Shown here piece after piece: positions 1 to 64,000 of a stretch of DNA of 64,000 nt. The translations under genes were made by a program, and so were the position numbers. The notes beneath the pieces were generated by a model. It had not been told where the DNA came from and searched no databases. It saw nothing but the letters and a program-made list of their open reading frames with translations. The DNA is taken from assembly GCF_947488135.1 (NCBI RefSeq), contig NZ_CANKYW010000001.1, forward strand, positions 1-64,000. The letters run 5' to 3'. This DNA is from an uncultured Marivita sp. GTDB lineage: Bacteria > Pseudomonadota > Alphaproteobacteria > Rhodobacterales > Rhodobacteraceae. Within the stretch, counting starts at the first letter, position 1. Each line of letters starts with the position of its first letter.

Positions 1-49
1 CAATGGTACTGCGTCTCAAGACGTGGGAGAGTAGGTCACCGCCAAACCT
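1..49 (+). rRNA. rrf: 5S rRNA, 3' end only
   Basis: The first 49 bases match the conserved 3' part of bacterial 5S rRNA (GAGAGTAGGTCACCGCC followed by the AAACCT that closes helix I). The 5' part lies outside the window. It is followed 48 bases later by initiator tRNA, the usual order at the end of an rRNA operon in Rhodobacterales. The exact 3' end is uncertain by a few bases. Confidence 0.85.
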
Positions 50-97
50 AGTAAAGGACGCAAAACGCGTATCTCTCTAACGATGAAACAACACTGT

Positions 98-655
<558 letters not shown>

Positions 656-659
656 CGCG

Positions 660-1784
660 TCACCCTGCCAAGCTCATGGAACGGCGGAACAGCAGGAGAC
701 TGGCCGCGAAGAATGTAGCTCCGAGCCCCGCCATCAGCGCAAGTTCGACCCAGACTGAACCCAGACCCGCGCCGCGGAAGACAACGGCTTTTGCGAAGGC
801 TAAGAAATGGCGTGAAGGCAGTGCGAGGGTGAGGCGTTGCACGAGGTCGGGTTGGCTTTCGATGGCGCCCATCCCACCGGAGAGCATGATAATCGGTATG
901 ATGACCATGATGACCAGCAGCGCGAATTGCGCCATGCTGCGCGCCATTGTGCCGAGGAACATGCCAATGGCCGCCGCTGCGGCCAGATAGACCGTGGTAC
1001 CTGCCAGAAGCAGTGCGACAGACCCCTGCATAGGTACGTGAAGCAATCCCTGAACCACGAACAGAAGCGATAGCGTGAAAGCGGCAAGCACCACGGCCAC
1101 ATTGGCCAATACCTTCGAAAGTGCGATCTCCAATGGCGTCAGCGGCATCACCATGAGATGCTCGATCGTGCCTTGCTCGCGCTCGCGCAACATTGCCGCG
1201 CCGGTCAACACGATGGTCAGGAGCGATAGCTGGTTGAGAAGAGAGGACACGGATTTGAACCAGACCGGATCGCCGTTCGGATTGAACGCACGGCGCAGCT
1301 CCAACGCCAGCGGCGTGGTGGGCGTATCCGGATTGCCGGACAGGAAAGCGCGCGTTTCCGAGACCAGGATATTCGAGATGTAGTCGGTGCCCAACTGTGC
1401 CTGGCTGACGGCGGTCGCGTCGACTTCAAGTTGAGCGACAGGCATCAGGCCAGAAATCACATCGGCCTCGAAACCCGGTGGGAAGCCGAGGGCGAACATG
1501 ATCCTGCCTTCATCCATCGCCGCCGCCGCTTCTCCGGCACCCAGCAAGAGCGGCGGCTGGAACCAGGGTGGATCGAGCGCATCCGCGATCTGCCGGGTGA
1601 GCGTGGAGCCGTCCTCGTCGATGATCGCGATGGCGGCATTATAGACCGTATCGCCCGCGCCGCTGGCCTCCAGGATAACGGCGACGATGAAAGACCACAG
1701 GATCAATATCACCATCACCGGATCGCCCAGGACACTCTTCAACTCCTTTCCCGCGAGCCAGAAGATGTTGAGGACATTGCGCAT
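660..1784 (-). CDS. ABC-2 type permease (YhhJ-like)
   Basis: Inner-membrane permease of about 374 aa. It has one N-terminal membrane segment (ILILWSFIVAVILEA), a large periplasmic region of about 150 residues, and five to six C-terminal segments, the ABC2_membrane_3 plan also seen in E. coli YhhJ. The conserved REREQGTIEHLMVMPLTPLE stretch before the C-terminal membrane block is characteristic of this family. The ATG at 1784 was chosen because it lies 2 bases past the stop of the upstream gene and removes a hydrophilic unrelated extension. It is the last gene of a yhiI-rbbA-yhhJ-type operon and probably pairs with the RbbA-like protein. Substrate unknown. Confidence 0.87.
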   Translation of the reverse strand: MRNVLNIFWLAGKELKSVLGDPVMVILILWSFIVAVILEASGAGDTVYNAAIAIIDEDGSTLTRQIADALDPPWFQPPLLLGAGEAAAAMDEGRIMFALGFPPGFEADVISGLMPVAQLEVDATAVSQAQLGTDYISNILVSETRAFLSGNPDTPTTPLALELRRAFNPNGDPVWFKSVSSLLNQLSLLTIVLTGAAMLREREQGTIEHLMVMPLTPLEIALSKVLANVAVVLAAFTLSLLFVVQGLLHVPMQGSVALLLAGTTVYLAAAAAIGMFLGTMARSMAQFALLVIMVIIPIIMLSGGMGAIESQPDLVQRLTLALPSRHFLAFAKAVVFRGAGLGSVWVELALMAGLGATFFAASLLLFRRSMSLAG

Positions 1785-1786
1785 CG

Positions 1787-4552
1787 CTACTTCTCCTGCT
1801 TCTTCAGAAGGAGGATCGCGATGGCGGTCAGTACCGGACCGAACGCGGCAAGACGCAGAAGGTGGCCCGAAAGCTCCGACAGACCAAGGCCCTTGGTGAA
1901 GGTTCCGACGCTCAGGCCCATGTACCAGGTTGTGGGCCAAAACGTGCCGAGGATGCGCGCGGGGCCGTCCAGCGATGAGACAGGCGTGATCATGCCTGAG
2001 AATTGCAATGTCGGCATCACCGACAGGATTGCCGCAGCAAAAACGGCGGTGACTTGCGTGCTGGTCATCATGGAAACCAGAAGGCCATACCCTGTGGCGG
2101 CGAAGGCATAGACCAACGCGCCGATGACCAGGGCTGCCGGACTGCCCTTGAGCGGTACGCCCAGGACCGTGACCACCAGCACCGTCAGGATCACGAAGTT
2201 CAGGAGCGTGATGGCGACATAGACGAGTTGCTTGCCGATCAGGAACTCGGCCCGGCCGGTGGGGGTGACGTAGAAATTGGTGATCGTCCCGATCTCCTTT
2301 TCCCGCGCCACGCTGACGGCCATCAGGATTGCGGGGAAGAGAAGCAGCAAAAGTGGCGGGATCGAGGGGCCGATGGCGGGCAGGCTCTCCATCGCCGGAT
2401 TGTAGTGAAACCGCGGCGCCAGTTGCGCGGGTGGGGTCAGGTCCTGCCGGGCTGAAGCACCAAGTCCGGTCAAGGCCAGCGCGGACTGCGCTCCTGTGGT
2501 CAGGACGTGTGAATGCGCGCCCTCGACATAGCTTTCCACGGTTCCGGCGCGGCTGGTGTCAGTGCCGTCGATCAGCGCCGCGATCTCGGCGGTATCTCCG
2601 CGCCGCACAGCCCGGCCAAAATCGGGCGGGATCTGGAGTGCCAGCGCGAGTTCTCCGCTGGCCGTGCGGCGGTCGAGGTCCTCGGCACTGGCAATGTTAG
2701 GGCGTTCGAGGAACCATTCGGAATCCTCGAACGTGGAAAGGTAGGCGCGACTTTCCGGACTCCGGTCCTGATCGAAAGCGGCGAAGGGAATTTCGCGCAC
2801 CTCCTGCGAGATGCCGAAAGACATGATCAGCAGCAGGACGGCGCTGCCGACGAAGGAGAAGACCAGACGCACAGGGTCTCGTCGCACCTGCATCGCCTCG
2901 CGGGTGGTGAAGGCAAAAAGCCGCCCGAGACTGAAGCGGGATGCCGGGTGGGTCGCGGGTGGCACCGTTTCTGACGTCAGTGAGGTGTCGCTGTCCGACG
3001 CTTCCGCTGGCATCGCGTCCAGCATGTGGCCGACAAAGGCGTCTTCGAGTGTTGCCGCACCGCGATCCTTGGTGATTTCCCGCGGCGGGCCCGTAACAAG
3101 AACCTTTCCGGCGTGCATCAGCGAGATCCGGTCGCAACGCATGCCCTCATCCATGAAATGCGTCGAGATGAAGATCGTCACCCCGTCCTTGCGAGCGAGT
3201 TCCGTCAGCATGTCCCAGAACGCATCGCGCGCCTGCGGATCGACGCCTGAGGTCGGCTCGTCGAGGATCAGGATATCAGGGCTGTGGATCACCGCGACGG
3301 CCAGCGACAGGCGTTGCCGAACCCCGAGCGGCAACGCAGCGGCGGTCTGATTGAGGTAAGGATCAAGCCCGAAACGCGGGACCAGCTCGGCCATGCGCTG
3401 TTCGGTCAGGTCGGGGCCGAGATGAAAGAGGCGGGCGTGCAGCAACAGGTTTTCGCGAACCGTCAACTCGCCATAGAGCGAGAAGGATTGCGACATGAAC
3501 CCGACCCGGCGGCGCGCCTCGAGGTTCTGTGCATCGACGGGCTTGCCGAAGATCCACGCCTCGCCCTCGGTAGCTGGCAAGAGCCCGGTCAGCATCTTCA
3601 TCGTCGTGGTCTTGCCGCAGCCGTTCGAGCCGAGAAAGCCGAAGATTTCACCGCGCTGGATCTCGAAGCTGACGGCATCCACGGCGGTGAAGCTGTCAAA
3701 GCGCTTGGTCAGGCCGCTTGCCCGTATTGCTGGAGGTTCATCGGGAGCGGTAGTCCGGGCTTGTGCGATGGGTGCCTCGCTCCGCGCCGACACATCACCG
3801 CCCAGGAGCGCGACATAGGCCGAGCCGACCGTAGCGGTTCCGGTCTGGGTCATCATGTCGCTCGGGCTCGCCTCGGCTAGCACCTGGCCGTCATTCATGG
3901 CGATCAAATGTTCGAAGCCTTCCGCCTCCTCAATGTAAGCGGTCGAGACCAAGACGCTCATTTGTGGACGTTCCCTGCGGATCGCGGCGATCAGGTCCCA
4001 GAACTGGCGTCGCGACAGCGGGTCAACGCCGGTGGTTGGCTCATCGAGCAGAAGGAAATCCGGATCGTGGATCAAGGCCGCGCAGAGTCCGAGCTTTTGT
4101 TTCATGCCGCCCGAGAGCTTGCCCGCCGGGCGGTCGAGAAACGGCGCGAGGCCGGTGGCATGGGTCAGTCGGTCGATGCGCGCAGCACGCTCGGCGCGGC
4201 CCTGACCGAAGAGCTTGCCGAAGAATTCGAGGTTCTCGCGGATGCTCAGATCGTGGTAGAGGTTCTTGCCCAGGCCCTGCGGCATGAAGGCGATGCGCCA
4301 GCCCATCTCGGTCCGGACACGGGCGCTAGACATATTTCCGCCCAGCGTCTCGATTCGACCGGCCTGCAACTTCTTGGCTCCGGCGATGAGGCCAATCAGG
4401 GTCGATTTTCCGACGCCGTCGGGACCAATCAGGCCCACCATGCGCCCCATCGGGATCCTCAGCGTCACATCGCTGAGGGCAGTCACTTTGCCATAGCGAT
4501 GGCTCACCGCCGCCAGAGATGCGACGGGGCCGGGGTTCTCAGCGCTGGTCAT
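1787..4552 (-). CDS. rbbA: RbbA-like double ABC ATPase/permease fusion
   Basis: A 921-aa protein with two ABC ATPase domains followed by an ABC-2 permease domain, the arrangement of E. coli RbbA (911 aa). Domain 1 has Walker A GPDGVGKST, signature LSGGMKQKL and Walker B FLLLDEPTTGVDP; domain 2 has GSNGCGKTTT, an altered signature LPLGVRQ and LILDEPTSGVDP. The C-terminal third has one membrane segment, a periplasmic region and a five-segment membrane block containing REKEIGTITNFYVTPTGR. RbbA was described as a ribosome-associated ATPase, while the operon context (HlyD adaptor, second permease) fits a tripartite exporter. The start at 4552 overlaps the stop of the upstream gene (ATGA). Confidence 0.88.
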   Translation of the reverse strand: MTSAENPGPVASLAAVSHRYGKVTALSDVTLRIPMGRMVGLIGPDGVGKSTLIGLIAGAKKLQAGRIETLGGNMSSARVRTEMGWRIAFMPQGLGKNLYHDLSIRENLEFFGKLFGQGRAERAARIDRLTHATGLAPFLDRPAGKLSGGMKQKLGLCAALIHDPDFLLLDEPTTGVDPLSRRQFWDLIAAIRRERPQMSVLVSTAYIEEAEGFEHLIAMNDGQVLAEASPSDMMTQTGTATVGSAYVALLGGDVSARSEAPIAQARTTAPDEPPAIRASGLTKRFDSFTAVDAVSFEIQRGEIFGFLGSNGCGKTTTMKMLTGLLPATEGEAWIFGKPVDAQNLEARRRVGFMSQSFSLYGELTVRENLLLHARLFHLGPDLTEQRMAELVPRFGLDPYLNQTAAALPLGVRQRLSLAVAVIHSPDILILDEPTSGVDPQARDAFWDMLTELARKDGVTIFISTHFMDEGMRCDRISLMHAGKVLVTGPPREITKDRGAATLEDAFVGHMLDAMPAEASDSDTSLTSETVPPATHPASRFSLGRLFAFTTREAMQVRRDPVRLVFSFVGSAVLLLIMSFGISQEVREIPFAAFDQDRSPESRAYLSTFEDSEWFLERPNIASAEDLDRRTASGELALALQIPPDFGRAVRRGDTAEIAALIDGTDTSRAGTVESYVEGAHSHVLTTGAQSALALTGLGASARQDLTPPAQLAPRFHYNPAMESLPAIGPSIPPLLLLLFPAILMAVSVAREKEIGTITNFYVTPTGRAEFLIGKQLVYVAITLLNFVILTVLVVTVLGVPLKGSPAALVIGALVYAFAATGYGLLVSMMTSTQVTAVFAAAILSVMPTLQFSGMITPVSSLDGPARILGTFWPTTWYMGLSVGTFTKGLGLSELSGHLLRLAAFGPVLTAIAILLLKKQEK

Positions 4553-5595
4553 TGTCCGGTCTCGGTTGCGCTGTTTCCCGTCTCCGGTGCGGGCAAGACT
4601 GCTGCTACGGGCGGTGTCAGCCCATCGGGCCAATCGGGCAAGTTGCCATCGGGATCGACGAGCCGCACCCAGGCGACGCCGCGCACCCCGGTCTTGACTT
4701 GGGCAAGACGGGCTTCAACGAGGTGCTGTGGAATGCGGACGCGAACCCGGAACATCAGGCTTTCACGCTCTTCGATGGTCTCGACCTGCTTGGGCGTGAA
4801 CTGGGCCTGTGGTGCGACGAAGCTGACGGTGGCGGGGACTGCAATATCGGGCATGACATCGACGACGATGCGTGCCTCATCGCCCAGCCGGACGCGCGGC
4901 GCCGCAGTGGCCGGCAGAAAAAATTCCATATAAACATTGCCGAGGCTCACGAGCGTCAGCACCTTACCGCCACTGCCCAGAACCTCGCCGGGCTGCGCAA
5001 GGCGGTAAAGGACGCGACCAGCCTCGGGCGCATGGAGCGTGCTGTCGGCAATGCGCGCTTCGATCTCTTGCAGGTTCGCGACGTCCGCATCGACCACGCG
5101 TTCCTTTGCCTGCGCCTCGGCCTGCGCGGCGGCGAGGCTGGCTTCTGCCACCTGAGCTTCGGTCCGGCGGATGTCGTAGTTCGCCTTGGAGATCACGTCA
5201 CGCCCGCTAAGTTCTTCTGCGCGCGCGAGCTCGGTTTGGGCGAGCGCGAGGGTCGCCTTGGCTTTGTTTATGCCAGCCTGTGCCACGGCTACTGCGGCCT
5301 CCGCACTGGCCACCGCCGCCTCGGCGCGCGCCTTTTGCGCTTCGAGTTCGGTTGTGTCCATGACGGCAAGAACGTCGTCCGCGGCGACGAGATCGCCCTC
5401 CTGCACCGCGATCGTGGCCACCCGCCCGGAAAGACGGGTCGAGACATCGACGAGATCGGCTTCAACCCTGCCGTTGCCCCGCGCGAAGCCCTCGGGCGGC
5501 AGGCCGCTCGGTGCTAAGAAGATCGACCAAAGAGCATAGCCCATGAATCCCGCAAGCACAGCGAGAACAAGCGCGATTGAAATCTTGCGTGACAT
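4549..5595 (-). CDS. HlyD/MFP-family adaptor (YhiI-like)
   Basis: Periplasmic adaptor of 348 aa with an N-terminal signal anchor (ISIALVLAVLAGFMGYAL), a biotinyl-lipoyl half-motif (GRVATIAVQEGDLVAADDVL), a long alanine-rich coiled coil at about residues 75-175, the second lipoyl half (LHAPEAGRVLYRLAQPGEVL) and a beta-barrel domain. It is the third component beside the two ABC permeases and would link them to an outer-membrane channel not encoded here. It overlaps the downstream rbbA by ATGA, implying translational coupling. Confidence 0.9.
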   Translation of the reverse strand: MSRKISIALVLAVLAGFMGYALWSIFLAPSGLPPEGFARGNGRVEADLVDVSTRLSGRVATIAVQEGDLVAADDVLAVMDTTELEAQKARAEAAVASAEAAVAVAQAGINKAKATLALAQTELARAEELSGRDVISKANYDIRRTEAQVAEASLAAAQAEAQAKERVVDADVANLQEIEARIADSTLHAPEAGRVLYRLAQPGEVLGSGGKVLTLVSLGNVYMEFFLPATAAPRVRLGDEARIVVDVMPDIAVPATVSFVAPQAQFTPKQVETIEERESLMFRVRVRIPQHLVEARLAQVKTGVRGVAWVRLVDPDGNLPDWPDGLTPPVAAVLPAPETGNSATETGQ

Positions 5596-5597
5596 CT

Positions 5598-6488
5598 TTA
5601 TCGGTCTCCCTTCATGTCATGTCCTTGGACGATCATCGGCTCGTCAGGAGGGTGACCGCCGTAGAACTCTTTCAGGACCGACACGGCCTGCTCTGCTGTT
5701 TCGACGAAGCAGAAGAGGGCGCGATCCTGCGGAGGGATCATTCCCTCATCGACGAGGAAGTCGAAATCGATCGCCCGGTTCCAGAATTCCCGTCCGAACA
5801 GGATGATCGGAAGGCTTTGCATCTTTCGGGTTTGCACAAGGGTCAGGACTTCGAACACCTCATCAAGAGTGCCATAACCGCCGGGAAAGGCCACGAGTGC
5901 CTTGGCACGTATCAGAAAGTGCATTTTGCGTATGGCGAAGTAGCGAAAACGGAATGCGAGGTCCGGTGTGATGAATGGGTTTGGCCTCTGTTCGCTCGGC
6001 AAGGTTACATTCAAACCGGCCGAGCGCGCTCCAACATCTAAGGCACCGCGGTTCGCAGCCTCCATCACGCCCGGGCCGCCGCCCGTGACGACGACGAAGT
6101 CTCGCCGTCCGGCCCGTTGAAATTGCCGCGAGACGAGCTCCGAAAAACGCCGCGCTTCTTCATAGTAGCGCGACCAATGTACCCGGCGTTCAGCAGTCAG
6201 AAGTTGTCGTTTGGATGCCAGGTCTCTCCGGTGGAGCTGTCGAGCTTCTTCCAATTGCTTTTCGGCGATATCCGGCGAGCCAATACGGGCGCTGCCAAAT
6301 ATCACCACTGTCGAGTGGATGTCGTGATGACGCAACGCGCGTTCCGGTTTGACCAGTTCGAGTTGCAGGCGCACCGGACGCAGGTCGTCCTCGGCCAGAA
6401 ATTCCAAATCCTCGTGCGCCAATCGATACGCGGACCCGTGGAGGATATGTTCAGTCAGGTCTTTTGTGTGTGCCCGGTCTTTGGTCAT
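5598..6488 (-). CDS. LOG-family protein (TIGR00730/lysine decarboxylase-like fold)
   Basis: A 296-aa Rossmann-like protein with the family motifs GGGPGVMEAANRGA and PGGYGTLDEVFEVL. The LOG family includes cytokinin nucleoside 5'-monophosphate phosphoribohydrolases, and bacterial members hydrolyse nucleoside monophosphates; older annotations say lysine decarboxylase. The protein carries an N-terminal extension of about 120 residues compared with short LOG proteins. It lies 2 bases upstream of the HlyD gene in the same operon, and its ATG overlaps the stop of a truncated metallohydrolase (ATGA). Its link to the exporter is not evident from sequence. Confidence 0.85.
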   Translation of the reverse strand: MTKDRAHTKDLTEHILHGSAYRLAHEDLEFLAEDDLRPVRLQLELVKPERALRHHDIHSTVVIFGSARIGSPDIAEKQLEEARQLHRRDLASKRQLLTAERRVHWSRYYEEARRFSELVSRQFQRAGRRDFVVVTGGGPGVMEAANRGALDVGARSAGLNVTLPSEQRPNPFITPDLAFRFRYFAIRKMHFLIRAKALVAFPGGYGTLDEVFEVLTLVQTRKMQSLPIILFGREFWNRAIDFDFLVDEGMIPPQDRALFCFVETAEQAVSVLKEFYGGHPPDEPMIVQGHDMKGDR

Positions 6489-6694
6489 GGGATTGGGCCT
6501 AGATCGAAACAGGCACGCACGAAATCAATTGATTTTGGATCGAAACCGAAGGGTTTTCGATTGCGGAGAGGTGCCTTTCGCCCGCCTTGGAACATGCCGC
6601 AATCGGTCAGAAACCGGACTTCGCCGGTATCGACCGAAAAGCAAGAACCGGTGACTTCGCGCGCTGCGCCCAGAAAGCTGACACCAGGTGCCAT
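6485..6694 (-). pseudogene. Truncated MBL-fold metallohydrolase (N-terminal fragment)
   Basis: A 69-aa frame matching the start of RNase-like MBL/beta-CASP hydrolases: SFLGAAREVTGSCF, FLTDCGMFQGG and FGFDPKSIDFV. Intact members run to about 450-550 aa and continue from this point into the metal-binding HxHxDH motif; here the frame changes to RACFDLGPIP and stops. The metal site and catalytic domains are therefore absent. The reading start overlaps well with the operon (6 bases after the TetR gene, ATGA overlap with the LOG gene), so the deletion kept translational coupling intact. It is probably non-functional as an enzyme. Confidence 0.75.
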
Positions 6695-6700
6695 GTTTCC

Positions 6701-7363
6701 CTACCCCCCTGCATCATGCGCCTTAGAAATACCGTGTAGATAAATGGCAAAAACGCGTGGCGCATCGGCGCGCATTTTATCCATGTCGCCAGCGATCAGG
6801 GATTGCATCACGAGGCCTTGAATGGTGCCGATGAACAGCGTGGCCGCCGCTTCGACATCGAGGGTCTCGCGCAATTCACCGCATGCCTTGCCACTGACAA
6901 TCGTATCGCGCAGGCGTGCCGCGTATTCTTTCATCATGCTTTGCGCGAGGCGTTTCGCCGGCGTCTGCCGAGCGCCCTGAAGCTCGCCGAACAGCATGCG
7001 CGGTGCGCCCGGGTGATCGGCGACAAAAGCGATGTGGGCGAGAAACATCGCCTCCATCTTGCCCTTAGGCGAAGTAATGTCTTCGGCCGCAAGGTCGATC
7101 CGGGCCATCAAGTTCTTGGACACCCAGCTCATGACCGCTTTCCAAATCGCGTCCTTGTTCGGAAAGTGACGAAATATTGCGCCCTGAGTCAGCTTCATGT
7201 GCTTGGCAATGGCTGCGGTCGTGATGCTGTCCGGGTTGGAAGAGCCGGCCAGGTCGATGACCGCTTCGACGGTGATGTTGCGGCGTTCCTCGGCCGGGAT
7301 CTTTTTGGGTCTCGTCTTGGTCAATGAACCGTCTCCATTCGGCAAATGTGTGCGGGCGTCCAT
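6701..7363 (-). CDS. TetR/AcrR-family transcriptional regulator
   Basis: A repressor of about 220 aa. The N-terminal helix-turn-helix is seen as SITTAAIAKHMKLTQGAIFR followed by HFPNKDAIWKAV, the typical TetR recognition helix. The C-terminal ligand-binding part is all helical (AAATLFIGTIQGLVMQSLI). Two starts are possible: ATG at 7363, or TTG at 7324, which has a better ribosome site (GGAGA 7 bases upstream). It is the first gene of the leftward exporter operon, 6 bases before the next frame, so it probably controls its own operon through the palindrome at 7551. Ligand unknown. Confidence 0.87.
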   Translation of the reverse strand: MDARTHLPNGDGSLTKTRPKKIPAEERRNITVEAVIDLAGSSNPDSITTAAIAKHMKLTQGAIFRHFPNKDAIWKAVMSWVSKNLMARIDLAAEDITSPKGKMEAMFLAHIAFVADHPGAPRMLFGELQGARQTPAKRLAQSMMKEYAARLRDTIVSGKACGELRETLDVEAAATLFIGTIQGLVMQSLIAGDMDKMRADAPRVFAIYLHGISKAHDAGG

Positions 7364-7550
7364 ATCAACGCGTGTATCCAGCGCTCGATCTTGCTGTCTG
7401 GGCGCTAAACGCAGCGAGTCCAACCGCAACAGTGAGGAGCGCAAGGATCGCCAAGACCGCTCCGACATGCGTCCTGTCCGTCAGCATCGGTTTCCTCCTC
7501 TGTCAAACGGGTCACCCCTTGCGTTGCCGCCTATCATGGCTTGAATAAAT

Positions 7551-7568
7551 ATAGTAATCAATTACTAT
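7551..7568. promoter_or_regulatory. Perfect palindrome, candidate TetR operator
   Basis: ATAGTAAT-CA-ATTACTAT, an 8-bp perfect inverted repeat with a 2-bp spacer. It lies in the AT-rich non-coding stretch 7364-7808, about 190-230 bases upstream of the TetR gene and about 240 bases upstream of the rightward membrane protein. No other gene is seen in that stretch. Operator function is inferred from position and symmetry only. Confidence 0.45.
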
Positions 7569-7808
7569 CTAGATTCGAAATTGATTGGAAGTGCCGTTCT
7601 TCATCCCCTCCGGATCGTGGCAAGACGCGCCACCTACGCCCGGCAATCCGCGCCGGACCTACCGGATCCTGAACCATAAGGCCGAGGATATGAACGTGGT
7701 TCCGGATAAATGAGCGGCAAAGACCGTTTTTCGTTCGAATATGCGCAGGGAACCAATGTGTTTCAAACATAGCGCATCGGACGACGCTGCGCCGATTTGG
7801 AGCAAGAG

Positions 7809-8228
7809 ATGCGAAACAGACGATGGGATATCCTGATTGCGGCGATCGTTGTCGTGCTTTTCGGTTTGCTGACGGTGTTGTCAGGAGGGCGCGCTCTATT
7901 CGGTGGCGCAGAGGATCGTGCGGCGGTCGGCGATGCCGTTCCCTTTGTTCTATGGTTCAACTTTCTGGCCGGTTTCGCCTATGTCGCGGCAGGTATCGGG
8001 CTCGTGTTGTCAACAGGTTGGGCGACAAGGCTATCGATCGGAATCCTTGTTGCCACCGTTCTGGCGATGATCGCCTTCGGTGTCCATGTTCTGCTTGGCG
8101 GTGCCTATGAAATGCGGACGGTCTGGGCCATGTGTCTGCGGACCGTCGTTTGGGGCATTGTTGTCGGCCTCGCGGTCCGCGACCCCGACAGGTCAGCTTC
8201 AGTTTCGCGAGACGAACGTCGATACTAA
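7809..8228 (+). CDS. Small four-helix membrane protein
   Basis: A 139-aa hydrophobic protein with four predicted membrane segments (ILIAAIVVVLFGLLTVLSGG, FNFLAGFAYVAAGIGLVLST, LSIGILVATVLAMIAFGVHV and a weaker fourth near TVVWGIVVGLAV) and a charged C-terminus. The ATG at 7809 has GGAG 6 bases upstream. Function unknown; no catalytic motif is visible. It is followed 25 bases later by the disrupted small gene at 8254 and may have formed an operon with it. Confidence 0.7.
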   Translation: MRNRRWDILIAAIVVVLFGLLTVLSGGRALFGGAEDRAAVGDAVPFVLWFNFLAGFAYVAAGIGLVLSTGWATRLSIGILVATVLAMIAFGVHVLLGGAYEMRTVWAMCLRTVVWGIVVGLAVRDPDRSASVSRDERRY

Positions 8229-8253
8229 AATCTTGCAAACCGTTGAGAGACTG

Positions 8254-8520
8254 ATGATGTCGAACTACGGAAAATCAAGCCAGCCCACTGCCTCGGTGCT
8301 CGCAATAGTGGTCGCGCTGATATTCGGAACGCCGGCGACGGGGCAGGATGCGGTGCCAGTTTCCCCGAACCTGACGCCGAATTTGCGCGATCTGTTGCGC
8401 CAGGAAATGCTGTCGATCGAGCGGACGAGCTAGGACATCCTCTCTGCGCTGATAGCCGGAGGTGAGGCGCGCGTTGCCGAGCTTGCACAAAAGATCCGGG
8501 GATCGGCGAGAAATATGTAG
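8254..8520 (+). pseudogene. Small exported protein interrupted by in-frame TAG
   Basis: The frame begins at ATG 8254 (or 8257) with a signal-peptide-like segment (VLAIVVALIFGTPATGQ), runs to IERTS and then meets TAG at 8431-8433. After the stop the same frame continues protein-like as DILSALIAGGEARVAELAQ until TAG at 8518. The 'LLRQEML.I....ILSAL..G....VAELAQKI' pattern resembles small periplasmic helical proteins found near cytochrome or metal genes, but I cannot name the family. The in-frame stop, plus a divergent end (GSARNM), suggests a decayed gene. Confidence 0.45.
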
Positions 8521-8733
8521 CACGCATCCGTGCGGACAAGCGATCGAAGCGGACAGGTGCTCTTGGGAGAGAGACGTGGCCGCCTTCTCGGCTGGCGCAA
8601 TCGGGTCTTCGCTATCCTTCATCCGTGCAAGCTCAAGGTCGCCGAGAATGGCGTGAAACGCCAGCAGGACGGTGAGGACAAGGACGGTTGCGGAAAACAG
8701 GCCGAAAACGACAGAGATCACCAGCGGTTTCAA
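8275..8733 (-). other. Possible remnant of a small membrane protein
   Basis: Starting at TTG 8733, the minus frame gives a convincing membrane segment (VFGLFSATVLVLTVLLAFHA) followed by GDLELARMKDSEDPIAPAEK, then loses protein-like character from about 8560 and runs antisense through the pseudogene at 8254. The first 60 residues look like a real short membrane protein; the rest does not. The remainder of 8734-9099 holds no gene I can support, only a short GC-rich inverted repeat GCGGGCC/GGCCCGC at 8864-8885. Confidence 0.25.
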
Positions 8734-8788
8734 CGTTGATGCCCGGTCACGGGTTTCTTGACAGCAGTCATCCGGATAGCCTTTGCAG

Positions 8789-8806
8789 ATAGTGATTGAT
8801 TGCTTT
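8789..8806. promoter_or_regulatory. Degenerate copy of the 7551 palindrome
   Basis: ATAGTGATTGATTGCTTT matches the perfect palindrome at 7551-7568 at 13 of 18 positions. It lies about 55 bases upstream of the putative leftward membrane-protein remnant. It could be a second operator of the same TetR protein; the AT-rich character makes chance similarity possible. Confidence 0.2.
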
Positions 8807-9099
8807 CTATTATGCCGAGCCTTTTCCCGTGGCCAGTTTTCAAACTCCACCTCTTTTTAGCGCGCGGGCCACAAGGAAGGCCCGCAATTGCTCCGGCATC
8901 CACGGATGGCCAACGCGCAGGCGGCCCCTAACCCGCAGGTTGAGTTTAAAACTTCGCTGATCGCCAGTTGATCTTCGCGACCTCAAATAGCCCGAGATTC
9001 CGGGATTTTGTTCACTGGACAGCAGTGCTAAGAGCACATCCAAACCCGACAGAACCTATCGGAAATGGGTCTGTCTCTCGGGAAACATGTGACTGCTCT

Positions 9100-10779
9100 A
9101 TGGCCGATACAACACTTCATTCAGGAAAAAGAACCCGAAGCATCCGGGAGAGATTGCCGTGGGTGATCGCCGGTTTCATTGCCTTGATCTGTGTCCTTCC
9201 GCATATCAGCGTTCTGATCGCGGCGTTCATGGGGTCGACGGAGACGCTCCAGTCGCTCGCGGAGACAGTTCTTGGCCGCTACACCCGCGCGACGATTTTT
9301 TTGCTGGTCCTGGTGGTGTTCTTCAGCACTTTGATCGGAACTCTTGCTGCGTGGCTGGTCACGACCACCGAATTTTGGGGACGGCGCGTTCTTGAAATCA
9401 CGCTTGTCCTGCCTCTGGCCTTTCCGGCCTATGTATTGGCCTATGCCTACACCCATGTGTTGGATCACCCGGGCATCGTGCAAACGACGCTCAGGGCAGT
9501 GACCGGGTGGGGGCCACGGGACTATTGGTTTCCTGAAATCAGGTCTCTGGGAGGTGCGGCGGCAATGCTGACCTTCGTCCTATATCCTTATGTCTACCTT
9601 CTGGCACGGGCCGCGTTCGCATCGCAAAGCGCGACCACGTTCTATGCGGCACAGTCTTTGGGACAGACCCGCTTCGGCGCGTTCTGGCGGGTGTCACTTC
9701 CAATGGCACGTCCGGCGATCGCGTCGGGGGCGATGCTGGTGGCGATGGAAACCATCGCGGACTTCGGGACGGTTTCGTATTTCGGCGTTCAGACCTTCGC
9801 CGTCGGGATCTATTCCAGCTGGTTCACATTCGCGGATCGCGCCGCTGCGGCCCAACTGTCGCTGGGTCTTTTGACCTTCGCCTTGCTGCTGGCGGTTTTG
9901 GAACGCTTGAACCGTGGCGAGGCGCGCTACGCGTTCGGGCGAAAGTTCGAACACATGCCGCGAGTATTGTTGAGCGGAGTTAAGGGCAAACTGGCCTTCT
10001 TGGCCTGCTTTCTTCCGGCCTTCCTTGGATGTCTTCTCCCGGTCGTGATGCTGTCCGAGATGGCGCTCAGCTCTGAGCAGTCGCTGTTTAGTCAGCGCTA
10101 CCTGCATTTCGCGCGCAATTCGGTCGTTCTCGGCCTAAGCGCGGCGGTGATTACGGTTGCCGTCGCGCTTTTGTTTGGCAGCCTTGCGCGGAACCGCAAA
10201 TCCTGGCTGGCCACCACGATCCTCTATGTCGGCCGACTTGGCTATGCCGTACCGGGTGGCGTGATTGCGGTCGGTTTGCTGGTCCCGTTCGCCTATTTCG
10301 ACAACGCTCTGGATGCGTATATGCGCGAGACGTTCGACATTTCGACGGGACTTTTGTTCACCGGGTCGATCTGGCTGCTCGTCTGTGCCTACATGATCCG
10401 GTTTCTCGCAGCTGCGATCGGCGCATATGAAGGCGGTGTGGCGGTGATCAATCCGAACATGGATGCGGCAGCCCGGGTTCTGGGGCAAAACGAATGGGGC
10501 TTGTTGCGGCGCGTCCATTTCCCGCTGTTGCGGCCGAGCCTGTTTACCGCGTTGTTGATCGTATTCGTCGACGTGATGAAAGAGCTCCCCGCGACCCTGA
10601 TCATGCGGCCCTTCAATTTTGACACGCTCGCCGTTCAAGCGCATCGCCTCGCATCCGACGAGCGGCTGGCAGGGGCGGCCGTTCCGAGCCTCGTGATCGT
10701 GGCGATTGGTACGCTGCCGGTGATCCTGTTGTGCCGGCGGATCAGGAACGAGCAGGGCAAAAAAGAAGAGGGCGCCTAA
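9100..10779 (+). CDS. fbpB: Ferric iron ABC transporter permease (FbpB/SfuB type)
   Basis: A 559-aa inner-membrane protein made of two fused BPD-transport permease halves, about 12 membrane segments, as in FbpB/SfuB of periplasmic iron(III) transporters. Each half has an EAA-type loop: ATTFYAAQSLGQTRFGAFWR, and AARVLGQNEWGLLRRVHFPL near the C-terminus. The ATG at 9100 was chosen because it starts the hydrophilic lead to the first membrane helix (WVIAGFIALICVLPHISVLI); the longer frame upstream does not look coding. The binding protein converges from the other strand. No ATPase subunit is in the window. Confidence 0.9.
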   Translation: MADTTLHSGKRTRSIRERLPWVIAGFIALICVLPHISVLIAAFMGSTETLQSLAETVLGRYTRATIFLLVLVVFFSTLIGTLAAWLVTTTEFWGRRVLEITLVLPLAFPAYVLAYAYTHVLDHPGIVQTTLRAVTGWGPRDYWFPEIRSLGGAAAMLTFVLYPYVYLLARAAFASQSATTFYAAQSLGQTRFGAFWRVSLPMARPAIASGAMLVAMETIADFGTVSYFGVQTFAVGIYSSWFTFADRAAAAQLSLGLLTFALLLAVLERLNRGEARYAFGRKFEHMPRVLLSGVKGKLAFLACFLPAFLGCLLPVVMLSEMALSSEQSLFSQRYLHFARNSVVLGLSAAVITVAVALLFGSLARNRKSWLATTILYVGRLGYAVPGGVIAVGLLVPFAYFDNALDAYMRETFDISTGLLFTGSIWLLVCAYMIRFLAAAIGAYEGGVAVINPNMDAAARVLGQNEWGLLRRVHFPLLRPSLFTALLIVFVDVMKELPATLIMRPFNFDTLAVQAHRLASDERLAGAAVPSLVIVAIGTLPVILLCRRIRNEQGKKEEGA

Positions 10780-10787
10780 GCGCCCTC
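10768..10787. terminator. Bidirectional hairpin between converging iron genes
   Basis: GAGGGCGC-CTAA-GCGCCCTC, a perfect 8-bp stem with a 4-base loop. The TAA stop codon of the permease lies inside the loop. The 24 bases to the stop of the converging binding-protein gene make it a shared terminator. The T-tract on the plus side is weak (CGTTCCGAAGTCTTT). Confidence 0.6.
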
Positions 10788-10811
10788 GTTCCGAAGTCTT
10801 TCTTGCAGGCC

Positions 10812-11837
10812 TTATTTCCAGCCAACCTCGTTGAAGATGCGTTGCGCGGTCGGGACGTTTTCCGCGACAGCGGACAGGTCGACATCATCGGGACGGAACA
10901 TCCCAAGCGCGGCGACGGAAGGCGAAAGCCCTACACCCGGCACGGCGGGGTATTCATCGTTACCGGCGGAAAAATACTTCTGTGCCTGTTCCGAGGAGAG
11001 GTATTCGAGGAACCTGATTGCGTTATCCCGGTTCGGCGCGTTTGCGGCCACACCACCACCCGACAGGTTCATATGCGCCCCTTCCGCGTTCTGGGCCGGG
11101 AAAATCCAACCGATATTCGCGCGGTCCTCCTCCGTCAGCCCCTCGACGTCGCTGCGAAGCGCCCGCGAGAAGTAGTAGGTGTTCGAGATCGAAATATCGC
11201 ATTCACCGGACACAAGCCCGCGAAGCTGGTCCGTATCGCCGCCCTGTGGGTCACGGGCGAAGTTGTTGACCATGCCTTGCGCCCACTCCCGGGCAGCCTC
11301 TTCGCCGTGGTTCTCAATGACGGCGCTCAGCAGGGTCTGCGTGTACTCATTGGTGGATGAACGGTGGCAGATCATGCCTTCGTATTGCGGATCAGCAAGT
11401 GACAGGTAATCCAGGGGCGGGTTTTCAACGCGGGTCTTGTCGTAGAAAATGATCCGCGCGCGTTGGCTGAAGCCGAACCACTGGTTGTCGTCGTCTTGTA
11501 GGCTCGCCGGAATGCGCGCTTCAAGAACGTCGCTGTCGATGGATTGCAGAACACCTGCATCCTTGGCCCGTTCCAGCCGCGATGTATCTACCGTCAGCAG
11601 GATATCTGCCGGAGAATTGGCGCCTTCCGCCTGCATCCGCGCGATCAATTCGTCGGCGTTGCCTTCGATGCGATTGATCGTGATGCCGGTCGCTTCGGTG
11701 AAATCGGAGTAGAGCCGTTCATCCGTGTCGTAGTGACGAGAGGAGTACAGGTTGACCTCTTCTTGAGCGCTTGCGGCTGTGCCGAAAGCCGTGCTCGTCA
11801 GAAGGGCAAGGATTGAGGTTGTCCGAAGGACGCGCAT
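10812..11837 (-). CDS. fbpA: Fe(3+) ABC transporter substrate-binding protein
   Basis: A 341-aa periplasmic protein with a Sec signal peptide cleaved near TAASA-QEEV. EEVNLYSSRHYDTDERLYSD is the start of the mature ferric-binding protein fold (FbpA/FutA/IdiA group), and ISNTYYFSRAL contains the paired tyrosines that bind iron in this family. It converges with the permease and shares the terminator between them. Its own promoter region (11838-12012) is AT-rich, and iron regulation is likely but no Fur, RirA or Irr box could be assigned with confidence. Confidence 0.92.
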   Translation of the reverse strand: MRVLRTTSILALLTSTAFGTAASAQEEVNLYSSRHYDTDERLYSDFTEATGITINRIEGNADELIARMQAEGANSPADILLTVDTSRLERAKDAGVLQSIDSDVLEARIPASLQDDDNQWFGFSQRARIIFYDKTRVENPPLDYLSLADPQYEGMICHRSSTNEYTQTLLSAVIENHGEEAAREWAQGMVNNFARDPQGGDTDQLRGLVSGECDISISNTYYFSRALRSDVEGLTEEDRANIGWIFPAQNAEGAHMNLSGGGVAANAPNRDNAIRFLEYLSSEQAQKYFSAGNDEYPAVPGVGLSPSVAALGMFRPDDVDLSAVAENVPTAQRIFNEVGWK

Positions 11838-12012
11838 GGGAATCTCCGTATTTTGTATTTCTTACTGAAATAGTCAGTTACACGATTCCGCACGGCGTTC
11901 AACTCATTCCGAGTAAATTTGTCGGAAAATTTTTCGGGATCGGATTTATGCTGGATTGCGGGAGCTAGAGCAGCTGCATGATGGGAAAGATCGTCAGTAC
12001 GATGCCCGGGGA

Positions 12013-14325
12013 TCAGACCGCCCAGGGATCGTCCAGGAATCCGATCATTGGCATCAGAAATTCACCGGAAAGAGGATCGGTCGCGTCCAGATACATCGCT
12101 TCCACGGCGGCCATCGCCGATGACAGGCTTTCTGATGACCCGTCGAACAGCGCCATTACGGAACTCGCATCGTCTACATCGGACATGCCCCGATGAACCG
12201 CGAATAGAGCGCCTAGATCGGTTTTCTGTTCCAGGTAAAGCCGATCCGCCGCCTGGCGGTCGACAAAGGCCTGAGACGCGTTTTCCGGCGCGGCTGCTTT
12301 CGCACCTTTGAGTACTTCGAGGATGAATTCATCCCGCCCGACCGCCCCTGCATCCAACGCGGCTTTCCAGAAGTTCAAGCCCTCGAGATCCGGCGCCCGC
12401 CCGAAGACATTGGCATAAATATCCGCGACGAAGGTAAGGTTGCTCGAATCCACCGGGTACAAGGCCCGGGTTTCCGCCTGATCGGCAAAAAGCAGCGCCA
12501 TTTCGTCCAGGGATGTGCCTTCGGCGTAGCAGTTCGCCCAGAACGTCAGGCCAATCGCGTCGGGTGCCCGATTGAAATAGGCGATATAAAGTTCGATGAA
12601 ATTTTCGAACTCTTCCTCTGACAAGGCCGCCAATGCGGAATGGTCCGGCAGCGGGATCGGTTCGGACAAGCCCGTGCTTCGGATTTCGAAGTCGATCTGT
12701 TCGATCTCGATCAATTCAATTGTGCCGATCCCATCGGGTCGCCTGTCTGTGACCGAGACACCGTCTGTTCGGATGGCGAGGGTAAAGGTCTCTTGCGGAC
12801 TTGCAAACATGACAGTGTCGGTTCCGCCGTCGCCAAAGATGATCTCGGTCTCTGTCCGAACTGTGAAGAGGTCATCACCGGGTGTCGCGGTGAATGGAGC
12901 GTCGTCGTCTGGGCTGGAGTCTTGGTCAGTGACAATGCCTTCAGGCACATCATCGTCAAGATTTTCAGTGGGATCGGGTTCTGCCGGTTCGGGTTGTTCG
13001 GCAGGCTTTTCAGCATCGTCGTCGGAAGCGACGGGATGTTCGTCAGTGGGAGTTGTCTCGCTGACCAATTCAAAATTCGCAGCAGTAAGCGGTGATCCGG
13101 CCTGCGACCGGTGAAACACATCGACGGTCGTGCCGTCGATAAGGGTTATCCGCGAGACATTGCTGAACGGTTTGGTGATCGCGCCAACGACATGCGAAGT
13201 CGAAAGGAAACCGCTGTCGATCAGACGGATCGTTTCAGACGACACTTCAAAATCGGCGATCGTGTTTCTACCGTCTCCTAATCCGATGAGGAAGATATCC
13301 CGACCGGCCTGGCCATAGTAGGTGTCCGCGCCGACGCCACCGATCAGCACGTCGTTGCCTTCGCCACCGTCGAGGTAATCGTTCCCCGCTCCACCAAACA
13401 GTGTGTCGTTTCCGATTTGTCCGAACAGGTCGTCGTCACCGACATTCCCCTCCAGGACATCATTGCCGTTGGCGCCTTGCAGGGAATCGTCGCCTTCGAG
13501 GCCGTCGATCACGTCATCCACGTCTCGCCCGAAAATGCGTTCGGACAGTTCGGTCGCGATCGGCGGCGTCGTACCTTGTTTGAGATACCCAGCTATTTCA
13601 TAGCCGATATCGGCCAGCATCGCCTTGTCGATCTCGCTTAGCAAGATACGCGTACCTGTCGTGAGAATCGGATCGAGCGATACGAGGTCGCCCGCGAAAC
13701 CTTCTTCAACATGGGCATGATCGTCTTCGACGGGAATAGGATCCCCGTTGTTGGCGGCTCTGGCATTTGGTCCGGTGAAGGTGTCGCCCACGACCCAGGC
13801 GTCGAATGCCCCCGACGTGCCGATGCCAAGAACATGGCCCAATTCGTGGACGGCCACGGAAAGAAAGTCGTTCTGGCCCGGCCTTGGGGCATCGAGATCA
13901 AAAGACCAGTTCGCACTCGAATCGAAGGTGATGACACCCGCCCAGGGTTCGAAATCCGTAACGGGACCAGTCCCGCGGAAATTGGAGCTGATCCGTGCTG
14001 CGTAGAGATCACCGGACGCGTCGGTTCCATCGGGGCCGGCATAAGCAAGTGTCGCTCCGGGAAATTCGGTCGCACCGACAAAAACGATCACGTCATCGAC
14101 GGTGCTGGACAGCGTAATCGTTTCGCTTACCGAGGTGACAGGGTTCCAGATCGTGAACTCCGTCCCTGCCGGCAGATCTTCGAATTCGTCACCGATGACT
14201 TCTTCCCAATGCACCGCAGCGGCCTCAAGGGCCGCACGCCGGTCTGGCGCATCAAAGAAGCCGGTGCTGTCAAACCGGTAATCGAATTGGATCGTGAAAC
14301 CCACGTGGCGCATCCCCTCGCTCAT
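12013..14325 (-). CDS. RTX-type exported metalloprotease with DUF4214 domains
   Basis: About 770 aa. The N-terminal half is a matrixin/serralysin-like domain with the zinc motif HELGHVLGIGTSGAFDAW near residue 160 (HExxHxxG with the third ligand position less clear). It is followed by RTX repeats at about residues 265-335 (GGAGNDYLDGGEGNDVLIGG), an acidic linker rich in D, E and P (VASDDDAEKPAEQPEPAEPD), and two DUF4214-type repeats (FIELYIAYFNRAPDAIGLTF, then FVADIYANVFGRAPDLEGLN). No N-terminal signal peptide is present, which with RTX repeats implies type I secretion; no T1SS genes are adjacent. Start ATG 14325 is provisional; 14364 and 14313 are alternatives. Confidence 0.85.
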   Translation of the reverse strand: MSEGMRHVGFTIQFDYRFDSTGFFDAPDRRAALEAAAVHWEEVIGDEFEDLPAGTEFTIWNPVTSVSETITLSSTVDDVIVFVGATEFPGATLAYAGPDGTDASGDLYAARISSNFRGTGPVTDFEPWAGVITFDSSANWSFDLDAPRPGQNDFLSVAVHELGHVLGIGTSGAFDAWVVGDTFTGPNARAANNGDPIPVEDDHAHVEEGFAGDLVSLDPILTTGTRILLSEIDKAMLADIGYEIAGYLKQGTTPPIATELSERIFGRDVDDVIDGLEGDDSLQGANGNDVLEGNVGDDDLFGQIGNDTLFGGAGNDYLDGGEGNDVLIGGVGADTYYGQAGRDIFLIGLGDGRNTIADFEVSSETIRLIDSGFLSTSHVVGAITKPFSNVSRITLIDGTTVDVFHRSQAGSPLTAANFELVSETTPTDEHPVASDDDAEKPAEQPEPAEPDPTENLDDDVPEGIVTDQDSSPDDDAPFTATPGDDLFTVRTETEIIFGDGGTDTVMFASPQETFTLAIRTDGVSVTDRRPDGIGTIELIEIEQIDFEIRSTGLSEPIPLPDHSALAALSEEEFENFIELYIAYFNRAPDAIGLTFWANCYAEGTSLDEMALLFADQAETRALYPVDSSNLTFVADIYANVFGRAPDLEGLNFWKAALDAGAVGRDEFILEVLKGAKAAAPENASQAFVDRQAADRLYLEQKTDLGALFAVHRGMSDVDDASSVMALFDGSSESLSSAMAAVEAMYLDATDPLSGEFLMPMIGFLDDPWAV

Positions 14326-14587
14326 CAGCACGATACCTGAAAAAATATCCGGCTTCCCGCACAAAATTTCGGGTCAATTCGGGCTGAGATATCCAGAAAG
14401 TTGGGCAGTTTCGTGAACGATTTGCGGCGATCTTACCGCGGAAACCTATGGGATAGGAACAGGCAGAAGCGTAAGGGCAAGCGAACCGGAAATGTCACAC
14501 TGCGACCAAAGGAGTTGCTTTGCGAATGTTCGGCGGCCTTGACGGAATCGTCGGTCCGGGTGCAGATGGCGCTGCTTACGGTCTGAA

Positions 14588-14757
14588 CGTCTATGGGCGT
14601 TTGGTGAAAAGGGAACGCGGTGCTTCGAAAGAAAACTCCGCGACTGCCCCCGCAACTGTGAGCGGTGAGCGATGCTGACATTGCCACTGGCGCTTTTATC
14701 GGCGCTGGGAAGGCCAGCAAAGCGATGACCCGCGAGTCAGGAGACCTGCCGTGAGCC
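14588..14757 (+). promoter_or_regulatory. Cobalamin (AdoCbl) riboswitch
   Basis: The leader carries the conserved blocks of the cobalamin aptamer: GGTGAAAAGGGAACGCGGTG, then ACTGCCCCCGCAACTGTGAGC (J-region core, about 14643-14662), GCCACTGG...GGGAAGGC (14683-14714), and the B12 box GAGTCAGGAGACCTGCC (14734-14750). It lies 140 bases before the BtuB-like receptor and would lower its expression when cobalamin is available. The region 14326-14587 between the RTX gene and the riboswitch holds no gene and must contain both divergent promoters. Confidence 0.92.
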
Positions 14758-14898
14758 AACACCCAGTCCGGTCGCGGGGCGCGATGGGGCGGCGGCAATG
14801 TCCGCAGTGGTGTCAATCACCGTCTGCGGGTGCCTCGGCATTCCAGATTATCGTTAGAATACCGGTGCTTTGCGCCGGGCAAGGCCGGGATCATTGCC

Positions 14899-16731
14899 AT
14901 GACACGTCTCACCACCAAGCTTCTCCTCTGTTCTACTCTGGTTGCACCATCCCTTGTTGCGGCTCAGGATGTGACCGATGAGCCTATCGAACTCGAGGAA
15001 ATCGTTGTTTTCGGCGGTTTGCTACCGACGAATCTAAACACCACCGGCGCAACCATCGATGTTGCGGAAAGCGAAGACATCCAGCGCGGTGGGCTGGGCG
15101 CGGCGGCAGCGCTGGACGCGCTTCCGGGTGTCGCGGTCAGCGCGAATGGCGGCTTGGGCGGAAGTGCAACGGTCCGCGTGCGCGGTCTGAGCGGGCCTTA
15201 TGTCGGCGTTCGGATTGATGGCATTGACGTGGCCGACCCGTCTGGCCCACAGACCGCGTTCAACTTCGGCACTCTGACCAGCGGTGCGCTGGACCGGATC
15301 GCCGTGGTGAAGGGCACACAATCGGCGGTCTATGGATCCGAGGCCATCGCGGGCGTTGTCGAGGTCGAGAGCTGGAGGCCACGCGTCGATGGTTTTTCCG
15401 GCAAGGCACAGGCCGAGGTCGGCAGCTTCGAGACGCGCGCGGCCAATCTGAGCTTCGGATTCCTCGACGCCCGCGCCGAATTGGCGCTTAGCCTTGGTCG
15501 CGTGACCTCCGAAGGCTTTTCCGCGCGCGAGGATGATGACGAAAACGACGGCTTTGAACAAAGCACCGTAAATCTTTTCGCGGCTTATCAGGTCAGTGAC
15601 ACGATCCGGCTCGGACTTGCGGGCATCTGGTCGGACGGCTCGGCCGAATTCGACCGCTCCGAGTTCGACAACACCGGCGAGATTGACGAAACCCGTCGTG
15701 GAATTCGCGTATTCGGCGAACTGCAAACCGGGGCTTGGACGCATGAGCTGTCCTTCAGCCACTTCGAGATCGACCGGTTCGATGCCGGCGGGTTCACTAG
15801 CGATTTCCAAGGGGAGCGGGACACGGCGGCGTATCTCGCACAAGGAGATATTTCTTCCTCGATGACCCTGGCGCTTGGTGCCGACTGGACGGAAGAGCGG
15901 TCCGAACTGGACGGCGACAGCTATGACGCCTCGAACTCGGCGGTTTTTGCAGAACTCAAGGCAACGCCGACTGACGCGATCGAATTGTCCCTGACCCTGA
16001 GATACGACGATTATTCGGATTTCGATGGTCAGGTTTCCGGCCGCGCGGCGCTGTCCTATCAATTGAACGACGCCACAATCGTCCGGGCGTCGCTAGGCAC
16101 CGGCTATCGCGCGCCATCGCTTTACGAGCGGTTTGGGCCGTTCGCCGGATCCTCTCCCCTCGATCCAGAGGAAAGCCGGAGTTTCGACCTCGGGATCGAA
16201 CATGCCTATGGCAATCGCGGATCGGTCAAGGCCACCTTGTTCTGGGCCGAGATCGATAACCTGATCGGTTTCGGCGCATCGTCCAACTGCCTGCCATCGC
16301 AAGCGTTTGGCTGCTATATTCAGACTGATGGCACCACCGACACGCGGGGTCTTGAACTCAGCGGCTCTTACGCGCTGACCGACCGCATTACCGTGTCCGG
16401 GGCGTACACGCTGACCAACGCGGAAAACAACGGGGACCGTGTGATCCTCGTGCCGCGTCATGATCTGTCGCTCGCTCTTCAGGCGGACATCACGGATCGG
16501 TTGCAAGTCGGGCTCAACATGACCCGGGTGGCAGACACTCTTGACGGATTTGCGACACCGACCGCGCTCGACGACTATACCGTCTGGGATGTGTCCGCAC
16601 GCTATGACATCACCGATACCGCATCCGTCTACGGGGCGATCGACAACGTTGCCGATGCGTCTTACCAGACGGTTCGCGGCTTCAACGCACCTGAGCGGAC
16701 GATCCGGTTCGGTGTCGAAACGTCATTCTAA
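14899..16731 (+). CDS. btuB: TonB-dependent cobalamin receptor (BtuB-like)
   Basis: A 610-aa outer-membrane protein. It has a signal peptide (LLLCSTLVAPSLVAA), a TonB box region (ELEEIVVFGG), a plug domain (VAVSANGGLGGSATVRVRGL, IAVVKGTQSAVYGSEAIAGV) and a 22-strand barrel ending in the aromatic terminal strand RTIRFGVETSF. At about 610 aa it matches the short receptors of the BtuB group. Assignment to cobalamin rests on the upstream riboswitch and the BtuF-like gene 3 bases downstream. The ATG at 14899 directly precedes the signal peptide. Confidence 0.9.
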   Translation: MTRLTTKLLLCSTLVAPSLVAAQDVTDEPIELEEIVVFGGLLPTNLNTTGATIDVAESEDIQRGGLGAAAALDALPGVAVSANGGLGGSATVRVRGLSGPYVGVRIDGIDVADPSGPQTAFNFGTLTSGALDRIAVVKGTQSAVYGSEAIAGVVEVESWRPRVDGFSGKAQAEVGSFETRAANLSFGFLDARAELALSLGRVTSEGFSAREDDDENDGFEQSTVNLFAAYQVSDTIRLGLAGIWSDGSAEFDRSEFDNTGEIDETRRGIRVFGELQTGAWTHELSFSHFEIDRFDAGGFTSDFQGERDTAAYLAQGDISSSMTLALGADWTEERSELDGDSYDASNSAVFAELKATPTDAIELSLTLRYDDYSDFDGQVSGRAALSYQLNDATIVRASLGTGYRAPSLYERFGPFAGSSPLDPEESRSFDLGIEHAYGNRGSVKATLFWAEIDNLIGFGASSNCLPSQAFGCYIQTDGTTDTRGLELSGSYALTDRITVSGAYTLTNAENNGDRVILVPRHDLSLALQADITDRLQVGLNMTRVADTLDGFATPTALDDYTVWDVSARYDITDTASVYGAIDNVADASYQTVRGFNAPERTIRFGVETSF

Positions 16732-16734
16732 GCC

Positions 16735-17553
16735 GTGATCCGTCTGTTGACGCTTCTGACTTTGGCGCTGGCCCCCTTTTGGGCCAGCGCTTCTGATTTG
16801 CCGCGTGTCGTTTCGGTAAATGTCTGCACCGATCAATTGGTCCTGCTATTGGCCGATCCCGAACAGATCATTTCACTCAGTCAGCTTTCGGATGATCCGC
16901 GTTCGTCGGTCATGGCGGATGAAGCGACCGGCTTCGCCAGGAACAACGCGCAGGCCGAAATGATTGCGGTGCAACGGCCCGACGTGGTGGTAGCCGGGAT
17001 CTACAACGATCCGAACCTGATCAATATGCTGCAATCCATCGGAATTGAGACGGTCCAGTTTCCGGTGACGCAATCGCTGCAAGACATTTCATCCGAAATC
17101 CGCAAGATGGGAACGGTTCTGGACCAGCAGGCCAAGGCTGAGCGAATTGCCGACCGGCTTGAACGTGACCTGACCCAAATCCGTGCCGCACAGGAAAACG
17201 CGCCGCTCGCTGCTTTTTTCCTGCCGAATGGGTACGCGCTTGGGGCGGGCACGCTCAGTCACGAAATCCTCGTGGCGGCGGGTGCGCGCAATCTTTCGGT
17301 CGAATTGGGGTTCGAGGGCAACGGCACCCTGTCGTTAGAGCAAGTGATCCTGCATCAACCCGACCTTCTGATCGGGGCGCAAGAATATCGCGGCTATTCC
17401 ATGGCCGAAGACATGGTGACCCACCCCGCGCTGGCAGCCATTCCGGTTCTCAATACGAGCGTCGATTGGGTCTGCGGGACTCCGTTCGTCCTGCGAGCGA
17501 TTGAAGATGTGGCCCGCGCAATCGAAGATCTTGAGACGTCTTCGAACGAGTAA
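16735..17553 (+). CDS. btuF: Cobalamin ABC transporter binding protein (BtuF-like)
   Basis: A 272-aa periplasmic binding protein with a short signal peptide (LLTLLTLALAPFWASA) and the class III fold: PRVVSVNVCTDQLVLLLADP at the N-terminus and QRPDVVVAGIYN. A GTG start at 16735 is 3 bases after the receptor stop, so the two are co-transcribed under the riboswitch. The family cannot be separated from siderophore binding proteins by sequence alone; the cobalamin role is from context. No BtuC or BtuD gene follows, since the next gene converges from the other strand. Confidence 0.85.
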   Translation: MIRLLTLLTLALAPFWASASDLPRVVSVNVCTDQLVLLLADPEQIISLSQLSDDPRSSVMADEATGFARNNAQAEMIAVQRPDVVVAGIYNDPNLINMLQSIGIETVQFPVTQSLQDISSEIRKMGTVLDQQAKAERIADRLERDLTQIRAAQENAPLAAFFLPNGYALGAGTLSHEILVAAGARNLSVELGFEGNGTLSLEQVILHQPDLLIGAQEYRGYSMAEDMVTHPALAAIPVLNTSVDWVCGTPFVLRAIEDVARAIEDLETSSNE

Positions 17554-17560
17554 GGCAGAC

Positions 17561-18457
17561 CTATTTCTGCCCGGATGAGACCTCAGCTTGCACAGTCTCG
17601 CGCGCGAGTTGCAAGGCGCCGTCGAGCGCGGTACCCCGTGGCTCTGCGATCCGCGCCTGAAACGACGAGGCGAGCCATGGCCGGTACAGCGGTGCAAGTC
17701 CGCCGGTCAAGCATACGACGTCTTCGTCCTTCAGGTCCAAGCTCGTCAGGCATAGGTTCAGATAATCCGCCGCCTCACCGACAATCGGCATCGCGTTTCG
17801 ATCGCCGTTCTCCGCACTTGTCAGAACCTCCGGGGCCAGTTCCGCAAAATCAGCGGGTGACGCGCGCCTTGCAAAAGCGATGAGCCTGCTGGGGTCATCG
17901 CCGAATTTCACCCAAAGCCGTTCGACAAGCCCAGAGGTCTCCGCAAGGCCGTCTCGTACCATCGCACAGCGTTGCAGGATGTGTTGGCCCAGCCAGGCTC
18001 CGGACGCCTGATCTCCCAAACGCAGACCCCAACCGCCGATAGCCCGGATATCTCGGCCTCGTTTCATTGCAATGAATGACCCGGTGCCAACCGCGACCAC
18101 CGCCCCGTTCCGGTCGCCCAGAGCGCCTGCAACCGATGTCGGTTGGTCGTCGGTGACCGCACATCGTGCGAAGGGCATGCGCTCCGCTATCGCTTTGGCA
18201 TCCTTCGGTGATACGATCCCTGCGATGCCCAGATGCGCCGATGCGGCCTTTAGGACGTCCTGTGTAAGTCCCGCAATCTTCGCGGTGTCGTTCAGTGCAG
18301 CAAGCACGTTCTCGACTGTTCGTGCGGGGTCACTCGTGAAATTGGCGGCACCGCCTTGAGCTGTAGCGATAAAATTGCCATCGAAATCAGCGATTGCGAC
18401 CCGACAACCCGTGCCGCCGCCGTCGATCCCGATGAACAAGGTGGGTGTATGCGTCAT
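17561..18457 (-). CDS. BadF/BadG/BcrA ATPase-family sugar kinase (NAGK-like)
   Basis: A 298-aa ASKHA-fold kinase with phosphate-1 motif FIGIDGGGTGCRVAI, phosphate-2 motif VAVGTGSFIAM, GGWGLRLGDQASGAWLGQ and adenosine motif VVCLTGGLAPLY. These match N-acetylglucosamine kinase-like proteins of proteobacteria, which phosphorylate amino sugars, often in peptidoglycan recycling or chitin use. No sugar genes are adjacent, so the substrate is unproven. It ends 7 bases from the converging btuF. Confidence 0.85.
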   Translation of the reverse strand: MTHTPTLFIGIDGGGTGCRVAIADFDGNFIATAQGGAANFTSDPARTVENVLAALNDTAKIAGLTQDVLKAASAHLGIAGIVSPKDAKAIAERMPFARCAVTDDQPTSVAGALGDRNGAVVAVGTGSFIAMKRGRDIRAIGGWGLRLGDQASGAWLGQHILQRCAMVRDGLAETSGLVERLWVKFGDDPSRLIAFARRASPADFAELAPEVLTSAENGDRNAMPIVGEAADYLNLCLTSLDLKDEDVVCLTGGLAPLYRPWLASSFQARIAEPRGTALDGALQLARETVQAEVSSGQK

Positions 18458-18547
18458 GCGCCCCGATTAGCACATTCGGTGTCTCCGTGAAGAGGCGGAA
18501 TGTGCCGGGCCAATAGCTTTTCCGGCGCAGTTCGGGCTGTCGACGAT

Positions 18548-18577
18548 AAGGCCACCGCGCAGTCACGCGGCGGCCTT
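18548..18577 (-). terminator. Hairpin downstream of the aminotransferase gene
   Basis: AAGGCC-A-CCGCG-cagtca-CGCGG-C-GGCCTT, a near-perfect long stem with one facing mismatch, 21 bases after the stop of the leftward aminotransferase gene. The U-tract is poor (CCTTATC on the minus strand). It separates that gene from the kinase gene. Confidence 0.5.
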
Positions 18578-18598
18578 CTTAGATTGTGTGGAAGTGCG

Positions 18599-19972
18599 TC
18601 ACCCAAGAACGGCTTTTACCGCGCGCACGGTCCCGGCGACGATCTGATCCGCCTCTTCGCGGCTCAGGCAGAACGGCGGAGCGAAGCCAAGGATGTCTCC
18701 TTGTGGCATGGCACGCGCGATGATCTTGTCCTGTTCCAGAAGCTTGGCCGAGATCTGTGGTCCGATCTTGTCGGCTGGATCAAAGAACACGCGGTCGGCA
18801 GTGTCCTTCACGAACTCCACCGCGCAGATCATGCCTTCGCCACGGACCTCACCGACATGCGGATGGTCGGCAAGCGCGTCGGTCATCGCCGCGTTGAGAT
18901 ACGCGCCGACCTCTCCCGCGTTGGCGATCAGATTCAGATCGTCGATCAGCTTGAGGTTTGCCACGCCGGCCGCTGCGCCGATGGGATGGGCCGAGTAAGT
19001 CCAGCCGTGCCCGATGGGCCCGTTTTCGTCTGTTCCCTGCTCCAACACAGCCCAAACCTTGTCGGACACGATGGAACCAGAAAGCGGCGCATAGGCCGAG
19101 GTCAGGCCCTTGGCGATGGTGATGATGTCCGGCTTGATTCCGTAATGTTCGGAGCCGAACATCGTGCCCAGACGTCCGAAGCCGGTGACGACCTCGTCGG
19201 CTATGAGCAGGATGTCGTGCTTGTTGAGCACCTCTTGGATCGCGGCCCAATAGCCTGCGGGTGGCGGAACGATTCCGCCCGTGCCCAGCATCGGTTCCCC
19301 GATGAAGGCGCCGATGGTGTCCGCGCCTTCGCGTTCGATCAAAGCCTCGAGATCGGCCACGCATTGCGCGACGAATTGCGCCTCACTCTGGTCAAGGTTT
19401 TCGCGCCGATAGTAGTAGGGTGCCGTGGTGTGGATCACCTGCTCGACCGGCAGGTCGAATTTCTTGTGAAACAGCTCCAACCCGGTAAGAGACCCCGTCA
19501 CAAGCCCCGACCCGTGATAGCCGCGCCAGCGCGAGATGATCTTTTTCTTCTGCGGTCGTCCAAGGATGTTGTTGTAGTACCAGACCAGTTTGACGTTGGT
19601 TTCGTTGGCGTCCGACCCGCCAAGGCCGAAATAGACTTTGGACATATGATCGGGCGCGCGGTCGAGGATCATTTTGGACAGAGTGATCGACGCCTCGGTG
19701 CCGTGTCCGACATAGGAATGGTAATAGGCCAATTCGCGCGCCTGTTCGGCAATCGCTTCGGCGATTTCTTGGCGTCCGTAGCCAACATTCACGCAGTAAA
19801 GCCCTGCAAAAGCGTCCAGAAGGCGGTTGCCATCACGATCCTCGATGAAAACGCCGGATGCGGTCTTGATCACACGGCTCGGGCTTTCGCCGCGTGCGTG
19901 TTGGGCAAGGTGGGTGGACGGGTGGAAAAAGTTGTCTCGATCCCACTGATCAAGTTTGTCGTTCCGAAGCAT
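18599..19972 (-). CDS. Class III PLP-dependent aminotransferase
   Basis: A 457-aa fold-type I omega-aminotransferase. Visible are the substrate-side YCVNVGYGRQEIAEAI, the PLP phosphate region GLGGSDANETNVKL, the Asp of the PLP ring in LLIADEVVTGFGRLG, and the Schiff-base lysine K288 in IITIAKGLTSAYAPLSG. These enzymes are usually annotated aspartate, beta-alanine or diaminobutyrate:pyruvate aminotransferases. It is divergent from doeA, and in ectoine breakdown the diaminobutyrate formed must be transaminated (DoeD step), so this gene is a reasonable candidate for that role; specificity is not shown. Confidence 0.9.
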   Translation of the reverse strand: MLRNDKLDQWDRDNFFHPSTHLAQHARGESPSRVIKTASGVFIEDRDGNRLLDAFAGLYCVNVGYGRQEIAEAIAEQARELAYYHSYVGHGTEASITLSKMILDRAPDHMSKVYFGLGGSDANETNVKLVWYYNNILGRPQKKKIISRWRGYHGSGLVTGSLTGLELFHKKFDLPVEQVIHTTAPYYYRRENLDQSEAQFVAQCVADLEALIEREGADTIGAFIGEPMLGTGGIVPPPAGYWAAIQEVLNKHDILLIADEVVTGFGRLGTMFGSEHYGIKPDIITIAKGLTSAYAPLSGSIVSDKVWAVLEQGTDENGPIGHGWTYSAHPIGAAAGVANLKLIDDLNLIANAGEVGAYLNAAMTDALADHPHVGEVRGEGMICAVEFVKDTADRVFFDPADKIGPQISAKLLEQDKIIARAMPQGDILGFAPPFCLSREEADQIVAGTVRAVKAVLG

Positions 19973-20023
19973 GTCGTTTTCCAGTCATTAAAGGTGGCAA
20001 ATCGTTGTGCACATCAGGTGATA

Positions 20024-20044
20024 TTTCTTGATCATGTCAAGAAA
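20024..20044. promoter_or_regulatory. Perfect inverted repeat, candidate GntR operator
   Basis: TTTCTTGA-TCATG-TCAAGAAA, an 8-bp perfect inverted repeat in the 155-bp region between the divergent aminotransferase and ectoine hydrolase genes. A second, looser repeat TTGTGTA...TACAAAA lies at 20089-20106 just before doeA and resembles FadR-type (TNGT...ACNA) sites. Either could bind the GntR regulator at 22483. Confidence 0.45.
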
Positions 20045-20127
20045 ACCACCACGGTTTTCGTGCGCGGATCGGCAGCATTTCAGCCGAGTTGTGTACATCA
20101 TACAAAATTATCGGTCGAGGACCAACC

Positions 20128-21312
20128 ATGCCCGAGGGAAATGCCCCGTTTAGCCAAACGGAATATGATCGGCGGATCGCGCTGACCCGTTATGCGATGG
20201 ATGTCGCCGGGCTGGATGCCCTGTTTATCACCGATCCATCGAATCAGGCCTGGCTGACCGGTTATGACGGATGGTCGTTTTACGTGCATCAAGGCGTCCT
20301 GTTACGGATGGAGGGAGAGCCGATCTGGTGGGGCCGGTTCATGGATTCCATTGGCGCATTGCGCACCTGCTGGATGTCGACAGACAACATCTTCGGCTAT
20401 GCGGACAGCTACGTGCAATCCACTGTGCGCCACCCGATGCAGGATCTGGCCGAGAGGTTTCGCGATTTCGGTCTCGCATCGGCGACCATCGGGGTCGAGA
20501 TGGAGAACTACTATTATTCGGCCAAGGCGCATGAGGTGCTGTTGACCGAATTGCCCGACGCGCGGTTGAAAGACGCCACGGCGCTGGTGAATTGGCAACG
20601 GTTGATCAAAAGCCACGAAGAGATCGCATTCATTCGCAACGCCGCGCGGATTTCGGAACGCGTGATTGAAACGGCCATTGACCGTGCAGAGCCGGGGGTT
20701 CGCAAAAATGATCTCGTGGCCGATATCATGCACGCGGGTATCACGGGCGTCGATGATATCTGGGGTGATTATCCCGCCATCGTCCCACTGACGCCGTCGG
20801 GTCTCGACGCGACGGCGGCGCATTTGACTTGGAACGGCGACCCCATGCGCGAGGGCGAGGCCACGTTTTTTGAACTCTCGGGCTGCTACCGCAGATACCA
20901 CGCGCCTCTTTGCCGGACTGTGTTCCTTGGCACGCCGCCAAAAGAAATGCGGGATGCGGAGATCGCGCAGCTTGAAGGGATCGAAGCGGCCCTCGACGTC
21001 GCGCGTGCGGGCAATCGCACCTGCGATATTGCACAAACCCTTATCGACGTGCTGCAACAGCATGGCATCTACCGCGAAGGTCGCTGCGGGTATCCGATCG
21101 GTCTCAGTTATCCCCCGGACTGGGGCGAACGCACTGCATCTATCCGGATTGAGGATCAGACCATTCTCCAGCCGGGTATGACGTTTCATTTCATGCCGGC
21201 GCTCTGGATGGACACCTGGGGTCTTGAGACCACAGAGACGATCCTGATAACCGACGACGGACCGGCAGAACCGCTTTGCAACGTGGAGCGAAAGCTGTTC
21301 GTCAAAGACTAG
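20128..21312 (+). CDS. doeA: Ectoine hydrolase (DoeA/EutD-type M24 protein)
   Basis: A 394-aa protein of the creatinase/prolidase (pita-bread) fold. It hydrolyses ectoine to N-acetyl-diaminobutyrate in characterised relatives. Hallmarks include DALFITDPSNQAWLTGYDGW, WWGRFMDSIGALRTCWM, GVEMENYYYSAKA and GCYRRYHAPLCRTV. The C-terminal region (GYPIGLSYPPDWGERTASIR) is typical of DoeA. The ATG at 20128 has GAGG 9 bases upstream. It is followed within 17 bases by an M20 deacetylase, so the two likely form an operon. Confidence 0.88.
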   Translation: MPEGNAPFSQTEYDRRIALTRYAMDVAGLDALFITDPSNQAWLTGYDGWSFYVHQGVLLRMEGEPIWWGRFMDSIGALRTCWMSTDNIFGYADSYVQSTVRHPMQDLAERFRDFGLASATIGVEMENYYYSAKAHEVLLTELPDARLKDATALVNWQRLIKSHEEIAFIRNAARISERVIETAIDRAEPGVRKNDLVADIMHAGITGVDDIWGDYPAIVPLTPSGLDATAAHLTWNGDPMREGEATFFELSGCYRRYHAPLCRTVFLGTPPKEMRDAEIAQLEGIEAALDVARAGNRTCDIAQTLIDVLQQHGIYREGRCGYPIGLSYPPDWGERTASIRIEDQTILQPGMTFHFMPALWMDTWGLETTETILITDDGPAEPLCNVERKLFVKD

Positions 21313-21329
21313 GGAAAGGGGCGAGAGAA

Positions 21330-22490
21330 GTGGATCACCTCCAGCGAACAACGGAAATCCTCGGGGATCTCATCGCCTTTCCCACCATCTCGGCGGATAG
21401 CAATTTCGACATGATCCTGCATATGGCGGGCCTTCTCGAAGAGGCGGGCGCGCGGTGTGATGTTATGTCGTCACCTTGCGGCACTAAAGCGAACCTGTTT
21501 GCAACGCTTGGTCCGGATCGCAACGGCGGTATCGTTTTGTCGGGTCACAGCGACGTGGTGCCCGTGGCCGATCAGGCGTGGACTCGCGACCCGTTTCAAA
21601 TGGATCAAGACGACGGTCTGCTCTACGGCCGTGGCGCCTGCGACATGAAGGGGTTTATTGCGGCAACGCTCGCGATGGCACCGCACTTTGCAGAATGCGT
21701 GCGCGACAGACCGGTGCATTTTGCGTTCACCTACGACGAGGAAGTCGGGTGCATGGGCGCGCGACATCTCGTCGAGACGCTTGCGGAACGTGATTTGACG
21801 CCCGGCGTTGCTGTGATCGGTGAACCCACCGAGATGCGGATCATAGATGGCCACAAGGGATGCAACGAATACACGACCCGTTTCAACGGGCTTGCCGGGC
21901 ACGGATCCCTTCCCGATCACGGGGTCAACGCTGTGGAATACGCAGTGCGCTACGTAAACCACTTGCTTGGGCTCAAGGACGCTTTGCGCGCACGCGCGCC
22001 GAAGGGGTCGCCGTTCGATCCGCCTTGGACAACGGTCAATGTCGGCTCAGTCGTGGGGGGCATCGCCCATAATGTGATCGCGCCGTCCGCGACCGTCGAA
22101 TGGGAGATGCGTCCGGTGCAGCCGGGTGATGCCGAATTCGTCAAGGATAGTCTTCGGCAGTATTGCGAGACCGAGCTGCTGCCCAAGATGCAGGCCATTC
22201 ACCCGGATGCCTTCATCACCACCGATGTGATCGGCGAGGTCGTTGGATTGATGCCAACGGATGAAAACGAAGCGCGACGCATCATTTCGGAATTGACCGG
22301 TGCCAACAGCAGCGACGTCGTCGCCTTCGGAACGGAAGCCGGATTGTTCCAAGCGCTGGGTACGGATGTCGTGGTCTGCGGACCCGGCTCTATCGAGCAG
22401 GCGCATAAGGCTGACGAATTCGTAGCCTTGGACCAGCTTGCGCAATGTCTTGGCATGTTGGAACGCCTCGGGAATCGTCTGCGTGTCTGA
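21330..22490 (+). CDS. M20-family deacetylase (ArgE/DoeB2-like)
   Basis: A 386-aa zinc-dependent amidohydrolase of the acetylornithine deacetylase type. Metal-site motifs are LSGHSDVVPVADQ (H, D), GRGACDMKGFIAA (D), TYDEEVGCMGA (catalytic and metal Glu) and IGEPTEMRI; a dimerisation domain follows. It starts at GTG 21330 with a GGGGCGAGAG ribosome site. In canonical ectoine pathways the deacetylase DoeB belongs to another family, but M20 proteins are also linked to doeA. Its position directly after doeA suggests it deacetylates N-acetyl-diaminobutyrate. Confidence 0.87.
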   Translation: MDHLQRTTEILGDLIAFPTISADSNFDMILHMAGLLEEAGARCDVMSSPCGTKANLFATLGPDRNGGIVLSGHSDVVPVADQAWTRDPFQMDQDDGLLYGRGACDMKGFIAATLAMAPHFAECVRDRPVHFAFTYDEEVGCMGARHLVETLAERDLTPGVAVIGEPTEMRIIDGHKGCNEYTTRFNGLAGHGSLPDHGVNAVEYAVRYVNHLLGLKDALRARAPKGSPFDPPWTTVNVGSVVGGIAHNVIAPSATVEWEMRPVQPGDAEFVKDSLRQYCETELLPKMQAIHPDAFITTDVIGEVVGLMPTDENEARRIISELTGANSSDVVAFGTEAGLFQALGTDVVVCGPGSIEQAHKADEFVALDQLAQCLGMLERLGNRLRV

Positions 22491-23163
22491 TACGCGCGAC
22501 AACGCTTCGCTGACCGGAAAAGACCGCCACGCGGCGATGCATTTCGAAATTCGTCAGCGCATCTGTCTCTTGGACTACTTGCCGGGGTCTCAACTGTCGG
22601 AAACCGCCCTCGCAGAGGAGTTCGGAACCAGTCGAACGCCGGTGCGCCGCGTGCTGGCGCGCTTGGAAGAGGAGGGGCTGGTGCAATCCGTGCACGGTGT
22701 CGGAACCTTGGTGACGGATGCCGATATCACGGAACTGCAACAAGCATATCGGTTGCGCATGGAGTTGACCGCTTTAACCGGCAAATTGGATCCGATCATG
22801 CCGGATGCAGCGTTCATGCGCCGATGGCAGGCGCTGATCGAACGGGCGGAAGGGATGGTCGCAGATGGCACGCCACGGACGTTCACTATCCTCGATATGG
22901 ATGTGTTCCGCACTTTGCTCGAGTTGACGGCAAACGAACCACTGAGAGAGGTTCTGGTGCGGTTGTACTACAAGACGAAACGTCTGTGGCTTGTCCGGGC
23001 CCTTCAGTCTCAACTGGAGCTAAACGAAGAATTCCGCATATTCCTGCACGAGCTTGAATCGATCCGGATCGCGCTCGACTCCGGTGACCTTGTCGCGGTC
23101 GCTCAAATCCAGCGGGCGCATATTTCGATGAGTTTCAACCGCTTGCTCCAGCAAAAAGCGTGA
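22483..23163 (+). CDS. GntR-family regulator with FCD ligand domain
   Basis: A 226-aa regulator. The winged helix is seen as SQLSETALAEEFGTSRTPVR then RVLARLEEEGLVQSVHGVG; the C-terminal all-helical FCD/VanR-like domain contains RMELTALTG and RAHISMSFNRLLQ. A GTG at 22483 overlaps the upstream stop by 8 bases; ATG 22538 would remove the N-terminus. It is the third gene of the ectoine operon and probably regulates it. It is not the MocR-type EnuR protein that commonly controls ectoine genes in relatives. Confidence 0.87.
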   Translation: MSDTRDNASLTGKDRHAAMHFEIRQRICLLDYLPGSQLSETALAEEFGTSRTPVRRVLARLEEEGLVQSVHGVGTLVTDADITELQQAYRLRMELTALTGKLDPIMPDAAFMRRWQALIERAEGMVADGTPRTFTILDMDVFRTLLELTANEPLREVLVRLYYKTKRLWLVRALQSQLELNEEFRIFLHELESIRIALDSGDLVAVAQIQRAHISMSFNRLLQQKA

Positions 23164-23391
23164 CCTTTTCGCAACCAATCAACCTATGAGTGCCGCAATC
23201 TTTCCGACGGCAATCGTGGGTGGATGTACAGCGGTGCTGCTGTAAGTTAACCACAGATAGCAAAAAACGACTTTCTGACGCGACGCCACTCTTCAACTTC
23301 TCGGCAACGGCGTTTCATTGGTTATACGGCCTCAGTGACCAGTGATGTGTTCAAGCCCAAGCCACCCGACGTCACTCATTGCGAAAGTGCC

Positions 23392-25386
23392 ATGCCTCAA
23401 ATCCTCTCCAAATATGCATTGATCGTTGTAGCTGCCATCGCGGTCGGCGTTCTGTTGAACGTTCTAGACGCACGGCAGCATGTGGTCGATCAGCGCGCGC
23501 AGGTGAGCCAATCAAACCGCGCCTTGGCTTCGGCGCTCGAAACAGCACTCAATGAAAAGATCCTGATCATCGAAGGGATTGCGGCTGTATTTGAAGCGGA
23601 CCCCAATCTGACCTTCGCCGAATTCAGCCGGACGGCCGAGGTCTTGTTGGAAAACGATGAAGCCGTCCTGAACTTGGCCGTAGCTCCGGATATGGTCATT
23701 GACTACGTCTATCCGGTTCAACCGAACGAAGCGGCCATAGGTTTGGATCTCAGTTCGCGCCCCGAATTTATGGTGGCGATCGACAGGGCAGTCGCTGCGG
23801 ACAGAACGATCATCGATGGTCCATTTCCCCTGGTTCAGGGTGGGGAGGGTTTCATCGCCCGAAGCCCGGTCTTCGTTGATACAGTCGAACAAGCCGAAAG
23901 CTTGTGGGGTGTCATCTCTTTGGTGATCGACAAGTATGGCATGTTCACATCCACGGGTTTTTTCGGACCTGATACGGACCTGGTGATTTCAGTCCAGGAC
24001 GCCGAGGGGCAATTGGTCTTCGGCGCGCCCGGCTTGGCGGACCTTGATCCGATCCTGACCAGCGTAGAGCGGAACGGGATCGAGTGGACGATTTCGATGG
24101 CCCCACGGCTTGGATGGGCCAAAACATCACCGGCGTCCGCTGCCATTTGGGCGATCGTCGGAGCTTTTGCTGTGGTCGCCATGCTCACCCTTCGCGCCTT
24201 CGATTGGAGCGTCGAACGCAAGGAAAAGGCCGAAACACAATTGATGGAAGCGGTCGAGGCCCTGGAGGATGGCTTCGCGATCTATGACAGTGACGACCGA
24301 CTGGTGCTTTGCAATCAGCGGTATAAGGAGATCTACAAGAGTTCCGCCGATGCAATGATCGTCGGGGAACGCTTCGAAGACATCCTTCGTCATGGGCTGA
24401 ACAATGGCCAGTACAAAGATGCTATTGGCCGCGAGGAGGAGTGGTTGAAACATCGCCTCGAGCTTCACAAGTCGTACGGCACCCCGATGGAGCAGAGACT
24501 GGACGATGGACGTTGGCTTCGTGTGGTCGAGAGGCGTACTCCAAGCGGAAACACGGTTGGATTTCGGGTGGACATCACGATGCTCAAGGCAGCGCTCGAA
24601 AAGGCCGAGTCGGCGAACGCCGTAAAGACCAATTTTCTCAATGCGGTCAGTCACGAACTGCGCACGCCTCTCACAGTTGTGCTGGGCTACAACGCCTTTC
24701 TGTCCAATCCGAAAGTCCTGCCGACGTTCAAAGCGCTTCAAGCGAAGACTGCTGAAGGGGACATCGCGCAGATCGAAAACGCGCTTGATGACTTTTGCAA
24801 CGACGTGCAGCGCTTTTCAAAGCAGATCGATGCCTCGGGTCAGCACCTGATGACCTTGATCAACGGAATCCTGGATCTTGCTGCAATCGAACAGGGGACT
24901 CTCAAGCTTGAGCGTGAGGTTGTATCGCTCCGTCAAATCAGCGAGGCCGTCATTCAAGAACTCAAACCCGTTGCAGAAAAGAAAGGTTTGGACGTCGCGT
25001 TGATCGGACAGGCGAGCAGTGTTTACGCGGATCCGCAGCGGATCAAGCAGATCCTGTTCAACCTGATTGGCAACGCCATCAAGTTTTCGAAGACAGGAAC
25101 GGTCAAAGTCCGTTTGAGCAACGACGGAGAAACAGTCCGCGCGGAAATCGAAGACAATGGCGATGGATTGAGCCGCGAAGAAATTGACGTGATCTTCAGT
25201 CGTTTCGGCCAACTCGATATGTCGACCGCCCGGCAGCATGGTGGTGTCGGGCTTGGCTTGCCAATCTCGAAAGAACTGGCCGAGCTGCACGGTGGAACGC
25301 TCGAAGTGCAGAGCCAGAAAGGAACCGGAAGCGTTTTCTGCCTCAAGCTTTTTGCCTTCAGCGGGCAAAGCGAACAGGCGGCCTGA
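23392..25386 (+). CDS. CHASE-PAS sensor histidine kinase
   Basis: About 664 aa. A first membrane segment (YALIVVAAIAVGVLLNVL) and a second near residue 250 (AAIWAIVGAFAVVAMLTLRA) enclose a periplasmic CHASE-type domain (DYVYPVQPNEAAIGLDL, GFIARSPVF). A PAS domain follows (EDGFAIYDSDDRLVLCNQRY), then HisKA with H421 in NAVSHELRTPL and HATPase_c with N box NLIGNAIKFSKT, DNGDGLS and GVGLGLPISK. The HisKA dimerisation hairpin is longer than usual, with about 30 extra residues after the H box. A GTG at 23335 is an alternative start. There is no receiver domain, so phosphate passes to separate proteins, probably those encoded downstream. Confidence 0.88.
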   Translation: MPQILSKYALIVVAAIAVGVLLNVLDARQHVVDQRAQVSQSNRALASALETALNEKILIIEGIAAVFEADPNLTFAEFSRTAEVLLENDEAVLNLAVAPDMVIDYVYPVQPNEAAIGLDLSSRPEFMVAIDRAVAADRTIIDGPFPLVQGGEGFIARSPVFVDTVEQAESLWGVISLVIDKYGMFTSTGFFGPDTDLVISVQDAEGQLVFGAPGLADLDPILTSVERNGIEWTISMAPRLGWAKTSPASAAIWAIVGAFAVVAMLTLRAFDWSVERKEKAETQLMEAVEALEDGFAIYDSDDRLVLCNQRYKEIYKSSADAMIVGERFEDILRHGLNNGQYKDAIGREEEWLKHRLELHKSYGTPMEQRLDDGRWLRVVERRTPSGNTVGFRVDITMLKAALEKAESANAVKTNFLNAVSHELRTPLTVVLGYNAFLSNPKVLPTFKALQAKTAEGDIAQIENALDDFCNDVQRFSKQIDASGQHLMTLINGILDLAAIEQGTLKLEREVVSLRQISEAVIQELKPVAEKKGLDVALIGQASSVYADPQRIKQILFNLIGNAIKFSKTGTVKVRLSNDGETVRAEIEDNGDGLSREEIDVIFSRFGQLDMSTARQHGGVGLGLPISKELAELHGGTLEVQSQKGTGSVFCLKLFAFSGQSEQAA

Positions 25387-25523
25387 CACGGGGTCGCACG
25401 AAATTTACCTTGTTTTTATTTTTTTGACGCCGCATTCGCGCCGGATTTGCACGGCAGGTTGCCCAGCGAATGCCACAGTAACGTCGCGGCAATCACGACA
25501 CTAATCGGTGTTTGGGGCACGTC

Positions 25524-27194
25524 ATGAAGAAAACCATCGCTCACGATAACAGCGGAAATTCAATCGAGTATTATATCGTGGCGGCGATTGTCCTCACTAT
25601 TCTGATTGTCGGGTTCATGGCGGTGACCAACGTGGCTGTGCAAAAGGACAGCCTTACGTTGACCACGGGCTTTATTCTCTTGTTCGCCGCTACGGCCAGT
25701 GGCGTCATGAACTACTTTCGCAGCAAGAAAACAGCGCTTCGCATGGCGGCCAATTCGCTGGCGGTCGAACTCCACGAAAAAGCGCTGCTTGAGCACACGA
25801 TCGTTAATGTGACCAGCAGCGACGGCAAGATCCTCGCGGTGAATGAGAAATTCACCGAGACGTTTGGATATACAGCCGATGAAATCGTCGGCAAACCGTC
25901 CTGCCTTCTGTATCGGCACGGGTGTGACACAGCTCAGAACGAGGAGTTGATGGAAACCGTGTTCAGCGGCCAGGCATGGTCGGGATCGCAACGCCTTGTG
26001 TCCAAATCGGGTCAATGCGTGATGGTGCAGGCCTCAATTTTTCCCAAGGTCAACGAATTCGGTGAGGTCACGGGATTTGTGTCGATCCGCACTGACTTGT
26101 CCAAGGCGATTGCCGAAAGCGTTGAAACCGGCCGCAACTCGGTCGTGGATGATCTTCCTGACGGCGTGTTCATCTACGATCCAGAGTCTTTTGAGATCAA
26201 CTACGGGAATGCGAGTTTCCGTCAGCGCGTCGGCTGGGCGTCGGACGACCATGCGGCCAAATCGGTCACGAGCCTTTTCAGCGACGACGATCTCAAGCTG
26301 TTTCGGCGTTACCTCGTGCCCTTGATCAATGGTGAAACACGCCGCGCAGTCTTTGAATTCAGCCACGCCAGCGGTCCAGTCGAGGTGTTGACGCATTTCG
26401 TCGAAGACGTGGACGGCAAGCGCAGGCTGGTGTCGGTGGTTCGGGATATCAGCGCCCGCAAACAGGCGGAGCAGCTCAAACTCAGCTCCGTCTCAACAGT
26501 CAGCCACGAGCTCAGGACACCGCTGACATCCATCAAGGGCGCTTTGCGATTGTTGGAATCCGGCGTCATGGGGGATTTGACACCGGACGTATCAAAGCTC
26601 GTCGGTGTGGCGCATCGCAATTCGGAACGTCTGCTTGCTATCGTGAACGACATTCTCACCCTAGAAGAGCTTCATTTCGGAAAAATGGCGATCCGCGCCA
26701 AAGATGTCGACCTCCGGGATATCCTCAACGAAGCCGCGGAGGCGATTGCCCCATTCGCCGCCGAATGTGAAGTGAAATTCGTCGTTGAGACAACGTCGAA
26801 ACCCGCGTTGGTCCAAGCCGATCCAGATCGTTTGATGCAGGTCATGTCAAATCTGATGTCGAACGCGGCGAAGTTTTCCCCGGTCGGGTCTGGGATTATC
26901 CTGCGGCTGGAAGACCAGGACAGTGCTTGGCGCGTCTGCGTGGAAGACAAGGGGCCAGGCATTCCGGAACACGCACGCAGCACGCTTTTCGACAGCTTCA
27001 TTCAGGTCGAGAACACGCCGGGCAAAGCTTTCCCGAGTACGGGTCTCGGACTTACGATCTGTCGCGAGATCATCCAGAAGCACGGTGGGCGTATTGCCTT
27101 TGACACGGAAGTCGGACGCGGAACGACCTTCTATTTCGATCTCGAAAAATCCGCACCGCTGAAACAGACAGGAAAACTGTCAGCCGTCGCGTAA
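25524..27194 (+). CDS. Membrane PAS sensor histidine kinase
   Basis: A 556-aa kinase with two N-terminal membrane segments (IVAAIVLTILIVGFMAV and TTGFILLFAATASGVMN) with almost no periplasmic loop. It has two PAS domains (SSDGKILAVNEKFTETFGYT, then LPDGVFIYDPESFEINYGNA), HisKA with H328 in TVSHELRTPLTSIKGALRL, and HATPase_c (NLMSNAAKFSPVG, DKGPGIPEHA, GLGLTICREI). It lies 24 bases upstream of a single-domain receiver gene, so phosphotransfer to it is likely. Confidence 0.9.
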   Translation: MKKTIAHDNSGNSIEYYIVAAIVLTILIVGFMAVTNVAVQKDSLTLTTGFILLFAATASGVMNYFRSKKTALRMAANSLAVELHEKALLEHTIVNVTSSDGKILAVNEKFTETFGYTADEIVGKPSCLLYRHGCDTAQNEELMETVFSGQAWSGSQRLVSKSGQCVMVQASIFPKVNEFGEVTGFVSIRTDLSKAIAESVETGRNSVVDDLPDGVFIYDPESFEINYGNASFRQRVGWASDDHAAKSVTSLFSDDDLKLFRRYLVPLINGETRRAVFEFSHASGPVEVLTHFVEDVDGKRRLVSVVRDISARKQAEQLKLSSVSTVSHELRTPLTSIKGALRLLESGVMGDLTPDVSKLVGVAHRNSERLLAIVNDILTLEELHFGKMAIRAKDVDLRDILNEAAEAIAPFAAECEVKFVVETTSKPALVQADPDRLMQVMSNLMSNAAKFSPVGSGIILRLEDQDSAWRVCVEDKGPGIPEHARSTLFDSFIQVENTPGKAFPSTGLGLTICREIIQKHGGRIAFDTEVGRGTTFYFDLEKSAPLKQTGKLSAVA

Positions 27195-27218
27195 CGCAAG
27201 CTGAGGGTGGGAGAAAAC

Positions 27219-27620
27219 ATGCCAGAGCTGAAAACGATCCTGCACGTCGATGACGACGAGGATATCCTTGAAATTGCAAGGATGGCCCTGCAACTGGTCG
27301 ACAGCTTCGACCTTCACCAGTTCAGTTCGGGCCCGGCGGCGCTGGACTCTTTGGACACCGTCGCGCCGCAACTTTTGCTGCTGGATGTCATGATGCCCGG
27401 CATGACGGGCCCCGAACTTTCCTGCCATATCCGGTCGATTGATCGACATAAGGACATTCCGGTCATCTTCATGACGGCAAAGGCAGAAGATTCCATGTCG
27501 AAAGAGCTTCTGGAAAGCGGTGCGCTGGGCGTGATCACCAAACCTTTCGATCCAATGACACTCGGTTCGCAGATCAGATCGATTTGGAGCAAGCAAAAGA
27601 ATTTGGCGATCCATCAGTAA
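27219..27620 (+). CDS. Single-domain response regulator (receiver)
   Basis: A 133-aa CheY-like receiver: acidic pair in HVDDDEDI, phosphoacceptor D56 in LLLLDVMMPGMTG, T in FMTAKAE and K in ITKPFDP. No output domain. The ATG at 27219 has GGGTGGGAGA upstream; a GTG at 27207 is in frame. It sits between a histidine kinase and a second receiver gene, and probably serves as a phosphate shuttle in the same relay. Confidence 0.9.
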   Translation: MPELKTILHVDDDEDILEIARMALQLVDSFDLHQFSSGPAALDSLDTVAPQLLLLDVMMPGMTGPELSCHIRSIDRHKDIPVIFMTAKAEDSMSKELLESGALGVITKPFDPMTLGSQIRSIWSKQKNLAIHQ

Positions 27621-27739
27621 CCCTGAGATTGCGTTGCGTCATGCAGGCGCGCGTCAAATTTGTGACGCATTCAGTGAGCAAGGTGGCAGAAGACAAAAGA
27701 AATCGGGCTGTTAATCGCTAAAAACATGGGGTGGAAAAA

Positions 27740-28678
27740 ATGAAAATACTGGCAGTAGATGATGATCCGGTTTTCGCGGCTCTCTTTCTTGAGACCCTGA
27801 ATCAACTTGGACACAAAGACGTCACGACCGCACCATCGGGTTTCGACGCCTTGGACCTCATCGAAAATGCGACGGTTGGTTTCGACTGCTGTATCCTGGA
27901 TATCCAGATGCCCGAAATGAACGGGATCGAACTATGTCGCCGCATTCGCGCGCAGCCGGGCTATGCGGACGTTCCGATCCTGATGAACACGGTGATGTCG
28001 GATAAGTCATACATCGACGATGCCTTTGCCGCCGGAGCGACGGATTACCTGACCAAGCCAATCGACGAGACCGAGATCAAAAGCCGCCTGGGCGTCATGC
28101 AGATGATCGTCTCAGAGCGTCAGAAATCGCTGGCAGCACCGTCAGGCCGCAGCGGCTCTGCGACTGCGCTACCGTCCTACGGATTTCACGACAGCATCCC
28201 GATGAAGCGTATCGATGGGGGTATCGATGTTCTCGCGATGGAGAACTATCTGAACGCCCTTGGCCTGTTCCGTGCTCTTTCGGTGGTTGCAGTTGGCGTT
28301 CACGTCACCAACGGTCGTGAGATCTATGACATGGAAGGCGGAGCGATTTTTGGGGATGTAATGCTCGATGTCGCGACGTGCATATCGGATTGCCTCCCGT
28401 TTTCCGCGAAGATGATCGCTTACAAAGGCGGTGGCGATTTTGTCTGCCTCATTCCGAAGCGACGCGAACGCGACAATGCCGGCTTTGGTGATCAGCTCCT
28501 TGGTTATATTGCGGAGTTCCAAAGGGTCTACGACGAGCTTCACATGCGACTGCCGATCGTTTCCGTTGGCCCCGCTATGACATGCCGGGCGACAAACCTG
28601 ACGACGCCATCGCGGTTGATCGACGAAGCGATCCTCGCGGCACGTGACTTCCATATGCGGGAAGCAAGTTTTGCGTGA
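27740..28678 (+). CDS. Response regulator with degenerate GGDEF-like domain
   Basis: A 312-aa protein. Residues 1-125 form a receiver (AVDDDPVF, D54 in CCILDIQMPEMNG, ATDYLTKPID). After a serine/alanine linker, residues 160-312 resemble a GGDEF domain: LDVATCISDCLPFSAKMIAY corresponds to the helix and strand before the active-site turn, and the turn itself reads YKGGGDFVCLI (G230-F234) where an active cyclase has GG(D/E)EF. It is therefore probably catalytically inactive and may bind c-di-GMP or a partner. Start ATG 27740; an in-frame GTG at 27731 is possible. Next to the Hpt gene, which overlaps its end. Confidence 0.75.
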   Translation: MKILAVDDDPVFAALFLETLNQLGHKDVTTAPSGFDALDLIENATVGFDCCILDIQMPEMNGIELCRRIRAQPGYADVPILMNTVMSDKSYIDDAFAAGATDYLTKPIDETEIKSRLGVMQMIVSERQKSLAAPSGRSGSATALPSYGFHDSIPMKRIDGGIDVLAMENYLNALGLFRALSVVAVGVHVTNGREIYDMEGGAIFGDVMLDVATCISDCLPFSAKMIAYKGGGDFVCLIPKRRERDNAGFGDQLLGYIAEFQRVYDELHMRLPIVSVGPAMTCRATNLTTPSRLIDEAILAARDFHMREASFA

Positions 28679-29030
28679 GAGGAACGTACCGAGACAACCT
28701 GTCTCGGATCTCAGCCCACAACTGGCTCTGATCCGCGGCAGATTTCTGGACCGGCTCGCGCAACGCTGCATTGAGATCGAAACGCTCGTGCAGCAGATCG
28801 AGACGGATGGGGTTCAAGTGGACTTGGTCCAAGAAATCGCCGGGCGCGCGCACAAGATTGCGGGGGTCGCCCCGACGCTTGGTTTTGCCCGTCTCGGGTC
28901 CCTTTCGGTTGACATTGAAGCACGGCTGTCCAAGTTGCTTTCGCAGTCCGCGTGGCCCGACGCACGCGAACGGATCGAAGCGTATTTGACCGAGATCGAA
29001 GCCGTTTTGGAGACGTATGATCCAATCTAA
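28671..29030 (+). CDS. Hpt-domain phosphotransfer protein
   Basis: About 119 aa, all helical, with the histidine phosphotransfer motif AGRAHKIAGVAPTLGFARLG (H61) matching the HxxKG-like consensus of Hpt domains. A TTG at 28671 has GGGAAG 6 bases upstream and overlaps the stop of the preceding receiver gene by 8 bases; a GTG at 28644 is the alternative. It completes a histidine kinase, receiver, Hpt, receiver relay encoded together on this strand. Confidence 0.8.
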   Translation: MRERNVPRQPVSDLSPQLALIRGRFLDRLAQRCIEIETLVQQIETDGVQVDLVQEIAGRAHKIAGVAPTLGFARLGSLSVDIEARLSKLLSQSAWPDARERIEAYLTEIEAVLETYDPI

Positions 29031-29105
29031 CCGCGACGACGCTATCGGTTTCAAACGCGGTCGAATGCGTCTGGATAAGCCGGCCGCCTCGGACCATGTT
29101 TTCGT

Positions 29106-29999
29106 TTACGTAGGTCTTGGGATGGCCGGATGGTCCGCACAGAAATCGTAGATCGCACCTGATCGCGTGATCCAGATTTCGTCACGGCGCGCGCAGATAT
29201 GCTGCAATGCCCGGCGCAAGTGCCGAAGCCGGTAAGGCTGACCGACCAGATACGGATGCAGCGCGATGCCCATGACCAAGGGCTGCTGCGTGGATTGCTC
29301 CAGCATTTCATCGAACGTGTCGATCAGGATATCGGCAAACGCCGCCGCGCCATCCTTGCGGGCCACGATGGACGGAATGTCGTTCGCCTCCTGAGGATAG
29401 GGGATCGCCAACAACGGCCCATGCTCGGTCCGCATCCAGACGGGCTGATCGTCCATGCACCAGTTGAGCGTATAGGTGTATCCCACCTCCTTGAGCAAAT
29501 CCGGCGTTACCGGGCTCTCGGCGATCCAAGGGGACAACCAACCTTTTGGGGCCTTGCCTTCGGCTTGTGTCAAAACCTCGGTTGCCTCGGCAATCAGGGC
29601 CCTTTCATCATCGGTCGACAAGACGCTCTGGCGTTCGGAGTTCGTCCGGCCATGGCCCACGATTTCGTCCCCGCGTACGCTGAAGGCGGCCATGAGGTCG
29701 GGCGCGTAGTCGTACATCACCGAATTGGCGAGCACACTGGCAGGCAGGTCCATCGTTTCAAAGAGATCGAGCATCCGCCACGCGCCAACCCGGTTGCCGT
29801 AATCGCGCCACGCGTAGTTCAGAACGTCTGGCTGCGGTCCACCCGGAGCCAGTTCCGCACCCAACCCCTCGCCAAAGGCGAAGTGTTCGAGGTTCAGGCC
29901 GATATAGACCGCGAGGCGTTTGCCGCCGGGCCAATCATAGTCAGGCCGATCCGTGATCGCACTGTAGTCGTAACGGTCGTGGGTCGGCAGTCGGATCAT
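29106..29999 (-). CDS. Polysaccharide deacetylase-family (NodB-like) hydrolase
   Basis: A 297-aa protein with the carbohydrate esterase 4/PuuE-like fold: RLAVYIGLNLEHFAFGEG, LDLFETMDLPASVLANSVMY, GDEIVGHGRTNSERQ and MGIALHPYLVGQPYRLRHL. Members of this cytosolic subgroup hydrolyse allantoin-like or N-acyl compounds rather than polysaccharides. It overlaps the upstream NTF2-like gene by ATGA and is the last gene of a leftward catabolic cluster whose other members are broken. The substrate is unknown. Confidence 0.85.
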   Translation of the reverse strand: MIRLPTHDRYDYSAITDRPDYDWPGGKRLAVYIGLNLEHFAFGEGLGAELAPGGPQPDVLNYAWRDYGNRVGAWRMLDLFETMDLPASVLANSVMYDYAPDLMAAFSVRGDEIVGHGRTNSERQSVLSTDDERALIAEATEVLTQAEGKAPKGWLSPWIAESPVTPDLLKEVGYTYTLNWCMDDQPVWMRTEHGPLLAIPYPQEANDIPSIVARKDGAAAFADILIDTFDEMLEQSTQQPLVMGIALHPYLVGQPYRLRHLRRALQHICARRDEIWITRSGAIYDFCADHPAIPRPT

Positions 30000-30421
30000 A
30001 AAGGGGCCTCGGACAAGCCTGCCTTGTGAAGCAGGATTTCAGCGCTGTCGTTCCAGACATGGGTGCTGACGATCTGACCGTTGCGGACGATAAAGCTGTC
30101 CATGTAGCGGTTGGTTTCGAACGTCGTGCCGTCATGCCATTCACCGTAAAGGTAGCCCGTGTTGTAAACATGAACATCCCCCGTTGCCGGATCATAGGTG
30201 GCATCGGTGCGCAGGAATTTCTTTTTGACCCATTTGTAGCGTTTGGCGTTGAAGGCAGCGGTCTGGTCCGGGCCGGTGAACTTGCGGCCTCCGGTGAAGG
30301 TGATGTCGAAATCATCCGAGACATAGGCCCGCGCGCCCTCTGGGTCGGGCACCATCGACCGTTCCAAATAGGCTTCGACGATGCCTTTGGCAGCGGCGGC
30401 GGGATCGGTTTTCTGGTCCAT
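29996..30421 (-). CDS. SnoaL/NTF2-like protein
   Basis: A 141-aa protein of the cystatin-like alpha+beta barrel: IVEAYLERSMVPDPEGARAY, FNAKRYKWVKKKFLRTDATY, and YLYGEWHDGTTFETNRYMDS with IVSTHVWNDSAEILL. Such proteins act as small isomerases, cyclases or binding subunits; no specific reaction can be assigned. It is coupled to the downstream deacetylase-family gene and lies 15 bases after the end of the amidohydrolase remnant. Confidence 0.8.
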   Translation of the reverse strand: MDQKTDPAAAAKGIVEAYLERSMVPDPEGARAYVSDDFDITFTGGRKFTGPDQTAAFNAKRYKWVKKKFLRTDATYDPATGDVHVYNTGYLYGEWHDGTTFETNRYMDSFIVRNGQIVSTHVWNDSAEILLHKAGLSEAPL

Positions 30422-30436
30422 ATGGTCCTCGTTTTG

Positions 30437-31478
30437 TCAGTTAAGATGCGCGGCGCAATGGCGGTGGCAGAAGCCTTTGACGACCTGCGCCGCGGCGGCG
30501 TTCATCATGCGGGTGTCCGCATTGGCGTGTGTGATGCGGTCGGCGGCGGACATGGCGCGGGCGCGCAGGGCGGGTTCGTCAACGGTCAGGATACGGTCGT
30601 CGGCGAACACCATCTGCCCGGCGATCATGACCTCTCGCACTGCTGCGCCGGTTTCCGCAAAGACGATCTGGTCGAGCGTCGTGCGCTGCGGCGTGTAGTG
30701 GCAGTAGGTTTGGTCAAGGAGCACCAGATCGGCGGCCCAGCCTTCGGCGATCATTCCCACCTTATCGAACCCCAACAACCGCGCGCTGCCACGTGTCGCC
30801 ATGTCGAACGCCTCGGTCGTGCGGATCCACTGGTCGCTGTCGATGGTGTGCGCCCGGCTGAGCGTGGCGGCAAGGCGCATCGCTTCGAACATGTTTTGCC
30901 CGTCGGACGTGTTGCATCGTGCTGTCCCAATCGGGCAGGGTCATCGCAGCGACCGCGTCTTTCAGCGGGCCGTCAAACGCTTCAAGCAAACCGGGCAGGG
31001 CCTGATAGATTGTCTGGTCTGCTATCATCGGAGCCACAACAGCGCGCAAGCCCACATCGTGATACGCGTGCGCCACGGCATGGGTGCCCTCAACCGTCGG
31101 GCCGGGCAGTTCGATGAACAGATCGAAACAGGCGGTGCAGCCTTTGCGGATCAGTTCGACGGCAGACAACTGCGCACACAGCGCAAGATCATCCAGGCTT
31201 CGTCCTAGGTTCAACCAGGCCGAGCCGGACAGGAAGGTTTCGAGAATGGCGTCGTCCGGCACTCCGCCGCGCGCCAATGCGCCGTGCGAATGGGTGTGAC
31301 CGTTGACAAGGCCGGGAATGACGATGCGCCTGGTGGCGTCGAGCGGCTTGGCATCGGCCACGGTTTCGCCTTGGGGAAGGATGGCCGCGATCTGGTCGTT
31401 TTCGATCAGGAGCGAGACATCTGCGAAGTGGTCGTTCTCAATAAGAACCTGTGCGCCTTGGATCAGAGTTCTGGTCAT
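30437..31478 (-). pseudogene. Amidohydrolase with internal deletion and frameshift
   Basis: The first 189 residues (31478 to about 30911) are a good N-terminal half of an AtzA/TrzN/guanine-deaminase-type amidohydrolase with the metal motif GLVNGHTHSHGALARGG. The frame then runs out of register. In another frame the C-terminal half resumes at about 30915 with TSDGQNMFEAMRLAATLSRA and continues to KGFCHRHCAAHLN. About 100-130 residues of the middle, including the second metal histidines and catalytic Asp, are missing. The junction near 30911 joins the two parts out of frame. Intact relatives are about 450 aa. Confidence 0.8.
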
Positions 31479-31507
31479 GAGTCCGCGATCCCCAGACAGA
31501 AAACATA

Positions 31508-31529
31508 CGCCAAGGCCGGAACCTTGGCG
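31508..31529 (-). terminator. Intergenic hairpin before the amidohydrolase remnant
   Basis: CGCCAAGG-ccggaa-CCTTGGCG, a perfect 8-bp stem between two leftward pseudogenes, followed on the minus strand by TATGTTTTC. It could be a terminator or an intercistronic RNA-processing hairpin below the binding-protein gene. Confidence 0.5.
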
Positions 31530-31546
31530 CATGTGTGTTGCGTGGC

Positions 31547-31790
31547 TTAGTTGAGCGTCACTTCGAAAGTGCGCGTGTCGGCAGGTGGCAGGAAGGACCG
31601 ATCAAAGATCTCCGACGCTCGGGCAGACGGTCGAGGCCATAGCCCTTGGCAACGATCTCGATCGAACGCGTCAGGCGTTCATCCACCAGATCACCCATAC
31701 CGGCAAGCGGATGTGCAATGGGCCGGATCGGGAGCACTGTGGTGACCTGAGAGCTTTTTGCAAGAGTCCGTGGGTGCCAGTGGCGGCATC
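31547..31790 (-). pseudogene. C-terminal remnant of an ABC substrate-binding protein
   Basis: Read on the minus strand, about 31790-31610 gives TTVLPIRPIAHPLAGMGDLV followed by DERLTRSIEIVAKGYGLDRL, and after a frameshift near 31610 the end is EIFDRSFLPPADTRTFEVTL then stop at 31547-31549. This looks like the last 75 residues of a nitrate/taurine/pyrimidine-type periplasmic binding protein. The rest of the gene is absent. With the broken amidohydrolase it marks a former uptake and catabolism operon. Confidence 0.6.
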
Positions 31791-31900
31791 AAAAAAACCG
31801 ACTTAACTCACCGATAGAAAAACGAAAATTCGGCTAATTTGCCCTTGGCGAGGTCGCAAGCGGCGACTTTTGCCAACTTACCGCAAGACGAAGGAAGACT

Positions 31901-31987
31901 ATGCCCCAATTTCAGGCAACTCGAGCCGCGCTGAGGCTGCAATTGGCGGAATTGAGTGAAATATTTGAAACGGCTGGTCAGCCGTGA
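31901..31987 (+). CDS. 28-residue small ORF coupled to the phosphorylase gene
   Basis: ATG at 31901 with a strong ribosome site (GAAGGAAG, 3 bases before the ATG) opens a 28-codon frame beginning MPQFQATRAALRLQLAELSE. Its TGA at 31985 overlaps the GTG start of the following phosphorylase (GTGA). The peptide is helical and amphipathic with no attenuator-like run of one amino acid. It could be a translated leader that couples translation or a short helical protein. No relative recognised. Confidence 0.5.
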   Translation: MPQFQATRAALRLQLAELSEIFETAGQP

Positions 31988-33762
31988 TTGTTTTAACCAT
32001 GGGTCAAGAAGTTCGGCACAAAGAGAAAACTCCGGCGGTCAGCCGGTCGCTCGCCGCGAAGGTGAGCGAAATCTATCCCGACATCGACGCTGACATTCTG
32101 ACGTCAAAGGTCATTGATGCGTTTTGGCCGGATGGCACGCAGCGCCGCAAACGTGCACGCAAACCGGGCAACGCGCTCTGGTCGCAAGGTGATGCATTGG
32201 TCATCACTTACGGAAATTCCATTATCGACGGGGTACATAAACCGCTCGATCTGCTGAACGACTTTTTGCACCGATACCTGCGCGGCGTCATCAATGGCGT
32301 CCACATCCTGCCGTTTTTCCCGTTCACATCAGACGATGGCTTTGCCGTCACCGACTATCTGTCTGTCAATCCACAACTGGGGGACTGGGCCGATATCAAC
32401 CGGATCTCGGCGGATTTCAAACTGATGTCGGATCTGGTTCTGAACCATGTTTCGAGCCAGGGAACGTGGTTCAACGCGTACCTTCAGGGTCAGACACCCT
32501 ACGACCGGTTCTTCTTCGAGGCCCGCCCCGAGGATGATCTGAGCATGGTGGTGCGTCCCCGGACAACTCCTCTGTTGCAGAAGGTGGAAACCAAAAACGG
32601 GCCTCGGTATGTCTGGTGTACTTTCAGTCATGACCAGATTGATCTGGATTTCCGCAACCCGGAGGTTCTGCTGGAATTCCTGCGGACGATCCGCACGCAT
32701 ATCGACAATGGTGTTCAGATCATCCGCTTGGATGCAGTGGCTTTCCTATGGAAGGAGGTCGGTTCGCCGTCCATCCACCTGCCACAGACGCATGCGATTG
32801 TGAAACTGATCCGGCTGCTCTGTGACTACGCGGTAGAGCCCATCGTCCTGTTGACCGAAACCAATGTGCCCAAGGCCGAGAACCTGAGCTACTTTGGCAA
32901 ACGCGACGAGGCGCATGTCATTTACAACTTCCCGCTACCGCCGTTGATCTTGCACGCATTGTTATCGGGGACTGCGGAAAATCTTGATAAGTGGCAGCGA
33001 TCCATGCCTCCCGCGCCGCTTGGCTGTGCTTACCTGAACTTCACGGCGAGCCATGATGGGATCGGGATGCGTCCGGCAGAAGGTCTGCTTTCCACCGAAG
33101 ATCAAGAGGCGATGATCGCAAGCGTGAAGGCATCCGGGGGCCTTGTGTCGATGCGCGCTCTTCCTGACGGTGGGGAATCTCCCTATGAGCTGAACACGAC
33201 CTATTTCGCGGCGCTAAGCCGGACTTTTGATGGGCCGGATCAGTACCACATCGACCGGTTTCTCTGTTCGCAGACCATCGTGATGTCGCTCGAAGGGATC
33301 CCTGCCTTTTACATCCACTCGCTGCTGGCCACGCCGAACGATACGGAGGCTGTAGAGCGGCGCGGGATGAACCGTGCCATCAACCGCCACCGTTGGGATT
33401 ACGACACGCTGCGGATGCATCTGGATCAGCCCGACTCCGTCCATGCGAGGGTTCTGGCGGCGTTGAAACGCAGACTGACCATCCGTCAAAGGCAATCCGC
33501 CTTCCATCCAAACGCCACACAATTCACAGTCAGAACCGGTGACGATCGAATATTCGGAGTGTGGCGGCAGAGCCTGGATCGCCAGCAGTCCATTTTCGCG
33601 TTGCACAACGTCAGCAAGGAAAGGGTGACTGTGCCCGTGACATCCTTGAACATTATTGCAGACGAAGACTGGCGCGACCTGCTGTCAGGGGACGCGATCC
33701 CAGATGACGACGTGATCCTGGCTCCGTATCAATGCCGTTGGATCAGCAACACGGGTCACTGA
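31984..33762 (+). CDS. Glucosylglycerate/sucrose phosphorylase (GH13_18)
   Basis: A 592-aa GH13 subfamily 18 enzyme that cleaves an alpha-glucoside with phosphate. Nucleophile D250 lies in VQIIRLDAVAFLW, the acid/base E292 in LLTETNVPKAENLSY, and the transition-state Asp in NFTASHDGIGMRPAEG; NGVHILPFFPFTSDDGFAV is the conserved N-terminal barrel strand. The subfamily contains sucrose phosphorylase, sucrose-6-phosphate phosphorylase and glucosylglycerate phosphorylase. The convergent synthesis genes favour glucosylglycerate. GTG 31984 is coupled to the small ORF; ATG 31999 is the alternative. Its stop overlaps that of the converging gene by 7 bases. Confidence 0.87.
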   Translation: MIVLTMGQEVRHKEKTPAVSRSLAAKVSEIYPDIDADILTSKVIDAFWPDGTQRRKRARKPGNALWSQGDALVITYGNSIIDGVHKPLDLLNDFLHRYLRGVINGVHILPFFPFTSDDGFAVTDYLSVNPQLGDWADINRISADFKLMSDLVLNHVSSQGTWFNAYLQGQTPYDRFFFEARPEDDLSMVVRPRTTPLLQKVETKNGPRYVWCTFSHDQIDLDFRNPEVLLEFLRTIRTHIDNGVQIIRLDAVAFLWKEVGSPSIHLPQTHAIVKLIRLLCDYAVEPIVLLTETNVPKAENLSYFGKRDEAHVIYNFPLPPLILHALLSGTAENLDKWQRSMPPAPLGCAYLNFTASHDGIGMRPAEGLLSTEDQEAMIASVKASGGLVSMRALPDGGESPYELNTTYFAALSRTFDGPDQYHIDRFLCSQTIVMSLEGIPAFYIHSLLATPNDTEAVERRGMNRAINRHRWDYDTLRMHLDQPDSVHARVLAALKRRLTIRQRQSAFHPNATQFTVRTGDDRIFGVWRQSLDRQQSIFALHNVSKERVTVPVTSLNIIADEDWRDLLSGDAIPDDDVILAPYQCRWISNTGH

Positions 33763-34976
33763 TAATCCCTCGTATCCGCAATGGCTGCCGCCTGCATGTC
33801 CCGAAGAAAATCAGGGTCAGCGGCGTGAACGCGGTTCCACGTTGCGATGAAAGGAGTTTCGTGCGGGTTGTCGAGAAATGTCTGTCCGGCCCGCATGATG
33901 TTTTCGGCGAACAACTCTATCGACGCTTCCTCTGAGTGGCGATCCAGCGTCAAACCGTTCATCTGGGCATCGCTGTAATACGCATCCAGCAGGTCAAGCG
34001 CGCTTCGGTAATATGTGGCCTTGAGCGTTCTAAACACATTTGTCGTGAATACCGTGCCATCGGCGGCAAGCTTTCGGAAAATCGCCTTGCAGATGTCCGT
34101 AGACATGCGGTTCAGGCCGTTCTGGGCGTCTTCGGGACTAAGCGCTTGGTGCTTGTGGTCATAGGCATCCGCGATCTCCACCTGACACACCGCTTTCGGC
34201 GCAAGGTTGCGCCACGCCTCGGACAAAACGCCGATTTCTAGCCCCCAATCGGATGGGATGCGCAAATCGGGCAGTATATTGGTTCGCATCGCGAATTCGC
34301 CCGAAAGCGGATACCGAAAACTGCGCAGGTAGTCGATATAATCGCGATCCCCGATCACCCTTTTGAGCGCGATCAGAAGAGGGCTGACCAACAGGCGAGT
34401 GACCCGGCCGTTGAGTTTCTCTGATCCGATACGTGCGTAATAGCCTTTGGCCACCTGATAAGGGAAAGTCGGGTTGGCCACGGGATAGATCAGCCGGGCC
34501 AGCAACTCGTTGGTATATGTCAGGATATCGCAGTCGTGGATCGCCATGACGGCACTGTCCTGACAACCGATCAGGTAGCCAATGGAGGTCCAGACATTCT
34601 TGCCTTTGCCCTGTTCCGCTGGCGACAAACCCATCTGTTCCAGGCGGTTGCCCAAAGCCAACATACGCGGGCTGTCATTCCAGATCACGATATGGTTCTG
34701 GTTCAGCCCTTCGAAAAAGGTTTTGGCGTGGCGAAATTGATCTTCGGTTGCGCGATCCAGTCCGATGATTATGCGGTGCAGGTACGTGACCTTCGCCAAG
34801 TCCGAAAGGATCTTGGGCATCGCTTCGGTTTCGAGCTCTGAATACAGACAGGGCAGGATCAGGGACATCTTGCGTGTCTGTGCAAAGGTCTCGAGTTCGT
34901 AGCTCATCTCCTCAAGAGAACGGGTGCGCAAATTGTGCAGCGTTGCGATGTTTCCGTTCTGATGAAAATCAACCAT
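33756..34976 (-). CDS. gpgS: Glucosyl-3-phosphoglycerate synthase (GpgS-like)
   Basis: A 406-aa retaining glycosyltransferase of the GT-A fold (GT81-like). LILPCLYSELE and HRIIIGLDRATEDQFRHAK form the nucleotide-binding half, MAIHDCDILTY provides the DxD-like metal site, and PLSGEFAMRTNILPDLRIPSDWGLEIGVL (given here only in part as PLSGEFAM and SDWGLEIGVL) marks the acceptor region. GpgS transfers glucose from a nucleotide sugar to 3-phosphoglycerate. It overlaps the upstream phosphatase gene by 8 bases, so the two are co-translated. Confidence 0.85.
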   Translation of the reverse strand: MVDFHQNGNIATLHNLRTRSLEEMSYELETFAQTRKMSLILPCLYSELETEAMPKILSDLAKVTYLHRIIIGLDRATEDQFRHAKTFFEGLNQNHIVIWNDSPRMLALGNRLEQMGLSPAEQGKGKNVWTSIGYLIGCQDSAVMAIHDCDILTYTNELLARLIYPVANPTFPYQVAKGYYARIGSEKLNGRVTRLLVSPLLIALKRVIGDRDYIDYLRSFRYPLSGEFAMRTNILPDLRIPSDWGLEIGVLSEAWRNLAPKAVCQVEIADAYDHKHQALSPEDAQNGLNRMSTDICKAIFRKLAADGTVFTTNVFRTLKATYYRSALDLLDAYYSDAQMNGLTLDRHSEEASIELFAENIMRAGQTFLDNPHETPFIATWNRVHAADPDFLRDMQAAAIADTRDYQ

Positions 34977-35769
34977 GAGAGTTGTGTCCTACGTGTTCAT
35001 TCAGCATGTCGAGATAGGCGTTGACGGCTGTGTTCCAGCCTGTCGGACCGGCTTGCGTCGTTCGGATGATCCGACCCTGTTCTTCGCCAGGCAATTCGGG
35101 AAGGGGCGGGCGGTGTGGATTGGCGACAAGCACGCCAAAGTCGGCGGCTTGCAGCAAGTCGATGTCGTTCGGGGCATCGCCAAGCGCCATCGTTTTTTCG
35201 GGCTTCAATGCCGCGACAATGGTGTTCATCGCATCCGCCTTTGTCCGACCGAAGGACAGGGTCAGAAATCGCCCGCCTTGCTGGGCATTGATACCGTGAG
35301 CGGACAGGACATCTTGAAATTGACCGAGGTCGTCTTCGTCACCTGACCAGAGACCGGGCTCCGAGAAATCCCGCGCCTTCGCGCGACACGCTGCGTCCAG
35401 TGACAATCCGGTTACTGCTGCCACCTCGGCGGCATCCATATCCCCGAAGCCGCGGAACCGGCGACTGAGGCGATCGGGCAAGGCCTCGATCTGCCTACGC
35501 AGCTTGGTGTAGGTCGGCGTTTGGTTTTCACCATCCAGCCCGATGATCCCCGACCCGTTTTCGACAATCGCCGGGTGCTGCGTCAGGCTCATGTCGGCTT
35601 GAAGCAACCGGATCTCTGCGGCCGTCTTGCTGCTGGCGAGGACGACCGGAATCCCCATTGACGCCAACCTGTCCAGTGCGGGGCGCGCGGCGGTCCATTG
35701 ATAGGTGTCATGATCCAAAAGCGTGCCGTCGAGATCGGAGAAGACTACAAGTTTCGGCGGCGCATTCAT
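34969..35769 (-). CDS. HAD-family glucosyl/mannosyl-3-phosphoglycerate phosphatase
   Basis: A 266-aa Cof-type HAD phosphatase. Motif I VVFSDLDGTLLDHDTYQW, motif II VVLASSKTAAEIR, motif III lysine near RTKADAMN and motif IV TMALGDAPNDIDLLQ are all intact, with a C2 cap. This is the mannosyl-3-phosphoglycerate phosphatase family, which also dephosphorylates glucosyl-3-phosphoglycerate. Immediately upstream of gpgS, it would release free glucosylglycerate. ATG 35769 was chosen because it starts 6 residues before the first beta strand. Confidence 0.87.
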   Translation of the reverse strand: MNAPPKLVVFSDLDGTLLDHDTYQWTAARPALDRLASMGIPVVLASSKTAAEIRLLQADMSLTQHPAIVENGSGIIGLDGENQTPTYTKLRRQIEALPDRLSRRFRGFGDMDAAEVAAVTGLSLDAACRAKARDFSEPGLWSGDEDDLGQFQDVLSAHGINAQQGGRFLTLSFGRTKADAMNTIVAALKPEKTMALGDAPNDIDLLQAADFGVLVANPHRPPLPELPGEEQGRIIRTTQAGPTGWNTAVNAYLDMLNEHVGHNSHG

Positions 35770-35943
35770 GATGTCAGTGTCCGCCGGGTTGATCGAAGGC
35801 TCAAGGACAAAACTGTTTTCCTTAACATCAATCGAGCCGATGAGCGGCGCATTGCCTGCTTGGTGCGCATAGAGCGCAGAGTAGCCCCGTGGCAGCACAC
35901 CTTGGGGCCCCGGAGAATATCCAGATAGCGCCACGTCCTGGAG

Positions 35944-36126
35944 ATGGAACGCACACGAAGCGAGAAGGAGTTGAAGGCTGCCATTGCGGCATTCATTGAA
36001 AGTGTGTCCGCATCAGCAACGAAAAACGCGAGGCTTCCACAAGTGGTCTTCGAAGGCGCGAGCAAAAAGCTTGATGCACAAGAATTGAGCGCCAAATTCC
36101 GGTTTTCCAAAGAAAGCATCATGTAA
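35944..36126 (+). CDS. Hypothetical 60-residue protein
   Basis: A short frame (MERTRSEKELKAAIAAFIES at its start), helical and charged, 58 bases upstream of the ANTAR regulator gene. A GGAG lies directly against the ATG, which is too close for a normal ribosome site, and the minus strand is also open here. It may be a small gene or chance. No relative recognised. The preceding stretch 35770-35943 holds no other candidate. Confidence 0.3.
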   Translation: MERTRSEKELKAAIAAFIESVSASATKNARLPQVVFEGASKKLDAQELSAKFRFSKESIM

Positions 36127-36184
36127 CAGTTTCACAACTGTTTTTCAGGTTGTTCTCCGAATTTCGGATCGCCAAACGGAAAAC

Positions 36185-36769
36185 ATGCCAAGCCAACTAA
36201 CCGTTGTTGTCGTTGAAGAGGATCGCGATCGTGCGATTGCGATTGTGGATGCGCTGAAGAACGGCGCAGACTGCAATGTCCATGTCATCGGAAACACAAG
36301 CGGGCTTGCACGGAAGATCGCGGAATTCGCGCCGGATATCGTTCTTATCGACATCGATCATCCAACCCGGGATATGCTTGAGGAGCTGACCTTGGCGTCC
36401 GGGCCACTGGACCGTCCTGTGGCCATGTTCGTTTCCGGTGCTGCGGGCGGTTTGGCGCAGACGGCGATCGAGGCCGGTGTGTCGGCATATGTCGTTGATG
36501 GATTGTCGGCGGAACGGATCAAGCCCGTGATGGACACGGCTATCGCGCGGTTCCGGATGGTGCGTCAGATGCGCAACGAGCTGGCCGAGACACGCCGTGC
36601 CTTGGAAGAGCGAAAGGTGATCGACCGCGCCAAAGGTCTCCTGATGAAAGCCAAGGGGATCGACGAAGGCGCGGCTTATGCGCTCTTGCGCAAAACGGCG
36701 ATGGATCAGGGGCGTCGTTTGGCGGACGTGGCCGAAGCGCTTGTCACAGCGTCGGGGCTTCTTGGATGA
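36185..36769 (+). CDS. nasT: ANTAR-domain antiterminator (NasT-like)
   Basis: A 194-aa protein. The N-terminal 125 residues are a pseudo-receiver (VVVVEEDRDRAIAI, DIVLIDIDHPTRDM), and the C-terminal 60 residues are the ANTAR RNA-binding domain (KVIDRAKGLLMKAKGIDEGA followed by AYALLRKTAMDQGRRLADVA). NasT binds leader RNA of nitrate genes and prevents termination; it is held inactive by NasS until nitrate binds. It overlaps the nasS-like gene by ATGA. The leader at 38061 is its likely target. Confidence 0.92.
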   Translation: MPSQLTVVVVEEDRDRAIAIVDALKNGADCNVHVIGNTSGLARKIAEFAPDIVLIDIDHPTRDMLEELTLASGPLDRPVAMFVSGAAGGLAQTAIEAGVSAYVVDGLSAERIKPVMDTAIARFRMVRQMRNELAETRRALEERKVIDRAKGLLMKAKGIDEGAAYALLRKTAMDQGRRLADVAEALVTASGLLG

Positions 36770-37929
36770 AGACTGTCACGCTTCCCGTCGCTTATGTTCC
36801 GCTGGTGGATGCAGCACCTCTCATCGTCGCGCGTGAGATGGGTTTTGCCGAGTCCGAGGGGATTTCGCTCGACCTGATCGCCGCCCCCTCGTGGTCTTCG
36901 GTCCGCGATATGCTGGCCTTCGGGCGGGTAGATGCGGCCCACCTGCTGTCCCCTGTGCCCATCGCGATGGCGATGGGTTTGGGTGGCGTCACAACGCCAT
37001 TGTCCGCTGTGTCTGTTCTGTCGGTGAATGGAAATGTAATCGGCGTCTCACGCGAGATCGAAGAAAAGCTAAGGGACGCTGGTTTCGGCTTCGACTTTAC
37101 CGATCCCGTTGCTGCATCGGATGCACTGTCGAGGGTGTGCAGCAAGCCGTTGACGTTCGGCGTGCCGTTTCCATTCTCGATGCATGTCGAGCTTTTACGC
37201 TATTGGTGTGAAAATACCGCACTGGGCGCGGATGGGATCGAAATCAGGACTGTGCCGCCTCCTCTCATGGCCGATGCTTTGGCCGCAGGCGATGTCGACG
37301 CGTTCTGCGTCGGGGAGCCGTGGGGATCGGTTGCTGTCGATCAAGGGGCCGGTGCCTTGCTTTTGCCGGGACACGCGATCTGGCAATTCGCTCCGGAGAA
37401 AGTGCTGGCGGTTCGCACCGACTGGGCGGAAACCGAGCCGAACCTGCTGGGGCGCCTCATGCGGGCGGTCTGGCACGCCGGACGCTGGCTGAGCCGACCG
37501 GAAACCCGAACCACGGCGTCAGAGCTCCTGTCGCGGAAGGAATATCTGGATGTGTCGCCTGAACTCATCGACCGTGCTCTGTCAGGCAACCTGACCGTGA
37601 CCTCCCGCGGCGAACAACGTCACGTTCCGCATTTCGTGGAATTCCACGCCGGCGCTGCAACCTTTCCGTGGCGCAGCCAAGCCAAATGGATAGCGCATAG
37701 ATTAGGCCGGTCGCACAACGTCGAACACGATTCCGTCGCACATGTTTTCCGTGCCGATCTGAACCGAAGGCACATCGCGCCGACCGGGAGTGATTTCCCG
37801 GGTGCGTCGGAAAAGGTCGAAGGATCGATTCGGCTGGAGACTCCGGTTGCCTCGGCACGCGGTCAACTGACCCTTTTGCCCAATTCGTTTTTCGATGGCC
37901 GCGTTTTTGACCCTTCGCCGAAAGACTGA
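36766..37929 (+). CDS. nasS: Nitrate sensor of the NrtA/CmpA fold (NasS-like)
   Basis: A 387-aa cytoplasmic protein of the nitrate/bicarbonate binding fold (LPVAYVPLVDAAPLIVARE, DAAHLLSPVPIAMAMGLGG, GDVDAFCVGEPWGSVAVDQG, WQFAPEKVLAVRTDWAE). It has no signal peptide, unlike the transporter protein encoded downstream, which fits a sensor role. It is translationally coupled to nasT. In characterised systems NasS releases NasT when nitrate or nitrite binds. Confidence 0.9.
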   Translation: MKTVTLPVAYVPLVDAAPLIVAREMGFAESEGISLDLIAAPSWSSVRDMLAFGRVDAAHLLSPVPIAMAMGLGGVTTPLSAVSVLSVNGNVIGVSREIEEKLRDAGFGFDFTDPVAASDALSRVCSKPLTFGVPFPFSMHVELLRYWCENTALGADGIEIRTVPPPLMADALAAGDVDAFCVGEPWGSVAVDQGAGALLLPGHAIWQFAPEKVLAVRTDWAETEPNLLGRLMRAVWHAGRWLSRPETRTTASELLSRKEYLDVSPELIDRALSGNLTVTSRGEQRHVPHFVEFHAGAATFPWRSQAKWIAHRLGRSHNVEHDSVAHVFRADLNRRHIAPTGSDFPGASEKVEGSIRLETPVASARGQLTLLPNSFFDGRVFDPSPKD

Positions 37930-38060
37930 CCGTTTTTTGAGCAAGTTCGACGCTGGCCGCTACTTGAACAGCGAGCAAAGCAGAATTTTCTAGAAGTCGA
38001 TGCTGCGTTGCGGCAAGTTCATATCACTGACCTGCAACGAGGTGGGTCAGTTCGAATTTC

Positions 38061-38096
38061 TTCCCAATGACAGGGAATTCTTGAGCAAGGTCGCTC
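38061..38096 (+). promoter_or_regulatory. Candidate ANTAR-binding dual hairpin in the nrtA leader
   Basis: Two adjacent stem-loops lie in the 257-base leader before nrtA: TTCCC-AATGACA-GGGAA (38061-38077) and GAGC-AAGGTC-GCTC (38083-38096), separated by 5 bases. Both loops carry A at position 1 and G at position 4, the known feature of ANTAR RNA targets (the first loop has 7 bases or 6 plus a bulge). An upstream stem CTGACC/GGTCAG is at 38027-38050. An intrinsic terminator follows 8 bases later, as expected for NasT antitermination. Confidence 0.6.
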
Positions 38097-38103
38097 GCTT
38101 TCT

Positions 38104-38139
38104 GCCGATTAATCCGGCGGTCAGTGATCGGCCTTTTTT
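38104..38139 (+). terminator. Intrinsic terminator in the nitrate leader
   Basis: GCCGAT (38104-38109) pairs with ATCGGC (38127-38132), enclosing a GC-rich apical region (CCGGCGG), and is followed by six T residues at 38134-38139. It lies 48 bases upstream of nrtA and would stop transcription when NasT is not bound to the hairpins just before it. Confidence 0.7.
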
Positions 38140-38186
38140 GCGTTTTGCCCTGCTGATCTTTCCTCCGCAGGTCATCGAAAGGACAC

Positions 38187-39557
38187 ATGATGAGAAAGCT
38201 TCTCCTAAGCCTCGCCGCGACGACCTCCCTCGTCAGCCCGGCCTTGGCCGAAATGCTGGAACTGGAAAAAGAAGAACTGACTTTCGGATTTATCAAGTTG
38301 ACCGATATGGCCCCTTTGGCCGTCGCTTATGAACAAGGCTATTTCCTCGACGAAGGGTTGTTCGTCACGCTCGAGGCACAGGCGAACTGGAAAGTGCTTT
38401 TGGATGGTGTGATCGGCGGGCAGCTTGACGGCGCGCATATGCTTGCGGGCCAGCCCCTTGCAGCGACCATCGGCTACGGCACCGAGGCACATATCATCAC
38501 ACCTTTCTCGATGGACCTGAACGGCAACGGCATCACCGTGTCGAACGATGTCTGGGAGCAGATGCGCCCCCATATACCGACGATGGAGGACGGACGTCCC
38601 CAGCACCCGATCAGTGCCTCTGCTTTGAAGCCGGTCGTCGAAGATTTCCGTTCGCGCGGTGAGCCCTTCAACATGGGCATGGTGTTCCCGGTCTCCACGC
38701 ACAACTACGAACTCCGGTACTGGTTGGCTGCTGGCGGGCTGGAGCCGGGTTACTATTCCCCCGAAAATATCTCGGGCCAGATTGGCGCGGACGTGTTCCT
38801 GTCCGTCACGCCGCCGCCGCAGATGCCGGCCACGTTGGAAGCGGGCACGATTCACGGCTATTGCGTGGGTGAACCCTGGAACCAGCAGGCCGTGTTCAAA
38901 GGCATCGGCGTGCCCGTGATCACCGATTACCAGCTCTGGAAGAACAACCCGGAAAAGGTTTTCGGCATCACCGCTGAATTCGCCGAGGAAAACCCGAATA
39001 CGACGCAGGCGGTGGTCAAAGCACTTATCCGCGCGGCGATGTGGCTCGATGAGAACGACAACGCCAACCGTCCCGAAGCGGTCGAGATCCTCTCTCGTCC
39101 GGAATATGTGGGTGCGGATTACGATGTGATCGCGAACTCCATGACGGGCTTCTTCGAGTTTGAAAAAGGCGACAAACGCGACATCCCCGACTTCAACGTG
39201 TTTTTCCGCTACAACGCGACATACCCCTATTACTCGGACGCGGTCTGGTATCTGACCCAAATGCGCCGTTGGGGACAGATCGCCGAGCCGAAGCCCGACA
39301 GCTGGTATGACGAAGTGGCGAAATCGGTCTACAAGCCTGAGATTTATCTCAAAGCCGCGCGCGCCCTTGTCGATGAAGGCATAGCCAACGAAGAAGACTT
39401 CCCCTGGGACAGCGATGGCTACAAGGCCGCGACGCCGTCAGAGGATATCATCGACGGTATTCCCTACGATGGCCGAACCCCGAACGCCTACCTCGAAAGC
39501 CTGCCGATCGGGCTGAAAGGCAATCAGGTCGTCGTAGGAAACGAAATCCAAGGCTGA
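38187..39557 (+). CDS. nrtA: Nitrate ABC transporter substrate-binding protein
   Basis: A 456-aa periplasmic protein with a signal peptide ([17 protein letters not shown]), then [40 protein letters not shown] and [17 protein letters not shown], the NrtA/CmpA pattern for nitrate or nitrite binding. ATG 38187 follows GAAAGGA. It is the first structural gene after the regulated leader and shares its fold with NasS. Confidence 0.9.
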
Positions 39558-39655
39558 CCCATTCGCGCGCTCCTCTGAAAGTACGGCCATCTTCGCCACG
39601 AGCTCCGGCAGAAGCGAGGAGCGCGCATCGCCACTCCGAAAAAGGACCTGATCCG

Positions 39656-40732
39656 ATGACAACCGTCGATCCGAATTTCACAGACACCGCCGACCGCGAA
39701 GCACGGCGCGCGCGACTGTTCACCCGCATCAACGCTGCCGACAAATGGTTCCAGGTTCTGGGTCTGAGTTGGCTGACCCCTGTGATGAAGGCCGCCGCTG
39801 GCGACAATCCTCAAACGCAGATCAAGGAAATATGGCGACTGCTGATCGTTCCGATCCTCGCAATCTGCGCCTTTCTTCTTCTCTGGGCGATGCTGGCACC
39901 CAAAGTGGAAACTTCGCTCGGTGCCGTGCCAGGCCCGGCACAGGTTTGGGACGAGGCTGTGAACCTGCACCAGGACGCGCAGGACAAGGCGGCAAAGAAA
40001 ACCGAATTCGAAGCCAAGGTCGCCGAACTGAACGAACGCCGCGTCGCCAACGGCCAAGAGCCGCGCGAGCGCGCCTATACCGGCGCACCGACCTACTACC
40101 AGCAGATTTGGACGTCGATTCAGACGGTCTTCTTCGGTTTCCTGATCGCGACCGCTATCGCGGTTCCGCTGGGTATCGCCGCAGGCTTGTCGCCGACCGC
40201 TAATGCAGCGCTCAATCCGCTCATTCAAATCTTCAAACCGGTTTCCCCTTTGGCATGGCTGCCAATCGTGACGATGGTCGTGTCCGCCCTTGCTGCCGCC
40301 GAAAACGAGTTGCTTCCAAAGAGCTTCGTAATCTCGGCCGTTACGGTGACGCTGTGCTCGCTTTGGCCGACATTGATCAACACCGCGCTCGGCGTGGCGT
40401 CGATCGACAAGGACCTGATCAACGTCTCCAAGGTGCTGAAGATGAACACCTGGACCAAGATCACCAAACTCGTACTTCCATCCGCCCTTCCGCTGATTTT
40501 CACGGGGCTTCGCCTTTCGCTTGGCGTCGGCTGGATGGTTCTGATCGCGGCGGAGATGCTCGCGCAAAACCCGGGTCTTGGCAAATTCGTCTGGGACGAA
40601 TTCCAGAACGGATCCTCCTCCTCGCTGGCGCGGATCATGGTGGCTGTTCTCACCATTGGCATCATCGGCTTCCTTCTGGATCGCGTGATGTACGCCCTGC
40701 AATCGCTCTTCACCTTCTCGAACAATCGGTGA
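39656..40732 (+). CDS. nrtB: Nitrate ABC transporter permease
   Basis: A 358-aa permease with about six membrane segments (WRLLIVPILAICAFLLLWAM at the N-terminal side, GFLIATAIAVPLGIAAGL, WMVLIAAEMLAQNPGLG) and the EAA loop (LINVSKVLKMNTWTKITKLV). It carries a long N-terminal cytoplasmic lead and an extra periplasmic region of about 60 residues (QAKVAEL-rich) between the first and second segments. It forms the membrane channel with NrtA and the fused ATPase. Confidence 0.9.
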   Translation: MTTVDPNFTDTADREARRARLFTRINAADKWFQVLGLSWLTPVMKAAAGDNPQTQIKEIWRLLIVPILAICAFLLLWAMLAPKVETSLGAVPGPAQVWDEAVNLHQDAQDKAAKKTEFEAKVAELNERRVANGQEPRERAYTGAPTYYQQIWTSIQTVFFGFLIATAIAVPLGIAAGLSPTANAALNPLIQIFKPVSPLAWLPIVTMVVSALAAAENELLPKSFVISAVTVTLCSLWPTLINTALGVASIDKDLINVSKVLKMNTWTKITKLVLPSALPLIFTGLRLSLGVGWMVLIAAEMLAQNPGLGKFVWDEFQNGSSSSLARIMVAVLTIGIIGFLLDRVMYALQSLFTFSNNR

Positions 40733-40738
40733 TCAGAG

Positions 40739-42424
40739 ATGAGCATCCTTTCCTTCAAAAACGTCTCGAAAAGCTATGGCGTAGGCACCGGCCAGACGCG
40801 GGTTCTGAAAGACATCGACCTCGATGTCGAAGAGGGTGAATTCCTCGTCCTCCTCGGCTTCTCGGGCACTGGCAAGACAACGCTGATCAACCTGATGGCG
40901 GGCCTCGATACGCCGACATCCGGCAGCGTCACTTTCAAGGGTGCTCCGGTGACAGAACCCGGACCCGAGCGCGGCGTGATTTTTCAAAGCTATTCGCTGA
41001 TGCCTTGGCTGACGGTGAACGGCAATGTGGCGCTCGCTGTCGATGCCGTTTTCCCCAACCTTTCGACGGTCGAGAAAGCCGAAAAGGTCGACCACTACGT
41101 GAAGATGGTGGGCCTGTCGCACGCCACCTCGCGCCGCCCGGCAGAGCTTTCCGGCGGGATGCGCCAGAGGGTGAACGTGGCGCGGGCGCTGGCGATGAAC
41201 CCGGAGGTTCTGCTGCTGGACGAGCCACTTTCGGCGCTCGACGCGCTGACGCGTGCCAATCTTGCGGATGAAATCGAACGGATCTGGGAAGCGGACAAGA
41301 AGACCTGCGTTCTCATCACCAACGATGTGGACGAGGCGATCATCCTCGCTGACCGCATCATCGCGCTGAACCCCGACGGTACGTTGGGGGAAGAGTTCAA
41401 GGTCACCATCCCACGCCCGCGCAACCGGATGGCGATGAACACGAACGAGACCTTCAAGACGCTGCGCAGGGACGTCACAAAGTACCTCATGGATGTCGGC
41501 ATCGAAGCACGTGTCGAGGGCACGAAACTGCTTCCGAACGTGACACCGATCCATGGTGTGCCGGCAGCCGTCGCCAAAGCGCAGGAAGGAATGATCGAAA
41601 ACCGCTTCCTCGACTTCAGCCAGCTGCACAAGGTCTATCCGACGCCCAAAGGTCCGCTCACCGTGGTCGAGGATTTCGACCTCAAGGTGGACAAGGGTGA
41701 GTTCATCTCTCTGATTGGCCATTCGGGCTGTGGCAAGTCCACTGTCCTGACGATGGCCGCCGGTCTGAACGAGATCAGCCAGGGCGCGATCAAGCTGGAT
41801 GGCCGCCATGTCGAAGGGGCCGACCCCGAACGCGCGGTGGTGTTCCAGTCACCCAACCTGTTCCCGTGGCTGACGGCCAAGGAAAACGTCGCGATTGGAG
41901 TGGACAAGGTCTACCCGAAGGCCAGCCAGGCCGAACGGCAGGACGTGGTGGAATACTACCTCGAACGCGTGGGGCTTAGCGATGCGATGGACAAGTCCGC
42001 CGCCGATCTGTCCAACGGCATGAAACAGCGCGTCGGCATCGCGCGGGCCTTTGCCCTGTCACCCAAGCTGCTGCTTCTGGATGAACCGTTCGGGATGCTC
42101 GACAGCCTCACCCGGTGGGAACTGCAAGAGGTTCTCATGGAGGTCTGGTCACGGACCAAGGTGACGGCGATCTGCGTCACGCATGACGTCGACGAGGCGA
42201 TCCTGTTGGCCGACCGTGTGGTGATGATGACCAACGGCCCGCAAGCCACCATCGGCAAAATCACCAAGGTCGACCTGCCTCGCCCGCGCACGCGCAAGGC
42301 GCTTCTGGAACACCCAGACTACTACGCCTACCGGCAGGAAGTGCTCGATTTCCTAGAGGAATACGAACACGGCGCGACACCGAAACCCAAGAACCCGGCC
42401 CCGACGCCGATGGCCGCGGAGTGA
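40739..42424 (+). CDS. Nitrate ABC transporter, two fused ATPase domains
   Basis: A 561-aa protein holding two complete ABC ATPases. Domain 1 has Walker A GFSGTGKTT, signature LSGGMRQRVNVARAL and LLLDEPLSALDALTR; domain 2 has GHSGCGKST, LSNGMKQRVGIARAF and LLLDEPFGMLDSLTR. Cyanobacterial systems use separate NrtC and NrtD, and NrtC carries a binding-protein domain; here both nucleotide-binding halves are joined in one chain without it. It lies 6 bases after nrtB. Confidence 0.92.
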   Translation: MSILSFKNVSKSYGVGTGQTRVLKDIDLDVEEGEFLVLLGFSGTGKTTLINLMAGLDTPTSGSVTFKGAPVTEPGPERGVIFQSYSLMPWLTVNGNVALAVDAVFPNLSTVEKAEKVDHYVKMVGLSHATSRRPAELSGGMRQRVNVARALAMNPEVLLLDEPLSALDALTRANLADEIERIWEADKKTCVLITNDVDEAIILADRIIALNPDGTLGEEFKVTIPRPRNRMAMNTNETFKTLRRDVTKYLMDVGIEARVEGTKLLPNVTPIHGVPAAVAKAQEGMIENRFLDFSQLHKVYPTPKGPLTVVEDFDLKVDKGEFISLIGHSGCGKSTVLTMAAGLNEISQGAIKLDGRHVEGADPERAVVFQSPNLFPWLTAKENVAIGVDKVYPKASQAERQDVVEYYLERVGLSDAMDKSAADLSNGMKQRVGIARAFALSPKLLLLDEPFGMLDSLTRWELQEVLMEVWSRTKVTAICVTHDVDEAILLADRVVMMTNGPQATIGKITKVDLPRPRTRKALLEHPDYYAYRQEVLDFLEEYEHGATPKPKNPAPTPMAAE

Positions 42425-42429
42425 AAGCG

Positions 42430-44868
42430 ATGACCAAACAGAAACTTGTCATTATCGGAGCCGGGATGGCGTCCGGACGGGTGATCGAACATCTCGTTGA
42501 AACGGCTCCCGAGGCGTACGACATCACGCTCTTCAACGCCGAGCCGCGCGGGAACTACAATCGGATTATGCTGTCGCCTGTCCTCTCGGGCGAGAAAACC
42601 TACGAAGAGATCGTCACCCACAACGGCGCGTTCTACGCGGAGCATAACGTGACGTGTCGCTTCGGCGAACGCGTCGTGAAGATTGACCGCGATCTCAAGG
42701 TGGTCGAAGGCGAAAACGGTCATGTGCCCTACGACAAGCTGATCTTTGGCACCGGGTCTGATCCCTTCATGATCCCTTTGCCCGGGCACGATCTCGACGG
42801 CGTGATCGCCTATCGCGATCTGGAAGATACCGAGCGGATGATGGCGCTGGGGCCGGACAACACGTGCGTGGTCATCGGCGGCGGACTTCTGGGTCTGGAA
42901 GCGGCAGCGGGTATGGCGGCCCGCGGCGTGGACGTGACGGTCGTGCATATCATGGGCCACCTGATGGAGCGTCAGCTCGACGAGGCGGCAGGCTACCTTC
43001 TGAAAAAGTCGCTCGAAGGCAAAGGCATCAAGATCAAGCTGCAAGCGAACTCGAAAGAGATCCTTGGCGAGGATGGCAAGGTCAAAGCGCTTCTGCTGGA
43101 CGATGGCACCGAACTGCCTTGCGATCTGCTGGTGATGGCCGTCGGCATCCGCCCGTCGGTCGCCTTGGCAAAAGAAGCCGGTCTGGCTGTAGGGCGGGGC
43201 ATCCACGTGGACGACCAGATGATGACGTCGGACGAGAACGTGTTCGCAGTCGGCGAATGCGTCGAACATGACGGCGCTTTGTTCGGCCTTGTTGCCCCTC
43301 TCTACGATCAGGCGAAAGTGCTGGCGCAGACGCTGCTTGGGGAAAGCGCGGCGTTCACGCCCAAGGTGCTGTCCACCAAGCTCAAAGTCACGGGCTGCGA
43401 CCTGTTCAGTGCGGGCGACTTCGCCGATGGTGAGGGCCGCGAGGATATCGTGTTCCGCGATCCAAGCCGCGGCGTCTACAAGCGTCTGGTGATCGAAGGC
43501 GAAAAGCTGATCGGCGCCGTCATGTATGGTGACACGGCCGACGGAAACTGGTTCTTCGACAAGATCAAATCCGGCGAAAGCATCGAAGAGATGCGCGAGA
43601 CGCTGATCTTCGGTCCTGCCTACCAAGGGGGGGCCACCGTGGACCCTCTCTCAGCCGTTGCAGCATTGCCGCGTGATGCGGAGATTTGCGGCTGCAACGG
43701 CATTTGCAAAGGCACCATCGTGGACGCCATCGCAGGCGGCGCGACCGACCTTGGCGCGGTGCGCACGACGACGAAAGCCAGCGGTTCCTGTGGGACCTGT
43801 ACCGGACTTGTCGAACAACTCTTGCAGGTCACTCTGGGCGATACGTTCCAGATGCCCACCGCGCAACCCGTTTGTGGCTGCACCGACCTAAGCCACGAAG
43901 ACGTCCGGCGTCTGATAAAGTCCCAGGAGCTGAAAAGTCAGCCTGCGGTTTGGCAAGAACTCGGCTGGACCACACCGAATGGCTGCCATGTCTGCCGCCC
44001 GGCCGTGAACTTCTATCTACTGGCGGACTGGCCGCTGGAGTATCAAGACGACCCGCAAAGCCGGTTCGTCAACGAACGCAAGCACGCCAACATCCAGAAA
44101 GACGGCACATTCAGCGTGGTCCCCCGGATGTGGGGCGGGATCACCAACCCGAACGAACTTCGTGCCATTGCCGATGCAGCAGACAAGTACAACGTGCCCA
44201 CCGTCAAGGTCACCGGTGGACAAAGGATCGACCTGCTCGGCGTCAAGAGCGAAGACTTGCCGCATATCTGGGCCGATCTGAACAAGGCCGGGCTGGTGTC
44301 CGGTCACGCATATTCCAAGGGTCTGCGGACAGTAAAAACGTGTGTCGGCACCGACCACTGCCGGTTTGGGACACAGGATTCCACGGGATTGGGCATAAAG
44401 CTCGAAAAAATCCTTTGGGGATCGTGGACGCCACACAAGGTCAAGCTTGGTGTGTCGGGCTGCCCTCGCAATTGCGCGGAAGCGACCTGCAAGGACATCG
44501 GCGTTATATGCGTTGACAGCGGTTACCAGATCGGGATCGCGGGTGCGGCGGGAATGGACGTGAAGGAAACCGAACTTCTCTGCCAGGTGCCGACCGAGGA
44601 CGAGTGCATCGACGTCATCGTCGCTGTCACTCAAGCCTACCGCGAAAACGCCAAATACCTTGATCGTATCTACAAATGGGTCGGCAAGGTCGGGCTCGAC
44701 TGGGTGAAAGAGACCGTTGTGGAAGACATCGAGAACCGTCGTGCGCTCGTTGAGCGGTTCGAACTGTCTCAAAGCGTCTATCGCAAGGATCCCTGGGCCG
44801 AACATGCCAGAGAGAAGGCTCCGAGCTATGCGCCTCTGGCCGACCTGACGCCCTTGGCCGCAGAATGA
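42430..44868 (+). CDS. nirB: Assimilatory nitrite reductase large subunit
   Basis: A 812-aa NAD(P)H-dependent enzyme reducing nitrite to ammonium. Domains in order: FAD/NAD oxidoreductase (VIIGAGMASGRVIEHL; VVIGGGLLGLEAAAGMA), BFD-like [2Fe-2S] (ICGCNGICKGTIV, SGSCGTCTGLVEQLL), then ferredoxin-like and 4Fe-4S/siroheme domains with TCVGTDHCRFGTQD and GVSGCPRNCAEATCKD. ATG 42430 has GGAG 8 bases upstream; a GTG at 42421 is in frame. It partners NirD, and siroheme would come from the SUMT encoded at the end of the operon. Confidence 0.95.
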   Translation: MTKQKLVIIGAGMASGRVIEHLVETAPEAYDITLFNAEPRGNYNRIMLSPVLSGEKTYEEIVTHNGAFYAEHNVTCRFGERVVKIDRDLKVVEGENGHVPYDKLIFGTGSDPFMIPLPGHDLDGVIAYRDLEDTERMMALGPDNTCVVIGGGLLGLEAAAGMAARGVDVTVVHIMGHLMERQLDEAAGYLLKKSLEGKGIKIKLQANSKEILGEDGKVKALLLDDGTELPCDLLVMAVGIRPSVALAKEAGLAVGRGIHVDDQMMTSDENVFAVGECVEHDGALFGLVAPLYDQAKVLAQTLLGESAAFTPKVLSTKLKVTGCDLFSAGDFADGEGREDIVFRDPSRGVYKRLVIEGEKLIGAVMYGDTADGNWFFDKIKSGESIEEMRETLIFGPAYQGGATVDPLSAVAALPRDAEICGCNGICKGTIVDAIAGGATDLGAVRTTTKASGSCGTCTGLVEQLLQVTLGDTFQMPTAQPVCGCTDLSHEDVRRLIKSQELKSQPAVWQELGWTTPNGCHVCRPAVNFYLLADWPLEYQDDPQSRFVNERKHANIQKDGTFSVVPRMWGGITNPNELRAIADAADKYNVPTVKVTGGQRIDLLGVKSEDLPHIWADLNKAGLVSGHAYSKGLRTVKTCVGTDHCRFGTQDSTGLGIKLEKILWGSWTPHKVKLGVSGCPRNCAEATCKDIGVICVDSGYQIGIAGAAGMDVKETELLCQVPTEDECIDVIVAVTQAYRENAKYLDRIYKWVGKVGLDWVKETVVEDIENRRALVERFELSQSVYRKDPWAEHAREKAPSYAPLADLTPLAAE

Positions 44869-44879
44869 AGGACACTGCC

Positions 44880-45212
44880 ATGAATTGGATCGACATTGGT
44901 CACATCGAAGACGTGCCCGTCCGCGGTGCCCGTCTTCTCAAGACACCAGTCGGCTGCATCGCCGTATTCCGCACGGCCGAAGCCGAGGTTTTCGCTGCAT
45001 CCAACACCTGCCCCCACAAACACGGTCCACTGGTCGAAGGCATCGTGCACGGGCAGAAAGTGACGTGCCCGCTGCATAACTGGGTGTTCGACCTGAATAC
45101 CGGGGAAGCGCAGGGGGCTGACGACGGCCGCATCGACACCTATCCTGTTCGTCTCGACGGCGACCGCATCCTGATCGACGGCAATGCGGTTGGTCAGCGG
45201 AGCGCCGCGTGA
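44880..45212 (+). CDS. nirD: Assimilatory nitrite reductase small subunit
   Basis: A 110-aa Rieske-like protein (AAGG-type ribosome site before ATG 44880; a start at 44865 would overlap nirB). NTCPHKHGPLVEGIVHGQKV followed by TCPLHNWVFDLNTG carries the Rieske-type cysteines and histidines. It is the small partner of NirB. Its stop overlaps the start of nasA. Confidence 0.93.
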   Translation: MNWIDIGHIEDVPVRGARLLKTPVGCIAVFRTAEAEVFAASNTCPHKHGPLVEGIVHGQKVTCPLHNWVFDLNTGEAQGADDGRIDTYPVRLDGDRILIDGNAVGQRSAA

Positions 45213-47842
45213 TGGATGGCTCGGGTCTGCCCGAAATCCGCTCGACCTGTCCTTATTGCGGGGTCGGTTGCGGCGTTCTGCTGCGCCCGGACGGCGAAGG
45301 CGGGATTGCGGTGCGGGGCGATCCGGAGCATCCGGCGAATTTCGGTCGGCTCTGCTCCAAAGGGTCCGCTTTGGGTGAGACGGTCGGTCAGTCGCATCGG
45401 CTCCTGTCCCCGATCGTCCATGGCAAGGAATGCTCTTGGGATTCTGCCCTGCAACTGGTTGCAGATCGGTTCTCTGACGCGATTGCGAAACATGGGCCCG
45501 ACAGCGTGGCGTTTTACGTTTCAGGACAGCTCCTGACCGAGGATTACTATGTCGCGAACAAGCTGATGAAGGGATTCATCGGCTCGGCCAATATCGACAC
45601 GAATTCGCGGCTGTGCATGGCGTCCTCGGTCGCAGGTCACAAACGTGCCTTTGGCACCGATACCGTTCCGGGGACCTACGAAGACATTGACGAGGCCGAT
45701 CTGGTGGTTCTGGTCGGATCGAACCTCGCCTGGTGCCACCCTGTTCTTCATCAACGATTGCTGACGGCGCGAAAGAAACGCGGCACGAAGATCGTCGTTG
45801 TCGATCCGCGTCGCACGGCAACCTGCAACGACGCGGACATGCATCTTGCTTTGGAACCGGGCAGCGACGTCGCGTTGTTCAACCGGCTGCTCTCTGCCCT
45901 TTACGAAAGCGGCGCGGTCGATGCCGCATTCGTCGCGCACACCAACGGTTTCGACGCAGCGCTGGATGCGGCGCGCAACGACCTGGGATCGGTCACCGGG
46001 CTCAATGATACGCAAATCGCGGAGTTTTGCCGCCTCTGGATCGCGACCGATAAAGTCGTGACGATCTATAGCCAAGGCGTGAACCAATCGACCTCAGGAA
46101 CCGACAAGGTCAACGCCATCCTGAACTGCCATCTTGCAACTGGACGGATCGGAAAGCCGGGCTGCGGACCGTTTTCCGTCACTGGGCAACCCAACGCCAT
46201 GGGAGGGCGCGAGGTAGGTGGCCTTGCGAATATGCTGGCGTGTCATCTCGATCTCGAGAACGCAGATCACCGCGCAGCTATTCGTCAATTTTGGGACGCC
46301 CCTGCTGTCCCCGACGCGCCGGGTCTCAAAGCCGTCGATATGTTCGACGCGGTCGGCGACGGCCGGATCAAGGCGCTATGGATCATTCATACCAACCCCG
46401 CCGTGTCGATGCCCGACGCAGACGCCGTTCGCGATGCCATTGCGGCTTGTCCGTTCACGATCGTCAGCGACATCACCGGTGCAACAGATACGGCGCGGCT
46501 GGCCGATGTCCTGTTGCCTGCAACGGCCTGGGCCGAGAAGGACGGCACCGTCACCAATTCCGACCGGACCATCAGCCGCCAACGCAAGGCGATCAGCGCG
46601 CCGGGTCACGCGCGACCGGATTGGGATATCCTGGCTGACGTGGGAAGGCGCATGGGGTTTGCGTCTGCGTTCGACTTCGCCTCGCCCGCCGAGATCTTCC
46701 GTGAATACGCCACGCTTTCCGGAGTTGCGGCGCAGTTCGGGCGCGATTTCGATATCTCCGGCCTGTCGGATATTTCGGACCTTCACTACGACGAGATGGA
46801 GCCCCAACGCTGGCCGATTTCTCGCGCGAGACAAGGCGGCCGATTCTTTGGCGACGGCAAATTTTTCCATCCGGACCGCAAGGCGCGTTTCATACCCGTC
46901 CGTTTCAGACCGCCAGCCGCAAGGACCGAGCCACGGTTTCCGTTCCGGCTCAATACCGGGCGTCTGCGGGACCAATGGCACACCATGACGCGCACCGCGC
47001 TCAGCCCACGCTTGTCTGCACATCTCCCCGAGCCATTCCTCGACATTCACCCGGCCGACGCAATCAATCTTGGCGTCGGCTCGGCAGACCTTGTGCGTGT
47101 TACGAGCCCCACAGGATCAGCGATCCTGCGGGTGCGGATCACCGACGCAGTGCAGCAAGGTCACGTCTTTGCCCCGATGCATTGGACAGGCGAAACCGCC
47201 CCGTCAGCGCGGATTGACGCCGTCGTCCCAGCCGCGACCGATCCCGTTTCGGGGCAACCCGAAAGCAAGGCGGGCGTCGTGGCAGTCACTCGTTTCGATG
47301 CTGCCTGGTATGGCTTCGCGATATCGCGCGACTGTATGGCGCCGACCTCCGACTACTGGGCGCTCTGCCGAACAACACAGGGATACCGCGCAGAGATGGC
47401 AGGGCTCGCTCCGGTGTCGGATTGGGAGGATACGGCAAAACAGCTCTTCGGGAACGCATCGGCACAAGCCACGTCGGTCCTCGACCCGACACGGGGCATT
47501 GCCCGCATCGCGCTTCACGAAAACAGCGTATTGATTGGCGCGCTCTTTGTTGCGCCGACACCGGTGGCTGTGATGCGCGATTACCTGCAAACCCTTCCCG
47601 GCCAGAAATCGATGGATGTCCTCTCGGGGCGCTCTCCGGACGATCTCCCCAACCCCGGCCCGGTTCTGTGTTCTTGCTTTGGCATCGGCGTCAACGTCAT
47701 CCTGGACGCAATTGAGACACAGGGTCTCGTGTCCGTCGAGGCGATCGGGAACGCGCTTGGCGCGGGAACGAATTGCGGATCCTGCCGACCAGAGCTTGCC
47801 GACCTTCTCAACGCCGTCAAAACGCGCGAGGCAGCAGAATGA
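45212..47842 (+). CDS. nasA: Assimilatory nitrate reductase catalytic subunit
   Basis: An 876-aa molybdopterin oxidoreductase reducing nitrate to nitrite. The N-terminal [4Fe-4S] site is TCPYCGVGCGVLL with LCSKGSALGE; molybdopterin regions include NIDTNSRLCMASSVAGHKRA and TGQPNAMGGREVGGLANMLA; the molydop-binding domain has NTGRLRDQWHTMTRT. A C-terminal BFD-like [2Fe-2S] domain is present (LCSCFGIGVNVIL, GAGTNCGSCRPEL), as in NasA proteins that take electrons from NAD(P)H or ferredoxin partners. No separate electron-transfer subunit is encoded here. Confidence 0.95.
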   Translation: MDGSGLPEIRSTCPYCGVGCGVLLRPDGEGGIAVRGDPEHPANFGRLCSKGSALGETVGQSHRLLSPIVHGKECSWDSALQLVADRFSDAIAKHGPDSVAFYVSGQLLTEDYYVANKLMKGFIGSANIDTNSRLCMASSVAGHKRAFGTDTVPGTYEDIDEADLVVLVGSNLAWCHPVLHQRLLTARKKRGTKIVVVDPRRTATCNDADMHLALEPGSDVALFNRLLSALYESGAVDAAFVAHTNGFDAALDAARNDLGSVTGLNDTQIAEFCRLWIATDKVVTIYSQGVNQSTSGTDKVNAILNCHLATGRIGKPGCGPFSVTGQPNAMGGREVGGLANMLACHLDLENADHRAAIRQFWDAPAVPDAPGLKAVDMFDAVGDGRIKALWIIHTNPAVSMPDADAVRDAIAACPFTIVSDITGATDTARLADVLLPATAWAEKDGTVTNSDRTISRQRKAISAPGHARPDWDILADVGRRMGFASAFDFASPAEIFREYATLSGVAAQFGRDFDISGLSDISDLHYDEMEPQRWPISRARQGGRFFGDGKFFHPDRKARFIPVRFRPPAARTEPRFPFRLNTGRLRDQWHTMTRTALSPRLSAHLPEPFLDIHPADAINLGVGSADLVRVTSPTGSAILRVRITDAVQQGHVFAPMHWTGETAPSARIDAVVPAATDPVSGQPESKAGVVAVTRFDAAWYGFAISRDCMAPTSDYWALCRTTQGYRAEMAGLAPVSDWEDTAKQLFGNASAQATSVLDPTRGIARIALHENSVLIGALFVAPTPVAVMRDYLQTLPGQKSMDVLSGRSPDDLPNPGPVLCSCFGIGVNVILDAIETQGLVSVEAIGNALGAGTNCGSCRPELADLLNAVKTREAAE

Positions 47843-48780
47843 CCCTCGCGTCTTATGTCAGCACACTCGGGCGCGGTCCGGGACGATCACGCTCCTTGAC
47901 GATGGACGAAGCCGCGGAGGCCATGCACCACATGCTGTCAGGAGATGCAGCGCCCGAAGCAATAGGGGCATTGCTCATGCTCTTGCGCATGAAGGGCGAA
48001 ACTGCGGATGAAATCGCAGGGTTTGCCCAGGCGGCTCAGGAGAAGGGCCAAGTGCTTCCGCAGGTCGATTTGGATTGGCCCAGCTACTCCGCCGGCCGCA
48101 CGCGCGGGCACCCGTGGTTTCTGCTGTCCGCGAAACTTGTGGCGGATGCGGGTTACAGGGTCTTGGTGCACGGTTACAACGGCCCCGACGCAATCGTGCG
48201 GAACAGGCTCGCGCGAGCCGGGATTGGTATCGCCAAGACGCCAGAGGTTGCGAGACACTTGCTGGAACGAGATCGGATTGCCTACCTCCCTTTGGAGCTG
48301 TGGCATCCCGCGCTCTTCGACCTGCTGAAACTGCGTGATGTGCTGGGGTTGCGATCATGCATCAATACGGTTTGCCGGATGCTCAACCCGGCCCAGGCAA
48401 AGGCAAGCGTCCAAGGCGTCTTCCATCCGTCGTATCGATTGCTCCAGTCCGATGCCGCGGAACGGCTCGGCTGGCACAGCCTCTCTGTGATCAAAGGCGG
48501 CGGCGGCGAGTTCGAACGCCACGCCGCCAAGGACATCGCCGCTTTCGGTCTTCGGCACGGCGCACACTGGGAGAAAACGCTCCCCGCCCTGCGCGAAGAA
48601 ACCCGGCGTCTTGCAGAAGAGCCACCTCTGGAGGGTGAATGTCTTTATCCGCAGGACGGCTTTCAAACCGCAATCGTCACTGGCACCGCGGCACTCGCAC
48701 TGGACACGCTTGGCGTGCCGGACAGCCAAACACGTGCAGACGCACTCTGGGCCCGGCGCCGTACGGCGCAGGCGGCATGA
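47839..48780 (+). CDS. TrpD2-like (YbiB) glycosyl/phosphoribosyltransferase-fold protein
   Basis: A 313-aa relative of anthranilate phosphoribosyltransferase: LTMDEAAEAMHHMLSGDAAP, AIGALLMLLRMKGETADEIA, VLVHGYNGPDAIVRNRLARA, and GLRSCINTVCRMLNPAQAKA. YbiB/TrpD2 proteins bind nucleic acids and lack anthranilate transferase activity. It starts by ATGA overlap with nasA and precedes cobA, an order common in alphaproteobacterial nitrate operons although the function there is not known to me. Confidence 0.85.
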   Translation: MTLASYVSTLGRGPGRSRSLTMDEAAEAMHHMLSGDAAPEAIGALLMLLRMKGETADEIAGFAQAAQEKGQVLPQVDLDWPSYSAGRTRGHPWFLLSAKLVADAGYRVLVHGYNGPDAIVRNRLARAGIGIAKTPEVARHLLERDRIAYLPLELWHPALFDLLKLRDVLGLRSCINTVCRMLNPAQAKASVQGVFHPSYRLLQSDAAERLGWHSLSVIKGGGGEFERHAAKDIAAFGLRHGAHWEKTLPALREETRRLAEEPPLEGECLYPQDGFQTAIVTGTAALALDTLGVPDSQTRADALWARRRTAQAA

Positions 48781-48793
48781 CAGGAGCATCCCC

Positions 48794-49627
48794 ATGACAG
48801 CCTTCCCCATCTTCCCTCAGGCAGAGTGCTTCGAAGAGGCCTCGGTCGGTCACATTGCCCTTGTCGGCGCAGGACCAGGTGCCCGCGATCTTCTGACCTT
48901 GCGCGCCGTCGACCGTTTGGAGCGAGCCGATGTCGTCTTCTACGACCGTCTTGTGGAACCGGACGTGCTCGACCTCGCCCGTCCAGGCGCGGAGCTCGTG
49001 TTTGTCGGTAAACATGTCGGTGCGCATAGCTGGCCGCAGGACCGGATCAACAGGGTGATTGTCGCCGAAGCCCTGAAAGGACGGCGCGTGGTCCGTTTGA
49101 AGTCAGGCGACCCGGGTATCTTCGGTCGCGCATCGGAAGAAATGGACGCCGCGCGCGCTGCTGGCATCCCGATCGAATTGGTCCCCGGTGTGACAGCGGC
49201 CGCAGCCGCGGGAGCGTCCCTCGGCAGAAGCCTGACCGAACGAGGGGTCGCCAACACGCTCGTCCTGACCACTGGCACCGGGTGCGCCAGCGATCCGTTG
49301 CCGGATAGTTCAAGATTATCAGGCCCGGGCACGACCACAGCATTCTACATGTCCGTTCGTCAGGCAGATCGCCTTGCCTCAGATTTGATGCACCGCGGAA
49401 TTCCCCCAGAGAGCCACGTGGACATATGCGTTGACGTGTCCAAACCGACCGAAAGACATCTGCGTGCAACTGTTCGAACACTTCCTGAAGTGATCCACCG
49501 AAACCGAATAAACGGTTGTGCGATTTTGCTGGTCACCTGGCCAGACGAATTCGCCGCGAGATCACAGAGTACTCAAGACTCCAAAAGTGACATGAGGGAG
49601 AAGAAGTTCGAAGTTGCAATGATCTAG
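48794..49627 (+). CDS. cobA: Uroporphyrinogen-III C-methyltransferase (SUMT)
   Basis: A 277-aa S-adenosylmethionine-dependent methyltransferase giving precorrin-2, the precursor of siroheme for NirB. Motifs: HIALVGAGPGARDLLTLRAV, DRLVEPDVLDLA, VVRLKSGDPGIFGRASEEMD and IPIELVPGVTAAAAAGASLG. It is CobA-type, without the CysG dehydrogenase/chelatase part. The C-terminus (RSQSTQDSKSDMREKKFEVA) is longer and more polar than usual, and the sequence becomes AT-rich right after it, near the island boundary. Confidence 0.9.
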   Translation: MTAFPIFPQAECFEEASVGHIALVGAGPGARDLLTLRAVDRLERADVVFYDRLVEPDVLDLARPGAELVFVGKHVGAHSWPQDRINRVIVAEALKGRRVVRLKSGDPGIFGRASEEMDAARAAGIPIELVPGVTAAAAAGASLGRSLTERGVANTLVLTTGTGCASDPLPDSSRLSGPGTTTAFYMSVRQADRLASDLMHRGIPPESHVDICVDVSKPTERHLRATVRTLPEVIHRNRINGCAILLVTWPDEFAARSQSTQDSKSDMREKKFEVAMI

Positions 49628-49913
49628 CTTTCGAGAACAATTTCGAAACGCTCTCAATTAATAGGAAATTGCATGCTGCCTGCGATCAGTAGGTGGCGGG
49701 CGCTAAAGCGAATGATATCATTTATTTTCGGTGGTGGAGCGGCATCAAGAAACGATCTAGAGCGCTGTCTCCTAATACTTAATCGATTGGGCTCCCAGTG
49801 GCTTGATTGTATGATTCACGTCATTTGGAAGTTGCAGCGATACCCAAGCGCGTACTGACCGAGTGCTCGATAGACAGCGGGGCACCGAAATAAAAAAGTG
49901 TTTATTAAAAATA
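49628..49913. other. AT-rich flank between cobA and the island
   Basis: 286 bases without a supportable gene. A 61-codon frame at 49673-49858 (start MLPAISRWRALKRM) has no convincing ribosome site or family resemblance. The base composition is clearly more AT-rich than the operon before it. Confidence 0.4.
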
Positions 49914-49927
49914 GTGCCCGGGGGCGG
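49914..49927. repeat. attL: Left attachment site (14-bp direct repeat)
   Basis: GTGCCCGGGGGCGG is identical to the 3' end of the tRNA-Phe gene at 60001-60014, in the same orientation. It bounds the left side of the island. The following 49928-50121 contains no gene, only the subterminal repeat at 50014 and AT-rich or G-rich tracts. Confidence 0.8.
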
Positions 49928-50013
49928 CATAAGGTGTTGTTTTCATTGTAATAAGTTACAGGGCGGGGGGACTTTTTTCTTTCACCATGTTTATTGGATT
50001 TTTTCGGATTTGT

Positions 50014-50026
50014 GTCCCACTTTTCC
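50014..50026. repeat. Subterminal repeat, left end of island
   Basis: GTCCCACTTTTCC occurs identically at 59918-59930 near the right end, in the same orientation. It is about 87 bases inside the left attachment site (the right copy is about 70 bases inside the right one). The arrangement suggests integrase arm-type binding sites. Confidence 0.55.
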
Positions 50027-50121
50027 GAGGGGGGATTAGAGGGCGGGAGCCAAGGTTCGGACACACCAAAGCAAGCGAATTGCTTTGCGACGTTCTATGA
50101 AATCGTTGAGGATGTTGTTGG

Positions 50122-51384
50122 CTATTTAGTTTCCCAAGGAAGCTTGGGAGCAGCGTCCGTCAAGACCGACAGAGCCGCACAAACGGCTGACATGCCGAGG
50201 TAGGGAGGCACTGCGTCTCCGATCCATTTCGCCAATGCCTTTCGAGGCGTCTCGCCATCTCCACCCATGAAGCCGTAGCCGTCTGGAAAGGATTGAATGC
50301 GAGCAGCCTCATGCGGCGTAACCAGGCGACGTCTGGTCGGATGGATGAACCTGCCTTGACCAGGTGTGCCTATGCCGGTCGTGATCGGTGGCGCGGGTCG
50401 GTCAGGGTGCATTCGACCATAGACCGAAGTGTAAGTCGTTCCATCTTTGTGGCAGTCGGGCCGTTCGCTGTTCGGTAGGTCGTAGATACCCTCGTCAAAG
50501 AGGAAGTCTATCCGCCGAATGTTCTCAGGCCCCTGGACAGGCGACGTATCGAAAACGGAATTGCCCTCGCTGTCCTCGAGGTCGGCGATCGCCCAAAGGA
50601 CGTCGCGTGGCTCCCGTTTCCCGAAACATGTTCCAGAAGCCTCAGTCGCCAAATGGCTCAGAGTTTCCTGCAAGACGCCTTGCTCGGCATCTTTGACCGC
50701 GATCATGAAATATCGCGCGCGGGTCTGCCAACCGCCGAGGTCGTCCATCCTCAGCACTCGGTCGGCCACAGCATAGCCCTCGGAAGCCAGCAGCCGGCGC
50801 GCGAGTTCGACGACGTCGCTATGGGAACGAACCACGCCGGGAACATTCTCGATAACGACCGCCTTCGCCCCTAGGGCGACCGCGATCGCCGCCGTCGCGA
50901 CGAATAGATCGTTCCTGGGATCATTTCGACGCGTATGATTGTTCAGGTTCGAATGCCCTTGGCATGGCGGACCCGCGATAAGCAGATCCGTCTTACCCAC
51001 CTCCATGGCGAGGTCATGCTGAATGATTTCGGGAGGATAGTCGAACGCTGCGGTATCTCCCATTTGATCCACCGAATAGTCCACGATTGTCGCCAAAGAG
51101 TCGGCGATCTTCTTTCTTACCGGCAAGGACCGACCGTAGACCTCCATCGCGGAAACATCCGCATCGGCGATCGCATGGAAAACCGCACGACGATCGAAGC
51201 AATCGGCTGCAAGAGCCGTCCCCAATCCGAAACCGCCAGAGCCGCAGAACAAATCAACAACCGACAATGGCTTCTTGGTGGGATCATCCCAAAGATGATG
51301 TCCCTTCAAGAATCCCCGCCACCATTCCGAATGCTCTTTGTCGGCTTCGGAAGAGTGGCAATCTGTTGCCACTTCTACGTTCAT
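50122..51384 (-). CDS. DNA (cytosine-5) methyltransferase
   Basis: A 420-aa C5 methylase. Motif I VVDLFCGSGGFGLG, catalytic motif IV AGPPCQGHSN (C141), motif VI VIENVPGV, motif VIII QTRARYFMI, motif IX/target side TPHEAARIQSFPDGY and motif X KWIGDAVPPYLG are all present, so it should be active. Target specificity cannot be read from sequence. It is the last gene of a leftward four-gene set with two unrecognised proteins and a GHKL ATPase, and a Vsr-type nuclease is encoded divergently. Gap to the next gene upstream is 27 bases. Confidence 0.93.
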   Translation of the reverse strand: MNVEVATDCHSSEADKEHSEWWRGFLKGHHLWDDPTKKPLSVVDLFCGSGGFGLGTALAADCFDRRAVFHAIADADVSAMEVYGRSLPVRKKIADSLATIVDYSVDQMGDTAAFDYPPEIIQHDLAMEVGKTDLLIAGPPCQGHSNLNNHTRRNDPRNDLFVATAAIAVALGAKAVVIENVPGVVRSHSDVVELARRLLASEGYAVADRVLRMDDLGGWQTRARYFMIAVKDAEQGVLQETLSHLATEASGTCFGKREPRDVLWAIADLEDSEGNSVFDTSPVQGPENIRRIDFLFDEGIYDLPNSERPDCHKDGTTYTSVYGRMHPDRPAPPITTGIGTPGQGRFIHPTRRRLVTPHEAARIQSFPDGYGFMGGDGETPRKALAKWIGDAVPPYLGMSAVCAALSVLTDAAPKLPWETK

Positions 51385-51411
51385 TCAACCACTTTCGTGA
51401 CGACAGGCCGG

Positions 51412-52215
51412 TCAGCCTTTGACCCAAGCCCGAGCACTGGACGTTCGCGTCCAGACGCGCTCGATGAACGCTTTGCTCTGGTTCCTGTCAAGTAACTCAA
51501 CGGACACATTGGCACAAGCCTTGGCCAAGTCTTTTGCAAGCTGACGTATCTCGGGAATGGTCAGCCTGGGCTTGTCCCGATCCGGTCCGGGAAACTGGAA
51601 ATCGACGAAAGCTTGAAGAAACGGGCGGTGTTGTGCGTAAAGCACCCGCAAAAGATGGCTTCGCCAGAACTCGACAGATCCACCCCTAGCATATTCGTAA
51701 ACCTTCGAAGCATCATCAGCCCCATCAACCAATCTTCCCATTGCGGCTCTGATCCAAAGCCTGAAGAAGAGCACTTCTTTCGCATGCTGACCTACGAAGT
51801 TGTTGCGGCCTGGCAGGTAATTCGGTTTTTTCGGCTCATCGTCCTCCAATTCAAGATCAACCTGGGTCTTTTCCTTGAATGGGTATCGACTTTCGACCAA
51901 TGTCCGACCCGGCACAGTCGCGAACCAATACCAGAATTCCGGATCACGCAATGCCTCATGATCCGGGAGCGCCTTATGCAGCAGAACGGCACCCTTCGAT
52001 TCAAAGGCTTTTTCACCCTCTTTCTCCAAAAGAGCAGACAGGCTGTCGACGATCGCCGGAATCTCCATTTCCCAATCGAATTCGTCTCCAATTGGTTGCT
52101 TTTCGACCTTGGGAGATTCAGGTGGAGAAACCCTGGACGATGCTTCCACACAGGCATCTTGCCACTTCTTGAACCAGCCCTTGGCGGAATCCTCGCTTAC
52201 GAACGGATAAGGCAT
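51412..52215 (-). CDS. Unrecognised protein of the methylase/ATPase cluster (267 aa)
   Basis: A mostly helical, charged protein. An acidic N-terminal region (GDEFDWEMEIPAIVDSLSAL) is followed by EALRDPEFWYWFATVPGR and NNFVGQHAKEVLFFRLWIRA, ending LDRNQSKAFIERVWTRTSSA. The aromatic-rich 'FW.W' and 'RLW' segments recall DUF6339-type proteins that occur beside Dcm methylases, but I cannot confirm membership. No nuclease motif is evident. ATG 52215 shares one base with the stop of the upstream gene, so translation is coupled. Confidence 0.8.
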   Translation of the reverse strand: MPYPFVSEDSAKGWFKKWQDACVEASSRVSPPESPKVEKQPIGDEFDWEMEIPAIVDSLSALLEKEGEKAFESKGAVLLHKALPDHEALRDPEFWYWFATVPGRTLVESRYPFKEKTQVDLELEDDEPKKPNYLPGRNNFVGQHAKEVLFFRLWIRAAMGRLVDGADDASKVYEYARGGSVEFWRSHLLRVLYAQHRPFLQAFVDFQFPGPDRDKPRLTIPEIRQLAKDLAKACANVSVELLDRNQSKAFIERVWTRTSSARAWVKG

Positions 52216-53129
52216 CAAACTTTCTCCAAATCTTTGACCAGGCCGCGACTGTCATGGACTGCAGCTCGCAATCGCACCGGGTCTTTGATGAGGTTCTTCA
52301 GTTCAGAAAGCGACATTGGGTGATCCGCCCGCAGGTTTTCCAGGATCGCCTCTAGTGGGCTCCCTCCAGTAACCTCTTCAGCTTCGCTGACACCGTTTCC
52401 GTCCGCCAACAGAATTGCAGATGCGATCTCTGACCATATCAGTGCGGCGACGGCGGCCGCCGACTTCCCAGCCGCGGAACTCAACAGAACTTTTTCCGAA
52501 ACATACGCCGTCGCGCACGAAGTTCCCTCGTCATATACGGTGTTCAGGTCTTCAATATCATCGACATACACAAAAGTGCCTTTCGGCAAATGCAAGCTCT
52601 TGGCCAACTCCTCAGTGAGGGGGAGGATGCGGAAAGCCGACTGCCTACGATCCAGGCCGATCGTATAGACCTCCTTTGCCACCCAGCTTCCCAAATGGTT
52701 TGGCCATCCCGGGCCGAGATCGACTTCCTTCGAAAGACAGATTGAAACGCCAAGTTCGAAAAGGCCCGTTAACTTGGCATCCTTGAGCATGTGTTGAGGA
52801 ACCTCGATACATTCCGGTGCCTCTTCGCCAAGCGAAAACCTTTCCACAAGCTCACGGCGCAGCATCTGCGGGGTCCTAAGAGTGACGACCAGATCGAAGG
52901 CGGACCGTCGCCCTCCGAATACGGCATTGATCCGCTCTTCCGATAGCTTCGGGTACAAGCGCGGAGCCATGTCCGCCATTTGGCTATCATCGACGATCAG
53001 TCGGTTTCCCTGTACTGGTGCATCCCCGAACTTCAGGAATAGCTCCATTTCGTCGAGCAAACCTTCGGCCGCTTGCGCCCCGAAATAGGGGCGGAGCGTC
53101 TTTGGTTGTGATCTGACCCACGCGTTCAT
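52215..53129 (-). CDS. Unrecognised protein of the methylase/ATPase cluster (304 aa)
   Basis: Starts MNAWVRSQPKTLRPYFGAQA; ATG 53129 overlaps the ATPase stop (ATGA). Mixed alpha/beta; contains LIVDDSQMADMAPRLYPKLS, SAFDLVVTLRTPQMLRRELV, a serine/alanine-rich helix (AGKSAAAVAALIWSEIASAI) and a C-terminal basic helix region (LIKDPVRLRAAVHDSRGLVK). I see no catalytic motif and do not recognise the family. Strict coupling with both neighbours implies it acts with the ATPase, perhaps as an adaptor or specificity subunit. Confidence 0.8.
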   Translation of the reverse strand: MNAWVRSQPKTLRPYFGAQAAEGLLDEMELFLKFGDAPVQGNRLIVDDSQMADMAPRLYPKLSEERINAVFGGRRSAFDLVVTLRTPQMLRRELVERFSLGEEAPECIEVPQHMLKDAKLTGLFELGVSICLSKEVDLGPGWPNHLGSWVAKEVYTIGLDRRQSAFRILPLTEELAKSLHLPKGTFVYVDDIEDLNTVYDEGTSCATAYVSEKVLLSSAAGKSAAAVAALIWSEIASAILLADGNGVSEAEEVTGGSPLEAILENLRADHPMSLSELKNLIKDPVRLRAAVHDSRGLVKDLEKV

Positions 53130-54823
53130 GCCTTGCCCTCCACACCGAGCGGTTTGACCCGAGGCACGAAATCCACGGTCCAATCCGGTTCGTAAACCGC
53201 GCTTTCCACCTCCACATCGACCTTCTCGCCAGGCGATAACCTCAGACGCCACTCCGCTTCATCGACCTTTTCGACGTCGGCACCATTGAACGACGCCGTC
53301 AATGCAATCGGATCGAGGTGACGGTGGCCTTCGTCAATCGAACTCAGCCGCATCGTCACGATCACCGGCAAATCACCCTCGTGGTCTTCCTTGAGTTGGA
53401 TCGTGACTTGGCCTTTAACCTTCAGGCCATCCGCAGCTTGTTCGATCAGGACATCGGGCCTTAGCGAAACCGGGGTCTCACCCTTTCCCCCGCCGATCGG
53501 CTCCCGTTTGCCGGTTGGGCCAAACAGCTTCGCAAGCTCACGCTCCAGTTGGAGAAAACGATTGCCATCGGATTTCTCCGGCGGACGCGCAAATTTTTGG
53601 AAAGTTCGCAACTCTCGCCAAATGCGCGCATGGACTGACTGGACGATTTCGCTTTCTTTACTCGAAGGATCCAATCTGTCGGCATTCGAATCCCACTGGT
53701 CATGTTCCGGTGGCTCTGATCGACGCAGAATATCGTCGATATCGTCGTCTGCAAGAAACACACCGACAACAGGCGGATGACTTGGGAACCCACGCCGGTA
53801 GTATTGAACGACCATACCGGGCGAACGCACCAAAGCGATTGTGTCGCGCCGATCGACCTGGTCGGACATCTCATCCACTTCTTGATCATCTGCCAATGCA
53901 AAAAGCCCGAGTTGACCGATTTTCTTTCCATCCAATTTGTTGAAGTCAGCCTTTCGTCGGGACTTTCCGCTCTGCTCGGGCGACCGCCCCAAAGCGACAT
54001 CAAGTGCATCGATGAATGGCCTCAACTCAGGATCTAGAAGAGGTCGCAAGTGCAGCCGCTGTCCGTCTTCATCGGTGATATTTACGCGGAAGTTTTCGCG
54101 TCGGATTTTCGGCCACCAGGAGCGTTCGACGCCTCGTTTGATGTCCCCCATCTTGAGCGGACAATCCACGATGGCGATCGTCGTGCCGATGTCGCCTTCT
54201 TCACGCGACATGTTGAGTTCCGCCGCCAACTCGTCGGCTTCGTCTCCAACGAAGGGATCGTGTCGGATAGGAATGCCATGTTCCTCGATCCGCCTCCCGA
54301 AAAACGCGCGGCCGCTCGTAGTCTGTCCATCGAATTCGTGCTCTCGGTGATAGGCACACCCCATCAGAACTGAGAGTGGTTGCCCACTTGCATCATGTGT
54401 CCGAGAGTAAGCAAAGATCACAGCAACCCGGGATGATGCACTGTAGACCGCCTTGCCGAAGCCATAGGACCCACCGGAGTTTTTGTCTTCGGCGACTTTT
54501 TGACTGCCCCCGATTTCCATGAGCAGTTTGCGCATCTTCGAACTCGGAGATGTCGGATCCCCTGCCAATCCGGTTGTCCCGGAATCGACCACATGCAAAA
54601 CGCGAAGCGTTTCAGGTTTCGTCTCAAAAGCGTTGCCTGAGTGTAAGCCGAGCACTCCGACCCTTGCGGCAAATGCATCCAAGCCAGCGCCATGCCAGAA
54701 ACGATCCAGATCGGCACCCGAATAAGCGTGCATCCGCAACGCAACTTGCGGTGTTTCACCTTCTCGCGCCGCATCGACGCTGTTTTGCAGCGCCTCGCGC
54801 GCCAGGCGTTCGGCGGCGTCCAA
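53126..54823 (-). CDS. GHKL-type ATPase (MutL/MORC-like) of a defence cluster
   Basis: 565 residues from the TTG at 54823. N box EALQNSVDAAR, G1 motif HVVDSGTTGLAGDP, G2-like GGSYGFGKAVYSASSRVAVI, then the transducer-like region with TTIAIVDCPLKMGDIKRGVE. A linker is followed by a predicted all-beta C-terminal domain (GQVTIQLKEDHEGDLPVIVT to AEWRLRLSPGEKVDVEVES). Upstream of 54823 the frame stays open to 54892 and encodes GEVFKSIFNGSGLDAAERLA, which looks like the natural N-terminus, but no ATG or GTG is there. Such ATPases occur with Dcm and Vsr proteins in predicted restriction-like systems. Confidence 0.85.
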   Translation of the reverse strand: MDAAERLAREALQNSVDAAREGETPQVALRMHAYSGADLDRFWHGAGLDAFAARVGVLGLHSGNAFETKPETLRVLHVVDSGTTGLAGDPTSPSSKMRKLLMEIGGSQKVAEDKNSGGSYGFGKAVYSASSRVAVIFAYSRTHDASGQPLSVLMGCAYHREHEFDGQTTSGRAFFGRRIEEHGIPIRHDPFVGDEADELAAELNMSREEGDIGTTIAIVDCPLKMGDIKRGVERSWWPKIRRENFRVNITDEDGQRLHLRPLLDPELRPFIDALDVALGRSPEQSGKSRRKADFNKLDGKKIGQLGLFALADDQEVDEMSDQVDRRDTIALVRSPGMVVQYYRRGFPSHPPVVGVFLADDDIDDILRRSEPPEHDQWDSNADRLDPSSKESEIVQSVHARIWRELRTFQKFARPPEKSDGNRFLQLERELAKLFGPTGKREPIGGGKGETPVSLRPDVLIEQAADGLKVKGQVTIQLKEDHEGDLPVIVTMRLSSIDEGHRHLDPIALTASFNGADVEKVDEAEWRLRLSPGEKVDVEVESAVYEPDWTVDFVPRVKPLGVEGKA

Positions 54824-54934
54824 TCCACTGCCGTTGAAAATCGACTTGAAGACTTCTCCGCCAACTTCGCTTTGTGAAACCTCAGCAAGCAGTTAAGTCT
54901 TGGCTAAGAAGAATAATCGGAGGATCGAACAGAA

Positions 54935-55171
54935 ATGGCCGTTGTTAAAGAGATCGAAAAAGACGACACAAAGGAATATCCAGTCAGCAGAACAACATCT
55001 CGCTGCACTTACACTGTGGTGCACTTGGGCGAAGAGGCGTTCCTAGACCTGCGCACCTACGGTTCGGACACCCGATTGGTTGAAGGACATGCGAGCCAAG
55101 TCATGCAGTTCGATCGAAACGCGGCACGAACTCTCTATCGTGCTCTCCGAGAGACCTTCGATTTCGACTAG
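54935..55171 (+). CDS. Unrecognised small protein divergent from the ATPase (78 aa)
   Basis: Starts MAVVKEIEKDDTKEYPVSRT; ATG 54935 follows GGAGG at 11 bases. Predicted beta-rich centre (CTYTVVHLGEEAFLDLRTYG) and a C-terminal helix (RNAARTLYRALRETFDFD). It lies only 42 bases from the open end of the divergent ATPase frame and 39 bases before the Vsr gene, so it probably forms an operon with vsr. No family recognised. It may be a small regulatory or adaptor protein. Confidence 0.75.
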   Translation: MAVVKEIEKDDTKEYPVSRTTSRCTYTVVHLGEEAFLDLRTYGSDTRLVEGHASQVMQFDRNAARTLYRALRETFDFD

Positions 55172-55210
55172 CACTCCGACACCGTCACCGGCGAAGTAAG
55201 ATCGAAGATA

Positions 55211-55627
55211 ATGGCACGGGTCCGTAGTAAGGACTCGAAGGCGGAAGTGACGCTTCGCAAGGCGCTCCACGCACGGGGCTTTCGGTACCTTGTGAACCGA
55301 CGCGGACTTCCGGGAACGCCGGATCTCGTATTCCCGCGCCGCGGGGCGGTCTTGTTCGTTCATGGCTGTTTTTGGCATCGACACGACGGGTGCCGACGGG
55401 CGACGACACCAGCAACCAACGAGGCCTTCTGGACCGAGAAGTTCGAGCGGAACATCGAGCGCGACGCTCGCAAGATCGCAGAATTGGAGGCCGTGGGTTG
55501 GCGCGTCGGCGTCGTGTGGAAATGCGAGATCTTACGACAACCCCTCGGCCCCTTGCTGGACCGCGTCGCGGCATTCTTGACTGACCCTGAAGGCATACTG
55601 GAACCCATTGACCGGGATAGGCACTAA
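55211..55627 (+). CDS. vsr: Vsr-type DNA mismatch endonuclease
   Basis: A 138-aa nuclease of the very-short-patch repair fold. MARVRSKDSKAEVTLRKALH at the N-terminus, the catalytic Asp in LPGTPDLVFPRRGAVLF, and FVHGCFWHRHDGCRRATTP are all conserved, followed by FWTEKFERNIERDARK. Classical Vsr nicks T:G mismatches made by deaminated 5-methylcytosine. In clusters with a GHKL ATPase, Vsr-fold proteins are predicted to act as the restricting nuclease instead. Active-site residues are intact. Confidence 0.93.
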   Translation: MARVRSKDSKAEVTLRKALHARGFRYLVNRRGLPGTPDLVFPRRGAVLFVHGCFWHRHDGCRRATTPATNEAFWTEKFERNIERDARKIAELEAVGWRVGVVWKCEILRQPLGPLLDRVAAFLTDPEGILEPIDRDRH

Positions 55628-56018
55628 TGATTCATCCTGGCGAGCGATCAAGATCGAAGCTTGGTAGAACATCGCAACTTGGGCTGTTCAATCGTGCCTC
55701 CGACGGGAATTTGGCGCAGTCCGGATTCTGGCGATCGAAAAGGGCGAGATAAAAGCGCCTGCCACGAACGCCGCAAGTCACTGACGTGACTGGCGTTTTC
55801 GCGTGCATGCAAATCGGTGGTGTGCAGGTTTCGCGGATTTCTCCAATGATATCAAGCTGCCAGCATGCACAGTGGCGACTGGAACGAAGCCCCGCGTCGA
55901 TGAGTCAGTGAAAGCTTGCCTTAAACGATGTCGCGGTCAGTGACACATGAGCGTCCAGCGGAGGACGCAGTTCGAAGGCACGCGGGTGGCGTGAAAAATC
56001 CCACAGCCGAAGCAAGCA
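55628..56018. other. Gene-free stretch between vsr and the DUF3883 fragment
   Basis: 391 bases with no supportable coding frame. It contains the hairpin at 55767-55797 and two short CG-rich repeats. The composition changes across it, with the sequence after about 56.0 kb more GC-rich than the methylase cluster, which suggests a junction between separately acquired modules. Confidence 0.4.
55767..55797 (+). terminator. Hairpin downstream of vsr
   Basis: AACGCC-gca-AGTCAC-tgac-GTGACT-GGCGTT followed by TT. A 12-bp stem with a 3-base bulge, 140 bases past the vsr stop. Likely the terminator of the small-protein/vsr operon. Confidence 0.5.
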
Positions 56019-56498
56019 TCATTCCGAACGCCTGGCATCCGCCACGGCGAGTTCGTTCCTCGTGATGTGGAATGGCGTCCTCTCCCATCCATTCGTTGTC
56101 TTGACCTCGATCAGTCGGGCATGACCTTCCGGTGTGAAGCTTTCGATGTCGTAGCCTGCCCCGTCGCCATCCTCTTCGGAAACCCAGCGGACCTTGCGAG
56201 CCAGATCATCACGACCGGCATCGCGCAGCGTGGCTCGTTCGTGCTCGATGGCGCGTTCCTCGCCCGCCTTCCCCAAGGCGCGGTTCCGTTCATCACGGCC
56301 CGCAACATCGAACTTTCGTGCGACTGCCAGCATCTGTTCCAACTCGTCCGGAGGCGGCTGGTTCGAAAGCGTCGGCGGCGGCCCGACGAAGAGTCTGCCC
56401 GCTTCCTGCATCTCTCGCGCCGCTCCTGCCCTCGGAATCCGCATGGTCCAACCAGGATTGAGGGCAAGCCAGCGCGCGACAGCGTCTACCAATGACAT
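56019..56498 (-). pseudogene. Truncated DUF3883 (PD-(D/E)xK-like) protein
   Basis: A 159-codon frame. Residues about 110-155 match DUF3883: GAGYDIESFTPEGHARLIEV and KTTNGWERTPFHITRNELAV, including the D...ExK catalytic pattern of restriction-endonuclease folds. Full-length proteins continue for about 50 residues after NELAVADAR; here the frame stops at RRSE. The N-terminal part is also shorter than in typical members. It is probably the remains of a larger defence-associated nuclease or helicase-linked protein cut by the junction near 56.0 kb. Confidence 0.65.
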
Positions 56499-56670
56499 CG
56501 CCTATATCGGGGTCTCGCCCACGCTCTTCGATCACCCGGTTCGCGACCGGCGCATGCCGCCGCCCAAGCGGATAAATGCCCGCACGGTCTGGGACCGGAA
56601 AAAACTTGACCGGGCGTTCGAGCTGATCCCTGATGGGGATCACTCCGACCACAATCCCTGGGACGACTGA
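56443..56670 (+). CDS. Integrase-associated small DNA-binding protein (excisionase-like)
   Basis: 75 residues from ATG 56443; the recognisable part is IAYIGVSPTLFDHPVRDRRM then PPPKRINARTVWDRKKLDRA and a C-terminal HNPWDD. The AlpA/excisionase-like winged-helix pattern is found directly before tyrosine integrases in many rhodobacterial islands. The usual first helix (ending in a Y/F-x-GVSP segment) is replaced by an unrelated sequence running antisense to the DUF3883 fragment, so the N-terminus may be truncated. It ends 25 bases before the integrase. Confidence 0.6.
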   Translation: MVQPGLRASQRATASTNDIAYIGVSPTLFDHPVRDRRMPPPKRINARTVWDRKKLDRAFELIPDGDHSDHNPWDD

Positions 56671-56695
56671 CGGCTGACGAAAGGCGGCGCGTGCC

Positions 56696-57808
56696 ATGCC
56701 CACATTCAGGATGAGAGACGGTTCGGGCAGCATCCGCCTTAAACACGTCATCGAGGATACCGACCGGCACGGGAACGTGCGCATCTACTTGCGGCGGCCC
56801 GGGCACCTGAAGGTGCGGCTGCGGAGCCAGCCGGGTACTGAGGACTTCCTCGCCGAATACCGCGCTGCGATGATGGGCGCGACGCCGCGCGCGCCCACCG
56901 GACCGCTCGAGCGGCGCGGGTCGAAGGGCAGCTTCAAGTGGCTCTGTGAGCAGTATTTCGTTTCCGCCGAATACCAGCGCCTGAGCGGGCGCACCAAGTA
57001 TGTCCGCCGCGGCATCCTCGACCGGATCTGCGAGAATAACGGATTGAAGCCCTATGCCCTGATGGAGCCGCGTCACGTCCGGCGCATGCGGGACGAGATG
57101 GCCGACCGGCCCGAGGCCGCCAACGGCTTCGTCAAGGCGCTTAGGCAGGTCTATGCCTTCGCGGTCGAATACGAGCTGGCGCAGCGAAACCCGGCCCGCG
57201 ATGTGCCCTACCTCAAGGCCAAGGGGGACGGCTTTCACTCCTGGACGATGGAGGAGGTCCGGCAGTTCGAGGACCATCACCCGATCGGCAGCAAGCCGCG
57301 GCTGGCGCTGGCGCTCATGCTCTATACCGGGCAGCGGCGGTCGGACATCGTCCGGCTCGGGCCGCAGCACATCAAGGACGGCTGGATCACCCTGACCCAG
57401 GCCAAGAACCGTGACCGCAAGCCCGTCACCCTATCCATCCCGGTCCTGCCCGAGTTGAAGGCGGTGCTCGACGCGACGCCCACCGGCAACCTCGCCTTCC
57501 TCGTCACGGCCTTCGGCAAGCCCTTCACCTCGAACGGCTTCGGCAACTGGTTCCGCAAGCAATGCGACACGGCCGGGCTGAAGCACTGCTCTGCCCACGG
57601 TCTGCGCAAGGCCGGCGCGGCGCTGGCAGCCGAGAACGGGGCGACCGAGCGGCAGTTGATGGCGATCTTTGGCTGGACGACCATGAAGGAAGCCTCGCGC
57701 TACACCCGCGCCGCGCGCCAGAAGGTGCTGGCGGCGTCCGGGATGAAGCTGTTGTCGCGGGATGGGGGCGCGCCGGGAAGGGGGGAAGCGCGGGGTGGCG
57801 AAACGTGA
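56696..57808 (+). CDS. int: Tyrosine site-specific integrase
   Basis: A 370-aa phage-type integrase with all catalytic residues: R214 in LYTGQRRSDIVRL, H301 and R304 in CSAHGLRKAGAAL, the His/Trp position in IFGWTTMKEAS and the nucleophile Y336 in SRYTRAARQK. The N-terminal part is the arm-binding and core-binding region (FKWLCEQYFVSAEYQRLSGR). It is expected to have inserted the island at the 3' end of tRNA-Phe. Confidence 0.93.
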   Translation: MPTFRMRDGSGSIRLKHVIEDTDRHGNVRIYLRRPGHLKVRLRSQPGTEDFLAEYRAAMMGATPRAPTGPLERRGSKGSFKWLCEQYFVSAEYQRLSGRTKYVRRGILDRICENNGLKPYALMEPRHVRRMRDEMADRPEAANGFVKALRQVYAFAVEYELAQRNPARDVPYLKAKGDGFHSWTMEEVRQFEDHHPIGSKPRLALALMLYTGQRRSDIVRLGPQHIKDGWITLTQAKNRDRKPVTLSIPVLPELKAVLDATPTGNLAFLVTAFGKPFTSNGFGNWFRKQCDTAGLKHCSAHGLRKAGAALAAENGATERQLMAIFGWTTMKEASRYTRAARQKVLAASGMKLLSRDGGAPGRGEARGGET

Positions 57809-57865
57809 TACACCGCATTCCTCGCCAAGTCTGAAATGACCAAGAAGAACACAATGGAGGCAGTC

Positions 57866-58030
57866 ATGACAGAGACCGAGAAACTGAAGCTGGATGAAGG
57901 CGAAACCTCGACGCTCCCTCCCGAGGCGTTCGCCGAGTTCCAGCGAGCGACGGATGCCCCAGGGGCGCGGATAACCGGCCTCGCTCGAGCGGCGGAAAAG
58001 GCACAGCGGCTGCTCAAAGGTGCAGACTGA
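57866..58030 (+). CDS. Small hypothetical protein after the integrase (54 aa)
   Basis: ATG 57866 has GGAGG 6 bases upstream; a longer frame from 57836 lacks this. Starts MTETEKLKLDEGETSTLPPE and ends LARAAEKAQRLLKGAD. It has some resemblance to the C-terminal neutralising part of short antitoxins, too weak to name. It lies between the integrase and the HigB-like gene, on the same strand. Confidence 0.55.
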   Translation: MTETEKLKLDEGETSTLPPEAFAEFQRATDAPGARITGLARAAEKAQRLLKGAD

Positions 58031-58102
58031 TCCTCGCCCCGCAGCCCGTTCTTGCAAAATTAGTTCTTCAAGGCTATATAGCTTCAAGGTAGTATTTGCC
58101 CG

Positions 58103-58459
58103 ATGCCGCGGACCGTATCCTTTGTCGAGGAATTTGAGCCGGAATTCGATGCCCTGCCACAAGAGGTGCAGGACGCGATCCTCGCCCGGGCGCTTTTGCT
58201 CGAGCGGGAAGGCCCCATGCTCGGGCGGCCCCATGCGGACACCCTGACCGGGTCGAAGCATGCCAACATGAAGGAGCTGCGCTGCAATGCCGCCGATGGC
58301 GTCTGGCGCATCGCCTTCGCATTCGACCCCGATCGGCAGGCGATCCTGCTCGTCGGCGGGGACAAGTCGGGTGGCAGCGAGAAGCGGTTCTACAAGTCGC
58401 TGATCGCTCGGGCGGACGACCGCTTCGACCGCCACCTGAAGAGACGGAAAGGACAATGA
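58103..58459 (+). CDS. higB: HigB-type toxin (RelE/Gp49 family)
   Basis: A 118-aa RelE-superfamily mRNA interferase of the phage Gp49-like group: EFEPEFDALPQEVQDAILAR, MKELRCNAADGVWRIAFAFD and AILLVGGDKSGGSEKRFYKS. Toxin first, antitoxin second, with ATGA overlap, is the HigBA order. The toxin should cleave ribosome-bound mRNA when the antitoxin is lost. Confidence 0.9.
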   Translation: MPRTVSFVEEFEPEFDALPQEVQDAILARALLLEREGPMLGRPHADTLTGSKHANMKELRCNAADGVWRIAFAFDPDRQAILLVGGDKSGGSEKRFYKSLIARADDRFDRHLKRRKGQ

Positions 58460-58827
58460 CGATGGCCCGGAGCCTGAAGGAGAAGCTGGCGACCCTGGAC
58501 CCTGCCCGTCGCGCGGCGATCGAGGCCGAGGCCGATCGGCTGCATGCCGAGTACCTGACGCTACAGGAATTGCGGAAAGCCAAGAAGCTGACCCAGGTGC
58601 AACTGGCCGAAACCCTCGGCGTCCAGCAGGCCACCGTCGCGAAATACGAACGCCAGAGCGACCTCCTGCTTTCGACGCTGACGAGCTACGTCCGCGCGAT
58701 GGGCGGGGAACTCAAGCTGATGGTCGAGTTTCCCGGTAAGGCTCCGGTCGCTCTCGAAGGGTTGGGAGAGACGGAGGAACCGCGGCGAGCTCGAGGCGGC
58801 AAAGCGCAACGAGCCGTTCAGCTATAG
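58456..58827 (+). CDS. higA: HigA-type antitoxin (XRE family)
   Basis: A 123-aa protein with a helix-turn-helix of the XRE type (AKKLTQVQLAETLGVQQATV followed by AKYERQSDLLLSTLTSYVRA) and a C-terminal MGGELKLMVEF strand typical of HigA. ATG at 58456 overlaps the toxin stop; 58462 is an alternative start. It would neutralise HigB and repress the pair. The pair probably stabilises the island. Confidence 0.9.
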   Translation: MTMARSLKEKLATLDPARRAAIEAEADRLHAEYLTLQELRKAKKLTQVQLAETLGVQQATVAKYERQSDLLLSTLTSYVRAMGGELKLMVEFPGKAPVALEGLGETEEPRRARGGKAQRAVQL

Positions 58828-58859
58828 GAAAATGAGGCAGTGTCGAACCCATCCGCTGT

Positions 58860-59765
58860 CTAGAGGAGACCACGGAGCTCCAAGGCGTCCCTGCCTACCA
58901 CAGTAATCATGGTATCAACATGGTGGGGCCGCATCCGGAAAGCTTCGTCTATCACTTCGGTCGCTGGGATCAATTCCGCCAGATCAGCCTTGATCAGATC
59001 ACGAGAAACACCTCGCTCGATTATGCCCTCGACCTCGATCGGAAGCTCAAAATCATCAGGCCATTCGCTGGGATCCGGTTCGTATTTGAATCGGCGAGGA
59101 ATGACACCGCCGCCCGTCAAATCCAACCCATGTGCAACAGCACTTGCCATCAATGCGAAGCACATTCTTGGAGTGGGCTTTCTGGGGCTCGGATGCGGCG
59201 TCGTTGGCACAAGCGCCTTGAACTGTGAAAGAGGTTTGATGCACGTACTGTCCACCGCGCCGAAGCTGCGCAGGTATCGATTCAAGACCGCCTTATCTGG
59301 GTTTCCAGACGGTTCGCCCGATAGTGTCGCCGCGTGCCGCTCCCGAGAAAGCGGGCTCTGACTGGAAGGGTTGCCAACACCGCCGGCGAGGTTTGTGAGG
59401 ATTCCACCCTCATGGAGTCGACCGAGCAACTTGATCAACTCACCTTCTCGTTCCAGGCACAAACCTTCATCGTCGGTAGAATACTCTCGATCTATGCGGT
59501 AGCGAACCCAGCCACCATTCCTCAGAATTTTCCTTATGACATTGCATTTGAGAGGGTTGCCCTCGAGTTCGCGCGTGCCACGCCTCGCTTCGAGTTCATG
59601 TTCAAGTACTCGCCTCCCCTTACCCTTCCCGACGTAGAACGGAGCCCCATCGGGTCTGCACAGCAGGTATGTGTAGAAGTCGAGCCGCTCCGGACACGCG
59701 AGAAATTTCGTCACTGCCTCACGGGAGCCTTCAAAGGTCGGCGGGTTCTCAAACTGGTAGGACAT
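58860..59765 (-). CDS. GIY-YIG nuclease-domain protein
   Basis: A 301-aa protein. The N-terminal domain (residues about 25-110) carries FYTYLLCRPDGAPFYVGKGK, which places the GIY-YIG motif as YTY...YVG, followed by the conserved Arg in GKGRRVLEHE and a Glu later in RDDEGLCLEREGELIKLLGR-type context (seen as LEREGELIKLL). The C-terminal part is helical and unrecognised, ending in VDTMITVVGRDALELRGLL. Such proteins are found as stand-alone or homing-like nucleases in islands. ATG 59765 was chosen because it starts the conserved domain lead; 59810 is the longest start. Confidence 0.8.
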   Translation of the reverse strand: MSYQFENPPTFEGSREAVTKFLACPERLDFYTYLLCRPDGAPFYVGKGKGRRVLEHELEARRGTRELEGNPLKCNVIRKILRNGGWVRYRIDREYSTDDEGLCLEREGELIKLLGRLHEGGILTNLAGGVGNPSSQSPLSRERHAATLSGEPSGNPDKAVLNRYLRSFGAVDSTCIKPLSQFKALVPTTPHPSPRKPTPRMCFALMASAVAHGLDLTGGGVIPRRFKYEPDPSEWPDDFELPIEVEGIIERGVSRDLIKADLAELIPATEVIDEAFRMRPHHVDTMITVVGRDALELRGLL

Positions 59766-59917
59766 GCGCGAGGCATATCGAGCGAAATCGGCCGAACTAT
59801 GGCAGAGCACTGATGCAGCATTCTAGCTGGATGAAGCGACCAAGTGCCTGAGCCACTTCCAATTATGGCCAGCAACCTCTCGACCCGTACGAACGCGAAC
59901 AACTCGCGAACAAAAAA

Positions 59918-59951
59918 GTCCCACTTTTCCCAAGCGCGAAAACGGTGGGAC
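59918..59951. repeat. Subterminal repeat with inverted half, right end of island
   Basis: GTCCCACTTTTCC (59918-59930) is the second copy of the left-end repeat at 50014. Here its first 7 bases are repeated inverted as GTGGGAC at 59945-59951, giving a 34-bp inverted structure. It lies about 50-80 bases inside the right attachment site. The rest of 59766-59998 holds no supportable gene. Confidence 0.55.
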
Positions 59952-59998
59952 GATTTTGCACCATAACCCATTGATATCATTCACGCTAGGAGGAGTGT

Positions 59999-60073
59999 TG
60001 GTGCCCGGGGGCGGAATCGAACCACCGACACGAGGATTTTCAATCCACTGCTCTACCCCTGAGCTACCCGGGC
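59999..60073 (-). tRNA. tRNA-Phe (anticodon GAA)
   Basis: A 75-nt cloverleaf with encoded CCA: 7-bp acceptor stem GCCCGGG/CCCGGGC, D loop AGGGGTA, anticodon stem-loop TGGATTGAAAATCC and T arm with GGTTCGATTCC. The anticodon GAA reads phenylalanine codons. Its 3' end points into the island, the usual target side of tyrosine integrases. Confidence 0.97.
60001..60014. repeat. attR: Right attachment site within tRNA-Phe
   Basis: GTGCCCGGGGGCGG, identical to 49914-49927, covers the acceptor stem and the first bases of the T arm. The copy here is part of the intact tRNA gene, so the tRNA function was preserved on integration. Confidence 0.8.
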
Positions 60074-60246
60074 ACGGGAGAACGATCATCGTTCGGGTGG
60101 CGGCGTTCTATGTGACGGTTTGGGGCGTGTCCAGTGGGTTTTCGCCCGAAATCGCAAAAACAAATGTCACGTCTGTGATCTGCGCAAAGGGCGCTTCGCA
60201 CGTGCCGTAGACTTGTCATCTCACCCGTAATCGGCAAGGTGACGGG

Positions 60247-60852
60247 ATGACGCCCAGCTTTGCATTCGAAGACCAGTTGCGCGCCGCTCCGAACACGCGG
60301 ATTGCCGGTGTGGACGAGGCGGGGCGAGGACCGTTGGCGGGGCCGGTTGTCGCGGCGGCTGTGGTTCTTGATCCTGCTCGTATTCCGCCAGGACTGAATG
60401 ACTCCAAGGCACTGACGGCCCGAAAAAGAAGCGCGCTTCTTGATCTGATCCTCGATCAGGCCGAGGTCGGGATAGGCGAAGCGAGCGTCGACGAAATCGA
60501 CCGGATCAATATTCTTAGGGCCAGCCACTTGGCCATGTGCCGTGCGATCGCCGCTTTGCCGCGAACGCCTGACCATGTGCTCATCGACGGCAACATGAGC
60601 CCCTGTGATTTGACCCTTCGCTCCACTCCGATCGTGAAGGGAGACAGCCTGTCGTTGAGCATCGCGGCGGCCTCAATTGTGGCCAAAACAAGGCGCGATG
60701 CGATCATGTGGGATTTGGCGCAACAGTATCCCGGCTATGGCTGGGAAACAAATCAGGGCTACCCCACAAAATGTCACAAAGACGCCCTCCGAAATCTTGG
60801 TGTGACCCCACACCATAGACGTTCCTTCAAGCCGGTCCACAATATCTTGTGA
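60247..60852 (+). CDS. rnhB: Ribonuclease HII
   Basis: A 201-aa enzyme that removes RNA from RNA-DNA hybrids. The first catalytic Asp and Glu lie in AGVDEAGRGPLAGPVVAAAV, the third acidic residue in HVLIDGNMSP, and IAAASIVAKTRRD plus GYGWETNQGYPTKCHKDAL are conserved. Its position just before ccrM is typical for alphaproteobacteria. Confidence 0.94.
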   Translation: MTPSFAFEDQLRAAPNTRIAGVDEAGRGPLAGPVVAAAVVLDPARIPPGLNDSKALTARKRSALLDLILDQAEVGIGEASVDEIDRINILRASHLAMCRAIAALPRTPDHVLIDGNMSPCDLTLRSTPIVKGDSLSLSIAAASIVAKTRRDAIMWDLAQQYPGYGWETNQGYPTKCHKDALRNLGVTPHHRRSFKPVHNIL

Positions 60853-60874
60853 CAAGAAAAAATCATAACCACTT

Positions 60875-60913
60875 GATTCAAAAAAGAAATTGACCACGAA
60901 TCGGCTTTGACTC
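60875..60913 (+). promoter_or_regulatory. Three clustered GANTC sites upstream of ccrM
   Basis: GATTC at 60875-60879, GAATC at 60898-60902 and GACTC at 60909-60913, in 39 bases of the 115-bp gap between rnhB and ccrM. GANTC is the sequence methylated by CcrM, so the methylase could modify its own promoter. In Caulobacter the ccrM promoter is known to be methylation-sensitive. Confidence 0.55.
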
Positions 60914-60940
60914 ATCTTTTGATGCAATCACAGAGCGTAA

Positions 60941-62071
<1,131 letters not shown>

Positions 62072-62126
62072 CACCAACAGAACACCGCCGGTGCCTGCGG
62101 CCCATGATCCGCGGCACTACACCTTG

Positions 62127-62153
62127 CCCCGCCGATCTTCGGCGGGGTTTTTT
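62127..62153 (+). terminator. Strong intrinsic terminator after ccrM
   Basis: CCCCGCCGA-TCT-TCGGCGGGG with a perfect 9-bp stem and 6 T residues, 55 bases past the ccrM stop. Confidence 0.9.
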
Positions 62154-62283
62154 CCGTTCGGCACAGCCAACGGAACCGCCAAAATCGGTGTCAAAAGCGA
62201 TGGCGCCTCGTTTGGCGTTCCGTATAACGTCCCGAACAACCGAATTTTTGCCCGGGCGGGGGCGACACAGGGGGGACAGCACC

Positions 62284-63057
62284 ATGAAATGGGCCAGAGG
62301 CTTAACGAAAGATGGCAACGAAATAACGGGTGTCGTTGTGGACGACATGCTGCACCCGCGTGACCATCTTGGGTCCGATGCCGACGCCGGTGATGCCGTG
62401 CCCTTGTCGGACGTGTCGCTGCTCCCGCCAGTGGTGCCGGGCAAGTTCATCGGCCTCTGGAACAACTTTAAGGCCGCTGCGGAAAAGAACGGCAACGATC
62501 ATCCGAGCCATCCGCTGTATTTCTTCAAGGCCGACACGTCGCTTTCGGGTCCGGGAGCAGAGGTTGAAATTCCCGCGTCTGCTGGGCGTGTCGTGTTCGA
62601 AGGTGAGCTTGGCATCGTGATCGGCAAAACCTGCAAAGCCGTGTCTTCCGAAGACGCGGAGCAGGCCATTTTCGGCTATACCTGCGTAAACGACATCACC
62701 TCGCTTGACGTTCTTAACGCGGACCCGTCCTTCCCCCAATGGACCCGCGCCAAGAGCTTTGATGGGTTCGGAGTGGTCGGTCCCGTGATCGAAACAGATG
62801 TCTCGTGGCAAGACCTGACCGTGACTGTACTGGTCAATGGGCGCGAAAGACAGTCCTACCCGGCGTCAGACATGATCCTGACCCCGCCACAGATCGTGAG
62901 CCTTCTGTCGCAAGACATGACGCTCAACGCTGGAGACGTGATCGCCTGCGGAACATCACTGGGTGCACGTCCGATCAAGGCGGGAATGGAGGTCGAAGTG
63001 AAGATCGATGGCATCGGTAGCGTCAGCGTGACGATGACGGCTGCAAAGGAAGCCTGA
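62284..63057 (+). CDS. Fumarylacetoacetate hydrolase-family protein
   Basis: A 257-aa FAH-fold protein: GKFIGLWNNFKAAAEKNG, PLYFFKADTSLSGPGAEVEI, VVFEGELGIVIGKTCKAVSS, CVNDITSLDVLNADPSFPQW and the Lys/Gly region AKSFDGFGVVGPVI. FAH-family members hydrolyse or decarboxylate beta-diketo acids (2-oxo acids, homoprotocatechuate products). No pathway genes are adjacent, so the substrate is not assigned. ATG 62284 was chosen over the longer frame because the protein starts MKWARGLTKDG. Confidence 0.87.
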   Translation: MKWARGLTKDGNEITGVVVDDMLHPRDHLGSDADAGDAVPLSDVSLLPPVVPGKFIGLWNNFKAAAEKNGNDHPSHPLYFFKADTSLSGPGAEVEIPASAGRVVFEGELGIVIGKTCKAVSSEDAEQAIFGYTCVNDITSLDVLNADPSFPQWTRAKSFDGFGVVGPVIETDVSWQDLTVTVLVNGRERQSYPASDMILTPPQIVSLLSQDMTLNAGDVIACGTSLGARPIKAGMEVEVKIDGIGSVSVTMTAAKEA

Positions 63058-63268
63058 CGCATGGAATGCACCAGGTGTGATGTGGACTATCAAACCGCAT
63101 CAAAACCGTTCGAATTTGGGCTTGGCATTCCAACGTGCCACAAATAATCGTGAAAATTCGAAATATATTTGAAACCAACAGGCGTTTGGCGGTTTCTCTA
63201 TCAGGAAAGCAATTTACAGATGATCGGCGCGCGGTCTGCTCCGGCCCGATCGGTTTGAAAGGTTACGT

Positions 63269-63913
63269 ATGTTCACACGACGCCAGATGATTGCAACACT
63301 TGGTGTGTTGGCAACGCCCGCCCTTGCCGGACAAGCGCTTGCTGCGCCCAGCAAATGGGATTCGTGGGATGCTCAGGTTACGCCTGCGAATTTCGACCTG
63401 AGCTCCACGAACCCGTGGGGTCTGCATCCCCGCTACCTCCCGCAGCGTGTGACGGCAAAGCCGGGCCTGACCCCGGGCGATGTCCATGTCGATGCCGTGG
63501 CGCGGTATCTCTACCATATTCAGGACGACGGCACCGCGATGCGTTACGGCGTCGCCATTGGCCGCGACGGTCTTTACGAGCCGGGCGTCTATACGATCCG
63601 TCGCAAGGCGAAATGGCCGAAATGGACTCCGACGCCCGCGATGATCGAACGCGAGCCCGAGAAATACGCGCGCTGGGAAGAGGGCATGCCGCCCGGACCG
63701 GAAAACGCCTTGGGATCACGCGCGCTGTATCTCTTCGTGGGCAACCGCGACACCTATCTGCGCATTCACGGCACACCGGCACCGCGGTCCATCGGCACGC
63801 GGGCCAGTTCGGGATGCGTACGCATGGTGATGCCGCATATCAACCAGCTGTACGAACAGGTCGATACCGGCGTGACCGCGTATCTCTACCCGACTGACGG
63901 CGGGACGCTGTAA
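63269..63913 (+). CDS. L,D-transpeptidase (YkuD family)
   Basis: A 214-aa exported protein with a Tat/Sec-like signal (TRRQMIATLGVLATPALAGQ), then the YkuD catalytic motif: His in YLRIHGTPAPRSIGTRASSG and the nucleophile C183 in SSGCVRMVMPHINQLYEQV. It forms 3-3 cross-links in peptidoglycan or attaches proteins to it. The stretch 63058-63268 before it has no gene and probably holds its promoter. Confidence 0.92.
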   Translation: MFTRRQMIATLGVLATPALAGQALAAPSKWDSWDAQVTPANFDLSSTNPWGLHPRYLPQRVTAKPGLTPGDVHVDAVARYLYHIQDDGTAMRYGVAIGRDGLYEPGVYTIRRKAKWPKWTPTPAMIEREPEKYARWEEGMPPGPENALGSRALYLFVGNRDTYLRIHGTPAPRSIGTRASSGCVRMVMPHINQLYEQVDTGVTAYLYPTDGGTL

Positions 63914-63919
63914 TCGCCC

Positions 63920-64000
63920 TTAGCTTTCGTCAGGCGACCTGACGCAAATCGGGTTGCCGTTGGTTGTCCGCAGCGGCAGTTCCGTCGTCTCGACGGGGCC
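63920..64000 (-). CDS. C-terminal end of an unrecognised gene (cut by window edge)
   Basis: On the minus strand the last 26 codons are open to the window edge and end GPVETTELPLRTTNGNPICV then RSPDES and TAA at 63920-63922. Codon use and the short distance to the converging L,D-transpeptidase gene are consistent with a real gene end. The product cannot be named from this fragment. Confidence 0.4.
   Translation of the reverse strand, partial: GPVETTELPLRTTNGNPICVRSPDES

Follow-up and report, generated by a model that had tools for sequence, protein, structure and literature searches.

A GHKL ATPase cassette with Dcm and Vsr genes, related to predicted paraMORC2 and PDC-M33 cassettes, in a tRNA-Phe island of an uncultured Marivita sp.

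The window analyzed here, 64,000 nucleotides of a contig of an uncultured Marivita sp., contains a six-gene locus for a C5-cytosine DNA methylase (Dcm), two partner proteins, a GHKL ATPase, a 78-aa protein and a Vsr endonuclease (Table 1). Its core, consisting of the paraMORC2-type GHKL ATPase, a protein of about 300 aa and a DUF6339 protein, is found again in many groups of bacteria and archaea and had already been predicted, as a PADLOC candidate and as a class in a 2008 paper. The gene set resembles a candidate bacterial defence directed at foreign DNA. From its genes, the window copy looks like a compact, helicase-less, slightly damaged variant of this predicted cassette. An even chance is given here to the reading of the locus as a compact relative of the paraMORC2/PDC-M33 restriction-like cassettes that lacks a helicase and acts by methylation-guided GHKL clamp restriction. 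An earlier sequence-only reading of the locus as a new defence subtype is partly supported: the compact helicase-less variant agrees with a distinct subtype, whereas the core had been predicted before (PDC-M33, paraMORC2 class).

The ORF list of the window confirmed the six ORFs with their coordinates and strands, as well as the short overlaps (1-4 bases) and the single 27-base gap described between the leftward genes. One correction concerns the GHKL ORF, which has no ordinary start codon. Ka/Ks was below 1 in every comparison where Ks was estimable, so the ORF set is not a chance arrangement.

Table 1. Features of the cassette and its island in the window.
Feature	Coordinates	Strand	Basis or remark
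att-like 14-nt copy of tRNA-Phe 3' end	49914-49927		other copy 60001-60014
Dcm, C5-cytosine DNA methylase, 420 aa	50122-51384	-	PF00145 E 1.3e-32
Divergent DUF6339 protein, 267 aa	51412-52215	-	profile comparison
304-aa partner	52215-53129	-	distantly related to the gene that separates GHKL from DUF6339 in other loci
paraMORC2-type GHKL ATPase, 565 aa from TTG	53126-54823	-	PDC-M33A E 1.2e-21
Segment without counterpart in close relative L013	54863-55176		blastn breakpoints
78-aa protein	54935-55171	+	not a conserved cassette member
Vsr nicking endonuclease, 138 aa	55211-55627	+	PF03852 E 2e-22; TIGR00632 E 1.5e-36
NOV_C protein	56019-56498	-	PADLOC candidate PDC-S36 E 3.1e-64
Tyrosine integrase	56696-57808	+	PF00589 E 4.7e-17
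tRNA-Phe	59999-60073	-	island insertion site

Protein families of the cassette

The ATPase, called MutL/MORC-like from the letters, matches PADLOC model PDC-M33A and has intact ATP-site motifs (N14, D17, DxGxxG at 80-85 and GGSYGxGK at 117-124), which are conserved in 94-100% of 82 aligned rows (ORFs of at least 480 aa from the window and relative loci, numbered L, with L010 and L011 left out). E370 and H374 of the ExxxH motif are present in 82/82 rows, with a predicted placement in the S5 domain; the passages on this class in Iyer, Abhiman and Aravind 2008 (PMC2292703) take an ExxxH motif towards the end of S5 as the defining feature of paraMORC2. The S5 motif of MORC proper, GhXhhpXXRhl, is absent from the window GHKL and, without its last letter, matches 1/82 rows (L078, residue 823). 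A PDB sequence search with the GHKL alignment gave nothing useful. Against L012-L015 (the L012 contig is perhaps misassigned), the window GHKL and Dcm genes have Ka/Ks of 0.04-0.13, Dcm itself 0.08-0.13.

The C5 methylase and Vsr calls were borne out by Pfam. Dcm has motifs I, IV, VI, VIII and X in order in a scan with patterns that we take to be those of C5 methylases. Its best PADLOC model is DruM2 (E 1.1e-80); membership in Druantia was considered and dropped, as these enzymes form one large methylase family. Residues 3-108 of the putatively active Vsr align to a solved Vsr (1cw0, E 9.7e-26), and D38, H56 and D85, presumably the catalytic positions, are conserved in 95-98% of 42 rows. Of the elements of a Type II restriction-modification system, a methylase is present and Vsr is the sole nuclease in the cassette, with a candidate role in restriction.

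Scanned singly, the 267-, 304- and 78-aa proteins had nothing significant in Pfam, NCBIfam, PHROGs and PADLOC; the family relations of the first two come from profiles only. DUF6339 (PF19866) is matched singly by 30/37 members of the 267-aa alignment (37 rows, from a search that matched 82 sources including the duplicates L010/L011), the window member falling below the model. The DUF6339 profile of the window clade matched the other members with a probability of 99.3 (E 2e-20), against 0.1-0.3 for four unrelated profile pairings used as control. In a first hhalign run with small alignments, the 267-aa protein had reached a probability of 86 and the 304-aa protein gave no signal (0.4); the relation of the latter emerged solely with larger alignments. 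Its profile (the window plus 23/27 loci, without the near-duplicates L012 and L015, L027 at a contig edge and the broken L030) matched the larger of two distant groups with a probability of 94 (E 1e-7 to 2e-7) and, weakly, the PDC-M33B-type group, whose L006 and L008 members match model B (probability 23-24, E 8e-4 to 9e-4). Of these two proteins, proposed earlier as possible new adaptors, the 267-aa one is a divergent DUF6339 protein.

Structure prediction with AlphaFold2 gave a mixed strand/helix model for the 304-aa protein (pLDDT 85, pTM 0.53) and a nearly all-helical one for the DUF6339 protein (pLDDT 90, pTM 0.86). Remote relations were thus obtained by profile but no significant structural match: Foldseek against the PDB returned nothing at E <=0.001 for either model and no solved relative of DUF6339 (best E 3.3e-3 at low TM-score for the 304-aa model, 0.99 for DUF6339), and PDB sequence searches with both alignments gave nothing useful. 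By alignment conservation, neither partner has a nuclease-like conserved set and near-invariant residues are few; a nuclease of a new fold may still lie within one of them.

Compared in blocks of 30 residues, GHKL and Dcm of the window and of the Rubricella locus L014 mostly share >90% identity, with a minimum of 73%, whereas identity falls to 40-75% in one stretch that begins near residue 151 of the 304-aa protein and ends near residue 180 of the DUF6339 protein. This exchanged block (window 51674-52625) runs from the middle of the 304-aa gene through the greater part of the DUF6339 gene. Dcm residues 241-270, the most variable part between other pairs and perhaps the target-recognition part, are 93% identical here, so the exchange, seen in one pair of loci, may have to do with how the two proteins work together or with escape from a phage inhibitor, and not with the methylated site.

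Relatives and the state of the window copy

The scan with GHKL patterns gave 79 relative loci (the best 80 of 87 relatives), which therefore sample GHKL-bearing loci only. A Dcm, Vsr, helicase or small gene was counted wherever it stood in a locus, and 56/79 loci were well-flanked, with more than 4,000 bases of sequence on the left side of GHKL and more than 5,500 beyond its end. Among these best 80 of 87 relatives, DUF6339 follows GHKL in 74/74 loci with enough sequence, an ORF of at least 250 aa lies between the two in 70/74, and the cassette occurs in Proteobacteria, Actinobacteria, Chloroflexota, Firmicutes, Bacteroidetes, haloarchaea and others. In the same set, Dcm is present in 54/56 well-flanked loci and Vsr in 29/56, being absent in 27/56; Vsr is also found in 15/19 loci with a 304-aa protein of the window type. 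Its position varies (upstream, downstream or divergent), and helicases are optional, with helicase and restriction genes beside some relatives. Co-conservation therefore holds for the GHKL/~300-aa/DUF6339 core and mostly for Dcm, but not for Vsr or the rare 78-aa gene.

The cassette is patchy, with 3/292 genomes of the order including the window's own. An independent search of 398 genomes for DUF6339 gave 3 genes, 3/3 beside a gene of the PDC-M33B-type group; the GHKL profile matched 0/3 of these loci, which are too short to show GHKL. No 304-aa relative was found in the plasmid search or in the phage search, which had one distant GHKL. A scan of 10 ORFs flanking five Vsr-less loci gave a single clear nuclease, a restriction enzyme of the MvaI/BcnI type in L014, and a weak GmrSD_N match. 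The former, L014:5882-7093, lies upstream of the Vsr-less Rubricella cassette, together with a second Dcm.

The 78-aa family was seen in the window, L. arenae (L015, the same genome as L010), L030 and Nonomuraea, and 2/337 genomes of the class, counting that of the window, carry it. The close relative L013 has in the same interval a gene for a protein of about 75 aa (L013:7605-7862) and the GHKL start. The suggestion that the 78-aa protein is an adaptor was dropped; the gene seems to be a replacement and not a component of the cassette. A PDB search with its alignment gave nothing useful. In Nonomuraea gerenzanensis, a relative (L091:7977-8237) is closely followed downstream by a GmrSD restriction gene (8492-10264).

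The ~75-aa gene is conserved in L016 (3855-4079) of Rhodovulum tesquicola, whose GHKL is full-length, in 26 other genome loci and the plasmid loci L006 and L008, upstream of GHKL and usually directly so, and was not found in the window. Its product has invariant F, R, N and Y positions in 18 aligned members and no Pfam match in the two members scanned. In L012-L014, GHKL starts with GTG and is longer by 30 codons at this end than the ORF from the window's TTG. Unrelated sequence has taken the place of the start and about 17 of these codons in the window; the remaining 13 stay in frame but contain no ATG, GTG or TTG, as also in L. arenae. No ribosome-binding site is evident before the window TTG. 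Without a clear start, this copy may be impaired.

That the copy is a decaying remnant without present function, which is compatible with any reading for intact relatives, is a tentative possibility on the improbable side. It agrees with the lost GHKL start, the absent ~75-aa gene and the neighbouring PDC-S36 gene, truncated too, and also with the further decayed copy of Paracoccus sanguinis (L011/L019), where the GHKL N-terminus is missing and the Dcm frame broken. Purifying selection argues against it: compared with L. arenae, which has the same start loss, Ka/Ks is 0.05 for GHKL, 0.09 for Dcm, 0.11 for DUF6339, 0.12 for the 304-aa gene and 0.32 for Vsr. However, Ks in this comparison runs from 0.06 (Vsr) to 1.37 (78-aa gene), which makes the locus a recombination mosaic and the Ka/Ks argument against decay not final, since recombination could have refreshed GHKL after the start loss.

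Mode of action and known systems

In the clamp restriction reading, Dcm would mark host DNA as self with 5-methylcytosine, and GHKL would be a MutL/MORC-type dimer clamp, driven by ATP, that loads on DNA with unmarked sites, with the 304-aa and DUF6339 proteins as its putative recognition or assembly subunits. The clamp would recruit or stimulate a nuclease, and Vsr, where present, would be the candidate nicking enzyme, by analogy with the stimulation of Vsr by MutL in other bacteria. This binding and stimulation, stronger with ATP in the account of PMC6116569, is the nearest biochemical precedent. The analysis shows gene content and order, family relations, purifying selection and signs of mobility; methylation sensing, complex formation, Vsr as effector and phage defence are inferences. 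The absence of Vsr from nearly half of the well-flanked loci is the weak point of a Vsr effector, and together with its variable position fits an accessory repair role better than that of a core effector.

Eukaryotic MORC proteins trap DNA. Restriction could likewise proceed without a nuclease of the system's own, the GHKL clamp and its partners trapping, looping or compacting unmethylated DNA and blocking replication or expression while Vsr would only repair T:G mismatches that arise by 5-methylcytosine deamination. This is doubtful, given that other parts of the genome could encode a nuclease or one of the partners could have nuclease activity with a new fold, and that Vsr-less L014 has its restriction gene beside the cassette; it is nevertheless consistent with the constant pairing of GHKL and DUF6339 in the testable loci of the best 80 of 87 relatives, where Vsr and helicases are optional, with the lack of a nuclease signature in both partners, and with Vsr being described in PMC6116569 as the repair enzyme for Dcm-type methylases. 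A reading of the core as a methylation-sensing, nuclease-free restriction machine that stops unmethylated DNA by ATP-driven trapping or compaction is unlikely; it would make the core the counterpart in bacteria of the MORC silencing of eukaryotes, and Vsr and helicases optional extras.

Dcm, Vsr and a MutL-like ATPase are also the make-up of very short patch repair as outlined in PMC6116569, which would allow a methylation-linked repair module with GHKL as the MutL for Vsr, instead of defence. This is quite improbable in view of the patchy distribution, the island location, the helicase and restriction genes beside relatives and the well-flanked loci without Vsr (27/56, best 80 of 87 relatives); unlike that repair system, the window set includes two additional conserved proteins and sits together in a single mobile island.

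Among known systems, the closest to the cassette as read here, a clamp restriction system, are PADLOC PDC-M33 (PADLOC-DB 2.0.0, 2023) and the paraMORC2 operons. The window GHKL matches PDC-M33 model A, and relatives of the other two proteins, whose genes are arranged in the same order, match B and C; however, judged by models A-C and not by PADLOC's calling rule, model B is matched by 0/24 window-type 304-aa proteins, and the window 267-aa protein lacks a match to C, which up to 24/37 of its alignment have. Mapping onto this named system thus succeeded for the ATPase and failed for its two window partners. The association of GHKL ATPases with Dcm and Vsr in predicted restriction-like systems is found in the operon descriptions of PMC2292703, where paraMORCs are placed with methylases, Vsr and helicases in RM-like operons, the paraMORC2 ones having an ExxxH GHKL ATPase near methylase and Vsr genes.

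Further systems were compared. VcSduA (Shedu, paraMORC3 type) is a GHKL ATPase with phage protection shown, but is described in PMC12137116 as one protein with its own PD-(D/E)xK nuclease domain and no methylase or partners. CglI and NgoAVII differ as three-gene systems with a PLD-type nuclease subunit in the description of PMC4267653. LlaJI, as presented in PMC1459862, likewise has C5 methylases and a two-part restriction complex with one NTPase part, but these are a McrB-like GTPase and a PD-D/EXK subunit, not GHKL and Vsr. The HEF_HK/Response_reg_2 genes near C5 methylases and Vsr, with paraMORC-like ATPases beside C5 methylases in the account of PMC8011034, differ in that both domains are absent from the window proteins (Pfam scan).

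In a literature search of PubMed Central scope, no test of a paraMORC2 plus DUF6339 system appeared among the matches listed; within that search, DUF6339 and PDC-M33 occurred in no paper and paraMORC2 in the 2008 paper only. A paraMORC3-type GHKL has been tested against phage, as PMC12137116 reports for VcSduA. The helicase-less branch, with five or six genes, is small enough to ask which protein, if any, cuts DNA, and the answer would bear on how MORC-like ATPases became tied to DNA methylation.

The island and its neighbouring genes

The claim of a tRNA-Phe island held, on the tRNA, the integrase, the 14-nt copy of the tRNA 3' end and the homology breakpoints. Homology ends exactly at 59999 in 10/11 loci from other genomes of the genus (one extends to 59891), and that with L013 starts at 49916 (blastn); with the att-like copy, these breakpoints set the island at about 49914-60014. 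In several genomes of the genus, the ~48-nt 3' part of tRNA-Phe (window 59999-60046) is present in additional copies, a sign of repeated island uptake at this site.

About the first 80 model positions are missing from the window PDC-S36 protein, while the L. arenae copy (L010:3756-4589) has 277 aa. The same island carries a Gp49-like/HTH gene pair at 58103-58827(+), probably a toxin-antitoxin module, which we take to be of the HigBA kind, and a gene for a 316-aa protein at 58860-59810(-) with a weak LEM-3-like GIY-YIG match (E 2e-4, under the curated cut-off).
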